The notes below the pieces were generated by a model, which was not told where the DNA came from, did not search any database, and saw only the letters and a list, made by a program, of their open reading frames with translations. Below, piece by piece: positions 1 through 64,000 of a stretch of 64,000 bases of DNA (the stretch's first letter is position 1; each line of letters begins with the position of its first letter). A program made the position numbers and the translations under genes. Source of the DNA: Methylobacterium sp. C25 (GTDB taxonomy: Bacteria > Pseudomonadota > Alphaproteobacteria > Rhizobiales > Beijerinckiaceae); NCBI RefSeq assembly GCF_021352225.1, contig NZ_JAAUVI010000012.1, positions 62,001 to 126,000 of the forward strand, read 5' to 3'.

Positions 1-268
1 AGCCGCCTGTCCGCACCACGCTGTCCGGGAGCTCGATGCCGAGGATCGGCTCGACGACGCATAGGATCGACACCACCACCAAAGAGTCGATCTGGAACGA
101 CGAGCTTCCGATCGCCGTCAATGTTGGCGGCAAAGCGACACCTTTGATCGAGGCCTCGCCCTTGACCACCTCGATCAACTCGCTGCGCAAATCCTTCGCG
201 ACCGCTGCCGAAGGGAACGGTGCGACGGTCGGAGCCGAAATGGGTGGCGCGAGCGTAGCGGTGGTCAT
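1..268 (-). CDS. Acyl-carrier-like protein, partial
   Basis: Only the first 89 codons are visible; the gene starts at ATG 268 and runs off the left edge with no stop. The stretch FQIDSLVVVSIL followed by ILGIELPDS resembles the phosphopantetheine-attachment region of acyl carrier proteins, where the Ser of D-S-L takes the 4'-phosphopantetheine arm and the next acidic helix docks partner enzymes. The first ~25 residues are Ala/Pro-rich and probably disordered. An AAGGGA ribosome-binding sequence lies just upstream. It is divergent from the phosphoesterase gene at 431 across a 162-base gap. No fatty-acid or polyketide gene is visible nearby, so its partner is unknown. The ACP fold is inferred from motif only. 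Confidence 0.6.
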   Translation of the reverse strand, partial: MTTATLAPPISAPTVAPFPSAAVAKDLRSELIEVVKGEASIKGVALPPTLTAIGSSSFQIDSLVVVSILCVVEPILGIELPDSVVRTGG

Positions 269-299
269 GGCGTCCCTTTCAAGCACTTGCAACCAACGT

Positions 300-320
300 A
301 ATGTCGGATTTGCCGACATT
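300..320. promoter_or_regulatory. 8-bp perfect inverted repeat between divergent genes
   Basis: AATGTCGG and CCGACATT are separated by five bases (ATTTG). The dyad lies between the divergent starts at 268 (minus) and 431 (plus), where an operator controlling one or both genes would be expected. The binding protein is unknown. Confidence 0.5.
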
Positions 321-430
321 CAAGGACGTACCAGCAGACCGCTTGCTTTGGTGCTTCTGGCTGGTCGCTTCGCCCGACACGGTCACCGGTTGAGTGTGTT
401 CAGCAGCGGCGCGGCTGGCTAAACAGGAAT

Positions 431-2656
431 ATGGCTGATCGCGCGACCTTCCTTCACATCACCGATGCTCATGTGTCCGCATCCGGCGCCCCGTTCGAAC
501 GGGATGACCGGAAGGTCGAAGTCGGGGGCCTCCTTACCGCTACCCGCCAAGGGCTGCTCGAGCTTCTGTTCCGACGCTTGGCCGAGCGGTTGACCAGAGA
601 CAGCCGCACGCTCGACGGCGTGTTCTTCTCTGGTGACGCGCAGAGCAAAGGCGCAGCGGGTGGTCATGAACTCGTCTTCAAGCTGATCGCAGAACATCTC
701 GGCGTTGCGGCCGACCACATCGTCTCTGTCCCAGGCAATCACGACGTGCCGCGCGACGCCGATCCCGGCACCGCCGAACGCTACAAGGATTTCGTCCGCG
801 TCTGGAGCGCTGCGGGCTGCGTCGTGCCGTGGCTCGACGGCATCGACGGCTGGCCGGCAATCGCGGAGCCGGAACGGCATCGGCTGGTCGCCGCCGACCG
901 TAGCTGGGCGGTGTTCCCGATCAACACCAGCAACTGGTCGCACGTCAGCTCAGTCCTGCCCGAGCCGCTGCGGGGCCATTGGAACACGATCCCCGAGATG
1001 CTTGCGCCCGGCGATGCGACCGTGGCGGCGCAGTTGCGGTCACAGCTCCAGGCTCTGGCTCGGTACGACATGGCCCGCGTATCGGAGCACCAGCTTGAGG
1101 CCTTGCGAGCGCTCGTCGCATCGACGCCTCAGCCGGATCGCGGCCGCCAGTTGCGTATCGCGGTGATGCACCACCATCTCCGCTCGCCCAGCTTGCGAGA
1201 GGAGTTGAAGCCTTTCGCAGATATGTCGAACCTCGAACAGGTCCGCGCTTTCCTGCGCGGAAGCGGCATCGGCATGGTCATCCACGGGCACAAGCACGAG
1301 CATGCCGCCTATTTTGACCACATCTACGCCGGCGATGCCGATGACATGCATCGCATTCTCGTCATCTCCGGCGCGACCTTCGAGGTCGGACGCGAGACGG
1401 ACGCGGTCCGGCTCATCACGCTCGACGGCCTCCCGCACACGCCCGAGGTGAAGATCGAAGCGATCCCGCTTCCGCGATCGGGCACCGAAGACCTGCGGCC
1501 GGCACCAACCATCCGCCGGCTCTGGACGACGGGCGTCCGCCCCGCTGAGACCGTCCTTGTCTCGCCCGGCGCGCCTGTGATCGTCGAGGGAGCGGACCTC
1601 GATGAGGTCTACGCGCGCGCGCTCGCCATCGCCGGGACGAACGCGAAGCGGGGCACCCTGATCGTCCACCTCGATCTGCCCGACGACGACGGCAAGACGC
1701 TGCCGTTGCCCAGCGCCTATGCCGTTCCAGACGACCTGCAAGGTGATGAGCGACAAGCTTGGCTGCGCGAACTTGTTGAGTGGTGGCAGCTCGACCGATC
1801 GCAGCTGGAACCGCGCATTCCCTACCTCCACGGGGCACGTCTGCGGCGATACGGCGGCAAGATCGACCAGATCGCGCGCATCATCGCGCTCCTCAGGACG
1901 AAGCCCAGCACCAGGGCAATCGCCGTTCTCGTTGACCCATTCCGTGACTTTGCGCCGAACGGCGCGGGCGAGGAGTTTGCATCCTTCTGCCTCATCGAGT
2001 TTCGTCGAAGGGACGCCGACGCCGGCCGCATCGCCGTCGATGCGATCGCCTTCTACCGGGCGCAGGAATTCGAACGCTGGTGGCCGATCAACATCGCCGA
2101 ACTGCGCTTCCTGCAACGAGAGATTTGCGAAGAGCTCGGCTATCGTCCAGGGCGGATCACCACCATCGCCGCTGACGCTCGAACGATCTCCCGATCGCCC
2201 ACGCAGGTCGCGATGCCGATCGTCGATCGATGGCTTGACCAAGCGCCCGAGCGGCTTCACCTCCTCGCTGACGCCCTCGTGCACAAGGCCGCGCGGGGCG
2301 ACGCCCAGGCGAGTGCCATTCGCGAATGGCGGCGCTCGCTGGCAGAACTGCGTACGGCGACCAATGGGTTCAATTCCGATGGCATTCCCGTCGCGATCGA
2401 AGGGCTTCTCACGCTTGCTGCCTACATCGAGGCGACCGCGACGGTTGGCGATGCGGAGCTTCCAATCCTGGCTCGAAACCTGGGTGACCTCGCCCGAGTC
2501 AACGAGACGTTCGAACATTCGACGCGCTCCCGTGCCGCGTTCAACCGATGGTCGCCCGTGGCGCAGAGTCTCGTGACGGCGTTGGAGCGCATGACCGACA
2601 CACGCTTGCCCGACAATCGTTCAAATGCCGCCGGGGGAGGGGACGGAGCTGCATGA
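431..2656 (+). CDS. Calcineurin-like metallophosphoesterase with thymidylate-synthase-like C-terminal domain
   Basis: Residues 1-310 form a metallophosphoesterase domain with the family motifs in order: D12-A-H14 (usually D-x-H), G68-D69, G102-N103-H104-D105, the MHHH near 246, and G-H-K-H near 287. These residues bind two metal ions and hydrolyse phosphoester or phosphodiester bonds; the substrate is unknown. Residues ~510-590 resemble the thymidylate-synthase core: an F-C-L-I-E-F strand, then F-Y-R-A-Q-E-F, W-W-P-I-N-I-A-E-L, a helix, and P-G-R-I-T-T-I-A-A-D. The usual catalytic Cys position appears to be Ser and the phosphate-binding R-S is A-Q, so this part is probably not an active ThyA. 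There is no signal peptide, so it should be cytoplasmic. The phosphoesterase call is firm; the second domain is my own motif reading. Confidence 0.8.
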   Translation: MADRATFLHITDAHVSASGAPFERDDRKVEVGGLLTATRQGLLELLFRRLAERLTRDSRTLDGVFFSGDAQSKGAAGGHELVFKLIAEHLGVAADHIVSVPGNHDVPRDADPGTAERYKDFVRVWSAAGCVVPWLDGIDGWPAIAEPERHRLVAADRSWAVFPINTSNWSHVSSVLPEPLRGHWNTIPEMLAPGDATVAAQLRSQLQALARYDMARVSEHQLEALRALVASTPQPDRGRQLRIAVMHHHLRSPSLREELKPFADMSNLEQVRAFLRGSGIGMVIHGHKHEHAAYFDHIYAGDADDMHRILVISGATFEVGRETDAVRLITLDGLPHTPEVKIEAIPLPRSGTEDLRPAPTIRRLWTTGVRPAETVLVSPGAPVIVEGADLDEVYARALAIAGTNAKRGTLIVHLDLPDDDGKTLPLPSAYAVPDDLQGDERQAWLRELVEWWQLDRSQLEPRIPYLHGARLRRYGGKIDQIARIIALLRTKPSTRAIAVLVDPFRDFAPNGAGEEFASFCLIEFRRRDADAGRIAVDAIAFYRAQEFERWWPINIAELRFLQREICEELGYRPGRITTIAADARTISRSPTQVAMPIVDRWLDQAPERLHLLADALVHKAARGDAQASAIREWRRSLAELRTATNGFNSDGIPVAIEGLLTLAAYIEATATVGDAELPILARNLGDLARVNETFEHSTRSRAAFNRWSPVAQSLVTALERMTDTRLPDNRSNAAGGGDGAA

Positions 2657-3058
2657 ATCCGACAAAAGCGCCCTGCCCTTCTGCATCGGTGGCCGCACAA
2701 AACAGATTATTTCCTGGGCAAAGCCAAATATTCGATAAAAATTATCCTTTCCTGAGCGTTGGAGGATTGATAGGATGGACTATAGTTCCATAGGCTATTA
2801 TGCGAACATCGCCTGTGGGCCAATAATAAAGATGGCATCCCCTGGCAAAGTTCAAAAGGGTCCCCTCTCCTACTGAGGTTGACGGAGGGCGTACTCGATG
2901 GGGGTTGATGACGATGAACGGTATGGCACAGGCTCGTCCGGTGCCGTAGTGTCGGCACTTCCCTGCGGGACCGGGCTCTACGCGTTGCGCGCGCCGACCT
3001 CCTTTGGGTAATGATGCCGCGCGCGGTGGCGCACCTGAAACCGTGCGCGTCGCCGCCC
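2657..3058. other. Intergenic region, no gene recognised
   Basis: About 400 bases, AT-richer than its surroundings around 2700-2850. I see a small dyad around GGACTATAGTTCC near 2775 but no convincing coding sequence or RNA. It separates the phosphoesterase gene from the broken HNH gene. Confidence 0.4.
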
Positions 3059-3492
3059 CTACCGGATTGGGTAGGGGCCGAGGAATAGGTCGCCGAGCGT
3101 GCGGCGCCGCAGATAGGTCAGCCGCTGCAGGTGTTGGGGCCGGTCGTGGATCAGATGACAGCGCTGGCACCATGCCGCGAAATCCCGGCCGCCGTTGCGG
3201 CTGGTGTCGTGCCCGCGGTGGCAGGTCGCCAGGATCGGCTGGGTCAGCCGCGCCCCGGCCAGGGCAGCCAGCCCGGCGATCGCCGCAGCGGCAGGCCGCG
3301 GCGGTTGCGCCAGACCTCGGCATAGGCGTCGTACCATGTCCCCGCGTCGAGGCAGACGATGACCTGCCCATGCGGCCGGCCGCAGGTCTCTCAGCGCCCG
3401 CCGGCCCGCCCGAAGCGGATCGCGGCCGAGAGCTGCGGCCAGTCGATCGGGTAGAAGTGGCGGTGTTGGGGGCGGATCGGCCACGCTAGCCC
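3059..3492 (-). pseudogene. HNH endonuclease remnant (nonsense and frameshift)
   Basis: Pieces of one HNH-type nuclease lie in different minus-strand frames. The N-terminal piece has H-F-Y-P-I-D-W-P-Q-L and then a TGA at 3391-3393 where the next residues E-T-C-G-R-P-H-G imply a Cys of a C-x2-C zinc knuckle was intended. Downstream the frame shifts once more (around 3250-3300) before the nuclease tail with C-H-R-G-H-D, C-Q-R-C-H-L-I-H-D-R and D-L-F-L-G-P-Y, ending at the TAG at 3059. No good start codon remains near 3490. Such proteins bind zinc through paired CxxC motifs and cut DNA with the His-Asn-His motif. Two independent lesions indicate decay. Confidence 0.65.
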
Positions 3493-3655
3493 GGCCGGAC
3501 AGCGCGCGAATCCCCCTTCGGCGGCCGTCCAAGAGCAAGAGGAGGGCGAGAGCCCCGTGACTGGGGAATGCCGGAGAGAGCCGCCGGCGCCCGATGCTTC
3601 CCGCGCGCAGGCACCCCGATCGAGCGGGCCGCATCGACAGGCGAGGGCCAAGGCC

Positions 3656-4252
3656 ATGGCGACGAAACCCCGAAAATCCCATCTCGTTCGCCAGGACGTG
3701 CCCCGCTTTCAGCTGGGAATCGAGGCGCGCTGGCGGGCCTAGTATCGTCAGGCGCAGTACGAGCGGGCGCTGATCGGCATCCAGCCCGATCTGTTTGGCG
3801 CACTCGCCGTCGAGGTGTTCCGCCCCTCGCTGAGGGTGACGGCACCCGAGACCTGGACTCCGGGATACGAGGTGGAGATGTTCCACGCTCTGCCGCCGGG
3901 AGAACAGGCGCTGCGGCTCGCGGCCGATCCGCAGACGCCGTTCGCCCGCACGACGCGCGGCAGACCAACCGAGGCCGAGAAGGCGGCCCTGATCGCGAGC
4001 GCCGCGAACTGGCTGCGCGTCGGACAGCCGGTGCGGATCGCCGGCGCGCCGCTGACCCTCGATGGCGACGCCGGACAGCGCATCGGCCGCACCGGCGTCG
4101 TCTGGCGCCTGTGCAGCCCGGTCTTCGCCGATCAGGTCGATGTCAATCTCGACCTGATCGCCGCCGAGCGCTCGGAAAAGGTCGTGTTCGTCGAGCTGTG
4201 CGACGTCGAGCCCATCGAGGTGGCCGCCTTGCACGCCACACGACCACGGTAG
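3656..4252 (+). pseudogene. Hypothetical protein gene interrupted by an in-frame TAG
   Basis: An ATG at 3656 opens a frame that meets TAG at codon 29 (3740-3742), then continues in the same frame without a stop to 4252. Residues on both sides read as one protein (a basic N-terminus, then Y-R-Q-A-Q-Y-E-R-A-L-I-G-I-Q-P-D-L-F). The downstream part could start again at GTG 3815, giving about 145 residues. I recognise no domain. The C-terminal 60 residues are strand-rich and acidic. The gene lies upstream of ardC, in a stretch with another broken gene, so a real nonsense mutation is more likely than a sequencing error. Confidence 0.5.
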
Positions 4253-4370
4253 CCTGGCCGTGAGGTGCGGGTTTCCGATCGATGGCGGCGAACTGAGACC
4301 AGGACCGGGGGCGCCCGGCCCATCCCAGAGTCGGAGGAAGGCAGGGGCTTTGTGACGGGAAGATCGATCG

Positions 4371-4395
4371 GAGAGAGGCTCCGGCGCCCGTCGCG
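4371..4395 (+). repeat. Leader repeat upstream of ardC
   Basis: GAGAGAGGCTC followed by CGGC and CCCGTCGCG ends 11 bases before the ardC start. An almost identical block (one inserted base) lies at 8141-8166 just before the large parB-like gene. Similar purine-rich leaders with weaker matches precede other genes of this block. It probably marks shared 5' leaders or past gene-cassette exchange. Confidence 0.5.
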
Positions 4396-4406
4396 AAGGT
4401 TTTCCG

Positions 4407-5381
4407 ATGGCCAGACACGCAGCCGCCCGCCGAGCTCCGACCGAGCGGGTCAACCTCTACCGGGAGATCGCCGAACTCATCATCGCCCAGCTCGAGGCCG
4501 GCTGCGTGCCCTGGGTCCAGCCCTGGAGTGTCGGGCCCGGTACCGCCGCAGTGGCCATGCCTCGCAACGCGGCCACGGCCCGCGCTTATTCCGGCATCAA
4601 CGTCATGCTGCTCTGGGCCGCCGGCATTGAGGCCGGCTACTCGACCCAGCGCTGGCTGACCTTCCGCCAAGCCCTTGGCCTCGGGGGCTGCGTGCGCAGG
4701 GGCGAGCGCGGCACCGCGGTCGTCTACGCCGACCGCTTCATGCCCGAGGACGAGCGCAAGCGTGCCGACCGTGACGGCGACAAAGCTCGGCAGATCGCCT
4801 TCCTGAAGCGCTTCACGGTGTTCAACGTCGCCCAGGTCGAGGGCCTGCCTGAGGCTTTCACCGCCCCGCCGCCCCCGCCGCGGGAAGAACTCGTCGTGCC
4901 GCGTTTCCGCGCCCTGATGGAGGCCTCCGGGGTCGCCATCCGGATCGGCGGCGGCATGGCCTTCTACCGTCCGGCCGACGACGTGGTCGTGCTGCCCCCG
5001 CCGGAAGCCTTCCACGAGCCGGTGAATTTCCATCGGACCGCGGCCCATGAGCTGTCGCACGCGACGGGTCATGGTTCGCGCCTCGCTCGGGAGATGAAGG
5101 GCCCGCGCGGCGGCGTTTGCTACGCCCGCGAGGAACTCGTCGCGGAAATCTCCGCCGCCTTCGTCTGCGCCAGCCTCGGCATCGTGCCGACGGTGCGCCA
5201 CGCCGACTACATCGGCTCCTGGCTCGATGTCCTGCGTGGGGACGAGCGGGCGATCGTGCGCGCTGCCTCGCAGGCCAGCAAGGCCGCCGACTGGCTGCTC
5301 GGTCGCCTGCCGGACGCTGAGCCGCCTGCCTCGGCCGAGGACGGCGACGACGCGCCACCTGCCGCGGCGGAGGCGGGGTGA
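4407..5381 (+). CDS. ardC: ArdC-like antirestriction protein (DUF1738 + zinc metallopeptidase)
   Basis: 324 residues with the two-domain ArdC layout. Residues ~10-130 form the single-stranded-DNA-binding DUF1738 region, with P-W-V-Q-P-W and a Y-S-G-I-N motif. Residues ~160-300 form a zincin-like peptidase with H-E-L-S-H-A-T-G-H at 214-222, where the two His residues and a downstream Glu in E-E-L-V-A-E-I bind zinc. ArdC of IncW plasmid pSa binds ssDNA and protects entering DNA from restriction. That would suit a gene in a conjugative plasmid's early-expressed region. The start at ATG 4407 follows GAAGG. Its stop overlaps the next start (GTGATG). Confidence 0.88.
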   Translation: MARHAAARRAPTERVNLYREIAELIIAQLEAGCVPWVQPWSVGPGTAAVAMPRNAATARAYSGINVMLLWAAGIEAGYSTQRWLTFRQALGLGGCVRRGERGTAVVYADRFMPEDERKRADRDGDKARQIAFLKRFTVFNVAQVEGLPEAFTAPPPPPREELVVPRFRALMEASGVAIRIGGGMAFYRPADDVVVLPPPEAFHEPVNFHRTAAHELSHATGHGSRLAREMKGPRGGVCYAREELVAEISAAFVCASLGIVPTVRHADYIGSWLDVLRGDERAIVRAASQASKAADWLLGRLPDAEPPASAEDGDDAPPAAAEAG

Positions 5382-5638
5382 TGCGCTTCCGCCGCACGCC
5401 CCGACCCGAACGCTACCGAGAGACCTCGCGCAACCGCGCGGCCTTCCTGCGTAGGCAGCGCCTCGAACGCGAGGCCCTGCCGCTCTTCGCGGAGACGATC
5501 GCCGCCGATCAGCACGGCGACGAGGAGGAGATGGTGGTGGTGCTATCTGACCACGGCGCCCGATCTGCAAGGCTCGGTTCCGGATGGCGGGGTTGGGTGG
5601 ATTTGCGACGGTCTGCTTTGGGGCGGCGAACGTGTTGA
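5381..5638 (+). CDS. Small basic hypothetical protein, possibly truncated
   Basis: The ATG at 5381 overlaps the ardC stop, a translational-coupling arrangement. The first ~50 residues are Arg/Glu-rich and look like a real helical protein (R-F-R-R-T-P-R-P-E-R-Y-R-E-T). After the acidic D-E-E-E-M-V stretch at about codon 50 the composition changes to Gly/Arg/Trp-rich residues resembling out-of-frame GC-rich DNA. The 3' part may therefore be frameshifted or deleted. Function unknown. Confidence 0.45.
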   Translation: MRFRRTPRPERYRETSRNRAAFLRRQRLEREALPLFAETIAADQHGDEEEMVVVLSDHGARSARLGSGWRGWVDLRRSALGRRTC

Positions 5639-5980
5639 AGCGGACGTTGCTGCCTCAACCGCTCCCGACCCTTCTCGGAAGCTCAGAAGGTCCACTCACA
5701 GGCGGGCGGATTGACCGTGGCTGGCCGAAGCCGCTGGTCCGCCTCCGAGAAGGAATCGTGAGGAAGCGGACTCTCGCAGCTACACGCGAAAGTCCTGTAA
5801 GTTCGTTCGCTGACCCCACGCGATGCGGTCACCGCTTACCTTGGGCCTCGCCGCATGGAGTAATGCCGTTCCAGATGTTGTGATAGAGGCTCGACACCTG
5901 CCGAGCGTCGCCATTTGTGATTGTGCTAGGGCTTTGGTTCGTTAGGATAGTACTCGAATTGCCAAGTCGGGGGGGCATCG
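5639..5980. other. Intergenic region, no gene recognised
   Basis: About 340 bases upstream of the TPR membrane protein gene. Base composition drops towards the 3' end. I see no RNA gene or repeat. The promoter of the next gene probably lies in 5880-5975. Confidence 0.4.
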
Positions 5981-7774
5981 GTGGCTCGTGGATCGCTCGT
6001 TGGCGCACAAGCTTATTCTTGGCGGCTTTCTGGACTTTATGCGGTCGGCGGGTTGATTTTTATCTGCCTCCAGATCCACTGGATGCTGTGGTATTATTTT
6101 GATCTAGAATTCGATGCTCAAAAGATCTTGGCTGAGACAGCCACTGGCGGTCTCGTTGGCATCGCTTACGCTGCGCTGCCGACCCTCAACCAACGATATC
6201 TTCGGATGAGCTTGCGACGTGTCGTGGCTCAACCGCGCACCCTCGTAATCATGGTAACCGCGATCAGCGCAATCCTGATCGTCGGCGTCACTCTCAATCG
6301 AACCCGGATCAGATGGCCTGCTGGGCAAGCGGAGGTCTGGATCGACGATACGCAGCTAACCTCGGAGAAATGGACTGACGCCACCTCGAACTCGCTTTCT
6401 GTGTTGGGGAACTTCCTCCGGCCGAAAATACTGAGGGTCGGCGACTTCTCCCAGACCGTGGACTTTCGACCCTTTGTGCCGCTGACCTATGACGTGCCGG
6501 AATTCGCGATCTTCTCAACGCGTGGGGAATACAGGCACATCACAAGATTGCTGGCGTTAGCATTTTATCAATTGATTGAAAATCATTTCCTGTCTGAGGC
6601 TCGAACCCGTCTCGCGACCGACGAGGGCAAGAAATATATTGACTTGGCCGCGGTGCGTCCGATCGTGGAGCTCTGCTTCAACGGCATCGATGTAGCACGA
6701 AGCGGTGACACATTGCTCGGCGCCCTCCATCAGAACCGACGGGCCTCGCCCTGGATCCCGCTCCTTCAAGCGTGTTTGCACTACGCCCACGGTGAATTCG
6801 GCGCAGCCGTGGTTGACCTGAGCGCAGCGCCGAAAGTCTCGCCCCCGCCGCTTCGCAACACGGCCGTGTTTTTCGGCGCGGTCAATCAACTCCGCGACTA
6901 CATCCTGAGGTCGAACCGCGGCGACGTCATCGACCCATCTCTCCTCGAGTCGGCTATTGCCGGTTTTAGGGAAGCGGCGGCGATGGCGGAAAGCCTCGAT
7001 GATCCCTATTTCAAGGAAATTGCGCGGGGGAGCGCCAACATTTTTCGTGGAATATCCTTCGTGTACAAGCACGACAATGATGCCGCGTTCGAGGCGTTCG
7101 AGGTCGCCGCGAAAAGTTCCTATCCCGAGATCCAAGCTCGTTCCCTGAGCGATCTCGGCTACGTCGCTTTACTACGGGGTAGTCTTGCGGACGCGAGGAC
7201 TTCCTTCACGAGGGCGCTGGAGGTCGATAGGAAATTTCCATACGCCCGAACGAACCTTGGATACCTGCTCCTTGCTGAGGGGCGCTACGACGAGGCGCGC
7301 GATCTTTTCATTAAGCTGACGAACGATGACGAACTAAGGAAGGAGAGTCTGCGCGATGTCATCCTTTCTGAGCTGGCCGTCGCGCACATAGAAGCCGAGA
7401 AGGGAGGAGTCTCGGCGCCGAACCCTGCTGCCTACGACGCGCCGCTGAAGGAGTTGGGCATCTTCGACTACGTGGGCACTGCGCCCCCGCTACTGCGCCT
7501 CGTCCAGATCAGACTCGCGCTGGCGGACAGGATTTACATGAGCCATGACTACTATGGACTCGAGATGTTCGCCCTAGCCATGTATGCGCGTGCCAACGCG
7601 GAGGCGCGAACGATGCCCGGCAATGCCGAAGCGATGGCGGCCGCCGACCGGGCCGTAGCGTCGTTTCGAACCGTCTCGCGGACTGTGGACCCACGATGCT
7701 TCATCTTTCATGTGCGCGACGGGTTTTTTGGACCTGTCGGCGCCCTTACCTCGGAGTTGCGCGCAAAGGGATAA
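5981..7774 (+). CDS. Membrane-anchored TPR protein of unknown function
   Basis: 597 residues from a GTG start. Three hydrophobic segments lie near the N-terminus (about 15-40, 50-66 and 88-106), so it is probably an inner-membrane protein. Tetratricopeptide-like helical repeats occupy roughly 290-440, the clearest being A-R-S-L-S-D-L-G-Y-V-A-L and Y-A-R-T-N-L-G-Y-L-L-L-A-E-G-R-Y-D-E-A. TPRs mediate protein-protein contacts. Codon usage is less GC-biased than in the plasmid core genes, which suggests separate acquisition. I see no enzymatic motif and no operon partner. Confidence 0.7.
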   Translation: MARGSLVGAQAYSWRLSGLYAVGGLIFICLQIHWMLWYYFDLEFDAQKILAETATGGLVGIAYAALPTLNQRYLRMSLRRVVAQPRTLVIMVTAISAILIVGVTLNRTRIRWPAGQAEVWIDDTQLTSEKWTDATSNSLSVLGNFLRPKILRVGDFSQTVDFRPFVPLTYDVPEFAIFSTRGEYRHITRLLALAFYQLIENHFLSEARTRLATDEGKKYIDLAAVRPIVELCFNGIDVARSGDTLLGALHQNRRASPWIPLLQACLHYAHGEFGAAVVDLSAAPKVSPPPLRNTAVFFGAVNQLRDYILRSNRGDVIDPSLLESAIAGFREAAAMAESLDDPYFKEIARGSANIFRGISFVYKHDNDAAFEAFEVAAKSSYPEIQARSLSDLGYVALLRGSLADARTSFTRALEVDRKFPYARTNLGYLLLAEGRYDEARDLFIKLTNDDELRKESLRDVILSELAVAHIEAEKGGVSAPNPAAYDAPLKELGIFDYVGTAPPLLRLVQIRLALADRIYMSHDYYGLEMFALAMYARANAEARTMPGNAEAMAAADRAVASFRTVSRTVDPRCFIFHVRDGFFGPVGALTSELRAKG

Positions 7775-8171
7775 GCCGACCTGCCCGCGTCGACCTCCGA
7801 ACCATTTCGCCAGCCATAATATTGGCGTTCAGAGTGGCGAGCGAGAGTATTTACAACCTGAATGGGCGCTGATCCGAAGGCCCGCTTCCGAGCAAGTCGC
7901 CAACTTCTGCTTCCCATCGCCGGAAGAAAATGCCGGACGGTCGATGAATGGCTGCTTTCGGGAAGCTCTTACGGCTATCGGCACGACTGACGTGGTGCTT
8001 CCCGCCGCTTGAGCATCGGATCACGCCGTAACGATGATCCGACGCGTCAATGAGTTGAGACGGCACTTGACGAGGTCGTCCGGTGGAGCCCCGGAGAGGA
8101 AGAGAGCGGAGCGCCGCTTCGCGACGGATCTGAAGGTCGAGAGAGAGGCTCTCGGCCCCCGTCGCGGAGAC
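7775..8171. other. Intergenic region with leader repeat (8141-8166)
   Basis: No gene recognised. The last 75 bases are a purine-rich leader. It holds the second copy of the GAGAGAGGCTC...CCCGTCGCG repeat (8141-8166), ending 5 bases before the parB-like start, compared with the first copy at 4371-4395. Confidence 0.5.
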
Positions 8172-10322
8172 ATGACGATGGTCAATGCGGTTCAGAAGAT
8201 CACCCTCGCCCCGGCCCGGCTGATCCCCTTCAACAAGCTCGTGCTGAGCCAGGCCAACGTCCGGCGGGTGAAGGCCGGCGCCTCGGTCGAGGAACTCGCC
8301 GAGTCGATCGCCCGGCGCGGCCTAATCCAGAGCCTGCACGTCCGGCCGGTGCTGGATGGTGAGGACCGGGAGACGGGGATGTACGAGATCCCGGCCGGCG
8401 GGCGCCGCTACCGGGCCCTGGAACTGCTGGTGAAGCAGAAGCGGCTGGTGAAGACGGCGCCCGTGCCCTGCATCGTGTCGGAGGCCGGCAGCGGCATCCT
8501 GATCGACGAGATCTCGCTGGCCGAGAACGTCGAGCGGAGGCCACTCCATCCGCTCGACCAGTTCCGCGCCTTCCAGGCCTTGCGCGGGAAGGGCATGACC
8601 GAGGAGGCGGTCGCGGCCGCCTTCTTCGTACCGGTCAACGTGGTCAAGCAGCGCCTGCGCCTCGCCGCGGTCGCGGCGGCGCTCCTCGACGTCTACGCCG
8701 TCGACGGCATGACGCTGGAGCAGCTGATGGCCTTCACCATCACCGAAGACCACGCCCGCCAGGAGCAGGTCTGGGAGGCGGTCCGCAACAGCTGGTCGAA
8801 GGAGCCCTACCAGATCCGGCGCCTGCTCACCGAGAGGACGGTGGCGCCGACCGACAAGCGGGCGCTGTTCGTCGGGATCGAGGCCTACGCGGAGGCGGGC
8901 GGGACCGTGCTGCGCGATCTGTTCCAGGAGGATCAGGGCGGCTGGCTGCAGGATGTCGCTCTCATCGACCGGCTCGTGGAGGAGAAGCTGAAGCGCGAGG
9001 CCGAGGCGATCGCGGCCGAGGGCTGGAAGTGGATCGAGGTGGCGCTGAGCTTCCCCTACGGGCATCAGTTCGGCCTGCGGGCCCTCGCAGGCGAGCCCGT
9101 CGCGCTGACTGAAGAGGAGCGCGCGGCTATCGATGCCCTCACCACCGAGCAGGAGCGCCTGATCGCCGAGCACGAGGCGGACGACGAGATGCCGGAGGCG
9201 GTCGACGACCGGCTCGGCGAGATCGAGGCGGCGCTGGAGGAACTCGGTGACCGCCCGCTGCGCTACGATCCGGCCGAGATCGCCCGCGCCGGTGCCTTCG
9301 TCTGCATCGGCCATGACGGCCGCCTCCGGGCCGAGCGCGGCTACGTGCGGCCCGAGGACGAGGCGCCGGTCGTGGGCGAGCCGGATGGAGAGGACGGGAC
9401 TGACGGCACCGGGGACGCCTCGGATCGTGACCCGTCCGTCACGGGGCCGGCGGTGCAGCGAGCGGTGATCACCATCGGCGGCTCACCGGTCGCGGCCGAG
9501 CCTGATGAAGAGGACGGCATCCGCCCCCTGCCCGAGCGGCTGATGGCGGAACTGACCGCGCACCGCACGCTGGCGCTGCGCGACGCTGTCGGCAACGATC
9601 CACAGGTCGCTCTGACGGTGTTGCTGCACAAGCTGGTGCTCGACACTTTCCGGCATCGCTCGGGGCAGGGTTGCCTGGAGGCCTCCGTCCGGGAGGTCTA
9701 CCTCGTCGCCCAGGCGGACAACCTGAAGGACAGCGCCTGCGCCCGGGCGGTGGCCGAGCGGCATGCGGGCTGGAAGGTCGAGTTGCCGCAGGACGACGAG
9801 GTGCTGTGGGACTGGCTCGCCGGTCTCGACGAGCCGAGCCGCTTGGCGCTGCTGGCGCACTGCGTCAGCTATGGCGTCAACGCGCTGCACGAGAAGCCGA
9901 ATCCCTACGGTGGCGCGGGCGTGTCCGAGCAGGGGCTACGGCAGCGCCTCACCCAGGCCGACCGGCTGGCGCGGGCGACCGGCCTCGACATGGCGGCAGC
10001 CGGCTGGCGGCCGACGGTGGGCAACTATCTCGGCCGGGTGACCAAGGCGCGCATTTTGGAAGCGGTGCGCGAGGGGGCGGGCGAACAGGCGGCCCAGCTC
10101 ATCGACCATCTCAAGAAGGGCGAGATGGCCAGGGAGGCGGAGCGGCTGCTCGCCGAGACCGGCTGGCTCCCCGAGCCATTGCGCCATGCTGCCGATGGTG
10201 CGCCGGCCCCAGCTGAGGAGCGCGACGCCGAGGCCGACGAACTGCCGCCCTTCCTCGCCGCCGATACCGAGGTGGACGAGGCCGGCCCGGTGGGCGACGC
10301 TCACGCCATCGCCGCGGAATAG
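8172..10322 (+). CDS. Large ParB/RepB/Spo0J-family protein
   Basis: 716 residues from ATG 8172 (ATG 8178 is an alternative; CGGAG lies upstream). Residues ~10-130 form the ParB N-terminal nuclease/CTPase-like domain, with S-Q-A-N-V-R-R, the G-G-R-R-Y-R-A-L box and E-I-S-L-A-E-N-V-E-R. A helix-turn-helix region follows (~130-190). The C-terminal ~500 residues are long, acidic and helical and are not part of classical ParB. This oversized form occurs in plasmid and ICE accessory blocks. A role in DNA binding or host takeover is more likely than segregation, because two other partition systems are present. It converges on the mucR-like gene, five bases away. Confidence 0.75.
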   Translation: MTMVNAVQKITLAPARLIPFNKLVLSQANVRRVKAGASVEELAESIARRGLIQSLHVRPVLDGEDRETGMYEIPAGGRRYRALELLVKQKRLVKTAPVPCIVSEAGSGILIDEISLAENVERRPLHPLDQFRAFQALRGKGMTEEAVAAAFFVPVNVVKQRLRLAAVAAALLDVYAVDGMTLEQLMAFTITEDHARQEQVWEAVRNSWSKEPYQIRRLLTERTVAPTDKRALFVGIEAYAEAGGTVLRDLFQEDQGGWLQDVALIDRLVEEKLKREAEAIAAEGWKWIEVALSFPYGHQFGLRALAGEPVALTEEERAAIDALTTEQERLIAEHEADDEMPEAVDDRLGEIEAALEELGDRPLRYDPAEIARAGAFVCIGHDGRLRAERGYVRPEDEAPVVGEPDGEDGTDGTGDASDRDPSVTGPAVQRAVITIGGSPVAAEPDEEDGIRPLPERLMAELTAHRTLALRDAVGNDPQVALTVLLHKLVLDTFRHRSGQGCLEASVREVYLVAQADNLKDSACARAVAERHAGWKVELPQDDEVLWDWLAGLDEPSRLALLAHCVSYGVNALHEKPNPYGGAGVSEQGLRQRLTQADRLARATGLDMAAAGWRPTVGNYLGRVTKARILEAVREGAGEQAAQLIDHLKKGEMAREAERLLAETGWLPEPLRHAADGAPAPAEERDAEADELPPFLAADTEVDEAGPVGDAHAIAAE

Positions 10323-10327
10323 GCGGC

Positions 10328-10801
10328 CTACGCCACCGGCTGCTTATCGCGACCGCGCCGCTTGGGTGCGGTCGCCTCAGCGGAGGCGGCCTCGGGCTCC
10401 GGCGCGTCGACGTGCTTCCGGCCGAGACCGAACGAGCGTGCCAGCGCGGAGCGCTGCTCCGAATAGACCTGCGCGGTCATCGGGTAATCGGCCGGCAGGC
10501 CCCACTTGGCGCGGTAGGCCTCCGGAGTCAGGCCGCGAAGCGTCAGGTGGCGCCGCGGCGTCTTGTACGGCTTGCCGTCCTCGAAGCTCACCAGCGCCTC
10601 GTGTGGGATCGAGCGGCGGATCTGAGCGGGCATCAGCTTCGATGCGGCGGGCTCCGCGGTCGGCACTGGCTCGCCGAGGCCGACAAGCGCGGCTCGAACC
10701 GCGGCGATTAGGCCGGGCAGTTCGACTGGCGGCAGGCTGTTGCGCGACACATAGGCCGCTACGATCCCGACCGTCAGGGCAAGCGTCTCATCCGTTCCCA
10801 T
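10328..10801 (-). CDS. MucR/Ros-family transcriptional regulator
   Basis: 157 residues. The signature appears at ~75-125: F-E-D-G-K-P-Y-K-T-P-R-R-H-L, L-T-P-E-A-Y-R-A-K-W-G-L-P-x-D-Y-P-M and a G-L-G-R tail motif. MucR/Ros proteins bind AT-rich DNA through a small zinc finger and silence or activate exopolysaccharide, virulence and plasmid genes in Alphaproteobacteria. The first zinc-ligand Cys of Ros (C-L-x-D-G-K) is Ser-Phe here, as in many MucR proteins that use other ligands or none. The Lys/Arg-rich C-terminus is typical. Its targets on this plasmid are not apparent. Confidence 0.85.
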   Translation of the reverse strand: MGTDETLALTVGIVAAYVSRNSLPPVELPGLIAAVRAALVGLGEPVPTAEPAASKLMPAQIRRSIPHEALVSFEDGKPYKTPRRHLTLRGLTPEAYRAKWGLPADYPMTAQVYSEQRSALARSFGLGRKHVDAPEPEAASAEATAPKRRGRDKQPVA

Positions 10802-11176
10802 CTCGACCCGATTGCTCCGGCACTTCGGCTACGTCACGAGAGGACGCGCGGCGGCCGGCCAGGTCGATGCCACGGGCGGCCAATGCTTGAGGAAACCTCG
10901 GTCGTGTGGTCTCGCCAAGACAAGGCGTGTGCTGGAACGGCAAGGTTTCGACGACAGGTCCAACCTCACCTCGGCCGAGCACGTGACCACCCCGCTCTCA
11001 TCGGCGCTGACCCTTGGTCACGCCCGCGGCCTTCCACGATCAACCCTCGGGGGGTCCGCTCCGCATGCGCGGGCGGCCGCTCCCGGCTTCGCCTCCCGCG
11101 GTGATCGCGGCCGCGTCCGGACACATCGGGCGCCCGTCGAGCGGGGATGGCCCCGCCGCAGGACGGGAGCCGGACT
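10802..11176. other. Intergenic region, no gene recognised
   Basis: About 375 bases between the divergent mucR-like gene and a small plus-strand gene. It should hold both promoters. I see no repeat or RNA that I can support. Confidence 0.35.
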
Positions 11177-11344
11177 ATGGCGCACGATCTCACCCTCGCC
11201 CGCAGCCACGCCTACCACCTCGCCCGCACCCTGATGGTGTGCATCCTCCTGTTCCAGTCCGACAGCGGCTACGGCGTCATGCCCTCCGACGAATTCGACG
11301 GCGATCCCGCCAGCGTCATCCTGGAATTCGATCCCTTCGCCTGA
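11177..11344 (+). CDS. Small hypothetical protein (55 aa)
   Basis: Starts at ATG 11177 after GGGAGC. The protein begins M-A-H-D-L-T-L-A-R-S-H-A-Y-H and ends in an acidic tail D-E-F-D-G-D-P-A-S-V. A short hydrophobic stretch (T-L-M-V-C-I-L-L-F) lies in the middle. I recall similar short proteins on Methylobacterium plasmids but know no function. Confidence 0.5.
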   Translation: MAHDLTLARSHAYHLARTLMVCILLFQSDSGYGVMPSDEFDGDPASVILEFDPFA

Positions 11345-11418
11345 CCACTGAGGTGACAGGGGCCGCCGGCGACGGCCCCTTCCCCCTTTGCGAACCCGCC
11401 AGACGCGGAAGACCTGGC

Positions 11419-11673
11419 TCAGTTCGTCCCGGGCTCCGGCGGAATGCCGGCGAGATCCTCGACCGCGGCCTTCAGCCGATAACGCCGCTCGGCGCTGTCC
11501 TGGAACCACATCTCGATCGCGACCAGGTCGAGGGTGTCGATATAGGCGGAGGTCGGTACCGCGCAGCCGGAGGCGCGGATCGCGCGGATGTTGTGCTGGT
11601 AGCGCCGGACCCGCTCGGCCATCGGCAGGTCCGGGCCGTGCTGCAACAGCTTGTCCTTGGGCCAATTCGGCAT
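11419..11673 (-). CDS. Hypothetical protein (84 aa) downstream of antitoxin remnant
   Basis: The start at ATG 11673 is chosen for its GGGAGAGG ribosome-binding site. It lies 11 bases after the end of the MqsA-like reading frame on the same strand, so the two are probably co-transcribed. The protein is mostly helical (R-V-R-R-Y-Q-H-N-I-R-A-I, W-F-Q-D-S-A-E-R-R-Y-R-L-K-A-A-V-E). No family was recognised. It does not resemble MqsR or other toxins I know. Confidence 0.55.
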   Translation of the reverse strand: MPNWPKDKLLQHGPDLPMAERVRRYQHNIRAIRASGCAVPTSAYIDTLDLVAIEMWFQDSAERRYRLKAAVEDLAGIPPEPGTN

Positions 11674-11684
11674 CGGACCTCTCC

Positions 11685-12103
11685 CTACCGGAGTTCGTCG
11701 GCGAGTTCGGAGTGCCGGTCGAAAACCTGGATGAGTTGGACCGTCGGGCCGCCCGGCTGCACCAGCCCCCACTCGTACTTATCGAAGGCGGTCGCGCCGA
11801 CCTGCAGCAACGCACCCTCTTGCCGCTGGCACAGCTTCAGCTTCGTCCGAACCCGGCGGATTGTCGCCGGCGTTGGTACGCCGTCGACCTTTCCTTGAGG
11901 ATACGCAGGGCGGTCTCGACCACGCTCATGTCGTTGCGGAAATGCACCCCCTCCCCTCTCCCGTCCGGGTAGTAGCCCGGCAGTGCGGCCAAGAGAGTCT
12001 CGTCCTTGTAGGCGACCATGAACCGACGGAAGCCACGCGTCAGCACCAATCCGGTCTCCGGCGACGGCATGGTGTCGGGCAGCGCGTCCGGCGGCATCCT
12101 CAT
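11685..12103 (-). pseudogene. MqsA-like antitoxin, frameshifted and lacking zinc ligands
   Basis: Starts at ATG 12103 behind AAGGAG. The first part reads S-P-E-T-G-L-V-L-T-R-G..., L-P-G-Y-Y, G-R-G-E-G-V-H, the pattern of the MqsA zinc domain but with every Cys replaced. One G appears to be missing near 11888 (after I-L-K-E). In the next frame the helix-turn-helix follows: T-I-R-R-V-R-T-K-L, G-A-L-L-Q-V-G-A-T-A-F-D-K-Y-E, then D-R-H-S-E-L. MqsA-type antitoxins bind their operator through this domain. With the shift, the product would lose DNA binding. No MqsR-type toxin is visible next to it. Confidence 0.65.
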
Positions 12104-12802
12104 CGCTCCTTGAACGACATGACCCGGTTCTCCGTGACCACGTCGGCCTGGCCCGCCATTCATACGATCAGCCCGGCGGCGAGGACACGATGGACCACCC
12201 GTCGGACTCGGCGGTGGGCGATGGTGACCATCGACATCACGATCGTCGTCCACCTGAGGCCCGCGGATCGTGGCGGCAATGCCGTACCGGTCGACGCCGA
12301 GAGGGCTATCGCATCGCACAGGACCGATGATCGCAGACCGACCGTCTCCATTTTTGCCTCGGCTCGTTCTGGGCCCATTGAGGTGGTAGAGCAACGTTTC
12401 AGCCGCCGGCCTCGCGGCGGGGACGACGGCGGTGGACCGCATCCGGCAGGACCTTGAGCGACTGCAGCTTCCGTCATGCGTGGCGTAGAGCCGACCATCG
12501 CCAAGGTTCGTCCGTGGTAGCCCTGCCGAACTGCCCGCGAATCGCGCGGCCTCTCACATGGCCTGATCTGGCCGGGGACGGCTGACGCCTCGACCGGCTA
12601 GCCGCAACCGCGGCCGTTCGGGTTTCTTCCCCTGCTGCGCTGACGCTCCGCATTCCTCGCGAGGCAACAAACCCGCCCGTCCGCCGTCCTGCGCTGACGC
12701 TGCGGCCTGCAAGCAGGTGCGGCGCCGGCCGCCTCCGGCCTCACCGATCGCCATCGAGGCCGCGGCGGTCGCGGGCTCGGGAACAGGACACGGAGACATC
12801 CC
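12104..12802. other. Non-coding stretch with conserved leader (12600-12802)
   Basis: No gene can be supported in 12104-12560. From about 12670 to 12773 the sequence matches the region upstream of the SLOG gene: the CGTCCT-GCGCTG-CGCTGCGG element, and a 17-base identical block GGCCGCGGCGGTCGCGG at 12757-12773 (copy at 19117-19133). It is the 5' leader of the DUF736 gene. Confidence 0.5.
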
Positions 12803-13123
12803 ATGGCGACCATCGGCACCTTCACCAAGATCGAGGACGGCTTCATCGGCGACATCGTCACCCTCTCGGTCCAGGCCCGCAATGTCCGCATCCTGCAGGA
12901 CGGACGCGTGACGGCCGAGAACGCACCGAGCCACCGCGTCTACGTCGGACGTGCCGAGATCGGGGCGGCCTGGACCAAGCGCTCCGGTGAGGGCCGCGAC
13001 TACCTCAGCCTCAAGCTGGACGATCCGAGCTTCACCGCGCCGATCTACGCCAACCTCTTCGACGACGAGGAGGGCGAGGGCTACTCGCTGATCTGGTCCC
13101 GGCCCAGCGGCCGGCGGGACTGA
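12803..13123 (+). CDS. DUF736 family protein
   Basis: 106 residues, start ATG 12803 after a GGAG site. The family pattern is clear: M-A-T-I-G-T-F at the N-terminus, a G-x-I-x-T-L-S strand, S-x-x-H-R-V-Y in the middle and Y-L-S-L-K-L-D-D-P-S-F then P-I-Y-A-N-L-F at the end. DUF736 proteins are small beta-rich cytoplasmic proteins nearly always found on plasmids and integrative elements of Alphaproteobacteria. Their role is unknown. Here it lies just upstream of the helicase-methylase gene, its usual context as I recall it. Confidence 0.88.
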   Translation: MATIGTFTKIEDGFIGDIVTLSVQARNVRILQDGRVTAENAPSHRVYVGRAEIGAAWTKRSGEGRDYLSLKLDDPSFTAPIYANLFDDEEGEGYSLIWSRPSGRRD

Positions 13124-13375
13124 GTTCCTCGGCGATACCCCGCCCGGTCGTACCGGGCGGGGCCAGATCGCTCCGGTCCGCCTCCCCCTGCGGCGGCGGC
13201 CCCTTGGGCCAATGGTGTCCGGGCGTTCCGCCATCGCACGAAGTGGTGGCTCGTCTCTCGCCGGCCGTGTCGCGGCGAGGAGAGGCAGAGGAGGCCGTGA
13301 CGGGATCGAGCCTGAGCGGTCGGAAGAGAGAGCGCCGCCTGGGCCCGGTCCGTCCCGCTCTCCCGAGATCCGTCC

Positions 13376-16300
13376 ATGACCGCCCTCCCCGCCCCCGTCA
13401 CCGCGAGTCTTGCCGCGACCGTCCTGCCGCGTGTCCCTGCCGATCCGGCCGCCGCGATCCTCGCCGCCGCCCGGTTGCTGCTGCCCCGCCTGGAGCGTGG
13501 CGAGCGCGTCGACACAGCGATCCTGCGCAACGCGATGGAGGCCGCCTTCGGTGCCTCCGACGCGACCGGCGCCTGGAACTGGAAGGACGCCTACGAGGCC
13601 GGCGAGGCTGCCGCCGTTCTGCTCCTGCGCAAGTATGGCAGGGCCCTGTTTCGAACGGCCCCCTCCCCCGCTGCGCGCCTGTCCCTGCTCGCGAAGATCG
13701 CCGGCCTGCTGCCCGCGCACACGCGCCGATCCGAGGAGGCGCAGCGCCTGCAGCAGTTCTCGACCCCCCTCCCCCTTGGACTGGCGGTGCTGACCGCGGC
13801 GGCGATCACCCCGGCCGACCACGTGCTCGAACCCTCGGCCGGCACCGGATCGATCGCCGTCCTGGCCGAGATCGCGGGTAGCGCCCTCACCCTCAACGAA
13901 CTGGCCGCGACCCGGGCAGGCCTGCTCTCCGCCCTGTTCCCGGCCGCCCCTGTGACGCGCTTCGACGCTGCGCAGATCCACGACCACCTCGATCCCGGGA
14001 TCGTTCCGAGCGTGGTGCTGATGAACCCGCCGTTCTCGGTGCTGGCCAACGTGTCGGGCCGCACGGCCGATGCCACGCTCCGTCACATCGGCTCGGCTCT
14101 GGCGCGTCTGGCGCCCGGCGGCCGGCTGGTGGCCGTCACCGGAGCTGGCTTCTCGCCCGAGGCACCCGCCTGGCGCGAGGCCTTCATCCGATTGCAGGAG
14201 CACGGCAGCGTCGTCTTCACCGCCGCGGTCGATGGTGCGGTCTACGCGCGCCACGGCACCACCGTCGAGACGCGGCTGACCGTGATCGACAAGCGTCCGG
14301 CCAACGATCCGTCCGTCTTCTCGGCCTCGCGCGGCACCGCGCCGGACATCGCCACCCTGCTCGCCTGGATCGCCCAGGGCCTGCCGCCCCGGCTGCCCGT
14401 GACGCTGCCGCCCAGCCCACCGGCTTCACCTTCCGGTGGCGGCAGGGCTCCTGCGTCCTACAGCCCCAGCCGCGCCGTCGTCCGGAGCATGGCACCGGCA
14501 AGCGGCCGAGCCGAGCCCGAAGGCGTTGAACTGGCCTACGAGACGATGGAGTGGACACCGGATGAGGGTGCGCGGCTGAGCGAGGCGCTGTACGAGCCCT
14601 ACGTGCTCCAGGCGATCCGCATCCCGGAAGCCAAGCCACATCCGACCAAGCTCGTGCAGTCGGCCGCGATGGCCTCCGTTGCCCCGCCCAAGCCCGCGCA
14701 CCGGCCGATGCTGCCGGCGCGCGTGATCACCGACGGCCTGCTCTCCGACGCCCAGCTCGAGACGGTGATCTATGCCGGCGAGGCCCACGCCGCCCACCTC
14801 GCCGGTGCCTGGACCGTCGACGACACCTTCGACGCCGTCGCCGCGGCGCCCGATGACGCCGAGAGCGCCATGCGCTTCCGCCGCGGCTTCATGCTCGGCG
14901 ACGGCACCGGCTCGGGCAAGGGCCGCCAGGTCGCCGGCATCCTGCTCGACAACTGGCTCTCCGGCCGGCGCAGGGCGGTCTGGGTGTCGAAATCCGACAC
15001 CCTGATCGAGGACGCCCAGCGCGACTGGTCGGCACTGGGCATGGAGCGCCTGCTCGTCACGCCACTGTCGCGCTTTGCGCAAGGGATGCCGATCACCCTG
15101 CCCGAGGGCATCCTGTTCACCACCTACGCCACCCTGCGCTCGGACGAGCGCGGCACGAAGGCCTCGCGGGTCCGCCAGATCGTGGAGTGGTGTGGGGCCG
15201 GCTTCGACGGGGTGATCGTCTTCGACGAGAGCCACGCCATGCAGAACGCCGCGGGCGAGAAGGGCGAGCGCGGCGATGTGGCCGCCTCCCAGCAGGGGCG
15301 TGCGGGATTGCGCCTGCAGCACGCCCTCCCCGACGCCCGCGTCGTCTATGTCTCGGCCACCGGAGCCACCACGGTCCACAACCTCGCCTACGCCCAGCGC
15401 CTCGGCTTGTGGGGCGGGGCCGACTTCCCCTTCGCCACCCGGGCGGAATTCGTCGAGGCGATCGAGGCCGGCGGCGTCGCCGCGATGGAGGTGCTGGCGC
15501 GGGATCTCAGGGCCCTCGGTCTCTACACCGCCCGCTCGCTGTCCTACGACGGCGTGGTCTACGACCTCGTCGAGCACGCGCTGACGCCGGAACAGATCGC
15601 GATCTACGACGCCTATGCCGGCGCCTTCGCGGTCATCCATAACCATCTCGACGCGGCGATGCGGGCGGCCAACGTCACCGGCGCGTCCGGCACGCTGAAC
15701 CGGCAGGCTAGGTCCGCGGCGCGCTCGGCCTTCGAGGCGACCAAGCAGCGCTTCTTCGGTCATCTCCTCACCAGCATGAAGACGCCGACGCTGATCCGGT
15801 CGGTCGAGGCGGATCTCGCGGCGGGCCACGCCGCGGTGATCCAGATCGTCTCGACCGGCGAGGCCCTGACCGAGCGTCGCCTCGCCGAGATCCCATCCGT
15901 GGAGTGGGGCGATCTCCGTATCGACGTGACGCCGCGGGAATACGTGCTCTCCTATCTCCAGCACGCCTTCCCGGTGCAGCTCTACGAGCCGTTCAGCGAC
16001 GCCGACGGCAACCTCTCCTCCCGGCCGGTCAGCCGCGACGGCCAGCCGGTGCTCTGCCGCGAGGCGGTGGCAAGACGCGACGCTCTGATCGAGCGACTCG
16101 CCGCGCTCGACCCCGTGCCGGGGGCGCTCGACGCGATCGTGCAGCACTTCGGCACGCAGGCCGTCGCCGAGGTGACGGGCCGATCGCGGCGGATCGTGCG
16201 GAAGCGGGGGACGGACGGTGTCGAGCGGTTCGCGGTCGAGACCCGGGCCGGTGGCGCCAATCTCGCCGAGACCGCGGCCTTCATGGACGACATGAAGCGC

Positions 16301-17740
16301 ATCCTGGTGTTCTCGGACGCGGGAGGCACAGGGCGCTCGTACCATGCCGAGCTGTCGGCGAAGAACCGGCGCCTGCGCGTGCATTACCTGCTCGAGCCCG
16401 GCTGGAAGGCCGATGCGGCGATCCAGGGCCTCGGGCGCACCAACCGCACGAACCAGGCCCAGCCGCCGCTGTTCAGGCCGGTCGCCACCGACGTGAAGGC
16501 CGAGAAGCGCTTCCTCTCGACCATTGCGCGGCGCCTCGACACGCTCGGCGCGATCACCCGGGGTTCCCGGCAGACCGGCGGCCAGGGCCTGTTCCGGCCG
16601 GAGGACAATCTGGAGAGCGTCTATGCCCGCGACGCGCTGCGCCAGCTCTACGGGCTTCTCGTGCTCGGCCGGATCGAGGGCTGCCCGCTTGGCACCTTCG
16701 AGGCCGCGACCGGTCTGTCGCTCACGGGCGAGACCGGCGGGCTGCTCGACGAGCTGCCTCCGATCACCACCTTCCTCAACCGGCTGCTGGCGCTGACCAT
16801 CGCGCTGCAGGGCGTGCTGTTCACCGCCTTCGAGAGGCTGCTCGCGGCCCGGATCGAGGGCGCCATCGCCGGCGGCAGCTACGACGTCGGGCTGGAGACG
16901 TTGCAGGGCGAGAGCTTCGCCGTCACCGACGCCCGTGTGATCCACGTCCATCCCGGCACCGGCGCCGAGACGCGTCTGCTCACGATCATTCGACGCGAGC
17001 GCAACAGGCCGTTGACGCTGGCCGAGGCGCTCGACCTGTCGCGCGAGCGCGGTGGCCGGCTGCTCCTGAATCAGCGCTCCGGTCGCGCCGCGGTGCAGGT
17101 GCCGACGCTCGGCATCATGCTCGACGACGGTTCGATCGAGCGCCGCGTGCGCCTGATCCGGCCGATGGAGTCGCAAGGTTTGCCCGAGGCGCTGATGGCG
17201 GAGACGCACTGGGTCGAGGCCGAGCGCGACGCCTTCGCCGCGGCCTGGGAGGCGGAACTCGCCGAGGTGCCGGCCTACACGGACTCGACGATCCATGTCG
17301 TCACCGGGCTGCTGCTGCCGATCTGGAAGCGTCTGCCCTCCGAATCGACCCGGGTCTACCGGCTCCAGACGGATGCCGGCGAGCGCATCGTCGGGCGCCG
17401 GGTCTCGCCCGCCTGGGCCGCCGCCACGCTGGCGAGCGAGGCTGGGATCACCCTGTCGGCCGAGGACGCGCATGCCGCGCTGGTCGGGGGCCGCGCCGTG
17501 CTCGACCTCGCGGACGGGCTCCAGCTCCGTCGGGTGCGGGTGATGAATGCCCATCGCATCGAGCTCGTCGGCTTCGCCGAGCCGATGCGTGATCGCTTGC
17601 GCGCGCACGGCCTCTTTGGCGAGATCATCGCCTGGAAGCTCCGCTTCTTCGTGCCGGCCGCCGCGAGCGGCGTGGCGGTGCTGAGCCGGCTCATCGATGC
17701 TCACGCGATCGTCCGCGTCGTCGATCGGGAGGCGGCGTGA
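13376..17740 (+). CDS. Strawberry-notch-type helicase fused to N-terminal DNA methylase-like domain
   Basis: 1454 residues. An N6-adenine methylase-like domain spans ~130-330, with L-E-P-S-A-G-T-G-S-I (SAM-binding loop, ~150) and the catalytic-type N-P-P-F at 217-220. A strawberry-notch superfamily-2 helicase/NTPase follows: Walker A G-D-G-T-G-S-G-K-G-R near 508, Walker B D-E-S-H near 618, S-A-T-G-A near 660, and a C-terminal helicase part with G-L-G-R-T-N-R near 1018. The protein should be cytoplasmic and act on DNA. No target-recognition domain is obvious. In plasmids it may modify or remodel incoming DNA, which is inference. It overlaps the Toprim gene by one base (TGATG). Confidence 0.87.
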   Translation: MTALPAPVTASLAATVLPRVPADPAAAILAAARLLLPRLERGERVDTAILRNAMEAAFGASDATGAWNWKDAYEAGEAAAVLLLRKYGRALFRTAPSPAARLSLLAKIAGLLPAHTRRSEEAQRLQQFSTPLPLGLAVLTAAAITPADHVLEPSAGTGSIAVLAEIAGSALTLNELAATRAGLLSALFPAAPVTRFDAAQIHDHLDPGIVPSVVLMNPPFSVLANVSGRTADATLRHIGSALARLAPGGRLVAVTGAGFSPEAPAWREAFIRLQEHGSVVFTAAVDGAVYARHGTTVETRLTVIDKRPANDPSVFSASRGTAPDIATLLAWIAQGLPPRLPVTLPPSPPASPSGGGRAPASYSPSRAVVRSMAPASGRAEPEGVELAYETMEWTPDEGARLSEALYEPYVLQAIRIPEAKPHPTKLVQSAAMASVAPPKPAHRPMLPARVITDGLLSDAQLETVIYAGEAHAAHLAGAWTVDDTFDAVAAAPDDAESAMRFRRGFMLGDGTGSGKGRQVAGILLDNWLSGRRRAVWVSKSDTLIEDAQRDWSALGMERLLVTPLSRFAQGMPITLPEGILFTTYATLRSDERGTKASRVRQIVEWCGAGFDGVIVFDESHAMQNAAGEKGERGDVAASQQGRAGLRLQHALPDARVVYVSATGATTVHNLAYAQRLGLWGGADFPFATRAEFVEAIEAGGVAAMEVLARDLRALGLYTARSLSYDGVVYDLVEHALTPEQIAIYDAYAGAFAVIHNHLDAAMRAANVTGASGTLNRQARSAARSAFEATKQRFFGHLLTSMKTPTLIRSVEADLAAGHAAVIQIVSTGEALTERRLAEIPSVEWGDLRIDVTPREYVLSYLQHAFPVQLYEPFSDADGNLSSRPVSRDGQPVLCREAVARRDALIERLAALDPVPGALDAIVQHFGTQAVAEVTGRSRRIVRKRGTDGVERFAVETRAGGANLAETAAFMDDMKRILVFSDAGGTGRSYHAELSAKNRRLRVHYLLEPGWKADAAIQGLGRTNRTNQAQPPLFRPVATDVKAEKRFLSTIARRLDTLGAITRGSRQTGGQGLFRPEDNLESVYARDALRQLYGLLVLGRIEGCPLGTFEAATGLSLTGETGGLLDELPPITTFLNRLLALTIALQGVLFTAFERLLAARIEGAIAGGSYDVGLETLQGESFAVTDARVIHVHPGTGAETRLLTIIRRERNRPLTLAEALDLSRERGGRLLLNQRSGRAAVQVPTLGIMLDDGSIERRVRLIRPMESQGLPEALMAETHWVEAERDAFAAAWEAELAEVPAYTDSTIHVVTGLLLPIWKRLPSESTRVYRLQTDAGERIVGRRVSPAWAAATLASEAGITLSAEDAHAALVGGRAVLDLADGLQLRRVRVMNAHRIELVGFAEPMRDRLRAHGLFGEIIAWKLRFFVPAAASGVAVLSRLIDAHAIVRVVDREAA

Positions 17741-18813
17741 TGGCCCGCGTCGAGATCGCCGAGCTGGCGGCGTGCCTGGCCGAGAACGCCGAGGCCGTGT
17801 GTCGCCGTTACCTCCCGAACGGGCGTCGCCAGGGCCGCTATTGGCGGGTCGGCGATGTCCATGACAGTACCGGTTCCTCGCTCTACGTGCGTCTAACCGG
17901 ACCGGTCTCGGGCCGGGGCCGGCGCGGCAAGTGGACGGATGCGGCCACCGGCGAGCACGGCGACCTGATCGACCTGATCCGGCTCAACCGCGGCCACGCG
18001 GACTGGCGAGAGACCTTGGACGAGGTGCGGGACTTCCTGCGCCTGCCGCAGTCGATTGCGCTCGAACCGGCGCCGCGCCGGGACAGTGGCCCGGAAGCGG
18101 ACCGCGCCGCGTCGGAGGCCGCCCGCCGCCTGTTCCGGATGGGCCGGGCCCTGACGGGCACGCCAGCAGCCACCTACCTCACCGGCCGCGGACTCGGCTT
18201 CGCGTTCGGGGCGCCGGCGTTGCGATACCATCCGGGCTGCTACCATCGCCTCGCCGACGGCACGACGGTCCAGCACCCGGCGCTGCTCGCTGTCGTGACC
18301 GATCCGGTCGGGCGCATCACCGGCGTTGCCCGAACTTGGTTGGCGCGGGACGGGCACGGTAAGGCGGACCTTGCCGATCCCCGCCGATCGATCGGTGGCC
18401 TGCTCGGCAACGGTGTACGCTTCGCAGGCTCCGTTCCGGACACACTGGTAACCGGCGAGGGGTTGGAGAGCGTGCTGTCGGTCCACCGCCTGCTGCCGGC
18501 GATCCCCGCGATGGCCGGACTGTCGGCCAATCACCTCGCTGCCCTCGTCCTCCCGTCCGGCCTGCGGCGCCTGTACGTCGCTCGTGACAACGATGCGGAG
18601 GGCCTGCGGGCGTTCGAGCGGCTGAAGCACCGGGCGGAGGCGGCCGGTGTTCCGGAGGTGTGGGAACTCGTGCCGGCGGCGGACGACTTCAACACCGACC
18701 TCACGGCTCATGGTCCCGACGCCCTGGCGATGCATCTCGCGCCCCAGCTCGCTCGGGACGACGCGATGCGCCTGCCCGGCTTCGGAGTCACACAGGCTGG
18801 AGCCGCGGCCTGA
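17740..18813 (+). CDS. Toprim-domain protein (primase-like)
   Basis: 357 residues from ATG 17740, whose A is the last base of the upstream stop, so translation is probably coupled. The N-terminus has a DNA-primase-like zinc-less region with G-R-Y-W-R-V-G-D and W-T-D-A-A-T-G-E-H-G-D-L-I-D-L. A C-terminal Toprim domain has the Glu motif V-T-G-E-G-L-E-S (about 237) and the Asp motif V-A-R-D-N-D-A-E-G (about 279), which bind magnesium in primases and topoisomerases. It lacks a helicase domain, so it would act with another protein, perhaps the preceding helicase-methylase. Confidence 0.85.
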   Translation: MARVEIAELAACLAENAEAVCRRYLPNGRRQGRYWRVGDVHDSTGSSLYVRLTGPVSGRGRRGKWTDAATGEHGDLIDLIRLNRGHADWRETLDEVRDFLRLPQSIALEPAPRRDSGPEADRAASEAARRLFRMGRALTGTPAATYLTGRGLGFAFGAPALRYHPGCYHRLADGTTVQHPALLAVVTDPVGRITGVARTWLARDGHGKADLADPRRSIGGLLGNGVRFAGSVPDTLVTGEGLESVLSVHRLLPAIPAMAGLSANHLAALVLPSGLRRLYVARDNDAEGLRAFERLKHRAEAAGVPEVWELVPAADDFNTDLTAHGPDALAMHLAPQLARDDAMRLPGFGVTQAGAAA

Positions 18814-19159
18814 TCCCCTGGTCTCGAGGGCCGACGCCGATCGAAGGAGTTCGGCCGTCGGGTCGGAGGGAGCCGGCGCAGCGGCCTTCTCGAGAGGGCG
18901 ACCGATACCGGGTCGGGTGGAGCCCGCAACGGCCTTCCGGCCGACGATTTTCCGCCGCCGCCCCCGGGCGGCTTTGCATCGCGAGACAAAATCGCCGCCT
19001 GCGGCCGTCCTCCGCTGCCGCTGCGGCCCTCGCGGGCCCGTCGCCTGCGATGCGACGGGGCCCCCTCCCCGCTCCGATGCGCGCCCCGTCTCGCCCCGGT
19101 CTGCCGTCGCCACGAAGGCCGCGGCGGTCGCGGCTTCCCGGATCCCGAAAGGCGATGCC
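18814..19159 (+). other. Conserved leader upstream of the SLOG gene
   Basis: No coding sequence recognised. Parts match the leader of the DUF736 gene: a GCCGTCCTCCGCTG-type element near 19005 and the 17-base block GGCCGCGGCGGTCGCGG at 19117-19133. The matched blocks sit at similar distances from their respective start codons (12803 and 19160). Confidence 0.5.
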
Positions 19160-20104
19160 ATGCTTGATCGGCTCGACATTCCTTCATTCCTCACCACGGA
19201 TCGCGACGGCGCAGGTCAGAGTGGCCACCTCCTGGAGGAACTGCTGACGCATCACTACCGCCCCTTCGAGCAGGAGGCCGACCCACGCCCCCTGCCCGAG
19301 GCCGGGGCCGTCGAGGGCGCGATGCTCGGGGCGATGAATGCGCTCGCCGACCTGCTCACCGACACCCGGCTGGAGGATGACGCGGCCGATCTGCTCTGGG
19401 GCTTCGTCAACCTCTTCCATCGCCGCGTGGACACTCTTGAGCGCAAGCTCGATGACAACGAGGTCGCGCAGAAGCGCGCGCAGGGCGAGCAGGACGGCTC
19501 CGAGGTGCGCTCGGTCGACCTGGAGCGGCTGATCGCCTTGGGCTTGAGCCTGACCGAGCGACGCAATGCCTTCGAGTTCGCCCGCGACGCCGCCGCCGCT
19601 GTCTACCGGGTCCAGACCGGCTCGCTCTGGCGCCCCCGGTCGGGCTCGCAGGTCAGCCACCGCACGATGACGGCGGCGATGATCGACTCACGCGACTTCC
19701 TCGCTGCCAAGCGCCGGGCGGAGACCGAGATCTTGGTGCCGCCGGGCCCGCGCATCGCCTTCACCGGCGGTCAGGACTACCAGGAGGTGGACCGGATCTG
19801 GACCGTGCTCGATCGGGTGAAGGCCAAGCATCCGACCATGGTGCTCATGCACGGCGGAAGTCCGAAGGGTGCGGAGCTGATCGCGGCGAAGTGGGCGGAT
19901 GCCCGCAAGGTGCCGCAGGTTGCGTTCAGGCCGGATTGGACGAAGCACGGCAAGGCGGCGCCGTTCCGGCGCAACGACGCGATGATCGAGGCCATGCCGA
20001 TCGGCGTGGTGCAGTTCCCCGGTGGCGGGATCAGCGACAATCTCGCCGACAAAGCGCTGTCGCGGGGCATTCCAGTCCAGCGGGGCGTTAAAGCCAGCGT
20101 TTAA
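19160..20104 (+). CDS. DUF2493 / SLOG-family (YspA-like) protein
   Basis: 314 residues from ATG 19160 (GAAAGG upstream). The N-terminal ~190 residues are helical and acidic. The C-terminal ~120 residues carry the DUF2493 pattern: R-I-A-F-T-G-G-Q-D-Y-Q, D-R-I-W-T-V-L-D, H-G-G-S-P-K-G-A-E-L-I-A-A-K-W-A and F-R-P-D-W-x-x-H-G-K-A-A-P-F-R-R-N. This belongs to the SLOG superfamily, which binds nucleotides or nucleotide-derived ligands. Family members are common on plasmids and have been proposed as sensors in conflict systems. No effector is fused or adjacent, so the role here is open. Confidence 0.85.
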   Translation: MLDRLDIPSFLTTDRDGAGQSGHLLEELLTHHYRPFEQEADPRPLPEAGAVEGAMLGAMNALADLLTDTRLEDDAADLLWGFVNLFHRRVDTLERKLDDNEVAQKRAQGEQDGSEVRSVDLERLIALGLSLTERRNAFEFARDAAAAVYRVQTGSLWRPRSGSQVSHRTMTAAMIDSRDFLAAKRRAETEILVPPGPRIAFTGGQDYQEVDRIWTVLDRVKAKHPTMVLMHGGSPKGAELIAAKWADARKVPQVAFRPDWTKHGKAAPFRRNDAMIEAMPIGVVQFPGGGISDNLADKALSRGIPVQRGVKASV

Positions 20105-20723
20105 AGTGGAGAAGGCCGCCGATTGCCGACAAGATAGCACCATGGCGATTGAAGGCTGAAATATATTAGCGCTCCAGCTAAAAACATATCGTGACCGACT
20201 TGATCTGTTGCACTGAGATCAAGCGCGGCTCTGGGAAACGCACACTGATCGACGTTGGAGGGCTTCATTATCGACCTCGCAAAGCATCATTATCATGATA
20301 GCCACTCCGCATCCCAAACATCATCATGTGCGGCGACCGCAATGCAATCCATTGCGCGGCAGAACAGAAGCACAAGTTGCCATAGGGGTGGATTTTCCGA
20401 GAAGAAGACAACGCACGGTTTGTCAGACGAACGTCCGACGCCAGCGTGAAGATCGATTTCGAAACAGCTTCGAACGTACACCAGAGCGCTTCGGGCTCGT
20501 CTGGATCAGCGGCATTAAGGCCAAGGTTGGCCACGTCCAGCTGTGCCACTCTCGGATGCCGTTCGTGTGGGGACATGCTGGAGGCTCGTGCATAAAAATC
20601 TCGGTCCGCTGATCGGCCGAATGCGCGATCCAGCTACCCTTTCGACTCGACACCCTTGGCCGAATCGTCGTTCTTGCCTAACACTTACAGTTTCTCGGTT
20701 CGATTGGCCGATTTTCTGAAAAC
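20105..20723. other. AT-rich intergenic region upstream of repABC
   Basis: About 620 bases. Contains a small hairpin TTAGC/GCTAA at 20166-20181 and a 10-base palindrome TATCATGATA at 20291-20300. Open frames here (for example 20295-20612) show no recognisable protein. I see no iterons; RepABC plasmids usually carry their origin within repC. The repA promoter is probably in the last 100 bases. Confidence 0.45.
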
Positions 20724-21956
20724 GTGTTTGAGGCGATGAACCAGCGTGCGGTCGTAGCATCACCAGCAGAGCGGGCTATCGAGGCGCCGGGCGCTTTGAT
20801 CGGCCAAGATGCCGCGACTCTGCGTAGCCGTCTGCAGTCGATCAGTTCGGGTCTTTTCCCGCCGGACGCAGCGAAGACGCTTCGGCGGTTCGCCGCAAGC
20901 GAAGCCGCCAAAATTCTCGGGGTTACGGTCCAGCGCCTCAGCCAGCTCGAAGGCGACGAGGCCGTTCCCGATCCCGAGATCTCGAACACGGGGCGCCGCT
21001 CCTACAGTCTCGATGACATACACGCGATCCGGCTGCACCTCGACAAGGTGACGAAAACCGACCGCCGTTACGATCCCTGCCGCGAGGATGGTGAGCACCT
21101 ACAGGTCATCTCGGTCGTCAACTTCAAAGGTGGGTCCGGCAAAACCACCACGGCGGCACACCTCGCTCAGTCGCTGGCACTGCGCGGATACCGGGTGCTC
21201 GCGATCGATCTCGACCCGCAGGCCAGTCTGTCCGCCCTGCTGGGGGTGCAGCCCGAGATCGACGTCGCGCCGAACCAGACGCTCTACGCTGCCATCCGGT
21301 ATGACAACGAGCGCCGGGCACTGAGCGAGGTCATCCGCAAGACCTACTTCGCCGGTCTCGATCTTATCCCGGCCAACCTCGAACTGCAGGACTTCGAGTT
21401 CGACACGCCGCGGGCGTTGACCAGCCGCAAGCCGGGCGAGCCGCTGTTTTTCGAAAGGATGGCGCGGGCGCTCGACGAGGTCGAGGCCGATTACGACGTC
21501 GTGGTCGTCGATTGCCCGCCGCAGCTCGGCTACCTGACGCTGTCCGCGCTCAGCGCTGCGACGGCGCTGCTGGTCACCGTGCACCCGCAGATGCTGGACG
21601 TCGCCTCAATGAGCCAGTTCCTCGCGATGGTCGAAGACCTGCTGTCCGTTATTTCGGAGCAGGGCGCCACGCTGAGCTACGACTGGATCAGCTACCTCAT
21701 CACGCGTTACGAGCCGCAGGACGGCCCGCAGACGCAGGTCGTCGGCATGCTCCGCGATCTGTTCGGCGATCGCGTCCTGACGAGCCCGATGCTGAAATCG
21801 TCGGCCGTGTCCGATGCCGGGCTTTCCAAGCAGACCCTCTACGAAATGGGCCGCACCGGGGTCACCCGCTCGACCTATGATCGCGCACTGGAGGCGCTCG
21901 ACCTGGTCAACGGGGAGATTGAAACCAAGATGCAGCGCGGGTGGGGCCGGGCATGA
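20724..21956 (+). CDS. repA: Plasmid partitioning protein RepA (ParA family ATPase)
   Basis: 410 residues if the GTG at 20724 is used; ATG 20736 is the alternative (GAGG lies only two bases before it). An N-terminal helix-turn-helix-like region (A-S-E-A-A-K-I-L-G-V-T-V-Q-R-L-S, about 55-75) binds the repABC operator. The Walker-type ATPase begins with F-K-G-G-S-G-K-T-T-T near 133, then D-L-D-P-Q-A-S-L-S, and V-V-V-D-C-P-P-Q near 258. RepA with RepB partitions the plasmid and, in known systems, represses repABC transcription. ATGA overlap with repB shows one operon. Confidence 0.95.
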   Translation: MFEAMNQRAVVASPAERAIEAPGALIGQDAATLRSRLQSISSGLFPPDAAKTLRRFAASEAAKILGVTVQRLSQLEGDEAVPDPEISNTGRRSYSLDDIHAIRLHLDKVTKTDRRYDPCREDGEHLQVISVVNFKGGSGKTTTAAHLAQSLALRGYRVLAIDLDPQASLSALLGVQPEIDVAPNQTLYAAIRYDNERRALSEVIRKTYFAGLDLIPANLELQDFEFDTPRALTSRKPGEPLFFERMARALDEVEADYDVVVVDCPPQLGYLTLSALSAATALLVTVHPQMLDVASMSQFLAMVEDLLSVISEQGATLSYDWISYLITRYEPQDGPQTQVVGMLRDLFGDRVLTSPMLKSSAVSDAGLSKQTLYEMGRTGVTRSTYDRALEALDLVNGEIETKMQRGWGRA

Positions 21957-23008
21957 GCAGAAAGGCGAACCTCAGCGCCCTGCTCGCCGGCAAGACTGCG
22001 CCCGCTTCCGCTCCGCAAACGGAGGCTGCCGCAGAGAACTTGGCAGCTGCCAAGACAGCTCCTGCCCCGGCCGAAAAGGGCGACTTGGCAGCTGCCAAGA
22101 AAGCGCCGCCGGACTGGTCCGCGCGTCCGCGGAGTGGTGCGATCCGCGGCATGGAAGCGACCCTGCGCACGCTCGCGGTTGGCCCAACGGGAGCCGAGGA
22201 CGGCACGTCGGTCGTCGAACTCGATCCGACCCTTCTCGATCCGTCCATGGTGGTTGATCGCGTCGCCGACCCCGGCGATCCGTCGTTCGCAGCACTCGTC
22301 GACAGCATGCGTGACGGTGGCCAGCAGGTCCCGATTCTGGTGCGCAGACATCCGCAGGCCGCCGGCCGGTACCAGATCGCCTATGGGCACCGCCGCTGGC
22401 GCGCCGCGGCCGAACTCGGCTGGCCGGTCCGAGCGGTCATCAGGCCCCTGACGGATGACGAGCTCGTCGTCGCGCAAGGCAAGGAGAACCTCGAACGGCG
22501 CGATCTCAGCTACATCGAGAGGGCGCTGTTCGCCGCTCGCATGGAAGCCCAAGGGTTCAAGCGCGAGACGATCTGGTCGGCGATGGGTACCGTCGAATCC
22601 GAGATCAGCCGGTACGTCGCCATCGTCGCGAACGTGCCTGAGCATCTTATCGCGGCGATCGGACCGGCCCCCAAGATCGGGCGCCCGCGCTGGGTCGCAT
22701 TCAGCGATCGGCTCAAGGCGGTCGGCGCCGGCCTCGCCGAAGCCGCCGTGGCCGAGCTTGGCTTCGCGGAGAAGGCGACGGACGACCGATTCGCTGCCGT
22801 GTTCGCAGCGCTGAGCGGGAAGGCGGCGGTGAAGGCACCCAAGCCGCAGGTCTGGAAGGATCCCCAAGGCCGCAAGGTCGCGCGCGTCGAGCGCAGCGGC
22901 GGCCGCTTCATTCTGTCGATCGACGAGACGATGGAGCCCGATCTCGGCTCCGCGCTTCTCGACCGGCTCCCCGAGATCCTCGCCGCCCTCAAGGCCGGCA
23001 AGGCTTAA
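21953..23008 (+). CDS. repB: Plasmid partitioning protein RepB (ParB family)
   Basis: 351 residues starting at ATG 21953 inside the repA stop. The N-terminus S-R-K-A-N-L-S-A-L-L-A-G-K is the RepB type that contacts RepA. Two L-A-A-A-K segments at ~30 and ~45 are encoded by 16-bp palindromes (separate entries). The ParB core has Q-Q-V-P-I-L-V-R, Y-G-H-R-R-W-R-A-A and Q-G-K-E-N-L-E-R-R-D-L-S, followed by a helix-turn-helix. It binds parS sites for segregation. The short Ala/Pro-rich insertion carrying the palindromes looks like an in-frame addition. Confidence 0.95.
   Translation: MSRKANLSALLAGKTAPASAPQTEAAAENLAAAKTAPAPAEKGDLAAAKKAPPDWSARPRSGAIRGMEATLRTLAVGPTGAEDGTSVVELDPTLLDPSMVVDRVADPGDPSFAALVDSMRDGGQQVPILVRRHPQAAGRYQIAYGHRRWRAAAELGWPVRAVIRPLTDDELVVAQGKENLERRDLSYIERALFAARMEAQGFKRETIWSAMGTVESEISRYVAIVANVPEHLIAAIGPAPKIGRPRWVAFSDRLKAVGAGLAEAAVAELGFAEKATDDRFAAVFAALSGKAAVKAPKPQVWKDPQGRKVARVERSGGRFILSIDETMEPDLGSALLDRLPEILAALKAGKA
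22039..22054. promoter_or_regulatory. parS-like palindrome, copy 1, inside repB
   Basis: CTTGGCAGCTGCCAAG is a perfect 16-bp palindrome. It fits the repABC parS consensus GTT-N2-C-N-GC-N-G-N2-AAC at every internal fixed position, differing only in the outermost base of each arm. It encodes L-A-A-A-K in RepB. Confidence 0.7.
22084..22099. promoter_or_regulatory. parS-like palindrome, copy 2, inside repB
   Basis: A second identical copy of CTTGGCAGCTGCCAAG, centred 45 bp after the first (about four helical turns). I found no third copy in the window. The pair in the coding sequence may be the centromere of this replicon. Confidence 0.7.
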
Positions 23009-23052
23009 CCCCGCCCGTCGCCCGAACCGAAAGGAGACCGACCCCCCGGAAT

Positions 23053-23108
23053 AAGAAAAGGCCCCCGAACCGCGTCCGGAAGGCCCTCTCTGTCGTCTGA
23101 GCAACCAC
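23053..23108 (-). ncRNA. Antisense counter-transcribed RNA (ctRNA/incA) of repABC
   Basis: Located between repB and repC on the opposite strand, where RepABC plasmids encode a ~55-nt antisense RNA that limits RepC synthesis and sets incompatibility. The 3' half forms an intrinsic terminator: stem arms at 23074-23085 and 23060-23070 (11 pairs, one bulge, loop GCG), followed by TTTTCTT reading leftwards. The exact 5' end, placed near 23108, is inferred from the promoter. Confidence 0.75.
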
Positions 23109-23110
23109 AG

Positions 23111-23138
23111 AGAATCATACCTCCCGGCACATCGTCAA
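23111..23138 (-). promoter_or_regulatory. Promoter of the antisense ctRNA
   Basis: On the minus strand TTGACG (-35) is at 23138-23133 and TATGATTCT (-10 area) at 23119-23111, a spacer of about 16 if GATTCT is used. The -35 is one arm of an inverted repeat, CGTCAA/TTGACG (23133-23149). Confidence 0.55.
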
Positions 23139-23198
23139 GCGATTTGACGCCGACCCGTTTCGGCGAACGCCCCATCTTTGCCCGGCCTCGGCCACGCC

Positions 23199-24473
23199 AT
23201 GATCGATCACATCACGACGCCCTTCGGGCGGCGATCGCTGACGGCTGCGCAGATTCAGGCGCAGGCGAATGCTGCCGCATGCCCGCCCGAGACCACCACG
23301 GACAAATGGGCCGTGGTCCGCCACGTCTCGACCGCCCGCTGCGAACTGGGCCTGGCGGACCGCGCCATCGCGATCCTGTCGGCTCTGGTCAGCTTCTATC
23401 CGGAGACGACGCTACAGGCCGGAGAGGGCGCTCAGCTGGTCGTGTTCCCGTCGAACGCCCAGATCCGGCTTCGGGCGCATGGCATCGCCGAAACGACCCT
23501 GCGGTATCATCTCGGGGCGCTTGTCGAGGCCGGCATCCTCATCCGCCGCGATAGCCCGAACGGGAAGCGTTACGCCCGGAAAACGCAGGGGGGCGAGATC
23601 GCGGACGCCTTCGGCTTCGACCTGACGCCGCTGGTCGCCCGCGCGGCCGAGTTCGCGGCGATTGCGGACCGGATCGCTGCAGCGGAACGCGCCGAACGCC
23701 TCGCCAAGGAGCGTGTCAGCCTGATGCGGCGTGATCTCCGCAAGCTGATCGCCTGGGCAGCCGAGGCCGGCGCGCCTGGCCCATGGGACGACCTGTCGGT
23801 ACAGCTCGATGCGCTGATCGACGGCTTCCCCCGCCGGCCGTCGGGCGAGGCCCTGGCGGCCATGGACGCCGCACTCGGCGCCTTGTTGATCGAAACCCAC
23901 AAGCATCTGGATGTTGGTGCAGAATCCACGATTCACGTTGGCAATGCCAGCGAAACGCGACGGCACCATCAGAATTCAAAACCAGACCCCTCTAGAATCG
24001 GAAAAGCATCCGAGGGGAGCCCAGAAGAACTCGCCGCGCCACAGGCAGGGCCGGGCAGGGCGGGATCGACGTACCCGCTCCCCATGGTGTTGGAGGCTTG
24101 CCCCGACATCGTCGATTACGCCCGGGGTGGCGTCAGGACCTGGGGCGACCTGGTCGATGCCGCCGATCTGGTTCGCGCCATGCTCGGGATAAGCCCCACC
24201 GCATGGCAGGAGGCCCGGGACGTCATGGGGGCAGAGACGGCAGCGGTGACGGTTGCGGCAATCCTGCAGCGAACCGAGCATATTCGAAGCCCCGGCGGCT
24301 ATCTGCGGTCGCTGGTCGAGCGAAAGCGGAAAGAGTTGTTCAGCCTCGGCCCTGTGCTGCAGGCCCTGTTGCGAGCCCGGGCACCAGCCGGAATGCATGC
24401 CGGCAGGGAGAAGTTCAGTGCTCCAAGAGCGTTGGGCGCTTCTAGCGTGGTCCTGCGGGGAGGTGGCGGGTAG
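23199..24473 (+). CDS. repC: Plasmid replication initiator RepC
   Basis: 424 residues from ATG 23199, chosen because the family N-terminus reads H-I-T-T-P-F-G-R-R-x-L-T; a TTG at 23178 is less likely. The N-terminal winged-helix region (about 60-130) includes F-P-S-N-A-Q-I-R-L-R-A-H-G-I and T-L-R-Y-H-L-G-A-L-V-E-A-G-I. The middle is coiled (A-E-R-A-E-R-L-A-K-E-R) and the C-terminal domain has W-Q-E-A-R-D-V-M-G and the S-P-G-G-Y-L-R-S-L box. RepC binds the origin, normally within its own gene. There is no strong ribosome-binding site, consistent with control by the ctRNA and leader folding. Confidence 0.95.
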   Translation: MIDHITTPFGRRSLTAAQIQAQANAAACPPETTTDKWAVVRHVSTARCELGLADRAIAILSALVSFYPETTLQAGEGAQLVVFPSNAQIRLRAHGIAETTLRYHLGALVEAGILIRRDSPNGKRYARKTQGGEIADAFGFDLTPLVARAAEFAAIADRIAAAERAERLAKERVSLMRRDLRKLIAWAAEAGAPGPWDDLSVQLDALIDGFPRRPSGEALAAMDAALGALLIETHKHLDVGAESTIHVGNASETRRHHQNSKPDPSRIGKASEGSPEELAAPQAGPGRAGSTYPLPMVLEACPDIVDYARGGVRTWGDLVDAADLVRAMLGISPTAWQEARDVMGAETAAVTVAAILQRTEHIRSPGGYLRSLVERKRKELFSLGPVLQALLRARAPAGMHAGREKFSAPRALGASSVVLRGGGG

Positions 24474-25015
24474 GTTTCAATAACGGGCAACGCTCGATTC
24501 TAACAGAAACCTGCCTCATGGACATTGAAATGAACGTGGCGACGCCTAAGGGTGACTCCTCTGCCAGATAGAATCGCACGGGCCTGCGGCAATCCAGTCT
24601 TGCTTTTGGCTTGGCCTCGTTTTGTCCGTGAGTGACCGGCTTTAGGTAGCTTCCCTTTCAGCGCATCGGCATCAACCTAATGAGCCGTAACAGCAGGAGC
24701 GCGTTCGTCCGGCTATGGCCGTACGACCAGGCTCTACTCGGGGCTGGTGGCCCCTCCCCGAACCGCGTCGCGTTTCGACCGCTCACGCGGTGACGATCCT
24801 TCGCGCGGGAGCCACATCCTGAACCGGGGGGCTGCTCAGTCCGCCCAGGATACCGGTCCGGATCAGCCCGCTTCAAGGACGAGCGGTTCCCCCAAAATGC
24901 TGGCGCATTTCGGCTCCCCCACTCGCCGGCTCCGCCGGTCGCTGCCGCGCTCCTTGACCCGGCCCGACACGACCCCGTGCGCGCTCTCGTCTTCACATGA
25001 CGAGAGGAACACGAG
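24474..25015. other. Intergenic region downstream of repC
   Basis: About 540 bases. AGGTTTC at 24472-24478 and GAAACCT at 24506-24512 could form a long-loop hairpin just after repC. The rest holds no coding sequence or RNA I can support. Confidence 0.35.
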
Positions 25016-25201
25016 ATGTCGCACGTCGACCACATCGCGGAACTGCGCGCCGAACTCGCCCACTGCCTGCTGACCAAGCGCGAACGCGCCCAGCTCGAAG
25101 CGGAGTTGAGGAAGGCTCTGGCGGCTCGGGCTTCGAGCGACAGGCGGATCCCGACACCATCCATGCCAGGCACAGAGCTCAACGGCGCCGCACGCTTTTG
25201 A
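25016..25201 (+). CDS. Small helical hypothetical protein (61 aa)
   Basis: Starts at ATG 25016 behind GAGGAACACGAG. The first 38 residues form a charged amphipathic helix (H-I-A-E-L-R-A-E-L-A-H, K-R-E-R-A-Q-L-E-A-E-L-R-K-A-L), the rest is Pro/Ser/Thr-rich. I recognise no family. Length, ribosome-binding site and composition support translation. Confidence 0.5.
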   Translation: MSHVDHIAELRAELAHCLLTKRERAQLEAELRKALAARASSDRRIPTPSMPGTELNGAARF

Positions 25202-25302
25202 GCGTCGACACAGGAGGCGGTGCGTCCGCCTCCTGGCCTCCTGCGTGATCGGCCCGATACGTGTGCGGGCAACGCCTGAGCACGTTGCGACCGGCCGGTC
25301 CA

Positions 25303-25320
25303 TGTTTGCCCGGACAAACA
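25303..25320. promoter_or_regulatory. Dyad upstream of second parAB
   Basis: TGTTTGCCCGGACAAACA is an 18-bp near-perfect inverted repeat (one mismatched pair). The outer arms TGTTT/AAACA match those of the bacterial parS consensus. A related site lies after parB at 27213-27231. Confidence 0.55.
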
Positions 25321-25443
25321 CCTGCGATTTTTACCAGCCTGTCTCGCGTGCGCAGCCGCCGATAGATTCGCTTCGAGCCGCCGACGATCGTGAGTCATCG
25401 CGAGCGTCGACTACTGGAACGACGACGCAAGCCGGACGATGCC

Positions 25444-26196
25444 ATGAAAGTGCTTGTAGTCAACAATCAGAAGGGCGGGGTCGGCAAAAGCACGATCGCC
25501 GTTCACCTCGCTTGGTATTTCGCAGAGCTTGGCCAGCGGGTTCTGTTCGTGGACCTCGACCCCCAGCGCAACGGCACCTCGACCCTCGATGCCCATACCG
25601 GAGCGCTGCCGGCCTCCGCACTGTTCCTCGATACGGTGCAGATCGAGCCACTCTCGGAACCGAGCATTCGCGTCGTCCCGGGTGATCCGAAGCTGCAGGG
25701 CATCAACGACGTCGAGGCCAAGGTCATCAATCGGTACAAAGCGAATCTGATCGCGGCCGCCAACGGCTTCGACGTAGCGGTGATCGATACCCCGCCAACC
25801 TTCAGCGTGCGCAACCTCGCGGCCCTCATCGGCGCCCACTACGTTCTCGCCCCGATCGACCTCGACGAATACGCGATCGACGGTATCGAAGCGCTCCTCA
25901 AGAACGTCACTGGCGTAAGACAGCGCTTCAATCCCGAACTCATCTTCCTCGGATTAATGCCGAACCGACTGCAGGCGACCTCGCCGCGCCAGCGCGCGAA
26001 TCTCGAAACACTCGTGCGCAACGTCGGCCCCCGCTACTTGTTCGACGGCGTCATCCTGCAACGCTCGGCCTTCGGCGAAGCCCTGTCCGAGAAGAAGCCT
26101 GTCTGGGCCCTGACCAAGACCTCGGCACGGGAAGCCGGCCGCGAGATCCGAGCGGTGTTCGCGAAGGTGGCGGCCCGGATGGAGATCGCGGCATGA
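25444..26196 (+). CDS. parA: ParA-family ATPase (second partition system)
   Basis: 250 residues; ATG 25444 is preferred because the protein then begins [17 protein letters not shown], with the deviant Walker A at 10-17 as in short (type Ib-like) ParAs. The other motifs are V-D-L-D-P-Q and V-I-D-T-P-P-T-F. It lacks the N-terminal operator-binding domain of RepA. ParA ATPases bind nucleoid DNA and move ParB-bound plasmid copies. ATGA overlap with the next gene indicates a two-gene operon. Confidence 0.9.
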
Positions 26197-27200
26197 GCTA
26201 CGCCCGGAAGGTCGAGGGCCTGTCGAACCTGTTCGAGGGCCTCGACGACGTCGCGGGCGCCGTCGCCGCGACCGGCACACCTCTCGAAATCGCGCTCGAC
26301 GCCATTGAGGAAGACCCCAACCAACCCCGCATCCGCTTCTCGGAACTCGAACTCGCTGAACTCGCGGCCTCGATCGTCGAGCGCGGCGTCCGACAGGCCA
26401 TCACCGTCACGCCGAGAGGGGAGGGGGGTCGTCACCGCATCCTGTACGGTGCCCGCCGGTTCCGGGCCGCGCAACGCGCGGGCCTCTCGACGATTCCGGC
26501 CGTCATTCGAGCATCATCGCCCGACGACGCTTACGATCAGATGATCGAGAACATCCAGCGGGACGATTTGACCTCGGCGGAGATCGCGGCGTTCGTGTCG
26601 CGCCGCATGGCGCTCGGCGAGAAGCAGGTCGAGATCGGGCGTCGCCTGGGCAAGGACCGCTCTTTCGTCGCCATGCATGCGGCCGTGGCTCAGATGCCGG
26701 ACGCACTCCGGGCCATGCTCGAGACCTCGCCCATCCGCGGCGTGTACGAACTCTATCAAGGTTGGCGCAGCCACCCCGAACCGGTCCTCGCCTTCTGTCG
26801 ATCGCGGGACCAGTTCACGCGCGCCGAGGCGAATGCCTTCGTCGAGAGCCTGAAAGATACCTCAGCGGCTGATCCGGTGAGCGCTGCCTCATCGGGCGCT
26901 GCGCGACCGTTTCCTTCGCCGATCGACCTTCGCGCCGAGCATTCACCGGCGCATCCTCGTACAATTGGCGCGAAACGTGGTCTCGATCGCCCTGGCGCTC
27001 TTGCTTCGACCCCGAAGGCGCCCGGTGCGGAAGCCACAGTCTTCGTCCGCGTCGACCAGCGCGAGGGACGGCTCCTGCTCGACCGTCAGGCCGATCTGGG
27101 TGCCGACCATGCCCGTGTCCGCTATGACGATGGAGCGATTGCCGAGGTCGCCGTGAACGACCTTCGCCTCGTGGCGGTGCGCGATCGGCGGTCCTCGTGA
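26193..27200 (+). CDS. parB: ParB-family protein (KorB-like), partner of second ParA
   Basis: 335 residues. The N-terminal domain shows [15 protein letters not shown] and E-N-I-Q-R-D-D-L, the ParB boxes. A helix-turn-helix follows ([21 protein letters not shown], about 140-165). The last ~60 residues resemble an SH3-like KorB C-terminal domain ([13 protein letters not shown]). It should bind a centromere; the dyads at 25303 and 27213 flanking the operon are candidates. Coexistence with RepAB suggests plasmid cointegration or a dual role as regulator. Confidence 0.9.
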
Positions 27201-27212
27201 GCCGCTTCCTGC

Positions 27213-27231
27213 GTGTTTGCCCGGGCAACAC
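27213..27231. promoter_or_regulatory. Dyad downstream of second parAB
   Basis: GTGTTTGCCCGGGCAACAC contains the 10-bp palindrome TGCCCGGGCA within GTGTT/AACAC arms. It shares TGTTTGCCCGG-R-CAA with the site at 25303 on the other side of parAB. Starts 13 bases after the parB stop. Confidence 0.5.
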
Positions 27232-27600
27232 CGCTCCTCTGTCTGGCGCCCGCTTCCTGGCCGCATCTGCCTTCCCGTCCCGGAACCGAGCCGCTTTTCC
27301 ACCCGCAGGGCGAAGCGGAACGCGGAGCAGCCGGAGGCCGAACGCGCTTCCCCATAGCGCCGTAGAGAGGCCGGAGGCTGTGTGTAAAGCGGCTTCCGTT
27401 CGCGAAGCCTGCGAAGCGATGGGGCTCGTCCCGAACCGTGGCGACATTGGCGACCCGCATCCTCGACATCGCCGTCGGCTTCATCGGACCTGCAGTGCGC
27501 TCACCTCGATGGAAGGCGCTATGAGGGGTGTGCAAGGTCTAGTGCAGGATAGGCTTGCCGCCAGCATTGTATTACAGAAGTTGTCGCCCATCGAGGCCCC
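27232..27600. other. Intergenic region, probable oriT
   Basis: About 370 bases between parB and mobC with no gene. It holds the IncP-like nick motif at 27545-27553 on the minus strand. The location directly upstream of mobC and the relaxase gene is the usual place for an origin of transfer. Confidence 0.55.
27545..27553 (-). other. Candidate oriT nick site
   Basis: The minus strand reads CCTATCCTG followed by C, matching the IncP/RP4 nick region (ACCTATCCTG^C) and the general YATCCTG^Y pattern for MOBP relaxases. The matching relaxase gene starts about 600 bases downstream. Confidence 0.55.
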
Positions 27601-28149
27601 ATGGCGACGGTAACATTCCGGGTTCCGGACGAGGTCGCCACGCGCTTTGCGGCCCGGGCGCATCGCGAGGGCGGGAAGTCGGCATTTCTCCGTCGGCTGG
27701 TGGACGAGGCTGTTGGTGCGCGCCAAGCGGCGTCGGCAAGCGGTGCCGGCTCGGTACTACCCTCGATCGCGGCGGCGCTCGGACCCTCGACGAAGGTGAC
27801 CTTGCGTCTGCGTGCGGAGGAGATCGACCGCATCGTCGGGCTCGCCGAGGCGCGGGGGATGAGCCGGACCCAGTGGATCACCTCCCTGGTGCGGGCTCGG
27901 CTCGGCGTGGAGCACCCACAGACCGGTGACGAGCGTGTGGCGCTGCGGGCGATCGCCCGCGAGCTCAACCGCATCGGCGGCAACGTCAATCAGATCGCCC
28001 GCGCGGCGAACACCGATGCCCGGTCGAACCGGCCCGTATCGCTTGATGTCGGTCTGCTGGCGGAGATGACGGTGGCCGTCGACGGCCTCGCGAGCGCGCT
28101 CCGCCAAGCACTCGGACGCAGCGCCGGCTATTGGGATACCGAAACGTGA
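27601..28149 (+). CDS. mobC: MobC-family relaxosome accessory protein
   Basis: 182 residues. The N-terminal ~35 residues look like a ribbon-helix-helix DNA-binding unit (T-V-T-F-R-V-P-D-E-V-A). A second one lies at ~60-100 (K-V-T-L-R-L-R-A-E-E-I-D-R-I). The MobC signature L-R-A-I-A-R-E-L-N-R-I-G-G-N-V-N-Q-I-A-R is near 120-140. MobC binds oriT and helps the relaxase open the strand. It overlaps the relaxase start by four bases (GTGA), so the two proteins are made together. Confidence 0.85.
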   Translation: MATVTFRVPDEVATRFAARAHREGGKSAFLRRLVDEAVGARQAASASGAGSVLPSIAAALGPSTKVTLRLRAEEIDRIVGLAEARGMSRTQWITSLVRARLGVEHPQTGDERVALRAIARELNRIGGNVNQIARAANTDARSNRPVSLDVGLLAEMTVAVDGLASALRQALGRSAGYWDTET

Positions 28150-29195
28150 GTGGGGCGAAGGCGGGCGACTTGCCGCCGATCTCCTACGTGTGGCAGACGC
28201 CGATCCGTCGTCCCAAGCGACAACCCTGGGACATGCCGGGTCCCAGCGGCGGGAAGGCGCTCACCCCTGCGATGAGAGGCCGGCTCGAGCGGATCGTCGC
28301 GCGTGTGCCCGAGGTGATGGTCAAGATCACCGGACGCACGAAGGGCGTCGAGCATCTCTGCTCCCATCTCGCCTACATCACGCGCAACGGCGATCTGGCG
28401 GCCGAGACGGAGACCGGTGTCGTGATGGAGGGGCGTGGCGGGTTGCGCGATCTCCAGGACCGGTGGTCCGAGGATGTTGTCCTCGACACGCGGCGGGCTA
28501 ACCGGACGCTGTCGGTCAACATGATCCTGTCGATGCCGCCGGGAACGGATGGGACGAAGGTCCTCGACTCGGTCCGGGCTTTCGCGATCGACACGTTCGA
28601 GGGACGGCATGATTACGCCTTCGTGCTTCATCAGGACGACGTGCATCCGCATGTCCATCTGACCGTGCGCGCGGCGGGTTATGACGGGCGCCGCCTCAAT
28701 CCGCGCAAAGCCGACCTGCACCAGTGGCGCGAACAGTTCGCGCAAGAGCTTCGGTCGCGCGGGGTCGCAGCGGAGGCGACCCCACGGCGTACACGCGGCA
28801 AGGTGCGCAAGGCCGATCGGGGAAAGGTCCGGGCCATCAAGGAGCGCGGCGAGCAGCCTCGGGTGGAGCGCCTGGCGCGAGAAGAGGTGGTGCGGCAGTC
28901 CCAGGAGAGGGTGGAACGACCCTGGGAGGAGCGGATCCGGGAGCGGCAGGCCAACATCCGGGCTCACTACCTTGCTTTCGCCGAAGAGATCGGTCGCTCA
29001 GCCGATCCGGCCGACCGGGCCTTGAGTCTGCGTATTCATTGCTTCGTAGAGGACATGCCGCCGCTGGATACGCGCCGACACACCCTGCGCGAGGAACTCG
29101 CGCACATGAGCGCGCTTAGGCGGTCACAGCGTGAATCACTCCTACGGGATGATGGCCGAAGAGGCCTGGAACCGGGGGAGGATCGATCGCGCTGA
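28146..29195 (+). CDS. MOBP-type relaxase / mobilization nuclease
   Basis: 349 residues from GTG 28146, which overlaps the mobC stop. The relaxase core has H-L-A-Y-I-T-R-N-G (candidate catalytic Tyr, about 80) and the metal-binding H-x-D-D-V-H-P-H-V-H-L at ~162-172, the three-His motif of VirD2/TraI-type relaxases. The C-terminal half is basic and coiled (E-E-V-V-R-Q-S-Q-E-R-V-E-R), suitable for DNA and coupling-protein contacts. It would nick oriT and pilot the strand through VirD4 and the VirB channel encoded at 51-63 kb. It is shorter than VirD2 (~420) and has no helicase domain. Confidence 0.88.
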   Translation: MSGAKAGDLPPISYVWQTPIRRPKRQPWDMPGPSGGKALTPAMRGRLERIVARVPEVMVKITGRTKGVEHLCSHLAYITRNGDLAAETETGVVMEGRGGLRDLQDRWSEDVVLDTRRANRTLSVNMILSMPPGTDGTKVLDSVRAFAIDTFEGRHDYAFVLHQDDVHPHVHLTVRAAGYDGRRLNPRKADLHQWREQFAQELRSRGVAAEATPRRTRGKVRKADRGKVRAIKERGEQPRVERLAREEVVRQSQERVERPWEERIRERQANIRAHYLAFAEEIGRSADPADRALSLRIHCFVEDMPPLDTRRHTLREELAHMSALRRSQRESLLRDDGRRGLEPGEDRSR

Positions 29196-29746
29196 GATGT
29201 AACAGTGCCGGATAGCGTCTTAGAAGCCTTATCAAACCGAAGCGATGTTAATGATATCAACGTGTTATCGAACGGCTGCGGGGGTTTTGATAGAGCTTCT
29301 TACACAAGGTGTGAATGGAACGTCCGGGACGGATGGATGTGCGACTGTTCGCTTCTGAGCGAGAGTTCGGAGAAGCAGGCGCCGCAGTTGCGCCCTCTCG
29401 CGACCCCTTTCACTCCATCGTGGGCAGCTTGCGTAACGTCCGGTGGGGAGCGTTTTCCGAACATGAGCGAGTAGCAGTTTCGGACTTGATTTACGGCACA
29501 GCCAAGCTGCTGATTCGCGGGGCTAATTCAACAGTCCGAAACTCGTGATTTGTGTCCTGCCTGCTTTGGGTGGGAAGCAGCTTGGCTGCTTTCAGTCGCA
29601 TGACGTTCTTAAGCGGACCTAGGATGACCCGCCGTCTCTGGATGGACGGTCCAACCCATCGCATGGTCGAAGTTCGTTAAAGTCGGATGCCGACTTCATC
29701 AGAGGCGATGCGACCGGCGCGAAAGTGCTCTGCCTCGGGAGGCAGC
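29196..29746. other. Intergenic region between transfer and sulfite blocks
   Basis: About 550 bases, AT-richer than both neighbours. A 77-codon frame at 29315-29548 is the only coding candidate and has no recognisable domain. The composition break suggests a module junction. Confidence 0.35.
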
Positions 29747-30385
29747 GTGATTCACGATTGCAAAGGCCCGGTCACGCGATGTCTCGTGCTAGTCCGGCAT
29801 GGCCAGCGCGTAGCCAACCGATCCGGCCTGTTCACGGGATTGCTGGACTCGCCCTTGACCGAGCAGGGCCGGATGGAAGCCGAGACAGCCGGGCGGCGTT
29901 TGGCCGAGCGCCGCTGGCGCTTTTCCGCTGCCTTCACCTCGACGCTGACGCGGGCCGTCGTGAGCGGCCGGCTGATCCTCGATGCGCTCGGGCAACCAGG
30001 ATTGGTCCCCCAACGCTTCGCCGCGCTCGTCGAGCGAGACTACGGCGACCTCAGCGGGCTCGACAAGATCGCCGCCGTTGCGCGCTGGGGGGCGGAGCGG
30101 ATCGAGACCTGGAGCCGCTCCTACGCCGAGGCGCCGCCGAACGGTGAGAGCCTGCGCGATACCGTCTCCCGCATTGTGCCATGCTACCTCCGAACCATCC
30201 AGCCGGCGGTCATGGGCGGAGACGTGCTCGTCGTCGCCCACGGTAAATGCCTGCGGGCGCTTGTGATGGCGCTCTAAGACCCCAGCCCGGCGGAGGTCGA
30301 GCACCTCGAACTCGCGACGGGCTCCGTCAGGATCTATGAGCTTGCCGCGGACACGACGATCGAAGCTCGCTGGATCGACGGGTGA
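29747..30385 (+). pseudogene. gpmA: 2,3-bisphosphoglycerate-dependent phosphoglycerate mutase, interrupted by TAA
   Basis: The GTG at 29747 (GGGAGG upstream) starts a histidine-phosphatase protein with V-R-H-G-Q (catalytic His), N-R-S-G-L-F-T-G, L-T-E-Q-G, S-T-L-T-R-A, E-R-x-Y-G-D-L-S-G and V-A-H-G-K-C-L-R-A-L. After V-M-A-L a TAA (30275-30277) interrupts the frame. The same frame then continues for 35 residues with the family's usual end (S-P-A-E-V-E-H-L-E-L-A-T-G, Y-E-L) to TGA 30385. The truncated form lacks the C-terminal tail that shapes the active site. Glycolysis or the serine cycle would be the pathway if functional. It is probably a decaying accessory copy. Confidence 0.75.
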
Positions 30386-30532
30386 ATCCGCCTGTCGGCC
30401 CCCCACAATGGATCTCCACCGGCTGCAGAAGGTTCCACATTTCATCTATTTCAGTGATGGAAAGCATCTAATCATTCCGTTGGAGTGAATGAACAGGACC
30501 TGGGATCCTCCGGCATCACATCGGAGCCATCC

Positions 30533-31630
30533 ATGTCCGCGCCCAGACTTTTCTCCCACTGTCGTTCGACGCGTGCTTTGGCCGGCACGAGAGCCATCCT
30601 TCCGGGACTCGGCCTCTGCGTGGCGGTCACCGCCGCCGCGGTCGGCTTCGAGGCCGTCGAAACGCACCTGTTCGGTCGCGCCTGGCTCGAAGCCCTGGTG
30701 CTGGCGATCCTACTCGGGAGCGCGATCCGCACCGCCTGGACCCCGTCGCAGCGTTTCTTTCCCGGCATCGCCTTCGGCGCCAAGACCGTGCTGGAGATCG
30801 CGGTCGTCCTGCTCGGGGCCTCGCTCAGCCTCACGAAGATCCTCGCCGCCGGTCCGGGCCTGCTCTTCGGCATCGCGGGCGTGGTCATTGTCGCGATCCT
30901 GTTGAGTTACGGCATCGGTCGGGCGCTCGGGCTGCATCCGCGCATGGCGATCCTCGTCGCCTGCGGTAACTCTATCTGCGGCAACTCAGCCATTGCCGCC
31001 ACGGCCCCGGTAATCGGTGCCGACGGCGAGGACGTCGCAGCCTCCATCGCCTTCACCGCGGTGCTCGGCGTGCTGGTGGTGCTCGGCCTGCCGCTGCTGG
31101 TGCCGCTGCTTGGCCTGTCGCCTATGCAGTACGGCGTGCTCGCCGGCCTCACCGTCTACGCCGTGCCGCAGGTCCTCGCCGCCACCGCGCCGGTCGCGGC
31201 ACTTAGCGTCCAGGTCGGGACGCTGGTCAAGCTGGTGCGCGTGTTGATGCTCGGCCCGGTCGTTCTGGCGCTCTCCCTCGGCGCAAGCCGGCTTCGCGAG
31301 GAGCCGGACGCGGCCGAACCTCGCGTCACGGCTGGGGACCGGCCGGCCGGCGGCCGTCTCGCAATCCACCGGCTCGTGCCATGGTTCATCCTGGCCTTCC
31401 TAGCGGTCGCTGCCCTGCGCTCGGCCGGACTGATCCCGGCCGTCGCCCTCAAGCCGATCTCACAGATGGCCAACCTCCTCACCATCGTCTCGATGGCGGC
31501 GCTCGGCCTCGGGGTCGACGTGCGCAGCGTCGCCAAGGCCGGCGCGCGGGTGACCCTGGCGGTAGTCGCCTCGCTCCTCGCGCTCGGCGCCGTCAGCCTC
31601 GGTCTGATCCGCGTGCTGGGCCTCGCTTGA
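30533..31630 (+). CDS. YeiH/UPF0324 family putative sulfate/sulfite exporter
   Basis: 365 residues, start ATG 30533 after CGGAG. About ten transmembrane helices from residue 18 to the end. The family motifs G-x-x-F-G-A-K-T-V-L-E-I-A-V-V-L-L-G-A-S, C-G-N-S-I-C-G-N-S-A-I-A-A and the ending G-L-G-V-D-V-R-S are present. These inner-membrane proteins are predicted anion exporters, in some organisms near cys or taurine genes. The position beside sulfite oxidases supports a sulfur oxyanion substrate. Convergent with the TDT transporter gene, 26 bases away. Confidence 0.85.
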   Translation: MSAPRLFSHCRSTRALAGTRAILPGLGLCVAVTAAAVGFEAVETHLFGRAWLEALVLAILLGSAIRTAWTPSQRFFPGIAFGAKTVLEIAVVLLGASLSLTKILAAGPGLLFGIAGVVIVAILLSYGIGRALGLHPRMAILVACGNSICGNSAIAATAPVIGADGEDVAASIAFTAVLGVLVVLGLPLLVPLLGLSPMQYGVLAGLTVYAVPQVLAATAPVAALSVQVGTLVKLVRVLMLGPVVLALSLGASRLREEPDAAEPRVTAGDRPAGGRLAIHRLVPWFILAFLAVAALRSAGLIPAVALKPISQMANLLTIVSMAALGLGVDVRSVAKAGARVTLAVVASLLALGAVSLGLIRVLGLA

Positions 31631-31656
31631 ACCGATCGGATGCGCCCGAGGCCCGG

Positions 31657-32808
31657 TCAGGCCCCGGCGAGGCATGGTGAGACGAAGAGCTCCCCGCGAT
31701 AGGCCCCGCGCAACGTGCGCACGGACACGATCAGCCAGAGCAGGGTCAGCAAGCCGACGAGGCCCGCTCCGAGCCAGGCGAACCCGCTGAGTGCCGTCAC
31801 TTCGCCGATCCGCAGGGTGGCCAGGGCATAGACGCCGAGCGGGAAGATGTAGCCCCACCAGCCGAGGTTGAACGGAACGCCGGCGCGCAGGTAGCGCACC
31901 GTAACAGCGAGCGAGAGCAGGAACCACCAAGCCCCATAGCCCCAGAGAATCAGTGCGCCGATGAGGCCCACGATCCTGAGGATGTCCGGAGCTCCGGCAA
32001 AACCGCCCGCCGCGAGGATCGGGCCACCGGCCTGCCCCAGCACGAGCAGGCCGAGCGCCCCGGTTCCGAGCGGACCGAGGGAGAGCCAGCTCGATGCCGC
32101 CATCTCTCGCGGCGGCAGGTTGTGCAGCGCCATGCGCAGCACCAGGATCGCCAGGATACTCAGCGCCAGCGGGACCGAGACGCCCCACAGCACGAAGCTC
32201 GTGACGATGACGGCGAGCTGCTGGCTCTCGCCGCTCAGGGCCGGGGCGAGCAGGCCGCCGGAGACGGCGACGACCTCGGCGGTCACTACCGGCAGCAGCC
32301 AGACGGCCGTCATCTGGTCGATGCGGTGCTCCTGACGGGTGAACATCAGATAGGGAATCGCGACGGCACAGATCAGAGCGAGCGCCACGTCGATCCACCA
32401 CAGCGGCAGGGCGATGCGGACGGTATCGGCGCCGAGATACGGTGGACCGAAGATCAGCAGCCCGTTCAGCAGCGTCGCCAGCGCCATCGGGATCGCCCCG
32501 AAAAACATTGACACCGTCGAGTGTCCGAAGATCCGTCGGGCGCCATCGAAGTAGAAGATCCAGCGCGCGCCGTAGACCAGGCAGAAAGTTGCGAAGAGCA
32601 CGACGGAGGCGAGCCAGAGCCCGAGCGGGACAGGGGCCAGCAGGGCATGCGTCGCCGGCAGACGGTCGAGGGCCAAGGCGACCACGCCAGTGCCCATCAC
32701 CACTGTGAACCAGTTCGGCGTAAATTGCCGGATCACGTCCCGCGGATGCTGGAGGCGCGAGAGCGGCTTTAGGCCTGTGCTGATCGCCAGCAGACTGGAT
32801 TCGGACAC
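31657..32808 (-). CDS. TDT-family transporter (TehA/SSU1-like, probable sulfite efflux)
   Basis: 383 residues with about ten transmembrane helices. The first helices hold F-T-P-N-W-F-T-V-V-M-G-T-G-V-V, the TDT signature; the pore-type Phe and Gly residues of the SLAC1/TehA fold are in this region. Members include tellurite-resistance TehA, plant SLAC1 and fungal sulfite pump Ssu1. Sulfite export fits the neighbours. The gene is divergent from the small exported protein gene across a 214-base region with a 22-bp dyad. Confidence 0.85.
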   Translation of the reverse strand: MSESSLLAISTGLKPLSRLQHPRDVIRQFTPNWFTVVMGTGVVALALDRLPATHALLAPVPLGLWLASVVLFATFCLVYGARWIFYFDGARRIFGHSTVSMFFGAIPMALATLLNGLLIFGPPYLGADTVRIALPLWWIDVALALICAVAIPYLMFTRQEHRIDQMTAVWLLPVVTAEVVAVSGGLLAPALSGESQQLAVIVTSFVLWGVSVPLALSILAILVLRMALHNLPPREMAASSWLSLGPLGTGALGLLVLGQAGGPILAAGGFAGAPDILRIVGLIGALILWGYGAWWFLLSLAVTVRYLRAGVPFNLGWWGYIFPLGVYALATLRIGEVTALSGFAWLGAGLVGLLTLLWLIVSVRTLRGAYRGELFVSPCLAGA

Positions 32809-32938
32809 GGGGCGTTCTCGGGCTTCGGAGGGTCAACGCACCGGCTCTAGCACGCCCCCGCATCGCGCGCCGCCGCGATAGATAGCAGCTCGCAAGTGGC
32901 GGCTAATCATCAAAACAATCGATTAAAACTAGCTATGC

Positions 32939-32960
32939 AAACCGTTAGTACGAATGGTTT
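32939..32960. promoter_or_regulatory. Inverted repeat in divergent promoter region
   Basis: AAACCGTT and AATGGTTT (one mismatched pair) are separated by six bases, between the TDT gene and the small exported protein gene. The surrounding DNA is AT-rich. Possible operator for the LysR-type regulator encoded at 38026-38916, as inference. Confidence 0.4.
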
Positions 32961-33022
32961 CCGGCCGCTACCTTCTTGTCATCACGAACCGACGTGACGA
33001 CCCCACCAGAAGGATATCGACC

Positions 33023-33256
33023 ATGACCCGTACGATCGCCGCCCTCGCCCTCACCGCGTCCGCCCTTGTCGGCATGACGGGCCTCTCGCAGGCCCAGGGC
33101 CTCCGCGCTCCGCAGGCCCGCTCCATCACCAGCCCATCCGCACCGATCTACGGCGACGCCGATGGCGCCAACGCCAAGAACCCGGCACTCCCGGCCTACG
33201 CCCGTGGCCGCGGCCAGGAGACCGGCGGCCCGGCGCGGGAACTGATCGGTCGCTGA
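33023..33256 (+). CDS. Small exported protein (77 aa)
   Basis: Start ATG 33023 behind AGAAGGA. A typical signal peptide covers residues 1-25 (T-R-T-I-A-A-L-A-L-T-A-S-A-L-V-G-M-T-G, cleavage after S-Q-A-Q). The mature ~52 residues are hydrophilic and Pro/Ala/Gly-rich with no Cys, so likely unstructured in the periplasm. No family recognised. The gene opens the plus-strand half of the sulfite block. Confidence 0.6.
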   Translation: MTRTIAALALTASALVGMTGLSQAQGLRAPQARSITSPSAPIYGDADGANAKNPALPAYARGRGQETGGPARELIGR

Positions 33257-33334
33257 CAGCGCCCCGTTGGCCGCCGGGCATCAGTCCGGCGGCGCGTGAA
33301 GCCTTCGACCACCCGAATGGCAGGGAGATCCATC

Positions 33335-33469
33335 ATGACCCGACCCACCTTCGAGACCACCGACGAGGCCCGGCAGGGCGAGACCAGCGGTCATATGCGC
33401 TGGGTCCTGTTCTGGACGGTCGCCCTGACTGTCGCCGCCGTCGGCACCGCCTGGCTGACGATCACCTGA
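33335..33469 (+). CDS. Single-span membrane microprotein (44 aa)
   Basis: ATG 33335 follows GGGAG with correct spacing. The product has a 20-residue acidic N-terminus (T-T-D-E-A-R-Q-G-E) and one transmembrane helix (W-V-L-F-W-T-V-A-L-T-V-A-A-V-G-T-A-W). Its size, clear ribosome-binding site and hydrophobic helix support a real gene, perhaps an accessory subunit of the neighbouring periplasmic enzymes. Function unknown. Confidence 0.55.
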   Translation: MTRPTFETTDEARQGETSGHMRWVLFWTVALTVAAVGTAWLTIT

Positions 33470-33490
33470 TCCGGCCGCCCGCCATTGATT

Positions 33491-33547
33491 GAAGATCGGA
33501 AATCTTCGGATGATCGCAATCGGAGATCGTTCAAATTTCTAACGATC
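33491..33547. promoter_or_regulatory. Two inverted repeats upstream of the ECF-type promoter
   Basis: GAAGAT/ATCTTC (33491-33507, 5-base loop) and GATCGTT/AACGATC (33525-33547, 9-base spacer) lie directly upstream of the promoter motif at 33554. The first could act as a terminator for the microprotein gene. The second has operator geometry. Confidence 0.45.
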
Positions 33548-33553
33548 ATTGGA

Positions 33554-33585
33554 TGGAATAATCGTCTCGCCGTAGCATCTCCTTC
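33554..33585 (+). promoter_or_regulatory. ECF-type promoter of the sulfite dehydrogenase genes
   Basis: TGGAATA, then exactly 13 bases, then AGCATCTCCTTC. It shares sequence and spacing with sites at 35365, 41689 and 41632 (minus). The -35-like GGAATA is typical of ECF sigma factors. The transcript would have a leader of about 155 bases before the start at 33748. Confidence 0.7.
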
Positions 33586-33747
33586 ATGGGGAAGTCGCCT
33601 CTTTGCCGGGATGACATGGATCGACGACCCGAGTTTCCGGCGGCGAGACCGGACCGTCCCGACCGACGCCAATGCCGTCCGCCGACGGCGACACCGAGAT
33701 CTAGCGACCGGCCGACGCGGTCCAACAAACGATTCCAGGGAGACATC

Positions 33748-34971
33748 ATGCGTCATCTGCACGAACCGTTGAACCGCCGCCTCGTCCTGGGTGGACTCGG
33801 GCTCGGCAGCCTCGGCGCCGCACTGCCGGCCTGGGCCGCGGGCTCGGTGAAGCTGCCTCTGCCGGGCGGCCCGGACGAGCGGGCGCTGACCACCGCCTTT
33901 CCGGGCAAGGGCGAGATGATCCTGCAGCGTACTCATCCTCCGCTGCTGGAGACGCCGTTTTCGGTGTTCGACGAGGGCGTGTTCACCCCTAACGACCGCT
34001 TCTACGTGCGCTGGCACTGGGCCTCGATCCCGACCGAGGTGGATGCCGACACCTTCCGGCTCAAGGTCCACGGCCATGTGGAGAAGGAACTCTCGCTCTC
34101 CCTCGACGCCATCGCCGGCCTGCCGCGCTTCGAGATCGCCGCGGTCAACCAGTGCTCGGGCAATTCGCGCGGGCTGTTCGAGCCGCGAGTGCCCGGCGCG
34201 CAATGGGCTAACGGCTCGATGGGCAACGCCAAATGGACCGGCGTACGCCTCAAGGATGTGCTCGAACAGGCCGGGGTGAAGGCCGGTGCCGTGCAGGTGC
34301 GCTTCGACGGCCTCGACGCGCCGGTGGTCGACGACGCGCCCGACTTCAAGAAATCGCTCGATCTCGATCACGCAAGCAATGGCGAGGTGATGATCGCCTA
34401 CGCGATGAATGGCGAGCAATTGCCGCTGCTTAACGGCTTCCCGCTCCGGCTCGTGGTGCCGGGCTGGTACTCGACTTATTGGGTGAAGATGCTGTCCGAC
34501 ATCGAGGTGCTGGACAAGCCCGACGAACAATATTGGATGAAGACCGCCTATCGCATCCCCGATGTGCCGGGCGCTAACATCAAGCCCGGCCAGACCGGCT
34601 TCAAGACAGTGCCGATCAACAGGATGGTGCCGCGCTCGTTCGTCACCAATCTGCAGGACGGCGCCAGGGTGGCGGCCGGAACGCCGGTGGCCATCCGCGG
34701 CATCGCCTTCGGCGGCGATTGTGGGGTGAAGACGGTCGAGGTCTCTGGAGACGGCGGAGCGACGTGGGTCCCGGCGCAACTCGGGGCGGACGAGGGCCCC
34801 TACAGCTTCCGCCGCTTCGACGGCAGCCTGCCGGCGCTTGCTGCCGGGACCCATACGGTCAAGGTCCGCTGCACAAACACCAAGGGCGTCGCGCAAGGCA
34901 TGGACCGGGTCTGGAACGCCAACGGCTTCATGCAGAACGGCATCGAGACCGTGTCCTTCCAGGCCACTTGA
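33748..34971 (+). CDS. Exported molybdopterin sulfite dehydrogenase (SorA/SoxC-like)
   Basis: 407 residues; ATG 33748 is chosen for its GGGAG site and because a twin-arginine-type signal follows (N-R-R-L-V-L-G-G..., cleavage after A-W-A). The molybdenum-cofactor domain contains V-N-Q-C-S-G-N-S-R with the ligand Cys136, and W-T-G-V-R-L-K-D-V-L. The C-terminal Ig-like dimerization domain has the G-D-G-G-A-T-W-V motif. Sulfite dehydrogenases oxidise sulfite to sulfate in the periplasm and pass electrons to cytochrome c. The next gene, 11 bases on, encodes such a cytochrome, as in SorAB. Confidence 0.88.
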   Translation: MRHLHEPLNRRLVLGGLGLGSLGAALPAWAAGSVKLPLPGGPDERALTTAFPGKGEMILQRTHPPLLETPFSVFDEGVFTPNDRFYVRWHWASIPTEVDADTFRLKVHGHVEKELSLSLDAIAGLPRFEIAAVNQCSGNSRGLFEPRVPGAQWANGSMGNAKWTGVRLKDVLEQAGVKAGAVQVRFDGLDAPVVDDAPDFKKSLDLDHASNGEVMIAYAMNGEQLPLLNGFPLRLVVPGWYSTYWVKMLSDIEVLDKPDEQYWMKTAYRIPDVPGANIKPGQTGFKTVPINRMVPRSFVTNLQDGARVAAGTPVAIRGIAFGGDCGVKTVEVSGDGGATWVPAQLGADEGPYSFRRFDGSLPALAAGTHTVKVRCTNTKGVAQGMDRVWNANGFMQNGIETVSFQAT

Positions 34972-34982
34972 GGAGAACAGCC

Positions 34983-35321
34983 ATGAACACGATCCGCCCT
35001 GCGGCCCTCATCACCGCGCTCATCCTGTCTCCCTTGGTGGCGCTCGCGGCGCCTGCTCCCGAGCCGATGCGCTTCAGCTCGCAATCGATCGAATTTCCGA
35101 CGTCCGACCGGATCTTTCCGGACGGGCCGGGAGCCGAGGCGGTCAATAACAATTGCCTCGCCTGCCACTCGGCCGGGATGGTGCTGACCCAGCCCAAGCT
35201 CACGAAGGCGCAGTGGACCGAGACCGTGAACAAGATGGTCCACGTCTACAAAGCGCCGGTCGATCAGGCCGATGTGCAGACCATCGTCGACTACCTCACG
35301 GCGTTGAAGCCCACGCCCTGA
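34983..35321 (+). CDS. Periplasmic c-type cytochrome (SorB-like)
   Basis: 112 residues from ATG 34983 (GAGGAG upstream). A signal peptide covers about 1-23 (T-A-L-I-L-S-P-L-V-A-L-A-A). One haem-binding C-L-A-C-H is at 58-62 and a likely axial Met is in N-K-M-V-H downstream. The small monohaem size and close linkage to the molybdoenzyme indicate it accepts electrons from sulfite oxidation and feeds the respiratory chain. Confidence 0.88.
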   Translation: MNTIRPAALITALILSPLVALAAPAPEPMRFSSQSIEFPTSDRIFPDGPGAEAVNNNCLACHSAGMVLTQPKLTKAQWTETVNKMVHVYKAPVDQADVQTIVDYLTALKPTP

Positions 35322-35331
35322 ACCCTCGAAT

Positions 35332-35366
35332 CCCGAGGCCGCCGTGCTTTTTTCGTCGGCCTCGGG
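35332..35366 (+). terminator. Strong hairpin after the cytochrome gene
   Basis: CCCGAGGCCG and CGGCCTCGGG form a perfect 10-bp stem. The T-run lies inside the loop rather than after the stem, so it is not a textbook intrinsic terminator. It touches the next promoter motif. Confidence 0.45.
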
Positions 35367-35396
35367 GAATAGACCGCCCTCGCTGGCATCTCCCTA
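35365..35396 (+). promoter_or_regulatory. ECF-type promoter of propeller 1 / sulfite oxidase
   Basis: GGGAATA, 13 bases, GGCATCTCCCTA. Same motif and spacing as the other three sites. Ends 111 bases before the propeller start at 35507. Confidence 0.65.
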
Positions 35397-35506
35397 AGGC
35401 GATGCACGGCCTGACCGGTCCCGCACGACGCAATCCGATTTCGAACTCGCCCGCACGGCCGGCCCCAGGCCGCCGAACGAGGGCGCATGCCCGAGAGACA
35501 CGCTTC

Positions 35507-36490
35507 ATGACTGACGTCCGCACCAGCCTCCGCGCCCTCCTCGCCGGAGCTGCCTTGCTCCTCACCCAGAACCAACCTGGATTCGCCGCCGGCTTCGACG
35601 GCGCAATCAAGAACAACGCGCTCGCCCTGAACGCCGCCGGCACGGTCGCCGCGGTGTCGAACAGCGAGGAGAGCGCCGTCATCGTCTACGACGTCGCCAA
35701 GGGCACGGTGCTGCGCCGCCTCGACGGCTTCGTCACGCCGCGCAACATCGTGTTCGCGCCGGACGGCGCCCGCTTCTACGTCTCCGACAGCGGCACGGGC
35801 CGGATCACGGTCTACGAGACCGGCACCGGCAAAGAAGCCGGCGTTCTTGCCGCGGGCCCCGGTGCGTTCGGCACGGTGCTCTCGGCCGACGGGACAAAGC
35901 TCTACGTCAACAACGAGGCCGCGAGCACGCTGACCGTGTTCGACACCAAGACCATGCTCGCAGACGCCGTGATCCCCGGCTTCGCTCAGCCGCGCCAGGG
36001 CGTGAAGCTGTCGCCGGACGGCAAGACCGTGTTCGTGACGAACTTCCTCGGCGACAAGATCACGTTGGTCGACACCGCCACCAACAAGATCACCGGCGAG
36101 ATCGTCGGGTTCGAAAAGCTGCGCGCCATCTCGATCACCAAGGACGGCAAGACGCTGTTTGCCGCCAACAGCGGCCGCAACACCATCGGCGTGGTCGATG
36201 TCGCCGCCCGCAAGGTCACCTCTGAAGTCGCGGTGGGCAAGGACCCCTACGGGGCCGCGCTGACCCCGGACGGGCGCTTCGTCTATTCGGGCAACCTCAA
36301 GGACAACTCCTTGTCGGTGATCGACACCGGCAGCCTCAAGGTCGTCGCCACGGTGACCGGGCTGAACGAGCCGCGCCAGGCGATCGCGTTCTCGGCCGAC
36401 AACGCCCACGCGTACGTCCTCAACCGCGACCTCAGCGTGGCCGTGGTCGACCGCGCGAAGAACGCGGTGGTTTCGACGATGAAGCCGTGA
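35507..36490 (+). CDS. Periplasmic YVTN-type beta-propeller protein 1
   Basis: 327 residues from ATG 35507 with an N-terminal signal peptide (L-R-A-L-L-A-G-A-A-L-L-L, cleaved near G-F-A-A). It consists of about seven ~40-residue repeats of the YVTN/surface-antigen type, each with S-P-D-G-K-T-V-F-V-T-N or similar and a strand ending in V-I-D-T. Such propellers bind proteins, metals or cofactors, and several sit beside periplasmic oxidases. It lies between the two sulfite-oxidising enzymes. No catalytic residue is evident. Confidence 0.8.
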   Translation: MTDVRTSLRALLAGAALLLTQNQPGFAAGFDGAIKNNALALNAAGTVAAVSNSEESAVIVYDVAKGTVLRRLDGFVTPRNIVFAPDGARFYVSDSGTGRITVYETGTGKEAGVLAAGPGAFGTVLSADGTKLYVNNEAASTLTVFDTKTMLADAVIPGFAQPRQGVKLSPDGKTVFVTNFLGDKITLVDTATNKITGEIVGFEKLRAISITKDGKTLFAANSGRNTIGVVDVAARKVTSEVAVGKDPYGAALTPDGRFVYSGNLKDNSLSVIDTGSLKVVATVTGLNEPRQAIAFSADNAHAYVLNRDLSVAVVDRAKNAVVSTMKP

Positions 36491-36498
36491 AGCGTCGC

Positions 36499-36526
36499 GC
36501 GCCGGGTGCCTTTCGGCGCCCGGCGC
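36499..36526 (+). terminator. GC-rich hairpin between propeller 1 and sulfite oxidase
   Basis: A 12-bp stem (one G-T pair) with loop TTTC: GCGCCGGGTGCC / GGCGCCCGGCGC. It starts 8 bases after the propeller stop and is followed by GTTCTCG, so it is a weak terminator or an attenuator that lowers expression of the downstream gene. Confidence 0.5.
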
Positions 36527-36568
36527 GTTCTCGATCTCGACACGTCGCGAACGCAGGACAAAGACCCC

Positions 36569-37654
36569 ATGCTCGGCCTGTTCCAGCGCAAGGACCGCCT
36601 CATCGTCCACGGAAAGGCGCCCTACAACGCCGAGCCGCCGCTCGATCGCCTGCGGGCCGCCTTCCTGACTGATCAAGCCGACTTCTACGTCCGCAGCCAC
36701 GGCGACATCCCGGACCTCGACGCCGACGGCTACCGCCTGACCGTCGACGGAATGGTCGCGACGCCCCTCGACCTCTCCCTCGCCGATCTCAAAGAACGCT
36801 TCGCGCCCGTCACCGTCACGGCGGTGATGCAATGCGCCGGCAACCGCCGGGCCGACATGCTGGCCGTGGCGCCGGTCTCCGGCGACCCGTGGGCGCCCGG
36901 TGCCATCGGTAATGCGGAATGGACCGGCGTGCGGCTCGCCGACGTGCTGCGCGAGGCCGGCATCGATGCGGATGATGAGCGCCACGTCGCCTTCGAGAGC
37001 CACGACCGGATCGCGGACACGGACACGCGCTTCGGTGCCTCGATCCCGCTCGCCAAGGCGCTGGCCCCCGAGACGCTGCTCGCTTTCGCGATGAACGGCG
37101 AGCCTCTCGCCCCCGAGCACGGCCATCCGTTGCGCGTGGTCGTTCCGGGATTTGCCGGTATCCGCAGCCCGAAGTGGCTCGCCCGCATCTCGGTTCAGGA
37201 CCGGCCTTCCGACAACCCGATGCAGGCCGACGACTACAAGCTGTTTCCGCCCAACGTGACGGCCGGGACCGCCGACCCGGCCCACGGCATGACCATCGAG
37301 GCGATGCCGTTGAACAGCGCGATCTGCGAGCCCGCCCGCGGCGCGGCGTTGAAGGCCGGCCGGCACGCGATCCGCGGCTACGCCATCGCCAGCGACCGCG
37401 CGGTCGCCCGCGTCGACGTCTCGACGGATGGCGGCCGCAGCTGGGCGCAGGCCCGGATCGAGCGCGATGCCGACGCGCCCTACGCCTGGACGTTCTGGGA
37501 GATCGAGCGCGAGCTGACCACCGGCGAGCACGAGCTCGCGGTGCGGGCCTGGGATTCCGCCGGCCAGACCCAGCCGGCCGCCCCCGACGACACCTGGAAC
37601 TACAAGGGCTACCTCAGCGCCGCCTGGCACCGGGTGCGAGTGACGGTGGCCTGA
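36569..37654 (+). CDS. Sulfite oxidase-type molybdopterin enzyme without signal peptide
   Basis: 361 residues from ATG 36569 (GCAGGA upstream; GTG 36506 would add 21 residues). The core has V-M-Q-C-A-G-N-R-R with molybdenum ligand Cys89, then N-A-E-W-T-G-V-R-L-A-D-V-L and P-L-R-V-V-V-P-G-F. The dimerization domain contains S-T-D-G-G-R-S-W and ends W-N-Y-K-G-Y. This arrangement matches eukaryote-type sulfite oxidase minus the haem domain. No export signal is visible, so it is probably cytoplasmic, unlike the enzyme at 33748. The electron acceptor is not apparent. Confidence 0.85.
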   Translation: MLGLFQRKDRLIVHGKAPYNAEPPLDRLRAAFLTDQADFYVRSHGDIPDLDADGYRLTVDGMVATPLDLSLADLKERFAPVTVTAVMQCAGNRRADMLAVAPVSGDPWAPGAIGNAEWTGVRLADVLREAGIDADDERHVAFESHDRIADTDTRFGASIPLAKALAPETLLAFAMNGEPLAPEHGHPLRVVVPGFAGIRSPKWLARISVQDRPSDNPMQADDYKLFPPNVTAGTADPAHGMTIEAMPLNSAICEPARGAALKAGRHAIRGYAIASDRAVARVDVSTDGGRSWAQARIERDADAPYAWTFWEIERELTTGEHELAVRAWDSAGQTQPAAPDDTWNYKGYLSAAWHRVRVTVA

Positions 37655-37657
37655 CCC

Positions 37658-38029
37658 TCACGCCCAGAGCAGTGCGGTGGCCGCGAGACCCGAGATCGCG
37701 ATGAGCAGGGCCGCAATCCCGACGGTGAGGAGGCGCGGCATCATCGGGATCTCGGCATGGGTGAGCCGTGCCCGGATCGCCCGGTCCCGCCACACGGCAC
37801 CGGCGAACGAGGCAAGCGCGCAGGCGATCAAGGTCAGCGACAGCACCTTCAGCGGCCAGACCGCGAGCACCTCCCGGAGGAAGCGCTGCGCGGCGAGGCC
37901 GACGCCGAGGAACGCGAGCCCGGTGCGAAGCCACGCCACGAAGGTGCGTTCGGCCGCCAGAACCGTCCGATCCTCGGCGAGCCTCACCCGCGGGTCGTCG
38001 GGGGGCACGGGTTTCGCGGGCTCGCTCAT
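37658..38029 (-). CDS. DUF202 (YidH-like) inner-membrane protein
   Basis: 123 residues with three transmembrane helices. The motif L-A-E-D-R-T-V-L-A-A-E-R-T-F-V-A-W-L-R-T-G before the first helix is the DUF202 signature. Its function is not established. Its stop lies three bases from the convergent sulfite oxidase stop and it overlaps the LysR stop by four bases, so it is the last gene of the minus-strand operon. Confidence 0.85.
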   Translation of the reverse strand: MSEPAKPVPPDDPRVRLAEDRTVLAAERTFVAWLRTGLAFLGVGLAAQRFLREVLAVWPLKVLSLTLIACALASFAGAVWRDRAIRARLTHAEIPMMPRLLTVGIAALLIAISGLAATALLWA

Positions 38030-38916
38030 CCGGCATTCGCTGCCGCGATCAGGTGAAGCAGCGCGTCGGCGGCCCGGCTGCGGTAGCGCTCCTTGTGGCG
38101 CAGCACCCGGAACGGCCGGCTCGGCAAGTCGAACGCCGCCCGCACCAGGGTCCCGGCCCGAAGCGATGCGGCGACCACGGTTTCGGACAGTACGGCGGCC
38201 CCGCCCCCGGCCTCGACGGCAGCGCGGACCGCCTCGTTAGAGGGCAGTTCGAGCGTGACCCGAAGCTGGGCGGCTGCGAGGCCGGCCGCACCCAGGGCCG
38301 CCTCGAAGGCCGAGCGGGTTCCCGATCCCGCCTCGCGCAGCACCCAATCGACCCCGGCGAGGTTTTCGGGTTCGAGGTCGGTCGCCTCGGCGAAGGCATG
38401 GCCAGGGGCGACGACGAGGACCAGTTGGTCCTGGGCGATGGTCGTACTTGCGAGCGTCGGATCGTCCAGCGCCCCCTCAACAAAGCCGAGTTCGGCCTGC
38501 CCCGCGCGCACCGCATCGGCGGCCTCGGTGGTGTTGCCCACCCCCAACCGGATGGCAATCTCGGGGTAGGCCCGGCGGAAGGCGACGAGGTGGCGCGGCA
38601 GCCAGTCGCTGGCGATGGTCTGGCTGGCGTAGAGGGCCAGCGTCCCGCGTCGCATGCCGCTGAGGTCGGCGAGCACCAGTTCGGCAGCTTCGGCACGGGC
38701 GAGCACGGCGCGGGCCTCGACGAGGAACACGCGCCCCGCCTCGGTCAGCTCGATCCCGCGGCCGACCCGGTGGAACAGCTTGGTCGCGTGCCGCCCCTCG
38801 ATATTGGCGATCGCCGCGCTGACCGCCGACTGCACGAGGTTCAACGCCTCGGCAGCCCGGGTCACGTGCTGCCGCTCGGCCACCGCCACGAAGATGCGGA
38901 GCTGGTCGAGGGTCAC
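38026..38916 (-). CDS. LysR-type transcriptional regulator
   Basis: 296 residues. N-terminal winged helix-turn-helix (M-T-L-D-Q-L-R-I-F-V-A-V-A-E, A-L-N-L-V-Q-S-A-V-S-A-A-I) and a C-terminal periplasmic-binding-like effector domain, including G-S-G-T-R-S-A-F-E. It resembles CbbR/CysL-type regulators that respond to small anions or metabolites. Candidate targets are the exporter genes with the dyad at 32939. It overlaps DUF202 and the SGNH gene by four bases each. Confidence 0.87.
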   Translation of the reverse strand: MTLDQLRIFVAVAERQHVTRAAEALNLVQSAVSAAIANIEGRHATKLFHRVGRGIELTEAGRVFLVEARAVLARAEAAELVLADLSGMRRGTLALYASQTIASDWLPRHLVAFRRAYPEIAIRLGVGNTTEAADAVRAGQAELGFVEGALDDPTLASTTIAQDQLVLVVAPGHAFAEATDLEPENLAGVDWVLREAGSGTRSAFEAALGAAGLAAAQLRVTLELPSNEAVRAAVEAGGGAAVLSETVVAASLRAGTLVRAAFDLPSRPFRVLRHKERYRSRAADALLHLIAAANAG

Positions 38917-39794
38917 GGCTGGCGGGCGGCTGCGACGAACAGATCTCCGATCGTCCGGTAACCGGCATCCGAGGGGTGCAGGTCGTGGCCGGGCGTGCAG
39001 AACAGCGTCAGCGCACAGAGCCGGGCGACGGGATTGCCAGTCCGGTTGAAGGTGGGAAAGACGAGGACCGTGCGGGCGCCGGCATCGGCGGCGGCGGCTA
39101 TGATCACGCGGTTGAGGTCCTCAACGAAGCGGTCGCCCCCCTGATCCGCGGCGGCGAGCCAGTTGTAGTAGGTCCCGACGAGGATGCGCGCCCTGGGCGC
39201 CGCCTCCCGCAACTGCCCGAGGATGAGCTTGAGGTTGGCCTCGGTTCCCTTGAGCGCCGTCGGCCAGCGGGTCGCAATGCAATCGGCACCCTGGTCGGCG
39301 CAGGCCGTCTGGACGGCGCGCAGGTCGTTGATGCCGATGTCGAGGGTGATCGTACCCACGCCTTCAGGATGAGCGCCGAGATACGCGGTCGCCGCAGCGA
39401 GCTGGGCCCCCTGGTAGGGGATGTGCAGGGGCAGCGGTGTGGTGCCGAAGGGCTTCCCGGTGGTGGCGAAGCCGCAGGGACCGGCGATGAACGAGGTCGT
39501 CGATTCGCCGGGGCAGCCGAGATTGACCACTGTCAGGCCGGCCGCGGATCGCTTCAGATCGGCGGCGAGAATGTCGACGTAGCCGGTGTCGAAGCTCTCG
39601 GGCCGCACCGCACCGTTCGCGATTTGACCCTTCAGCTTGTCGATCTGCAGGCCGTAGGCCAGCGAGTCTCCAAGCGCGAGGTAGGTCGGGGCCGGCTCGG
39701 CCACGACCGACGTCGGCCCCCCGAGCCCCACAAGAAGGCAGAACAATGCGCCCGCCAAGCCACGGACGCGGTGTCGTCGAACGGCGGTCTTCAT
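38913..39794 (-). CDS. Exported SGNH/GDSL-type hydrolase
   Basis: 293 residues with a signal peptide at 1-32 (cleaved near V-V-A-E). Block I A-L-G-D-S-L-A-Y-G holds the nucleophile Ser, block III G-I-N-D-L holds the oxyanion Asn, and D-L-H-P-S-D-A-G-Y near the C-terminus holds the Asp-x-x-His pair. It is therefore an esterase or lipase secreted to the periplasm. Four Cys residues could form disulfides. Why it lies in an ECF/sulfite operon is unclear. Confidence 0.85.
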   Translation of the reverse strand: MKTAVRRHRVRGLAGALFCLLVGLGGPTSVVAEPAPTYLALGDSLAYGLQIDKLKGQIANGAVRPESFDTGYVDILAADLKRSAAGLTVVNLGCPGESTTSFIAGPCGFATTGKPFGTTPLPLHIPYQGAQLAAATAYLGAHPEGVGTITLDIGINDLRAVQTACADQGADCIATRWPTALKGTEANLKLILGQLREAAPRARILVGTYYNWLAAADQGGDRFVEDLNRVIIAAAADAGARTVLVFPTFNRTGNPVARLCALTLFCTPGHDLHPSDAGYRTIGDLFVAAARQP

Positions 39795-39816
39795 CGTGTC
39801 CCCCTATGTCCCGATC

Positions 39817-40620
39817 CTATCGCCGGTCCGGCGCGAGGCCGCGCACCTGCGCGTCGACGGCCTGGGCGACCGTCAACAGCCGCGCCTCGTCGGTGCGGCC
39901 GGTGACGACGTAGGACATGCCGCCATCGACCCACGAGAAGGCGGCGACGTCGCCCTCGCGGGCGAAGCGGAAGAGCGTGCGCCCGTCGCCGTCACCGACG
40001 CGGCTGTAGAGCGTCAGCCGGGTTCCGCGGTCGTCGTCGTACATCAGCATCGCGGCGGATTCGGAACCCGCCGGTAGCAGCCGGCCACCCATCAGGCGGA
40101 AGCCGTACGCCGTGAGGTCGGGGGTGGTTACGGCGTGGCCGAGGCGCTTGGAGAGCCACGCGACGAGATGGGGCTTTTCGTCTGCGCGCACCTCGACCGG
40201 ATGCACCGCCTCGACCACGAAGGTGCGGAAGGCTGCGACCGCGTCCTGCGTCGCCGGTGCCTCCACCACCATCGCCGTCGCGGGCCCGCCGTGCAGGGCA
40301 TAGCCGACCCAGCCGCCGGCACCGCCGAGTGCGAGGCAGAGCACGGCTGCCGCCGCCATGGGAAACCACCCCACGCCGACGAGCCGATGTCGCGGGCGGA
40401 TATTGGCCACCCGGAGCCGCGCCGGGATCGCCTCCTCGGCGATCGGCGCGAGGCGGGCACGCAGGCGCTCGCGCAGGGCGCGATCCGCCGAGATCTCGGC
40501 CGCACGTGCGGGGTTGCCGGCGAGCCATGCCTCGACCAGCGCTTGCCGCTCCGGTTCGAGACGACCGTCGATCAGGCCGTGCAGGTCGTCCTCGCCGACC
40601 GGGCGTGGATCCCCGCTCAT
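39817..40620 (-). CDS. Anti-sigma factor (RsiW-like, single-span)
   Basis: 267 residues. The N-terminal ~80 residues face the cytoplasm and resemble an anti-sigma domain (E-D-D-L-H-G-L-I-D-G-R-L, helical). One transmembrane helix is at ~88-110 (A-A-A-A-V-L-C-L-A-L-G-G-A-G). The periplasmic ~150 residues would sense the signal. No H-x3-C-x2-C zinc motif is seen, so this is not a ZAS-type domain. It overlaps the sigma gene by four bases, the usual sigma/anti-sigma order. Confidence 0.85.
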   Translation of the reverse strand: MSGDPRPVGEDDLHGLIDGRLEPERQALVEAWLAGNPARAAEISADRALRERLRARLAPIAEEAIPARLRVANIRPRHRLVGVGWFPMAAAAVLCLALGGAGGWVGYALHGGPATAMVVEAPATQDAVAAFRTFVVEAVHPVEVRADEKPHLVAWLSKRLGHAVTTPDLTAYGFRLMGGRLLPAGSESAAMLMYDDDRGTRLTLYSRVGDGDGRTLFRFAREGDVAAFSWVDGGMSYVVTGRTDEARLLTVAQAVDAQVRGLAPDRR

Positions 40621-41162
40621 TTCACCCTCCTCAAGAGGCCAGTCCGGCCAGTTTCCAGGAAACTTCGCATCCGTGTCCGCGCCCGGCTCAACCGCGACAT
40701 CACCGTGCCCAGCGGTACCCCAAGCACCTGGGCCGCCTCGGCATAAGACAGATCCTCCACCGCAACGAGCAGCAGCACCGAGCGCTGATCCTCGGGCAGG
40801 GTATCGAGCCCGACGAGTACGTCGCGGGCCCCCATCGAGGCCTCCGGGTCAGCGCCCGGATCGGGCACCAAATCGAGTGCTTCCGCGCCAACATCGACGC
40901 CGCGTCGGCCCCGGCGCCGGACGGCGCCGAGGAACAGGTTGCGCTCGATCGTGAACAGCCACGCCCGCAGGTCGCCGTCGCGGCGGCGCCCGGACCAGGC
41001 GGACAATGCCCGCTCCAGCGTGTCCTGGACGAGGTCGTCGGCTGCCTCGCGGTCCCGCAACAGCGCGACGGCGTAGCGCCGCAACGCCGGGATCTGCGGT
41101 TCGATGAGGGCGGCGATCTCGTCCAACGACGTTTCCCGGTCAGAGGGGGCCGAGCCCGGCAT
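40617..41162 (-). CDS. ECF sigma factor
   Basis: 181 residues. Region 2 reads A-V-A-L-L-R-D-R-E-A-A-D-D-L-V-Q-D-T-L-E-R-A with W-L-F-T-I-E-R-N after it. Region 4 reads L-P-E-D-Q-R-S-V-L-L-L-V-A-V-E-D-L-S-Y-A-E-A-A-Q-V-L-G-V-P-L-G-T-V-M-S. It starts 7 bases after the COG4315 gene and overlaps the anti-sigma gene. The operon's own promoter has the motif found before the sulfite enzyme genes, so the factor probably controls itself and those genes. Confidence 0.93.
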   Translation of the reverse strand: MPGSAPSDRETSLDEIAALIEPQIPALRRYAVALLRDREAADDLVQDTLERALSAWSGRRRDGDLRAWLFTIERNLFLGAVRRRGRRGVDVGAEALDLVPDPGADPEASMGARDVLVGLDTLPEDQRSVLLLVAVEDLSYAEAAQVLGVPLGTVMSRLSRARTRMRSFLETGRTGLLRRVK

Positions 41163-41169
41163 TCAGCGA

Positions 41170-41565
41170 TTATGGCTTGGCGATGTGCCACGCGCCGTTG
41201 AGGAATCCGTCGCCGGTGATGTCGCCCGGCTTGGTGTCCTTGGCGAATGTGTAGAGCGGCTTGCCCTTGTAGGCCCACTGCATCGTGCCGTCGTCCCGTG
41301 TCACCATCGTCCAGTCGCCACTGGCAGCCGAGCCGGAGGCGGCCATCAGTGCCGGCCAGTTGGCGGCGCAGGGGCCGTTGCACATCGACTTGCCGCCCAT
41401 GTCCTTGTCGAAGGTGTATAGGGTCATGCTCTTGGAATCGACGAGCGCCGGCCCCTTGGCGGTCTCGGCGGTCATGGCGGGCGCGGTCATGGCGGGCGCG
41501 GCCTGGGCGGCCACGGCCGAGAAGGCGAAGGCCGCAAAGGCGGCGCGGATCAGCATGGTGCGCAT
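41170..41565 (-). CDS. Exported COG4315-type repeat protein
   Basis: 131 residues with signal peptide at 1-22 (F-A-F-S-A-V-A-A-Q-A-A). Two copies of the L-Y-T-F-x-K-D repeat surround a C-N-G-P-C-A-A-N-W-P-A-L motif; the Cys pair may form a disulfide or bind metal. The N-terminus of the mature form is Met-rich (A-P-A-M-T-A-P-A-M-T). The family is periplasmic and of unknown function. It is the first gene of the sigma-factor operon, 36 bases from its promoter motif. Confidence 0.85.
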   Translation of the reverse strand: MRTMLIRAAFAAFAFSAVAAQAAPAMTAPAMTAETAKGPALVDSKSMTLYTFDKDMGGKSMCNGPCAANWPALMAASGSAASGDWTMVTRDDGTMQWAYKGKPLYTFAKDTKPGDITGDGFLNGAWHIAKP

Positions 41566-41600
41566 GAGTGAGGTCTCCGGCGGTCGACCATGACCGCATT

Positions 41601-41632
41601 GGGAGAGATGCCGAACGGGCGCGTCTATTCCA
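41601..41632 (-). promoter_or_regulatory. ECF-type promoter of COG4315-sigma-antisigma operon
   Basis: On the minus strand TGGAATA (41632-41626), 13 bases, GGCATCTCTCCC (41612-41601). Mirror image of the site at 41689; the 13 bases CGGCATCTCTCCC are identical in both. Supports autoregulation of the sigma factor. Confidence 0.7.
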
Positions 41633-41688
41633 CTGACATTTGGAAAAGATCGATCACATCGGCAGGGCCGCCAATTCGTCCCCGGCCA

Positions 41689-41720
41689 TGGAATAAAACC
41701 GTTTCCCCGGCATCTCTCCC
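41689..41720 (+). promoter_or_regulatory. ECF-type promoter of DUF305 / propeller 2
   Basis: TGGAATA, 13 bases, GGCATCTCTCCC, ending 28 bases before the DUF305 start. Divergent from the site at 41601-41632, so one sigma factor would drive both directions. Confidence 0.7.
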
Positions 41721-41747
41721 CTCGACAACGAACAGGGAGGACGGCTC

Positions 41748-42203
41748 ATGCGCGGAGCATTGGGATTTGCGCTCACGGCCGCCGTGATGGCCGGCGGCCT
41801 CGTCGGGGGCCGGATGATGATGCCCCCGACGCTGGCCGCCGCCGAGCCGCCGGCCGTCGTCTCCGCGTCCTTCGACGCGATGATGGCGCAGTCGATGACG
41901 CGGATGCATGACGACATGATGGTCCCGCCCTCGGGCGATCCGGACCGCGACTTCGCCGCGATGATGATCCCCCACCACGACGGCGCGATCGCGATGGCCC
42001 AGGCAGAGCTGCTCTACGGCAAGGATCCGGTCCTGCGCCGCCTCGCGCAGGGGATCATCGTCGAACAGGGCCAGGAGATCGCAGTGATGCGACGGGCGCT
42101 CGCCGATCTCCCTCCCGCGCCGGAATCGTCCGCCGCAGCCACCCACCTTCACCACCATGGCACGGCCCCTGCCGCCGAGATGCCTTCGGAGATCTGCCGA
42201 TGA
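41748..42203 (+). CDS. DUF305 family exported protein
   Basis: 151 residues, ATG 41748 after AGGGAGG. A signal anchor or signal peptide covers 1-32. The DUF305 core has D-F-A-A-M-M-I-P-H-H-D-G-A-I-A-M-A-Q; the C-terminus is His-rich (H-L-H-H-H). The protein is Met-rich (M-M-A-Q-S-M-T-R-M-H-D-D-M-M). DUF305 proteins are periplasmic, four-helix, often linked to copper or other metals. Met and His enrichment could bind Cu or scavenge oxidants. ATGA overlap with the propeller gene. Confidence 0.85.
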   Translation: MRGALGFALTAAVMAGGLVGGRMMMPPTLAAAEPPAVVSASFDAMMAQSMTRMHDDMMVPPSGDPDRDFAAMMIPHHDGAIAMAQAELLYGKDPVLRRLAQGIIVEQGQEIAVMRRALADLPPAPESSAAATHLHHHGTAPAAEMPSEICR

Positions 42204-43636
42204 AGACCGCCCTGACCGTCCTCGCCCTCGCGTTGCTCTCCGGCTCGGCTCTCGCCGGGCAGGCCCCGGGCGCAGCCTCCGCACCGGACGTGCCGGTCAG
42301 CGGCAGGGACCGGTTCTACACCTCGGACCAGTTCTCCAACACGGTCTCGGTGGTCGATCCCGCCGCCAACGTCCTGCTCGGCGTGATCCGGCTCGGCGAC
42401 CCGACGCCGATGAACCTGAGCCCGCTCTATCGCGGGCAGCTTCTGGTCCACGGCATGGGCTTCTCGCCCGACCACAGGACCTTGCTCGCGGTCTCGATCG
42501 GCTCGAACTCCGTGAGCTTCATCGACACGGCGACCAACACGGTCCGCCACACCGCCTATGTCGGGCGCGCGCCGCACGAGGCCTTCTTCACGCCGGACGG
42601 CCGGGAGGTCTGGGTGAGCGTGCGCGGCGAGGACTACATCGCCGTACTCGATGCCGCGACCGCCAAGGAGACGCGCCGGATCACCGTGCCGAACGGGCCC
42701 GGCATGACGATCTTCTCGCCGGACGGCGCCTACGGCTATGTCTGCTCCAGCTTCAGCCCCGAGACGGTGGTGATCGACACGAAGACCCACACCATCGTCG
42801 GGCGCGTGAAGCAGGAGAGCCCGTTCTGCCCCGACATCGCCGCGACACCGGACGGCAAGCAGGTGTGGTTGACCCTCAAGGATGTCGGCAGGACCCAGGT
42901 GTTTTCGGCGCGTCCGCCCTTCGCGCCTCTGAAGACCATCGAGACCGGGCCGATCACCAACCACGTCAACATCGTCTCGACCAAGGCCGGCCAGTTCGCC
43001 TACGTGACGATCGGCGGCCTGAACCAGGTCAAGGTGTTCCGCACCGAGGACTTCACCCAGGTCGCCACCATCCCGACCGGCGCCCTGCCGCACGGGCTCT
43101 GGCCCTCGGGCGACGGCAGCCGCGTCTATGTCGGCCTGGAGAACGCCGACAAGGCGGCGGTGATCGACACCGCATCGAACACCGTGATCGCCGAGGTGCC
43201 GATCGGCCAGGGACCGCAGGGCGTGGCCTACGTCCCGAACGCCGTGCCGGAGGGGGACGGAAAGCAGAACCTCCAGCCGCTGGGCGCCGCCGGCAAGACC
43301 AGCGTGCTGACGCTCGCGGGCACCGATGGCAAGCCGGCGACGCAAGTGACCCTCTTCGACCAAGGCGTGTTGCAGACGCTGCAGGCCGCGGTCACGGGAC
43401 TACCCGCGAAGATGCCGTTCGTGCTGGCGCTGGCCGCCGATCCGAAGGGGGCCGCCGGCCTGGAGCCGCTCGCCGCCTTCATGACCAACCCGGCCGGCGC
43501 GGCCATCGTCAACGCGATCGGCCCGATCCGCCAGATCACCCGCACGGATGCCGGCGCGAGCCGGCGCTACCTCGTGGTGGTCTCAGGCAAGCCCGGTGAA
43601 CTCGGAGGCGTCTTCCAGATGCAGACTGTGGATTGA
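42200..43636 (+). CDS. Periplasmic YVTN-type beta-propeller protein 2
   Basis: 478 residues with signal peptide at 1-19 (T-V-L-A-L-A-L-L-S-G-S-A-L-A). Six to seven propeller repeats span ~35-350, with motifs such as F-F-T-P-D-G-R-E-V-W-V-S-V and A-V-I-D-T-A-S-N-T-V. The last ~120 residues form a separate region with T-L-F-D-Q-G and I-R-Q-I-T-R. Longer than propeller 1 and only distantly similar. Translationally coupled to the DUF305 gene, so the two products probably act together. Confidence 0.8.
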   Translation: MKTALTVLALALLSGSALAGQAPGAASAPDVPVSGRDRFYTSDQFSNTVSVVDPAANVLLGVIRLGDPTPMNLSPLYRGQLLVHGMGFSPDHRTLLAVSIGSNSVSFIDTATNTVRHTAYVGRAPHEAFFTPDGREVWVSVRGEDYIAVLDAATAKETRRITVPNGPGMTIFSPDGAYGYVCSSFSPETVVIDTKTHTIVGRVKQESPFCPDIAATPDGKQVWLTLKDVGRTQVFSARPPFAPLKTIETGPITNHVNIVSTKAGQFAYVTIGGLNQVKVFRTEDFTQVATIPTGALPHGLWPSGDGSRVYVGLENADKAAVIDTASNTVIAEVPIGQGPQGVAYVPNAVPEGDGKQNLQPLGAAGKTSVLTLAGTDGKPATQVTLFDQGVLQTLQAAVTGLPAKMPFVLALAADPKGAAGLEPLAAFMTNPAGAAIVNAIGPIRQITRTDAGASRRYLVVVSGKPGELGGVFQMQTVD

Positions 43637-43899
43637 ACGGGCGGCCTCACGAGCGCGGGAAGCGGGAATCCGAGAGCATGCGTTCGCAGCGCGCGTCCGG
43701 CTGCGACGTCTGCTTTCGAGGCCGCCATTGGCTTGCTTCTATGACCGAGTAGGGTCGGAAGCGGAAGCCTGCGCCCCCCTCCAAGCGGACATATCTCTTG
43801 AGTTTCGCCGAGTCGGCACACCGATACAGCGCTACGAAACGCCGCCACCGAAGGCCGATGGAACGATCGGGCATCGGACCTGTTGGTGACGCGTAGACC

Positions 43900-44268
43900 A
43901 TGGGTACCTCCATGAGCATCGGCACGCGCGTATTCCGCTTCGTCCTCGGGGCCGTCCTGATGGGATTGGTCTTGATGGGAGTGGGGCTTTTCAGCCCCGG
44001 CCTGAGCTGGGCTGTCATCGGTACTGGTGCGGGCGTGTTTGGCCTGATGACCGCCTTCTATGAAGTACTCAATGCAATCCCGGTAATTCGGCACGTTGTT
44101 AACGGAACTCTCGTTAGCCTTGCAGATGTTTTAGCCGCAATACTGTTCGGCGTTTTTGCATGGTTTCAGGGATTTGATTTTGGTTCTGCTTTTTTTCTTT
44201 TCATCGTAGCCAGCATTCTTGTGTACATAATTTATGTGTTTAACACTAGAACTGACTCTTTTGCGTAA
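43900..44268 (+). CDS. Small polytopic membrane protein (122 aa)
   Basis: Start at ATG 43900, or ATG 43912. Three to four hydrophobic helices fill almost the whole protein (V-L-G-A-V-L-M-G-L-V-L-M-G-V-G-L, A-V-I-G-T-G-A-G-V-F-G-L, L-A-A-I-L-F-G-V-F-A-W-F, F-F-L-F-I-V-A-S-I-L-V-Y-I-I-Y). The 3' half is AT-rich, unlike the preceding block. No family recognised. A clear hairpin follows. Confidence 0.55.
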   Translation: MGTSMSIGTRVFRFVLGAVLMGLVLMGVGLFSPGLSWAVIGTGAGVFGLMTAFYEVLNAIPVIRHVVNGTLVSLADVLAAILFGVFAWFQGFDFGSAFFLFIVASILVYIIYVFNTRTDSFA

Positions 44269-44299
44269 AAATCCGATCAGAACTTCTCTATTAGTCGCT

Positions 44300-44320
44300 C
44301 TCACGATTTTGAATCGTGAG
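44300..44320 (+). terminator. Hairpin after the small membrane protein gene
   Basis: CTCACGATT and AATCGTGAG form a perfect 9-bp stem with loop TTG, 31 bases after the stop and followed by TATTATTTAATTTTA. Consistent with an intrinsic terminator. Confidence 0.6.
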
Positions 44321-44469
44321 TATTATTTAATTTTACTTACAAACTGTCAGCTTTAGATCCGCAGTGCATAATAACTAAATGGTTTGTCAGTTTAAAGACA
44401 GCGACGTCGAAGACATGATTTCATATATCGAGAAATTTGTTGCCGACCACGTTTAGCCTCACGGACTTT

Positions 44470-44907
44470 CTAACGGCGCGAAATTTCCTTTAGAACAAAG
44501 CTTGCCTCATCAAATATGCTGAGCATCTTCCGATCGTTTGTCATGATGCCGTCGAAATATGTTCCATAGGCTGCAAAGTTCACATCGACCATATCGTTTC
44601 TTACCCGCTCTGGCTTGGTTTGCAGCTGTCCTCCACCTTCAACCCACCGGAGGACGAGGATAACCGAGCAAAGGGCAAAGCGGAAAATGAAGGTGTTGGG
44701 CATTTCATTGCCAGATGGCAGGCGAATGCCATGCGGATGCTCTTTCATGAGATCCGTCGTCATCAGTAATGTCGTTCTGAGTATTTTCTGTATGATTGAG
44801 GCTGTATATTCGTTGCCAGTACGTATCACTTCAACTTCTGCCTTGATAAATACCTCCCGTACGACATCTCGGAACGTCTCCTGAAGTGTCGAGGCGTCAC
44901 GGAGCAT
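44470..44907 (-). pseudogene. Hypothetical protein gene truncated by the IS element
   Basis: The remaining 145 codons begin at an ATG only one base inside the flank of the IS end (44909). The original 5' end has evidently been lost. The frame is clearly protein-like: long helices, then V-N-F-A-A-Y-G-T-Y-F-D-G-I-M-T-N-D-R-K-M-L. This last motif resembles the end of PIN-like domains (Asp in T-N-D). Composition is lower in GC than the plasmid core. It could still be translated from the IS-provided AAGGT, but is probably inactive. Confidence 0.5.
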
Positions 44908-44934
44908 CTGACCTTGCCCCCTGTTTGCCCTCGT

Positions 44935-45755
44935 TCATAACCAGAGTCCGTTCTGGTTGTGATCCTGTCCGGACCGGGTTGCAAACGCGTTCGGGGTGAG
45001 CCCGCCGAGGCTCGTGTGAGGCGGCAGGTGTTGTAGTCCACCCGCCACGCCCCAATGATGGTCCGAGCCGCCGGCAGGCTGCGGAATAGATGCTCGTTCA
45101 GGCATTCGTCGCGCAAGCGGCCGTTGAAGCTTTCGACGAAGCCGTTCTGCTGCGGCTTGCCGGGCGCTATGTAGTGCCACGCGACCGCACGCTCCTCCTG
45201 CCAGCGTAGGATGGCGTGCGAGGTCAGTTCGGTGCCGTTGTCCGAGACGATCATCAGCGGCTTGCCGCGGAACGCGATGATCCGGTCGAGTTCCCGAGAG
45301 ACGCGACGGCCCGACAGCGAGGTGTCGACGATCAGCGCCAAACACTCACGCGTGCAGTCGTCGACCACGACCAGGATGCGGAAGCGCCGCCCGTCGTCCA
45401 GCGTGTCGGAGACAAAGTCGAGGCTCCAGCGCTGATTCGGCTCCTGCGGCACGGCGGCCGGAGCCCGCGTGCCCAGTGCCCGTTTGCGGCCGCCGCGCCT
45501 GCGCACCGACAGCCGCTCCTCCCTGTAGAGCCGGAAGAGCTTCTTGTGATTCAGTGCAAGGCCCTCCCGCCGCAACAGGATCAGAAGCCGCCTGTAGCCG
45601 AACCGGCGACGCTCGCCGGCCAGGCTGCGCAGGCGCGCCCGCACAATCGCCTCGTCACCGCGGGTCGAGACATAGCGATACGTCTTCGGCTCCAGGCCGA
45701 TCAGCCCGCAGGCACGCCGCTGCGAGTAGCTCTTCTCCTCAATCGCCCAGGTCAC
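44935..45755 (-). pseudogene. IS3-family transposase OrfB, C-terminally frameshifted
   Basis: The DDE integrase core is intact: the first Asp in W-S-L-D-F-V-S-D, the second in I-V-S-D-N-G-T-E, and the Glu in [10 protein letters not shown]. After W-R-V-D-Y-N-T one base is missing (near 45020). The proper ending [11 protein letters not shown] continues in another frame to the stop at 44935, while the unshifted frame runs past the IS end to 44826. The last ~35 residues are therefore abnormal. OrfB is normally made by -1 frameshifting from orfA at the A6C run near 45790. Confidence 0.75.
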
Positions 45756-45778
45756 GGCCGTTCTCCGTGCGCCGGGCG

Positions 45779-46045
45779 TCAGAAGTTTTTTCCCAGCGCC
45801 TCACGCAGCGTCGCCACGTCGAGCATCGCTTCGGCCAGGAGCTTCTTGAGCTTGCGGTTCTCCTCGTCGAGCGCCTTCAGCCGCCGCGCGTCCGACACCT
45901 CCATGCCACCGAAGCGCGAGCGCCACGTGTAGAACGTCGCGTCGCTGATCCCGTGACGGCGGCAGATCTCAGCCACCGCCAGCCCAAGCTGCTGCTCCTT
46001 CAGGATGCCGATGATCTGCTCCTCGCTGAACCGGCTCTTCTTCAT
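45779..46045 (-). CDS. IS3-family transposase OrfA
   Basis: 88 residues: helix-turn-helix of the Tnp_1/HTH_8 type ([32 protein letters not shown]) followed by a leucine-zipper-like coiled coil ([15 protein letters not shown]). It binds the IS ends. The G-AAA-AAA-C run at its 3' end is the slippery site for making the OrfAB fusion. Confidence 0.9.
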
Positions 46046-46091
46046 CGTCCGTCTCCTGTTCGACGGACCCTAGTTTCAGAACGAGGGCGTT

Positions 46092-46310
46092 TCAGGGGGC
46101 AAGGTCACAAGGCGCTTGGATCAGCTCCGCGATCCGCAGATCACATTCGGCAATCACGGCGCGCTCGTAATCGCCAAAAACGCCCTGAGACAGAAACTCC
46201 GTCCGGACATCGTTCAAGGCTTTCACAGGATTGCGCCGCTCCATGCTGGTGAGGGCTGCCGTCAGTCTCACCATCTGCCGGGCGGTCTTGGCTGGGGTGC
46301 TTAGCTGCAT
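46092..46310 (-). CDS. Small helical protein downstream of umuD, cut by the IS
   Basis: Starts at ATG 46310, right after the umuD-like gene on the same strand. About 67 native codons (A-L-T-S-M-E-R-R-N-P-V-K-A-L-N-D-V-R-T-E-F) are followed by 5 codons read from the IS end to a TAG at 46092. The original C-terminus is therefore missing or replaced. No family recognised. It does not resemble UmuC. Confidence 0.45.
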   Translation of the reverse strand: MQLSTPAKTARQMVRLTAALTSMERRNPVKALNDVRTEFLSQGVFGDYERAVIAECDLRIAELIQAPCDLAP

Positions 46311-46313
46311 GGT

Positions 46314-46877
46314 CTAGAACACCCGCGAGCTGCCGGTGACGACGCCCCACACCTGAAAGTCCGCCTCGGCGGGCACCTCGATGTCGGGGAAGGCGGGGTT
46401 CTCCGGATGCAGGACGATCCGGTCGTCCCGGACCTGGTAGGTCTTGAGCGTGAAATCCCCGTTGAGGCAGGCGACGACGATCCGGCCGTGCCGGGCCTCA
46501 ACGGCTTTGTTGACCACGGCGATGTCGCCATGGTGCAGGCCGACGCCGATCATGCTGTCCCCGTGGACGCGCACCAGGAACACGGACGACAGGCCGATGC
46601 CGTGCAGCTCGTTGAGATCGAGCGGCCTGTCCAGGCTGTCCTCGGCCGGGGAGGGGAAGCCGCAGGCCACGGAGGCGGTCACAAGCGGCGCAGAAGCGAT
46701 CAGGCGGGCTTCGCCCGACAGGAAGGCCCCAATACCGCTCATGTTGCCGCCACGGGCCTCAGCGGCCCGTCTGGCGGCGAGGGCGATGTCTACCGGTAGG
46801 CGCACGACGGTGGTACGCTCGCCCCTGGGGCGTCCGGCATTGGGGCGCGGGCCGCCGCGTCGGTTGATGGTCGGCAT
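46314..46877 (-). CDS. umuD: UmuD-like S24 peptidase
   Basis: 187 residues from the ATG at 46877. An unusual basic N-terminus of ~48 residues (R-R-G-G-P-R-P-N-A-G-R-P-R-G-E-R, then V-R-L-P-V-D) may bind DNA. Next comes the UmuD self-cleavage site A-C72-G73-F-P-S-P, then the catalytic Ser108 in H-G-D-S-M and Lys145 in F-T-L-K-T-Y. The spacing Cys-Ser 36 and Ser-Lys 37 equals that of E. coli UmuD (24, 60, 97). RecA filaments trigger cleavage to activate translesion polymerase V. No umuC follows; an IS lies 200 bases downstream. A 27-bp dyad overlaps the promoter. Confidence 0.87.
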   Translation of the reverse strand: MPTINRRGGPRPNAGRPRGERTTVVRLPVDIALAARRAAEARGGNMSGIGAFLSGEARLIASAPLVTASVACGFPSPAEDSLDRPLDLNELHGIGLSSVFLVRVHGDSMIGVGLHHGDIAVVNKAVEARHGRIVVACLNGDFTLKTYQVRDDRIVLHPENPAFPDIEVPAEADFQVWGVVTGSSRVF

Positions 46878-46890
46878 GGCCGCGTCTTTC

Positions 46891-46917
46891 GTTTGGTTTC
46901 TGTTACAGAAATCAAAC
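46891..46917. promoter_or_regulatory. Operator dyad upstream of umuD
   Basis: Arms GTTTGGTTTCTG and CAGAAATCAAAC (one mismatch in 12) flank TTA, ending 13 bases before the umuD start. It is not the alphaproteobacterial LexA box (GAAC-N7-GAAC), so autoregulation through the N-terminal basic domain is possible. Confidence 0.6.
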
Positions 46918-47053
46918 AGCGGAATGCGCTGCGCCGCAATCCTGTTCCGGCTGTCAATGCCCAAGCTTCAGGCAGGGGTGTGGTTTTCGGGGATAACGGC
47001 GTTTTGTACGGAAGAGACTTCTGGTGAATAGGCATCAGGCTTAGAATAGCAAC

Positions 47054-48721
47054 ATGACCCTGACACTGTTCGCCTCAGAAGTTGCCCGCTTCTTTGCTAG
47101 CTCGGAACCGGAGGTTTTGTGTGTAACTGGCAAGTGGGGCGTGGGAAAAACCTACGGCTGGAACAGCAATCTTCACTTAGCTCAAACAGCTAAGAAAGTT
47201 ACTTTACATAAATATGCCTACGTATCGCTATTCGGTCGCAACTCACTTAATGATGTCCGGAGCGCGATCGTAGAACAGACGGTGGACAGCCGCGTTCCGG
47301 GTAAAGTCCCCGATCTCTCATCTCTGGAAACGACCCTTTCGAGCCTGACAAATCTAACCCGGAACGCCGGTATAATAGGCCGGATTATTCCTCAGGCTAA
47401 AAAGTACATCGAGAGCAGTCAGCGCCTTCTATTCGTCCTCACAAGGGAGCAGATTGTATGTCTGGATGACTTGGAGCGGGCCGGATCGGGCCTAGGCACT
47501 AAGGACATAATTGGTATGGTTTCCCAGCTGCGTGAAGAGAAACGCTGCAAGGTTGTCATCCTGCTCAACGAAGAGATGCTGAGCGAAGGCAATAAATCTG
47601 ATTTTCAGGCACAGCTCGAAAAAGTAGCCGACACTGTTTTAAAGTTCGAGCCTTCGCCTACGGAAGCAGCCGAGTTTGGCCTTAAGCAGGGCATGCCATA
47701 TTACGAATATCTCAAAGAGAATTGCACAAAACTCAAAATCCTGAATATTCGCGTCATAAAAAGAGCGGAAAAGTTCGCCGAGCGCCTGAACACCATTTTA
47801 CATGGTCTCGATGCGAGGGTGCTCAAACAGGCAGTTCACACGGCGACAATCGCCTGCCTTTCCAAATTCCAGCCCGAAAACACCCCAAGCTTGGATGAAA
47901 TACGTCAATTCAACAGCTACGAAACGCTTGCGGCAAGAATGGGTTCAACAGACAGTAAAATATCGCCGTCATTCATGCTCTTACGGGACTATGAATATAA
48001 CAACACAGATGAGTTTGACGAAGCTGTCATTAGCGGTGTCGAAAACGGCTTTTTCGATGAACATTTAGTCCAGTCGAAGGGCCAGCTGGTCAATCAGAAC
48101 TTAGCTGCATCTGATAAAACAACGTGCCATAAATCCGCATGGGACATCTATTATAATTCGTTTGAGGATGACGGCATAGAAATCGTCGCCAGCCTTGAGC
48201 AATCACTTTTGAACAATATCAGCGTCATCGATCCGCCCAATATAAATAGCATTGTGCGACTACTAAAATCGATTGGAGAGAATGCCAAGGCAGGGGAGCT
48301 GCTGACTTATTACGTGTCGAACAAATCAGGTGGCAAGGAGTTTTGGGACTTAACCAACTTTCATCTAGGGTTTGGGGGATGGGACGCTGATCTTGTCAGC
48401 GCATTTAAAACGAAATTCGATAGTTTTCCAATTACGGTTGACCCCTACTCTCTGCTTGAGAAGTTCGCCGAGCGTGAGGCTTGGAATACAGCCGACGAAG
48501 AAGTTCTTGCCAAACTGACGCCCGATGACTTTTACACAATTTTCAAGACGCTTCGAGGCACGCAACTCAGGACAGCGATTTCAGGGGCTCTCTTCTTTCG
48601 GAGGGTCAGCAACCCCACTCCGCATATGCAGACGATCAACGCAAATGTTCAGAGTGCTTTGGATCGCATAGCGCAGGAAAACCCTGTGAATGCTCGCCGC
48701 GTACAGATGTATCTGTCCTAG
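47054..48721 (+). CDS. KAP-like P-loop NTPase, candidate defence protein
   Basis: 555 residues. Walker A T-G-K-W-G-V-G-K-T is at 25-33 and Walker B V-C-L-D-D-L-E-R-A at ~135-143, the pattern of KAP/STAND-type P-loop NTPases, followed by I-L-L-N-E-E (sensor-like). No transmembrane insertion typical of classical KAP NTPases is obvious. The C-terminal ~300 residues are helical and unrecognised. Codon use is markedly less GC-rich than in the plasmid core. Flanked by umuD/IS and a ParDE pair near a recombinase, as in defence islands. Function is inference; no nuclease or effector domain was seen. Confidence 0.65.
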   Translation: MTLTLFASEVARFFASSEPEVLCVTGKWGVGKTYGWNSNLHLAQTAKKVTLHKYAYVSLFGRNSLNDVRSAIVEQTVDSRVPGKVPDLSSLETTLSSLTNLTRNAGIIGRIIPQAKKYIESSQRLLFVLTREQIVCLDDLERAGSGLGTKDIIGMVSQLREEKRCKVVILLNEEMLSEGNKSDFQAQLEKVADTVLKFEPSPTEAAEFGLKQGMPYYEYLKENCTKLKILNIRVIKRAEKFAERLNTILHGLDARVLKQAVHTATIACLSKFQPENTPSLDEIRQFNSYETLAARMGSTDSKISPSFMLLRDYEYNNTDEFDEAVISGVENGFFDEHLVQSKGQLVNQNLAASDKTTCHKSAWDIYYNSFEDDGIEIVASLEQSLLNNISVIDPPNINSIVRLLKSIGENAKAGELLTYYVSNKSGGKEFWDLTNFHLGFGGWDADLVSAFKTKFDSFPITVDPYSLLEKFAEREAWNTADEEVLAKLTPDDFYTIFKTLRGTQLRTAISGALFFRRVSNPTPHMQTINANVQSALDRIAQENPVNARRVQMYLS

Positions 48722-48739
48722 AACGAGGAGGGCGGTAGC

Positions 48740-49033
48740 TCACTCAAAATCGTCCGTACCGATGTCGCGGTAGCCGCTCAACACTCTGACCAACTCGATG
48801 CCATCCTTGGCGGGCAGGTAATACAGGACGTAATTGCCAACCGGGAAGCTGCGCAGCGCGTCGGCAAGCTCGGGCCGAGCCCGGCCCGCGCCGGGATTGT
48901 CGGACAGCATGTTCAGCGCCCGGTCAATCCGGTCAAGCATGCTGTCGGCCGCCGCTTCGTTGTCGTCGGCGATGTAGTCCCAGACATCGAGGAGGTCGAG
49001 CCGGGCGCGGGGCCGCCGGACGATGTTAGCCAC
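48740..49033 (-). CDS. parE: ParE/RelE-family toxin
   Basis: 97 residues from GTG 49033, which overlaps the parD stop; GTG 49054 would add seven. Fold markers: R-R-P-R-A-R-L-D-L-L-D-V-W-D-Y-I-A near the N-terminus, L-S-D-N-P-G-A-G-R, R-S-F-P-V-G-N-Y-V-L-Y-Y and I-E-L-V-R-V-L-S-G-Y-R-D. ParE toxins inhibit DNA gyrase. Coupled with the upstream antitoxin to stabilise the plasmid. Confidence 0.88.
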   Translation of the reverse strand: MANIVRRPRARLDLLDVWDYIADDNEAAADSMLDRIDRALNMLSDNPGAGRARPELADALRSFPVGNYVLYYLPAKDGIELVRVLSGYRDIGTDDFE

Positions 49034-49301
49034 GCGTCGGGACTTTACTGGCACCGCCGCGCCGGGCTCGCGCCTCGGCTTTGACAGCCGCCATGTCGTG
49101 CGGTTCCGCCGGGCCGCTGTCGAGCCCTTCCCGGATTTCCTTCCGCAGGGCCTCCAGCTTGGCGGCCCGCATCTGTTCGCGCTCTTCCATCAACCGCAAA
49201 CCGTCGCGCATGACCTCGCTGGCGGAGGCATAGCGCCCGCTGTTCACCAGCCCCCGCACGAACTGCTCGTAATGCTCTCCCAGCGTGTAGCTCGAAGCCA
49301 T
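49026..49301 (-). CDS. parD: ParD-family antitoxin
   Basis: 91 residues: ribbon-helix-helix start (Y-T-L-G-E-H-Y-E-Q-F-V, G-R-Y-A-S-A-S-E-V-M-R-D-G-L-R) and a charged C-terminal helix that binds and neutralises ParE. It overlaps parE by eight bases. A dyad sits upstream at 49321-49345, where ParD would autorepress. Confidence 0.9.
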   Translation of the reverse strand: MASSYTLGEHYEQFVRGLVNSGRYASASEVMRDGLRLMEEREQMRAAKLEALRKEIREGLDSGPAEPHDMAAVKAEARARRGGASKVPTRG

Positions 49302-49320
49302 TGCCTTCCTCCTTTATGCT

Positions 49321-49345
49321 GCAAAGTATCATTTTATGATATTTG
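49321..49345. promoter_or_regulatory. Operator dyad of parDE
   Basis: TATCAT-TTT-ATGATA is flanked by GCAAA on the left and TTTGC on the right (one extra base on the left), 20 bases upstream of parD. Typical of an autoregulatory ribbon-helix-helix operator. Confidence 0.6.
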
Positions 49346-49380
49346 CGCCAAAGGATTTCTGACGTGCGACGCGCAAGGGA

Positions 49381-49944
49381 TCACCACATCCGGGCGGCGA
49401 TCTCACGTTCCTCAGCTCCCATGGCGTCGGCGTAAATCGCCGTGGTGGCGATATCGGCGTGGCCGAGCCAGCGTTGCAGCAGGTTGAGGGGCACGCCCGG
49501 GCGCAGAGCGTGGACACCGAACCCGTGCCGTAGACCCTTGGGGGATGCGTGCGGGCCGCTGATCCCGGCCGCCGCCATGATCGCCTTGACGTAGCGCCAC
49601 GCCGTCGTGCGGCCCCACGGCCAAAGCCGCCCGGCCGGGGATAGCAAGCGGCCGAGCTGGGCCAGCACTTCATCGGGCACTGGCACCTCGCGAACCTCAG
49701 GTCGGCCGCGCTTCTTCAGGGATCGGATTGCTACGCTGCCGGCAGGATCGAGGTCGCCAGCAACCACGTCCAGCGCCTCGGAGAGCCGGCAGCCGGTCCA
49801 TGCCAGCAGATGGCAGAACGCACGCAGCTCCGGCGCAGCCAGGTCGGCTGCCGCGAGGAAGCGGCGGCGTTCGTCGGGGTTGAGATACTTGCGGAGGCCT
49901 CGGGCGGTGTGGAGCCGCCAGCTGGTCGGGCGTGGGTAGGGCAT
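49381..49944 (-). CDS. Short tyrosine recombinase/integrase
   Basis: 187 residues, consisting only of the catalytic domain; the N-terminal core-binding domain of normal 300-residue integrases is missing. Catalytic residues: Arg in T-G-C-R-L-S-E-A-L, the beta-hairpin Lys in L-K-K-R-G, H/R in G-L-R-H-G-F, W-L-G-H and the Tyr in A-I-Y-A-D-A-M. It begins with R-P-T-S-W-R-L-H-T-A-R-G-L-R-K-Y-L. Either a truncated remnant or one of the compact plasmid recombinases that resolve multimers. Confidence 0.8.
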   Translation of the reverse strand: MPYPRPTSWRLHTARGLRKYLNPDERRRFLAAADLAAPELRAFCHLLAWTGCRLSEALDVVAGDLDPAGSVAIRSLKKRGRPEVREVPVPDEVLAQLGRLLSPAGRLWPWGRTTAWRYVKAIMAAAGISGPHASPKGLRHGFGVHALRPGVPLNLLQRWLGHADIATTAIYADAMGAEEREIAARMW

Positions 49945-50322
49945 CGGATCAGGCTTTCATCAGGGCCTGACATGCCGCGCAGGCCTGTCGCGGTCGGCCT
50001 GAACCCGTTTTCCCCATTCTGTTCCAGCGCCGAGCGCAAGCGGATCGAGGTGGCGAGATGCTCAAGCTTCTGGGATGTCAGTATCAGAGTGAGGACCGGA
50101 CTGAAGGCAGGGCGGTCGCCAACTTCGCGTTTCCATCCCGAACCGACTTCGAACGGCGGCCGACAAATGTCCGTTTTGGAGAAACCCTGACGAACTTCAG
50201 CATGCCCGGCATGGATCGAAAGCAGGCAATTAAGCCGGTCGCGCGGACTAGGGCTTGTGGAATTGTCCGAAAAATACGTCATTATTCGGATAAAAATTCT
50301 GATATCCAAATCATATCAATAT
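49945..50322. other. Intergenic region, no gene recognised
   Basis: About 380 bases between the recombinase and the conjugation operon. The part from 50250 to 50330 is AT-rich. I see no attachment site or RNA I can support. Confidence 0.35.
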
Positions 50323-51333
50323 TCAGCGGTCGCGTCCTCTCTCGTGGGCTCTCACGTGCTCCTCCCGTCGTTGATTTCCGCGCGATATGGGCTCAACGGT
50401 GTCTCTTTCTGCAATCCGCTCAGAGGCTCGGATTTCGGCTCGACCAAAGGTCCGCCCCTGTTCCAGATGCTCCGCGACGCGCCTGCGGGCCGCGTCCAGC
50501 ATAATCTGCCGCGCTCGCTCGTCTTGCGGGAACCGTGTCTTCAACGCGCGCTCCAGCACCGCAACATGTGAATGCGCTGCGGCCAGCGCCGGATCGCGAA
50601 CGGCCTCTCGCCGGTGCAGCGAACGAAACCGCTCCGCCGTAACCACCCGAGGGTTGCGCGTCCCGTCCTGCCGTTGAACGTTGGTTGCGCCGGTGCGGAC
50701 GTCGATGGTTCTGACGTCGACATCGGGATCCGACCGCCGCGATGGCCCCGTTGTTTTTGTCGCCGATGCAGCCTTGAGATCGGGCACGGCGTGAGCCGGC
50801 TCACGCACTTGCTGGCCTCGATCGGCAAGACGTTTTCGCAAGGTCGCATGGTCGAGGTCCGCCGGCTCGTAGCCGTGGACGGTGAGCCCACGCGCTGCGG
50901 CCTCCAGCCAGGTCTCCCGCCGGAACTCCACAGGACCGCGCACGCTGACCGCCTCCCAGCCGCGATGCTCCGCGACGGCAACCATGTCACGAACGATCCC
51001 CGGTGCCCCGTTCCGGGTCGAGAGCCGATCGCCCGCATCCTTGAAGGCGAGGTATTCCCCCTTTCGATCGGTGTAGATGCGAGCGCGAATCACTTCATCG
51101 TCGGGGCCGGCCTTCGCCACGACCACGTAATACTTGCGCTGGATGTGATCGGGAAAGCCGTTCCGATCCTCCTGCTCGCGTCCGGGGCTTGCCGGGGTTT
51201 GGCGCGTCTGCCGGCGCTGAGCCGAGGTGCTCGCGATCCTGGCGCCACGCTCCATCGTGAACTCGACAGCGTCGTCCGTCATGCGGTCAGGGTCCTTCCA
51301 TTCAGGCAGCCGCGGGTCGCGCGAGGGCGCCAT
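50323..51333 (-). CDS. LPD7-domain protein of the conjugation operon
   Basis: 336 residues from ATG 51333, overlapping virD4 by 32 bases; ATG 51282 with GGAAGGA upstream is an alternative. A large polyvalent-protein-associated domain 7 occupies ~60-165 (I-R-A-R-I-Y-T-D-R-K-G-E-Y-L-A-F-K-D, W-E-A-V-S-V-R-G-P-V-E-F-R-R-E-T-W, A-A-A-R-G-L-T-V-H-G-Y-E-P). LPD7 is usually fused to relaxases or other transferred proteins. Here it is a separate gene at the end of the virB-virD4 operon. The C-terminus is Arg/Glu-rich. It may be a transferred or relaxosome protein. Confidence 0.75.
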   Translation of the reverse strand: MAPSRDPRLPEWKDPDRMTDDAVEFTMERGARIASTSAQRRQTRQTPASPGREQEDRNGFPDHIQRKYYVVVAKAGPDDEVIRARIYTDRKGEYLAFKDAGDRLSTRNGAPGIVRDMVAVAEHRGWEAVSVRGPVEFRRETWLEAAARGLTVHGYEPADLDHATLRKRLADRGQQVREPAHAVPDLKAASATKTTGPSRRSDPDVDVRTIDVRTGATNVQRQDGTRNPRVVTAERFRSLHRREAVRDPALAAAHSHVAVLERALKTRFPQDERARQIMLDAARRRVAEHLEQGRTFGRAEIRASERIAERDTVEPISRGNQRREEHVRAHERGRDR

Positions 51334-53233
51334 CGATCAGTCCCCGCGCGAAGGCTTCGAGATCCGCGTCGGACAGGTGCTCGCGTTCGATCGCGACCTC
51401 GGTGAAGTCGATCGTCAGGGCCTCCACGGGGATCTGATCGGGATCGAGGATCTCCTCGTCCGTGACCGGCCGCATCCGGATCGTGGCCGAGAGCTCGGCT
51501 ACCGTCGCCGAGAGCTGGCGCACCTGTCGATGGAGATGGATCATCTCGGGAGCCGAGCCGGAGACGAAGGGCTTCACGTCCGGGGGCGCCAGGAGGCGCG
51601 CCGTGAAGGCCGCGTCGACATGATACACGACCTTCTCGGCCCGGATCGGGGCGAGGCCGCCCATCAGGATGAACGCCGTTCCCTCGTCGGCGAGCTTGAG
51701 CTCCTGCGGCAACATCAGCGGTCGCGCCTGGTCGGACAGCGTCTCGCTCCGGCCGTGGCGACCGCCCTGCAAACCCCACGGGCGGCTGCGGGTCCGGCCC
51801 TCGACGGTATCGACCCCGAACCGGCGCGAGAGCTCCTCGGCGATGTCCTGCTCCTTCGGCCGAAACACGACCTCGACGGCGTGGTTCGTCATCAGCGTCC
51901 GGGTCGCGTCGGGTCCGTAGATCGCACGCAGCTGCGAGGGACTCTGGAGGATGGTGAGCAGACGAATGCCGTAGCCGGCGAGGAAGGGGACGGCGTTGGC
52001 GAGCACCGCGACGTTTCCCAGCGCCGGAAACTCGTCGAGAAGGAGCAGGAGTTGCCGGCCGGGATCGCGCTCATGCGCGGCCGATCTCGGAAGCTCGCGG
52101 GTGTGAAGGTCGATCACCTGCTGGAAGAACAGATTCAGGAGCGGCGCGAGGCGCGCAAGGTTATCCGGCGTCACGGCGAGATAGATCGACATCGGCCGCT
52201 TGCCGAGCTGGCGCAGATCGAAGTCGCTCTCGGCGGTCGCGAGATCGATGCGGGGATTGAGCCAGATTTCGAGCGAGGCGGTGACGCTCTTTCGAATCGA
52301 GGAGAAGGTGTTGTCGGAGGTCGCAAGAAAATCGTTGAGTGCCGTCACGCAGGATGCGGAGAGTGATGCATCGCTACCCTTCCGCTTCTTGATGATCTCG
52401 GAAAAATGCTTCTTCAGATCGGCCTCGGCGGTGAGCTGGCGCAGGATCTCGCCGATCGTGAAGGGTAGCCCCTCGGTCTCGGCGATGTACCCGCCGATGC
52501 CGACGAAGGCTGCCCGCGCCGACTTCGCCCAGAACGGATCTTCCACCGCGGTCGCGGGATAGAGCATGGCCGCGACCCGCTGAAGGTCGTCGTAGAGATC
52601 GATCGCGGTACGCCGGACGTAGGTGAGGGGGTTGTAGCGGGCCGTGCGTCCGTCCGCATCGAGCGGATCGAGGATGAACACCTCCTGCCCATGCGCGGCC
52701 CGGAAGCCGGCGGTGCGCAGAAAATTCTCCTTCTTGATGTCGAGCACCACGACGGATCCTGGCCAGTTCAGCAGGTTCGGGATCACGACCGCGACCCCCT
52801 TGCCCGACCGGGTCGGGGCATAGACGACGACATGCTCGGAGCCTGGAAAGGTCAGGAAACGGCCCCCCTTGCGGCCGAGCAGGATCCCCGTGCCGGCGCG
52901 CAACCCGGCCCGCTGGACCTCGCGATCGGTCGCGAAGCGGGCGCGCCCGTGCAGCGGACGAGGCCGCGCCCGCACGACGGCGCCGACCCCGAACAGGAAC
53001 GGGAGCCCGGTCCAGACCAGGCTCAGGCGGACCCAGCGCGCCACCTTCGGCTCGTGACCGTGGAACCAGCCGTACTCGACGACCGCAAGCAGGTGCAGAC
53101 CGCCATCGTGGCGGCGAAGCCCGAGGAGCATCACGTTCGACGCGATGAACAGATAGAGGAGGACTGCGGCGAAGGCAGCGAGGACGCCGAGGGCGAGCTT
53201 AAGCCGCCAATCGACGTTTGGCGTCAGGCTCAT
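51302..53233 (-). CDS. virD4: Type IV coupling protein VirD4/TraG
   Basis: 643 residues. Two N-terminal transmembrane helices (~13-32 and ~72-86) anchor it in the inner membrane. The nucleotide-binding domain has Walker A A-P-T-R-S-G-K-G (~139-146) and Walker B L-L-L-L-L-D-E-F-P-A-L-G (~395). It brings the relaxase-DNA complex to the VirB channel. It overlaps virB11 by 35 bases, so the operon continues through it. Confidence 0.93.
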   Translation of the reverse strand: MSLTPNVDWRLKLALGVLAAFAAVLLYLFIASNVMLLGLRRHDGGLHLLAVVEYGWFHGHEPKVARWVRLSLVWTGLPFLFGVGAVVRARPRPLHGRARFATDREVQRAGLRAGTGILLGRKGGRFLTFPGSEHVVVYAPTRSGKGVAVVIPNLLNWPGSVVVLDIKKENFLRTAGFRAAHGQEVFILDPLDADGRTARYNPLTYVRRTAIDLYDDLQRVAAMLYPATAVEDPFWAKSARAAFVGIGGYIAETEGLPFTIGEILRQLTAEADLKKHFSEIIKKRKGSDASLSASCVTALNDFLATSDNTFSSIRKSVTASLEIWLNPRIDLATAESDFDLRQLGKRPMSIYLAVTPDNLARLAPLLNLFFQQVIDLHTRELPRSAAHERDPGRQLLLLLDEFPALGNVAVLANAVPFLAGYGIRLLTILQSPSQLRAIYGPDATRTLMTNHAVEVVFRPKEQDIAEELSRRFGVDTVEGRTRSRPWGLQGGRHGRSETLSDQARPLMLPQELKLADEGTAFILMGGLAPIRAEKVVYHVDAAFTARLLAPPDVKPFVSGSAPEMIHLHRQVRQLSATVAELSATIRMRPVTDEEILDPDQIPVEALTIDFTEVAIEREHLSDADLEAFARGLIDGALARPAAA

Positions 53234-54287
53234 AGTAGATCTCCGAGATGCGATAGCGTCCCTCGTAACGGGTCATCTGAACGACGACGTCGACGGTCAG
53301 CTTCAGGAGGTCGCGGATATCGTCGCGGGCCAGCTCCCGACCCTCCGCGCTCTCCTTCACCAGAAGGGTCAACTGCTCGAAGGCGAGGCGCGCGGAATCG
53401 GCATGGACGGTCGTGATCGAGCCGGGATGGCCGGAATTCACGTTGCGCAGGTAGTAGAAGGCGGTGCCGTCGCGCAGCTCCTGCAGCAGGATGCGGTCGG
53501 GGCGCATGCGCAGCGAGGATTCGAGCAACTCGCGCGGACCGATTCGGGCGATGCCGCGTCCGTCCTTGGAATAGAGCAGGCGCACATGGTTCGGGTGCGG
53601 AACGGTCAGCTCGGCGGTGTCCTCGATGGTGAGGATGCGTTCCTCGGCCGGGATGCAGGCGAGGAGACCCTTGGCGAGCGTGGTCTTCCCCGAACCCGTC
53701 GCGCCCGAGATGATGATGTTGCGCTTGGCGCGCACCGCGAGTTCGAGGAAGGGCCGCCAGGCACCCGCGTCGCGCAAGCGCACGAGTTCCTGCTCCTCCA
53801 CTGAGAGCGCCCCGGTCGCGGCACGGACCTCCCGGAAAAGATCGAGCCGCTCGAACGCGTCGAGCGTCATCGTCAGCCGGGCGACCTTGCGGATCGTCAG
53901 GCTGACCGTCCCCGCCGGGACCGCGGGCGACACGACGACCTGGCAGCGCTCGCCGCCGGGCAACACGGTCGAGACGATCGGATGATCGGGCGCGATGTCC
54001 TGGCGCGTGTAGGCCGCGGCCGCGAGTGCGAGGTTGGTCAGGTGCCGACCGGTGAGGGCAGGGGCGTCGTGCCGCGTCCAGCCGTTCGGCCCCTCGGTGA
54101 ACACCTCCCCGGGCCGGTTCACGACCACCTCGGTCAGTCGCTCATCCGCGAGGTAGGGCCGCAGCGGGTCAAGGTATCGCTCCAGCACCTGCCGCTGCGG
54201 CGTCGGTGGCTGAGCGTATGGCTCCCGACCGCCGGGATCCGCCGACAGGGGAGGGGAGGCCGACAGGTCGCTCGTAACGCCCGTCAT
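53199..54287 (-). CDS. virB11: T4SS ATPase VirB11
   Basis: 362 residues. Walker A G-A-T-G-S-G-K-T-T-L (~194), Asp box T-I-E-D-T-A-E-L, Walker B-like I-L-L-Q-E-L-R-D and His box H-P-G-S-I-T-T-V-H-A-D are all present. It forms the hexameric traffic ATPase at the channel base. ATGA-type overlap with virB10. Confidence 0.93.
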   Translation of the reverse strand: MTGVTSDLSASPPLSADPGGREPYAQPPTPQRQVLERYLDPLRPYLADERLTEVVVNRPGEVFTEGPNGWTRHDAPALTGRHLTNLALAAAAYTRQDIAPDHPIVSTVLPGGERCQVVVSPAVPAGTVSLTIRKVARLTMTLDAFERLDLFREVRAATGALSVEEQELVRLRDAGAWRPFLELAVRAKRNIIISGATGSGKTTLAKGLLACIPAEERILTIEDTAELTVPHPNHVRLLYSKDGRGIARIGPRELLESSLRMRPDRILLQELRDGTAFYYLRNVNSGHPGSITTVHADSARLAFEQLTLLVKESAEGRELARDDIRDLLKLTVDVVVQMTRYEGRYRISEIYYEPDAKRRLAA

Positions 54288-55447
54288 GGCTTGAACACCG
54301 GACGGGCAGGGGCGAGACCGGCCGCGCGATCCAGGATGTCCGTCCGGCTGCCGACCACGCGGAGGGAATAGACCGAGGAGAAGTCGAGGTCGCGGGCGAC
54401 GAAGATCGAGACGAGCTCGCCCTGGTTCTTATTGAGCGTCGGTGGGATGTTGATCGAGTTCTCGGTCGCGATGGCCGCCGCGGACTGGCTGCCGCTCTGG
54501 GCGGTGTTGATCTGCAGCCCGCCCTCGGAGAGCTGCCGTCCGGCGATCTGCCCGGCATCGCCGACGATGGACAGGAGGAGGGCGCCGCCGAACCGCTCGA
54601 GGAAGTGGTTATCGATCTCGCCGTCGAAGCCCGCCCGGCCGAGCGCGTCGGTCGCCGGCGACGCGAGGTTCACGACGACGCCGGTCGGGGTCTTCGCCCT
54701 GCTCCAGAGCACGAACATCCGCGACGAGCCACGGCGGACGTTGCCGCGGTACTCGCCGACCACCTGGGTGCCCTTCTCCATGAGCACGACGCGGCCGTTG
54801 TCGCTCATGACGTCGCGGTTGATCACGCACGACACGAAGCCTGCCACGTCCGACGACATCGCCGTCTCAAGCACGCAGGGGATCGCGGTGCCCTGTGCCA
54901 CGAGAAGGTTGCGGTTCGGCAGACGCGCCGCCCGGACGCCCTCGATCGGGGTCGGTTTGAGCCTGTCTGACAGCTCGTTACGCGGCTCGGGAGCACCGTA
55001 GCCCGGTCCGTAGGGCAGGGGGTTTGCCGGATCGCCGGGATAGCCGGCCGATGCCGAGCCGGGCCTTGCCTGCGGCGGCCGGTTGTAGACCAGCACCGGA
55101 GCGCGGCGGCTGCTTTCCAGGAGATCGTCGCTCTGAGAGCGCTCGATCCGCTGCAGCTGTGCAGGTGGCGGCGGGACCGGCAGAGCGGCCGTCTGCGCGG
55201 GCTCGCTCGGCGGCTCGCGCAGGCGCTCGAAGCTGCTGCCGACAGATATGGTCGGATTCGTGCGCGCCTCCGCCTCGGACGGCGCCCGTTTCCAACTCGC
55301 CCAGAGCAGGCTGCCGCACAGGGCGACGAGGGCCACGGTTCCGACGGCCTTGCGCCCGCTTCCCGGACGGGCGGCGGTCGAGCCGGCAACCGGCGTGATC
55401 GCTCTGTCCGGGACGCCGAGGGACGGCGCGTCCTGCGGGTCCGTCAT
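54284..55447 (-). CDS. virB10: T4SS core protein VirB10
   Basis: 387 residues. A short cytoplasmic N-terminus, one transmembrane helix (~37-50, V-A-L-V-A-L-C-G-S-L-L-W), a Pro-rich periplasmic stretch (~85-160) and the C-terminal beta-barrel domain (T-A-I-P-C-V-L-E-T-A-M-S-S-D, D-A-L-G-R-A-G-F-D-G-E-I-D-N-H-F). VirB10 spans both membranes and senses ATP use. Overlaps virB9 by four bases. Confidence 0.92.
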   Translation of the reverse strand: MTDPQDAPSLGVPDRAITPVAGSTAARPGSGRKAVGTVALVALCGSLLWASWKRAPSEAEARTNPTISVGSSFERLREPPSEPAQTAALPVPPPPAQLQRIERSQSDDLLESSRRAPVLVYNRPPQARPGSASAGYPGDPANPLPYGPGYGAPEPRNELSDRLKPTPIEGVRAARLPNRNLLVAQGTAIPCVLETAMSSDVAGFVSCVINRDVMSDNGRVVLMEKGTQVVGEYRGNVRRGSSRMFVLWSRAKTPTGVVVNLASPATDALGRAGFDGEIDNHFLERFGGALLLSIVGDAGQIAGRQLSEGGLQINTAQSGSQSAAAIATENSINIPPTLNKNQGELVSIFVARDLDFSSVYSLRVVGSRTDILDRAAGLAPARPVFKP

Positions 55448-56316
55448 CGTGCTGCTCCCTGGCTGCGGTTCTGTCGCCGCGCCGTGCGCGCGACGGCGGG
55501 GCTCGTGGTCCGGGTGCCGTAGTTCACTCCGACCGCGTCGAAGGCCTCGTTGAACAGGCAGGTGACCTGCGAACCCTGCCGCAGACGCAGCTCGCGGCCG
55601 ATCGCGTGGATGACGACGAGTTCGCCGCGCACGTCCTTGGGCACCAGGCTCTCGGTGCCGTCGCCGGCGACGAGATAGACGGCCGGGATCTCGCGATTGC
55701 CCTCGAAGCGCAGGTAGGTCTCGCGGCCGTCGTCGTAGACGCCGTCCGGTTCGAGCGCGGCGGCGCCCTGTGCCGAGTAGCGCCAGTTGCGCGGGCCGGC
55801 CGCGTCCGAAAGCGCGAAGGTCTGGTCGATGGCACCGGCTTCAGCCGCCGAGCGGCGCAGCGAGGCCTCGGTGCGGCGGAGTTCCGCCTCGTCCTCCGGA
55901 TAGGAGAATCGGACGACGAAGTAGCTCTCAGCGAGCGAGCCCTCGGTGATCGAGAGTTCGAACTGGTAGGAGCGCTTGCGTCCATCGCGCCGCGTGGTCA
56001 CGACCTGGAGGTTTGTCGCGGGGTGCCGCTCGCGGGGCTTCAGGAACAGGATGTTGCCGGCCGGCGCGATCTCCCAGGAAACGGAGTCGCCGATCGCGAC
56101 GTGGGCGATCTCCTCGCCGTCGGCGAACATCACCTGCGTCGAGGCGCGGATCACGCCGTTGACCTTCACGACGTTCGAGGGATCGTAGACGACATTCCGC
56201 ACGCGAGCATCGCGGCTGCCGGCCTGTGGTTGTTGCAGGGCCGAGGCTGGGACCGTGACGACGGTCAGCGCTGCACCCGCAAGCAGCACGGCCGGGAGGG
56301 AGGCGGAGCGGGTCAT
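55444..56316 (-). CDS. virB9: T4SS core protein VirB9
   Basis: 290 residues with signal peptide at 1-26. The N-terminal domain shows R-V-R-N-V-V-Y-D-P-S-N-V-V and I-A-H-V-A-I-G-D-S; the C-terminal outer-membrane-complex part has N-W-R-Y-S-A-Q-G and P-D-G-V-Y-D-D-G-R-E-T-Y-L-R-F. It forms the outer ring with VirB7 and VirB10. Overlaps virB8 by four bases. Confidence 0.92.
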   Translation of the reverse strand: MTRSASLPAVLLAGAALTVVTVPASALQQPQAGSRDARVRNVVYDPSNVVKVNGVIRASTQVMFADGEEIAHVAIGDSVSWEIAPAGNILFLKPRERHPATNLQVVTTRRDGRKRSYQFELSITEGSLAESYFVVRFSYPEDEAELRRTEASLRRSAAEAGAIDQTFALSDAAGPRNWRYSAQGAAALEPDGVYDDGRETYLRFEGNREIPAVYLVAGDGTESLVPKDVRGELVVIHAIGRELRLRQGSQVTCLFNEAFDAVGVNYGTRTTSPAVARTARRQNRSQGAAR

Positions 56317-56987
56317 GGCGCCACCTCCGGGTCGGAGCGATACTCGGAGACGAGGAAGCCGAGCGGGTTCACGAGCCGGTCGCTCGTCGACATCCTCGCC
56401 TTGGGCTCGAAGCCGAAGGCGAGGGTGGCGATCCAGTGCGAGACCTTGGTCTCGTCGCCGCGCCGGCTCTCGCGCAGGTAGCGGACCGAGGCGAGGTGCG
56501 GCCCGAGCAGCGAGATCGCCTTGATCCGGATCTCGGCGATGCCGGAGCGGCCGAACGCGACCTGCGGGCTTTCCGGATTGGAGCCCTTGTAGAGCGTCGC
56601 GAACCGAGCCTGTTCCGGGCCGTTCGAGAGCAACGAGACGGTGCGGAAGTTCACCGGCGCCTCGAGAAAGCTGTAGCCCTCGCGCATCCGCACGTACTGT
56701 CCGAGGAAGTATTTCGTGACGGCCTCGTCGTAGGAGGCCGGACCGGCGTTCAGCCCCGAGACGACGTCGACGATGCCGGTGGCGTTGTCGACGCGCACGA
56801 CGAAGGGCTCGACGCTCTTCAGCGGGCTCAAGGCCGCGACCGCGCCGACGGAGACGATCGAGAGCAGGCAGGCACCGGCGGCGACGCCCCAGGCGAGCCG
56901 CTTCGAGCGGTAGGCGGCGCTGAGCTGATCCTGCTCCCAGAGCCGGGCGCGGGCGAAGTAGGTCTTGAGATCGCCTGCCTCAACCAT
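56313..56987 (-). CDS. virB8: T4SS inner-membrane protein VirB8
   Basis: 224 residues from ATG 56987 (GAGG upstream). One transmembrane helix (~30-50, G-V-A-A-G-A-C-L-L-S-I-V-S-V) follows a short cytoplasmic tail with W-E-Q-D-Q-L. The NTF2-like periplasmic domain has V-E-P-F-V-V-R-V-D and V-R-M-R-E-G-Y. VirB8 is a scaffold for the inner part of the channel. Overlaps the lipoprotein gene by eight bases. Confidence 0.92.
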   Translation of the reverse strand: MVEAGDLKTYFARARLWEQDQLSAAYRSKRLAWGVAAGACLLSIVSVGAVAALSPLKSVEPFVVRVDNATGIVDVVSGLNAGPASYDEAVTKYFLGQYVRMREGYSFLEAPVNFRTVSLLSNGPEQARFATLYKGSNPESPQVAFGRSGIAEIRIKAISLLGPHLASVRYLRESRRGDETKVSHWIATLAFGFEPKARMSTSDRLVNPLGFLVSEYRSDPEVAP

Positions 56988-57333
56988 GACCGACCTCGCC
57001 GGTGCAGGGCTGCAAGGAGGCGGCGACGTCGAAGCTCGGCAGCATCCGCGTTCGAGCATCACCGATGCGCTCTGCCGGCCCCACCTCGCCCTTGCGAATG
57101 ACCGGCTCACCCGAACCGGCCGGAATCGATGCCGGTACTTGGCTCGGGACGGAGGTGATCACACCCGCGACGGGCACCTCGGGTCTCGTTCTTTCCCAAT
57201 CCCACATCGAGCGGTTGAGCGGGCGGCGCGCACCGCCGTCGCAACTCGGTGCCGACGTCGGCCCCATCACGCTCGCGCACCCTCCGAGCCCGGCCGCGAC
57301 TGCGACCAAGCCTGCCATCTTGATCCGATGCAT
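56980..57333 (-). CDS. virB7: VirB7-like lipoprotein
   Basis: 117 residues with a lipoprotein signal peptide (A-V-A-A-G-L-G-G-C, lipobox Cys19). The mature part has further Cys residues in P-S-C-D-G-G and L-Q-P-C-T-G and is Pro-rich. Location directly before virB8 matches VirB7, which anchors VirB9 to the outer membrane. It is longer than classical VirB7 (~50-60 residues), so assignment rests on position and lipobox. Confidence 0.7.
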   Translation of the reverse strand: MHRIKMAGLVAVAAGLGGCASVMGPTSAPSCDGGARRPLNRSMWDWERTRPEVPVAGVITSVPSQVPASIPAGSGEPVIRKGEVGPAERIGDARTRMLPSFDVAASLQPCTGEVGHG

Positions 57334-57404
57334 GTCTGTCCCCTGTTTGCCGGGCCCGGCTCTGTGGCGGGCTTCCCGTTTGCGGGCGAGGTCGAGTGCC
57401 TTCG

Positions 57405-58388
57405 CTATTTGGCCCCGCGCCGTTCGATGCTGCCGCCGGACCGTGCGGTCCGGATCGCCGCCGCCGATTGCCGTGCGGCGGCGCGCGAGCCTGCGTAGGC
57501 GCCGGCCATCGCCGCCGTGCCGCCCGTCAACGCGGCCGCGCTCAGGCTCCGGCTCATCGCGCGACCGGCGAGCGATGCCCCGCCGCCGGCCAGTGCGCCG
57601 GCGATCTCAGGGAGCTGGAGGGCGACGTAGGCTGCGAGCCCGAGGATGGCGCTGATCGCGACGGCGCCGACGATGAGCTGGCCGCCGGTCGCGGCGTTGG
57701 CGCCGTACTTGTCGACGAACTGGATCACCGTGGTCAGCATCAGGCCGACCAGTGCGATGACGAGTACCTGCAGCACCACGAAATTGGCGAGCTGACGCGT
57801 CCAGGCCTCGGCGAAGGGACGCGTCGCCTCGAACAGGGCGAGCGCGATGAAGATCGGTCCGAGCGCGATCACCAGGGCCATGCCGACCTTGGCGTAGAGC
57901 ATGATCGCGAACTGGAGGAAGCCGGCCGCCGCCGTGAACACCATCAGGATCGCTGCGACGAGTGCGGGCGCGATGTTGGTCAGACCCGCTTGATCGTAGA
58001 TCTTCGTCGCGACCTCAATGCCCTTGTTCAGGAGCTGATCGAACGGCTGGCCGGACTTCATGTTCAGGCCGGCACCGGAGATGGCGTTGCCGATCTCCCG
58101 CGGCAGCGTGTCGTTGAACAGGTCGGTGACGTAGTGCTGGAACGTGCCGGCGTTGGTGGCGAGCATCACGATGGCGACGAGGCGGACCGAGCGCCAGGCG
58201 AAATCCATGACCGGCTCGCGCACGCCGCCGCGGATGATCGCGATGCCGTAGAGCACGATGTAGAGCATCAGACCGACCCGCAGTGGCCCGCTGACCGCCG
58301 AGGTCAGGTTCGTCACGGAATCCGAGACGAACCGCGTGATCGGCTGCTCGAACTCTCGCAGGAATTCGTCGAAGACCTGGATCGCCAC
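57405..58388 (-). CDS. virB6: T4SS polytopic membrane protein VirB6
   Basis: 327 residues with five to six transmembrane helices (~37-50, 70-80, 142-160, 165-187, 203-222, 236-255) and the TrbL/VirB6 pattern including a long periplasmic loop (~85-135). The C-terminal 70 residues are Ala/Ser-rich. VirB6 lines the inner-membrane passage for DNA. Confidence 0.9.
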   Translation of the reverse strand: MAIQVFDEFLREFEQPITRFVSDSVTNLTSAVSGPLRVGLMLYIVLYGIAIIRGGVREPVMDFAWRSVRLVAIVMLATNAGTFQHYVTDLFNDTLPREIGNAISGAGLNMKSGQPFDQLLNKGIEVATKIYDQAGLTNIAPALVAAILMVFTAAAGFLQFAIMLYAKVGMALVIALGPIFIALALFEATRPFAEAWTRQLANFVVLQVLVIALVGLMLTTVIQFVDKYGANAATGGQLIVGAVAISAILGLAAYVALQLPEIAGALAGGGASLAGRAMSRSLSAAALTGGTAAMAGAYAGSRAAARQSAAAIRTARSGGSIERRGAK

Positions 58389-58401
58389 ATCGGCCTCCCG
58401 C

Positions 58402-58686
58402 TTATCGTTTCAGGACTTCGATGGCGTGCTCGCGCCCCACCATCATGATCCGCTCCTTGGCGTGGCCGGCGTTCCGGCAATCGGGAGTGTCGCCAATGCC
58501 GCCCGGATCGTTGCGGCAGCGCGCCCAGGCTTCGTCGAGCGCAGCCGGATCCTCGAGAAACTGCAGCACGGTCCGGCTCTTCGGCCTCTCGCTCGTCTCG
58601 CCGGCGGTGGGCTGGGCGGGCGGCCCGGAATCGTTGCAGGCCCCGAGGCTGGCGAGCAGGGCGACGGCGAGGGTAGGGCGGATCAT
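58402..58686 (-). CDS. eexN: EexN-family lipoprotein (entry exclusion)
   Basis: 94 residues with a lipobox (L-A-S-L-G-A-C17). The EexN pattern V-L-Q-F-L-E-D-P-A-A-L-D-E-A-W-A-R-C, N-D-P-G-G, T-P-D-C-R-N-A is present; its two mature Cys residues may pair. EexN proteins in the recipient prevent redundant transfer between cells with the same plasmid. Between virB5 and virB6, the expected place. Confidence 0.85.
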   Translation of the reverse strand: MIRPTLAVALLASLGACNDSGPPAQPTAGETSERPKSRTVLQFLEDPAALDEAWARCRNDPGGIGDTPDCRNAGHAKERIMMVGREHAIEVLKR

Positions 58687-59375
58687 CGGACCGCCGCCTT
58701 CATCTCGTCGATCAGCTGGCGCCCGCGCTCGCGTTCGCGCTGGTGGTCCATGTCGCCTTGCGCCCGCTGCACCATGGCGAGGCCCTGCATGCGGAGCACA
58801 TCGTTCTGGAGCAGCGTCGATTCGACCTGGACGCGGGCGGAGAGGTCGAGGACGTCCTTGACGTCGCGCGCCTGCCCGATCTGCTGGCGCAGCTTGTCGA
58901 GCTCGTCGACGCGCCTCGCCGCCGTGTCGTAGACGGCCTGCCCGATCGAGTGGTTCGTCCCGGTCTGGCGGGCGATCCGATCGAGCTCCGTCGCGTAGAA
59001 CGCGTTTCCGGGATTGGCGGTGTAGACCCGGTTCTGGGTCAGGTAGCCGTCGAGCGAGGACGCGAAGGTCCCGCTCCCCGAGCCGTTCACGAGGCCCTCG
59101 ATCTGCGAGAACTCGGCCGGCAGGTATTTCCGGAACTGCGCCGAGTTCAGAAGGCCCGCGACGTCTCCCGCATTCGTGAGCTTGTTGACGCTGTCGTAGA
59201 GGCGCTTGGCCTGATTGAGCTGGTCGTTCAGCGTGGTGAGCTGCTTCTCCATCTGCTGGACCTGATCGACCAGCCTGGCGACCGCGGTCGGATCGTAGAC
59301 GATGTCGAAGGCTGGAGCGGGAGCAGCCACGAAGACCATGGCCAGCGAGGCCGTCAGGTGTGCGAGACGTCTCAT
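58683..59375 (-). CDS. virB5: T4SS minor pilin VirB5
   Basis: 230 residues from ATG 59375 (GCGGAGGA upstream). Signal peptide to ~23 (V-A-A-P-A-P-A-F). Long helices follow: D-Q-V-Q-Q-M-E-K-Q-L-T-T-L-N-D-Q-L-N and A-R-R-V-D-E-L-D-K-L-R-Q-Q-I, with Y-A-T-E-L in the middle. VirB5 caps the pilus and contacts recipient cells. Overlaps virB4 and eexN by four bases each. Confidence 0.88.
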   Translation of the reverse strand: MRRLAHLTASLAMVFVAAPAPAFDIVYDPTAVARLVDQVQQMEKQLTTLNDQLNQAKRLYDSVNKLTNAGDVAGLLNSAQFRKYLPAEFSQIEGLVNGSGSGTFASSLDGYLTQNRVYTANPGNAFYATELDRIARQTGTNHSIGQAVYDTAARRVDELDKLRQQIGQARDVKDVLDLSARVQVESTLLQNDVLRMQGLAMVQRAQGDMDHQRERERGRQLIDEMKAAVR

Positions 59376-61747
59376 GGCAGGGTCCTCCGCTGCGCGTGGA
59401 AGGCGGGAAGCCAGGTTGCCGGCTCGTCGCCCATCTCGGCCCGAAGGCGGTCGAGGAGTTCGACCGTGGCGGTCCGGCCCGACAGCACGGCGAGGTGATC
59501 CTCCAGCCCGGAGAGATCGAGCTCGGCGACGACGGCGTGCCGTCCCTGCTTGACCAGGAAGCGCCGGCTCTCGTTCGATAGGTCTTCCTTGACCAGGCGG
59601 TACTCGCGCCGGCTCAGGTGGAAGCCGTCGATGTAGTCCGCCGCCTGGCCGCGGGGGTTCGGGAAGAACACCTGGGTCGGGCACTGCTCGACGATGGTGT
59701 GCGCGATCGGGCTCGCCAGGGCGTCGCGCGGCGACTGCGTGCCGAACAGCATCGCCCCGTTCTTTTTCCGGATCGTCTTCAGACCGTCGTTGGCGAGCGC
59801 GCGGAAGGCCTCGTCGCCAAGCGCCTTCCAGAACTCGTCGATCGCGATCAGGATGCGGCGCCCGTCGATGAGGTCCTCGACCCGGTGGAACAGCACCATC
59901 ATCAGCGGGGTGCGCACCGTCGCGTCGTCGAGCACCTCGGTCATGTCGAAGCCGAGGGTGGAGGCGTCGAGGCTGATCGCGTCGGCGTCGTTGTCGAGTA
60001 CCCAGCCGAGCGGGCCGCCCTGGCACCAGCGCTCGAGACGGGCGCCGATGCCCTCGGGATCGCGCTGACCGAGAAAGACCCGCAAGGCCGAGAAGGAGCG
60101 CTCCTCCCGCGGGAGATCGCGCAGCGCGAGGAGCCCCGCGTCGATCCGGCCCTCGTCGACGGTGGAGAGCGGCCGATCCTCGGACGAGACGAGCTGCCGG
60201 ACGAGACGGCCGAGGAAGGCGAGGTTCTCCGGTGTCAGTTCAAGCCGCTTCAGGGGGGCGCAGCCCGTCGGGTGTCCGCTGCGAAGGGCGAGATAGGTGC
60301 CGCCGAGCGCGCGGATCGCGAGCTCGGCGCCGCGGTCCTTGTCGAACAGGACCAGCTGGCAGCCGAGCTTTTCGGCCTGGGCCAGGGCGAAGGCGATGAA
60401 GACCGTCTTGCCGGAACCGGACGGTCCGCAGACGAAGGTGTTGCCGAGATCGCCGACATGGAAGGAGAAGTGGTAGGGCGCGCCCGATGCGGTCTTGAGG
60501 CAGGCGACCGCGGCACCCCAATGGATCCCGTCCGCCCGTCCCGACGGGTAGGTGTGGAAGGGAGACAGGGCGGCGAAGTTGCGTGAGGTGATCGCCCCGG
60601 CCCGCGCCCGGTAGCGGAACAGCCCCGGGCATTGCGCCCAGTAGGCCGCCTCGAGGCCGAGATCCTCGCGCGCGACGACGGCGCCGGCGTCGGCGAGGAT
60701 GCGCCGCCCGCGCGCCATCGTCTCGAGAAGTGCCGCCGGGCTGTCGGCCCGGACCAGCACCGAGACGTGGTGGTCGCCCATGACGAAGCGGCCGGATTCG
60801 AGGTCGTCGAGGGCCGTGTCGAGGTCTCCGATCTGGCTCGCGGCCGGGTCGTTCGAGGAGAGCAGCTGATTCTGCTTGCGCGTCATCACCGCCTTTGCCT
60901 CGTGCTTCGAGAGGAAGGCGAAGGAGTGGGTGACGACGAGCTCCATCGGTGCCGCGAGCAGGCCGTCGAGGAGGCCGGGCCTCGTCGTCGCGGGATACTC
61001 CTTGAGCCCGAACATCCCGGCGAAGTGGGACCGGCCCGCGCCGCGGATCTCGATAGCCTCCCGGCCGAAGATCAGGCGGTTGGTATAGAGGGCCGGACCG
61101 ATCGGGCCGTGGATGAGCGGGACGGGGAGGGGCTCGCCGGAGACGAGCTCGTGCAGGAACTCGCTGACCTGCGAGAAGACGACGCCGTCGCGCTCGTAGA
61201 GCCCGAGCCGGGAAGGGCCGTAGGGCGCAAGCGCCGCCACGACGTCGCGCGTTGCATCCTCGAGCTTTTTGAGCGCCCCGGTATCGAGCTCGTCGTTGGC
61301 CGCCCGTGCGCGACCGAGACGAGCCAGGAGGCCGATGGCACGCTCGGCCCGGTCCCGTCCCGGATGCCAGACCAGGGTCAGCGTCAGGTCGTTGCGGTAG
61401 AGGTCCTGCGCGGTGAGGCGCTCGCGGTAGGCCGCATCGAGATCGCGGGCGAAGCCCGAGCGAAAGCGCCCGGTCGGATAATCCTGCGAGCGTCGGCGAA
61501 CGACGTGGGTCCAGAGCGCGAGGCGCTCGTCGGCGACGTTGCGGAGCGCCAGGTTGAGCTTGGCGTGCAGGTCGTTGAGCTCGGCCGGGTCGGCCGTTTC
61601 GAACGAGACGCCCTCGATGCGTATGCAGGTGATGAGCGCGCGCGTCGCCAGCGTCACGACATGCTCGGTTGCGTGGCTCAGGTAGGGGAGGTGGGCTGCC
61701 GGCCCGACCTCGCGTCGCTTCAGGCGCTGCGTGGCGGGGCTAGCCAT
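59372..61747 (-). CDS. virB4: T4SS ATPase VirB4
   Basis: 791 residues from ATG 61747 (CGGAGGAG upstream). The N-terminal half is the membrane-docking domain. Walker A C-G-P-S-G-S-G-K-T is at ~440 and Walker B I-L-I-A-I-D-E-F-W at ~625, with the C-terminal motif F-G-T-Q-S-P. VirB4 energises pilus assembly and DNA transfer. Overlaps virB3 by eight bases. Confidence 0.94.
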   Translation of the reverse strand: MASPATQRLKRREVGPAAHLPYLSHATEHVVTLATRALITCIRIEGVSFETADPAELNDLHAKLNLALRNVADERLALWTHVVRRRSQDYPTGRFRSGFARDLDAAYRERLTAQDLYRNDLTLTLVWHPGRDRAERAIGLLARLGRARAANDELDTGALKKLEDATRDVVAALAPYGPSRLGLYERDGVVFSQVSEFLHELVSGEPLPVPLIHGPIGPALYTNRLIFGREAIEIRGAGRSHFAGMFGLKEYPATTRPGLLDGLLAAPMELVVTHSFAFLSKHEAKAVMTRKQNQLLSSNDPAASQIGDLDTALDDLESGRFVMGDHHVSVLVRADSPAALLETMARGRRILADAGAVVAREDLGLEAAYWAQCPGLFRYRARAGAITSRNFAALSPFHTYPSGRADGIHWGAAVACLKTASGAPYHFSFHVGDLGNTFVCGPSGSGKTVFIAFALAQAEKLGCQLVLFDKDRGAELAIRALGGTYLALRSGHPTGCAPLKRLELTPENLAFLGRLVRQLVSSEDRPLSTVDEGRIDAGLLALRDLPREERSFSALRVFLGQRDPEGIGARLERWCQGGPLGWVLDNDADAISLDASTLGFDMTEVLDDATVRTPLMMVLFHRVEDLIDGRRILIAIDEFWKALGDEAFRALANDGLKTIRKKNGAMLFGTQSPRDALASPIAHTIVEQCPTQVFFPNPRGQAADYIDGFHLSRREYRLVKEDLSNESRRFLVKQGRHAVVAELDLSGLEDHLAVLSGRTATVELLDRLRAEMGDEPATWLPAFHAQRRTLP

Positions 61748-62075
61748 GGGCGAGCTCCTCCGGGCGGTAGCGACGGACGAGCGGCAGCGGCGTGCAGGAT
61801 GAGCCGCCCCACAGCCCCGCGTTGCGATGCCGTCCACGCGTCTCGAACCACGCGAACAGGATACGGAACTGGTTCGGGTCGTGTCGGCACATCAGCCGGC
61901 AGGCGAAGTGGATCGGAAGCGCCACGAGGCCGTAGAGCAGCGAGCCGGCGAGGATGAACAGGATCGAGGAGAAGATCATGTTCAGGCCCATGGCTTCCAT
62001 GGTGACGCCGAGAAGCATCGCGGGTCGCGTGCAGGCGAGGAACAGGGTGTCCTCGACGAGGCGTTCGTCGGACAT
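61740..62075 (-). CDS. virB3: T4SS protein VirB3
   Basis: 111 residues. The N-terminus L-F-L-A-C-T-R-P-A-M-L-L-G-V-T and one or two helices (~30-55, F-S-S-I-L-F-I-L-A-G-S-L-L-Y-G-L) match VirB3/TrbD, which associates with VirB4 and the inner-membrane complex. Confidence 0.9.
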   Translation of the reverse strand: MSDERLVEDTLFLACTRPAMLLGVTMEAMGLNMIFSSILFILAGSLLYGLVALPIHFACRLMCRHDPNQFRILFAWFETRGRHRNAGLWGGSSCTPLPLVRRYRPEELAHG

Positions 62076-62143
62076 GACGGAATCCAGATTCGAGGATGGC
62101 GGGGTGGCGATCGCGGCGCCGCCTCACGGCGGCCGGAGGCGGC

Positions 62144-62440
62144 CTATTTGCCGGTGATGGTCGAGACGATCTCGGAGGCTCCGAACAGGATCGCGACCCC
62201 GAACACGACGTATCCGGCCTTGCGCAGGTCGAGATAGCCGAACATCCAGGCCATGCCGGTGACGATGACCGCGAGCGTGGCGAGCAGCTTGGCGACGTTG
62301 CCGGTCAGCGTGTCGACGATGTTCTGCAAGACCTTCTCGACGCCGCCGAGCGACTGCGCGGAGGCGGGTTCGGCCCAGGCCAGGCAAAGCAGGACAGCGG
62401 TGAGGCCGAGGCAAGCGGCGTGGCGATAGGCGTGCGACAT
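62144..62440 (-). CDS. virB2: Major pilin VirB2
   Basis: 98 residues from ATG 62440 (GAGGA upstream). Long signal peptide cleaved after A-S-A-Q (~29); the mature ~70 residues have two hydrophobic helices (K-L-L-A-T-L-A-V-I-V-T-G-M-A-W-M-F and G-Y-V-V-F-G-V-A-I-L-F-G). This is the VirB2/TrbC pilin pattern. Confidence 0.9.
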   Translation of the reverse strand: MSHAYRHAACLGLTAVLLCLAWAEPASAQSLGGVEKVLQNIVDTLTGNVAKLLATLAVIVTGMAWMFGYLDLRKAGYVVFGVAILFGASEIVSTITGK

Positions 62441-62499
62441 GGAAGTCCTCGTCGGAGGGAAGGGGCACATGGGTTCGTGAAAACAGGGCGGTGCCGCCG

Positions 62500-63039
62500 C
62501 TACTCGGTCGTCGGATAGACGAGCGCAGCGCTAGCCTTGGCCTGTCCGTAGACATCCCAAGCTCTCGTGACTGGAGGCCGATCTCGTGTCGGCTCCGGAA
62601 CCGGCTGATCGGAACCCAGGGTAGTCGGTGGCACCCCATGCGCTGGTGTGGCAGTCGGAGGCGGAGATGGGACGCCCTTCCTCCTGCCGAGAGGCTGGAG
62701 CGCACCGGGATCGTCCTTCAGCAGACGCGCCGCCACACGCAGGTTGGTGCAGGGCTCGAAGGCGTCGCCGACCGGCAGACCGAGCCGTTCGACCGCGCGG
62801 CTGTCGAGACCCGCCAGACCGAGGCGGGCATGCTGACCCGCCACGCGCATCTCCATGGCGAGCGCCACGGCCTCGTCCTTCGAGAAGGCCTGAACCGAGA
62901 GCGGGTGTCCGCTCTGGATCGTCGAGAGGACCAGCGGTTCGAATCCGCTCGCCTCGCGCACGATGGCGACGAGCGGCGCGGCTGCCTGACCGGGTGCGCA
63001 TTCTCCGATCAGGGTGGTGAGGGCGAGAGCGTCCAGCAT
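62500..63039 (-). CDS. virB1: VirB1-like protein with degraded transglycosylase motifs
   Basis: 179 residues. The slt-type fold is recognisable (A-P-L-V-A-I-V-R-E-A-S-G-F-E-P-L, D-A-F-E-P-C-T-N-L-R-V-A-A-R-L-L). In active VirB1 enzymes the order is R-x-E-S-G-F and G-L-G-Q-I-N; here these read R-E-A-S-G-F and G-L-A-G-L-D. The catalytic Glu position holds Ala, with a Glu one residue earlier. The C-terminus is Pro-rich. VirB1 opens peptidoglycan for the channel; this copy may be inactive or shifted in function. 18 bases after traI. Confidence 0.8.
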   Translation of the reverse strand: MLDALALTTLIGECAPGQAAAPLVAIVREASGFEPLVLSTIQSGHPLSVQAFSKDEAVALAMEMRVAGQHARLGLAGLDSRAVERLGLPVGDAFEPCTNLRVAARLLKDDPGALQPLGRRKGVPSPPPTATPAHGVPPTTLGSDQPVPEPTRDRPPVTRAWDVYGQAKASAALVYPTTE

Positions 63040-63057
63040 GGCGCGTCCTCCCCGATC

Positions 63058-63702
63058 TCACGCAGCCAGCTTCAATGACGCGTGGCGCGCAGCCGGGCGG
63101 ATCGCCTCACGCGTCTCTTCGCGAAACGTGCTCAGGTGCCCCTGCGTGATCGGAAGCAGCCCGGCGACCGCGTCTGTCGCGCCGATCCGGCGGGGCGCAC
63201 CAAGGCGTTGCAGGGGCCAGCCGGACCGGCGCAGGATCCGCTCCATACGGGTGTCGGTGACGGTCGCGAGCGTGTGTTGGCCGTGAACGAGGCACCATTC
63301 GAGGATGCCGGCGAACAGGAGCGTGGTCGCCCGTCGGGTTCCGCTTCCGGTCACATCCGTGACCCGGCTCGTGTCGACGCAGAAGCGGGAGCTCTCGACG
63401 ATCTCGGGACTGCAGGGCACCTCGCCGTCGGCGACCAGGAACGGGAAGGTGTCGGCGAGCATGTTCGGGCCGAGGGTCGGCAGCAGCCGGACGTGGCCCA
63501 CGACCTCGCGCCCATCCGCGACGACCAGCAGGTAGGTTGCATCCTCGGCATCGAAGCTGTCGATCTCCATGTCGCCCGACACGGTGACGTCCCAGTCGAG
63601 GCGACCTTTGAACACCCGGCCGCGCAACCTGTGCATTCCGGCGACGAGGTCGACATGCCGGCCGAAGGCATGGCGGGTCAGGGTCAAGGTCTTCAACTGC
63701 AT
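63058..63702 (-). CDS. traI: Acyl-homoserine-lactone synthase (LuxI family)
   Basis: 214 residues, usual LuxI length. Conserved residues: R-x-x-V-F and W in L-R-G-R-V-F-K-G-R-L-D-W, the acidic pair in E-I-D-S-F-D, Arg in V-G-H-V-R-L-L-P-T, and E-S-S-R-F-C-V-D. It makes an acyl-HSL from SAM and acyl-ACP. Being first gene of the pore operon matches traI-trb of Agrobacterium Ti plasmids. A lux box lies 61 bases upstream. Acyl chain specificity cannot be read from the sequence. Confidence 0.93.
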   Translation of the reverse strand: MQLKTLTLTRHAFGRHVDLVAGMHRLRGRVFKGRLDWDVTVSGDMEIDSFDAEDATYLLVVADGREVVGHVRLLPTLGPNMLADTFPFLVADGEVPCSPEIVESSRFCVDTSRVTDVTGSGTRRATTLLFAGILEWCLVHGQHTLATVTDTRMERILRRSGWPLQRLGAPRRIGATDAVAGLLPITQGHLSTFREETREAIRPAARHASLKLAA

Positions 63703-63762
63703 GGGGTTCTCGCTCGTGGCTATCGATGCCGCGAGCAGACCAGACGAGGGCAGGGTTCCGAT

Positions 63763-63782
63763 ACCTGGGTAAAACCACAGGT
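63763..63782. promoter_or_regulatory. lux/tra box
   Basis: ACCTG-N10-CAGGT, a 20-bp dyad with the outer bases of the classical lux box, between traI (start 63702) and the divergent gene at 63938. Its distance from traI suits a LuxR-type activator site overlapping -35. Confidence 0.75.
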
Positions 63783-63937
63783 GTTGCGGATCGGCCGCAG
63801 CGCGTCACCGATTGCGGACCGGACCTAACGCTAGGGTTGATCGATCCGCGGCTTCGGGCTGCAACGAGCACGGACCACCGGCCTGGAATGGCCACACGCG
63901 AGGGACGACGCCGGCCCGACAAGGCTGAGGAGGATCG

Positions 63938-64000
63938 ATGACGAGTAACGATGCGGTTCAGGAGTTCATGGATGCCGTCCACACGGCTTCCGAAGAGGTT
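63938..64000 (+). CDS. 5' end of a gene divergent from traI, possibly traR (luxR family)
   Basis: ATG 63938 follows a strong GAGGAGG site; 21 codons are visible before the right edge, with no stop. The helical N-terminus (V-Q-E-F-M-D-A-V-H) is compatible with a LuxR-type autoinducer domain. Identity is inferred mainly from its place across the lux box from traI. Confidence 0.5.
   Translation, partial: MTSNDAVQEFMDAVHTASEEV

Follow-up and report, generated by a model that had tools for sequence, protein, structure and literature searches.

Paired palindromes within repB as the putative parS of a repABC plasmid, and a possible residue-base rule for its recognition

Several repABC plasmids often share one cell, and how RepA and RepB discriminate their own site was still described as open in a 2018 review (PMC6090056). 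This question is raised by a locus at which two palindromes close to the repABC centromere consensus lie within the coding sequence of RepB. The window, that is, the whole stretch of 64,000 nucleotides that was analysed, holds a complete repABC operon; the contig measures 128 kb and the genome 5.19 Mb. On the forward strand repA, repB and repC follow one another in this order, each scoring above its NCBIfam cut-off. The ParA-type partition ATPase is encoded by repA (20724-21956; TIGR03453, 609.6 bits, cut-off 348.45), the 3' end of which overlaps the start of repB (21953-23008; TIGR03454, 310.5 bits, cut-off 201.5; Pfam RepB and ParB_N), encoding a ParB-type centromere-binding protein of 351 amino acids. 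The replication initiator gene repC follows at 23199-24473 (NF040974, 456 bits, cut-off 150), its start being the ATG chosen at 23199 in a mechanical open reading frame that begins at 23178. The gap between repB and repC contains a possible ctRNA, a RepE-like antisense RNA on the reverse strand (23049-23089), with a weak match to Rfam RF00489 (24.1 bits, E 0.07, gathering score 50). As expected of this family, RepB combines a ParB core with a helix-turn-helix, and its best Foldseek hits are KorB, Noc and ParB. Directly after repABC, positions 25390-27200 carry a second partition-type pair, a ParA-like gene followed by a ParB-like gene with KorB and KorB_C domains, which gave no match by tblastn at E 1e-20 in the loci fetched by then; it is flanked by the palindrome-like sequences TTGCCCGGACAA (25306) and TTGCCCGGGCAA (27217), which alone in the window match TTGYCCGGRCAA.

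The palindromes are two identical copies of CTTGGCAGCTGCCAAG, at 22039-22054 (RepB codons 29-34) and 22084-22099 (codons 44-49), neither of which has a strand. Both are perfect over 16 bp, their starts are 45 bp apart, and they translate as N/D-L-A-A-A-K in the N-terminal part of RepB, where the earlier note had read L-A-A-A-K. Its further statement that they equal the repABC parS consensus except at the terminal base of each arm also holds: against GTTNNCNGCNGNNAAC, the consensus of Cevallos et al. as quoted in PMC9040568, CTTGGCAGCTGCCAAG agrees at eight of the ten fixed positions and differs at bases 1 and 16 only, with C and G where the consensus has G and C. A 16-bp palindrome at repABC genes is what a repABC parS looks like, and CTTGGCAGCTGCCAAG nonetheless falls outside the strict consensus class. 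A search of the whole genome (34 contigs) returned no exact copy of the 16-mer beyond the two in this operon; allowing one mismatch and a free centre adds three near copies, located on other contigs, where the reversed control pattern gives two. With up to three mismatches, two places are found in the window where 0.32 are expected, a count reached by 2 of 100 shuffles. A scan of the window for the GTT consensus with at most one mismatch gave five matches against 2.09 expected, and 10 of 100 shuffles reached five. Its sole exact consensus match, at 36388, is not palindromic and was rejected as parS; the window contains no exact palindromic match to the consensus and hence no better parS cluster, nor do the near copies in the genome amount to one.

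How much these two palindromes say by themselves was gauged by redrawing RepB codons 25-52 synonymously with repABC codon usage, which produced at least two 14-bp palindromes in 1469 of 200000 draws. The stretch is thus mildly palindrome-prone, and because it slightly favours palindromes the window taken alone provides only moderate evidence. The case that the sites exceed chance is carried instead by their conservation in relatives. The repB of M. haplocladii has the same arrangement, and in its comparison with the window none of the 32 palindrome bases differs against 10 of the 29 spacer bases (Fisher 0.0002); set against all other aligned repB bases the palindromes give p 0.016, and four-fold sites alone give no significant difference (0/6 versus 66/191, p 0.18). 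Among 199 family genomes the 16-mer is present in three, including the window's own, with two copies in each. In one of the other two (G130) the pair stands at repB and is arranged as in the window; in the other (G026), which has a distant repB, the 3' part of the gene contains one copy and the second comes just beyond its stop codon. Further relatives carry palindromes of like kind in the same linker with different arm sequences, and across them the arms vary together with the RepB recognition helix. The same-linker palindromes, the pair in the distant repB and this joint variation of arm and helix support the earlier proposal of parS-like sites, and indicate that the two palindromes very probably serve this repABC plasmid as its parS centromere.

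The place of the sites in the gene was surveyed in 88 loci (survey 1), comprising the best 80 of 365 relatives from a contig scan, six plasmid loci, the distant locus just mentioned and the window. Palindromes with perfect 6-bp inner arms and any arm sequence occur in 58, 16, 12 and 11 of the 88 loci in successive 250-nt windows of repB. Within the first 160 nt, 65 sites whose arms are of the TT or TGT type occur in 48 of the 88 loci, all in codon phase 2 and reading L/F/V-x-x-x-N/K/T, and the 43 sites found in the N-terminal linker in a separate hold-out (40 of 135 loci) all have the same phase, a constancy that could be explained by shared descent of the site alone. The counts of survey 1 omit sites with one inner-arm mismatch, of which eight loci have one in the linker. 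The arms are GTTTGCA (27), GTTGGGA (10), TGTAGCA (7), GTTAGAA (6), CTTGGCA (4) and others, and the centre dinucleotides of the 65 sites are GC (42), GG (10), GA (5), CC (4), AC (3) and TC (1). Since the arms persist although the central residue may be A, P, G, D, T or S, and since the first three codons of a site are mostly ones that are rare in the rest of repB (GCA 7%, TTG 6%, TTA 1%), conservation appears to act on the DNA rather than on the protein; the last codon, AAC or AAG, is a common one. Two perfect-arm copies are present in 17 loci, and in each of these both copies have the same inner arms, which argues that the sites evolve as a pair.

Placement of parS within repB, which the earlier note had called unusual, is a recurrent arrangement, present in 48/88 and 40/135 loci here and already published for Rhizobiales (PMC9040568, PMC4492784). 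Both copies in the window fall within RepB codons 12-61 (21986-22135), probably a disordered linker; in the AlphaFold2 model nearly all of residues 12-61 have pLDDT below 50, and this low confidence across most of the stretch suggests that the linker can accommodate such inserts. The median length before D102 is 80 residues in RepBs with no site, 85 with one and 96 with two (n 39, 31 and 17). The Ala/Pro insertion that the earlier note had proposed is therefore partly borne out, RepBs with two sites having the longer stretch (0 versus 2 sites, p 1.6e-6; 0 versus 1, p 0.075). On pCMU01 (L006), the annotated repB start at 4109 lies about 200 bp inside a longer frame (chosen start 3905) that holds the palindrome, so that the database RepB is without most of the linker. 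Seven plasmid loci (L263, L264, L266-L269 and L271) have one parS-like palindrome within the 3' part of repB and another right after the stop codon; in these named plasmids of the L010 type, the 3' part of repB is a second in-gene location of parS-like sequence.

Known systems share several of these features. The consensus repABC parS is likewise a 16-bp palindrome with a GC centre and TT/AA arms at the repABC operon (PMC9040568), and differs from the window sites in having G and C rather than C and G at bases 1 and 16. According to the same source, Rhizobiales have parS at the 5' end of repB, and in pRleTA1b of Rhizobium leguminosarum it is within the repB coding sequence, with sites that were tested for incompatibility, as cited in PMC4492784. 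A centromere at or inside the repB frame is thus common to them and to the window, which departs from them in that its two copies are identical, in frame and spaced by 45 bp, that no exact copy occurs outside repB, and that its Ala/Pro linker is longer (the pRleTA1b site being compared by its description). Compared by palindrome alone, the parS of pSmeLPU88b, CCTGTCAGCTGACAGG, also leaves the consensus with C at base 1; its cloned fragment was incompatible with the replicon and drove it out, and its authors consider it a working parS (PMC10194956). Unlike the window sites, it has C also at base 2 and is located downstream of repC1. Identical, closely spaced pairs are reported for Rhodobacteraceae, 11-42 bp apart, where one base change divides two compatibility groups; those palindromes, in contrast to the window's, lie downstream of repC (PMC5613091). 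In-repB parS, paired palindromes, compatibility differences of one base and C as the first base of a working parS have all been published. The literature searched did not contain the unbroken 16-mer CTTGGCAGCTGCCAAG.

What, then, accounts for the C at base 1? The RepB helix-turn-helix spans residues 204-227 (22562-22633), according to predicted helices at 204-211 and 215-227 and a profile alignment with Caulobacter ParB. Codon 215 (GAA, 22595-22597) encodes Glu, which in the predicted model is the first residue of the recognition helix; it aligns with the R of G-K-S-R in Caulobacter ParB and would be the reader of parS base 1. In the numbering of PMC7383237 this R is R173, which hydrogen-bonds guanine 1 of parS, and the Q173 of Noc contacts adenine 1. 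The RepB data resemble this ParB-parS/Noc-NBS switch, in which helix residue 173 determines base 1, R going with G and Q with A, and differ from it in pairing K/R with G and D/E with C, by association only. Among the 87 RepBs of survey 1 that were aligned (L078, with its N-terminus missing, was omitted), the position of E215 is K or R in 78. A parS was called in 73 loci, 14 of the 87 being without a call: K/R goes with G in 59 and with T in eight, E/D with C in three, A with C in two and P with A in one, so that where base 1 is A or C the aligned residue is never K or R. The eight K/R loci with T (L006-L008, L048, L050, L053, L059 and L060) form one Methylobacterium RepB clade that keeps R with T at base 1 and is an exception to the pattern; its sites, at the corresponding position in repB, have TGTAGCA or TGTGACA arms and GG in the centre. 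The C at base 1 together with E215 looks like a specificity variant, in which parS would start with C because the residue that opens the recognition helix is acidic rather than K or R. An acidic residue would read C by hydrogen-bonding the amino group of cytosine. The terminal mismatch that the earlier note had recorded is real; it turned out to be the most informative feature of the sites and not a mere exception.

In the hold-out the prediction was fixed beforehand, the K/R class with TGT being allowed as an exception. It comprised 135 of the 138 RepB places listed, the places of G000, G130 and L010 being left out, from a hit list obtained with the D-type RepB of L010, of the window's family, which is not a random draw. 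The parS calls were made by a script blind to the residue. Where sites had TT at bases 2-3, their most frequent end base was counted as base 1, under a tie rule set after the site list had been seen. Among the called loci, K/R goes with G in 69/69 and the other residues go with a base other than G in 7/8; 58 of the 135 loci (37 of 106 with K/R and 21 of 29 without) received no call. Removal of RepBs at least 90% identical to survey 1 (128 of 135 kept) leaves 63/63 and 7/8 (Fisher 6e-9), and thinning leaves 59/59 and 7/8. The locus scored against the rule (L257, Ser) has mixed site ends, and the three called D/E loci have C, one of them (L132) with T at one of four ends. Outside the blind count, sites were found afterwards at three D loci: a CTTGTCA site at L129, which had stood as a gap since its helix was misaligned, and one-mismatch CTT sites in the 3' part of repB at L126 and L127. 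A relaxed look at the uncalled loci, with much noise, gave end bases G 79, T 20, C 6 and A 3 for K/R and C 17, T 10, G 8 and A 7 for the rest. For 13 hold-out loci with D or A in LLSRML or LTRML helices, a recurrence search found no trustworthy shared palindrome and the relaxed look only scattered single sites. RepBs with D-D-(T/S)-LLSRML, and D at the key position, gave no recognisable parS within about 2.5 kb at 11 loci (L208, L209, L213, L227, L233, L237, L241, L246, L248, L252 and L260).

For the L010 RepB, against which 2434 plasmid records matched, 11 named plasmids were taken from the 25 matches listed; the key position is D and base 1 is C in 11/11, with CCTGACA or CCTGTCA arms in four and CTTGTCA in the seven that hold a copy within the 3' part of repB and another just past it. 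The 11 are mutually related and count as little more than one event. The D-type RepB of L261 has CCTGTCAGCTGACAGG, the parS palindrome of pSmeLPU88b, twice nearby. The number of independent events was addressed with a tree (INDEPENDENCE) of 123 thinned RepBs from which the helix columns were excluded, on which the residue class changes seven times and the base class nine times. The window RepB belongs to a 25-row group made up mostly of K/GTT and R/TGT RepBs, with support 94 (below the star at 95), apart from the D/E-CTT clade of L010, L128, L131 and L132 (support 99); on the best tree the combination of acid and C therefore has at least two origins. The tree offers just three supported independent pairs (on average 2.1 agree, 0 oppose and 0.9 show no difference), too few for significance. 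The balance of this evidence leans towards a rule for base 1 in which K/R reads G, D/E reads C and other residues read A, T or C, the acid-C pairing having at least two origins on the best tree and recombination being able to move the key. Neither this rule nor its link to in-gene sites was found stated in the literature searched, and both may be in print elsewhere.

Other roles for the palindromes have to be weighed against a centromere read by RepB. The most serious is that they act mainly as a RepB operator or roadblock tuning repB-repC transcription, with partition as a side role. They do lie between the operon start and repC, and parallels exist: the pTiR10 repD sequence, which holds two parS, reduces expression of repB and repC (PMC6090056), transcription of that operon rises about fourfold on parS removal and full repression in p42d involves RepB with parS (both as cited in PMC4492784). 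In R. leguminosarum TA1, however, PMC4492784 describes strong repression for which parS is not mandatory and RepA with RepB is crucial, and since the genome holds no other exact parS copy, the sites in the window would have to supply partition too. A mainly regulatory role is clearly the less probable reading.

A much slighter chance attaches to an mRNA hairpin, in which one palindrome would base-pair with the other and govern how the repB-repC message is translated or degraded. For the RNA 22020-22120 the predicted fold, in which the copies are paired, has -47 kcal/mol (z -2.33), a value matched by 7 of 200 shuffles, but the palindromes of relatives also lie upstream of repA or downstream of repC, or are single, base 1 follows a residue of the DNA-reading helix of RepB, and 21900-22200 has no Rfam family match at E 1. 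Just as improbable, if not slightly more so, is that the repeated L-A-A-A-K peptide is what counts and that the palindromes follow from its codons. Codon choice can yield at least two palindromes, as it did in the 1469 of 200000 synonymous redraws; against this, the centre residue varies among the six amino acids listed above while the arms are kept, mostly in rare codons, other clades hold such palindromes elsewhere, coding or not, and the stretch is predicted to be disordered. The reading that joins all parts, namely that the palindromes are in-repB parS sites, bound by RepB and of the C class because E215 is acidic, is considered highly probable on these comparisons.

Under this in-repB centromere reading, the site sits within the repB frame, in the part encoding the flexible linker between the N-terminal helix of RepB and the ParB core. 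As in the rest of the family, RepB dimers would bind each palindrome through the helix-turn-helix and then load, and RepA would move the RepB complexes apart, so that each daughter cell receives a copy. The comparisons themselves show the sequence, position, conservation and copy number of the sites and, across related plasmids, the residue-base association; for this plasmid we infer binding by RepB, partition, the atomic contact and incompatibility by analogy. The plasmid would belong to a specificity class with a parS that starts with C, E215 being acidic and not K or R. Because reader and site may share one gene, a single recombination could move the whole compatibility key.

The odd end base, taken together with the changed residue of RepB, suggests a simple rule linking each protein to the centromere that it reads. 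If the rule is true, RepBs could be matched from sequence to the parS they read and plasmid incompatibility could thereby be predicted in part, scans for the GTT consensus will miss whole centromere classes, and the prediction can be put to experiment with one residue and one base. On the same condition, repB would carry its own centromere, reader and site being united in one gene.
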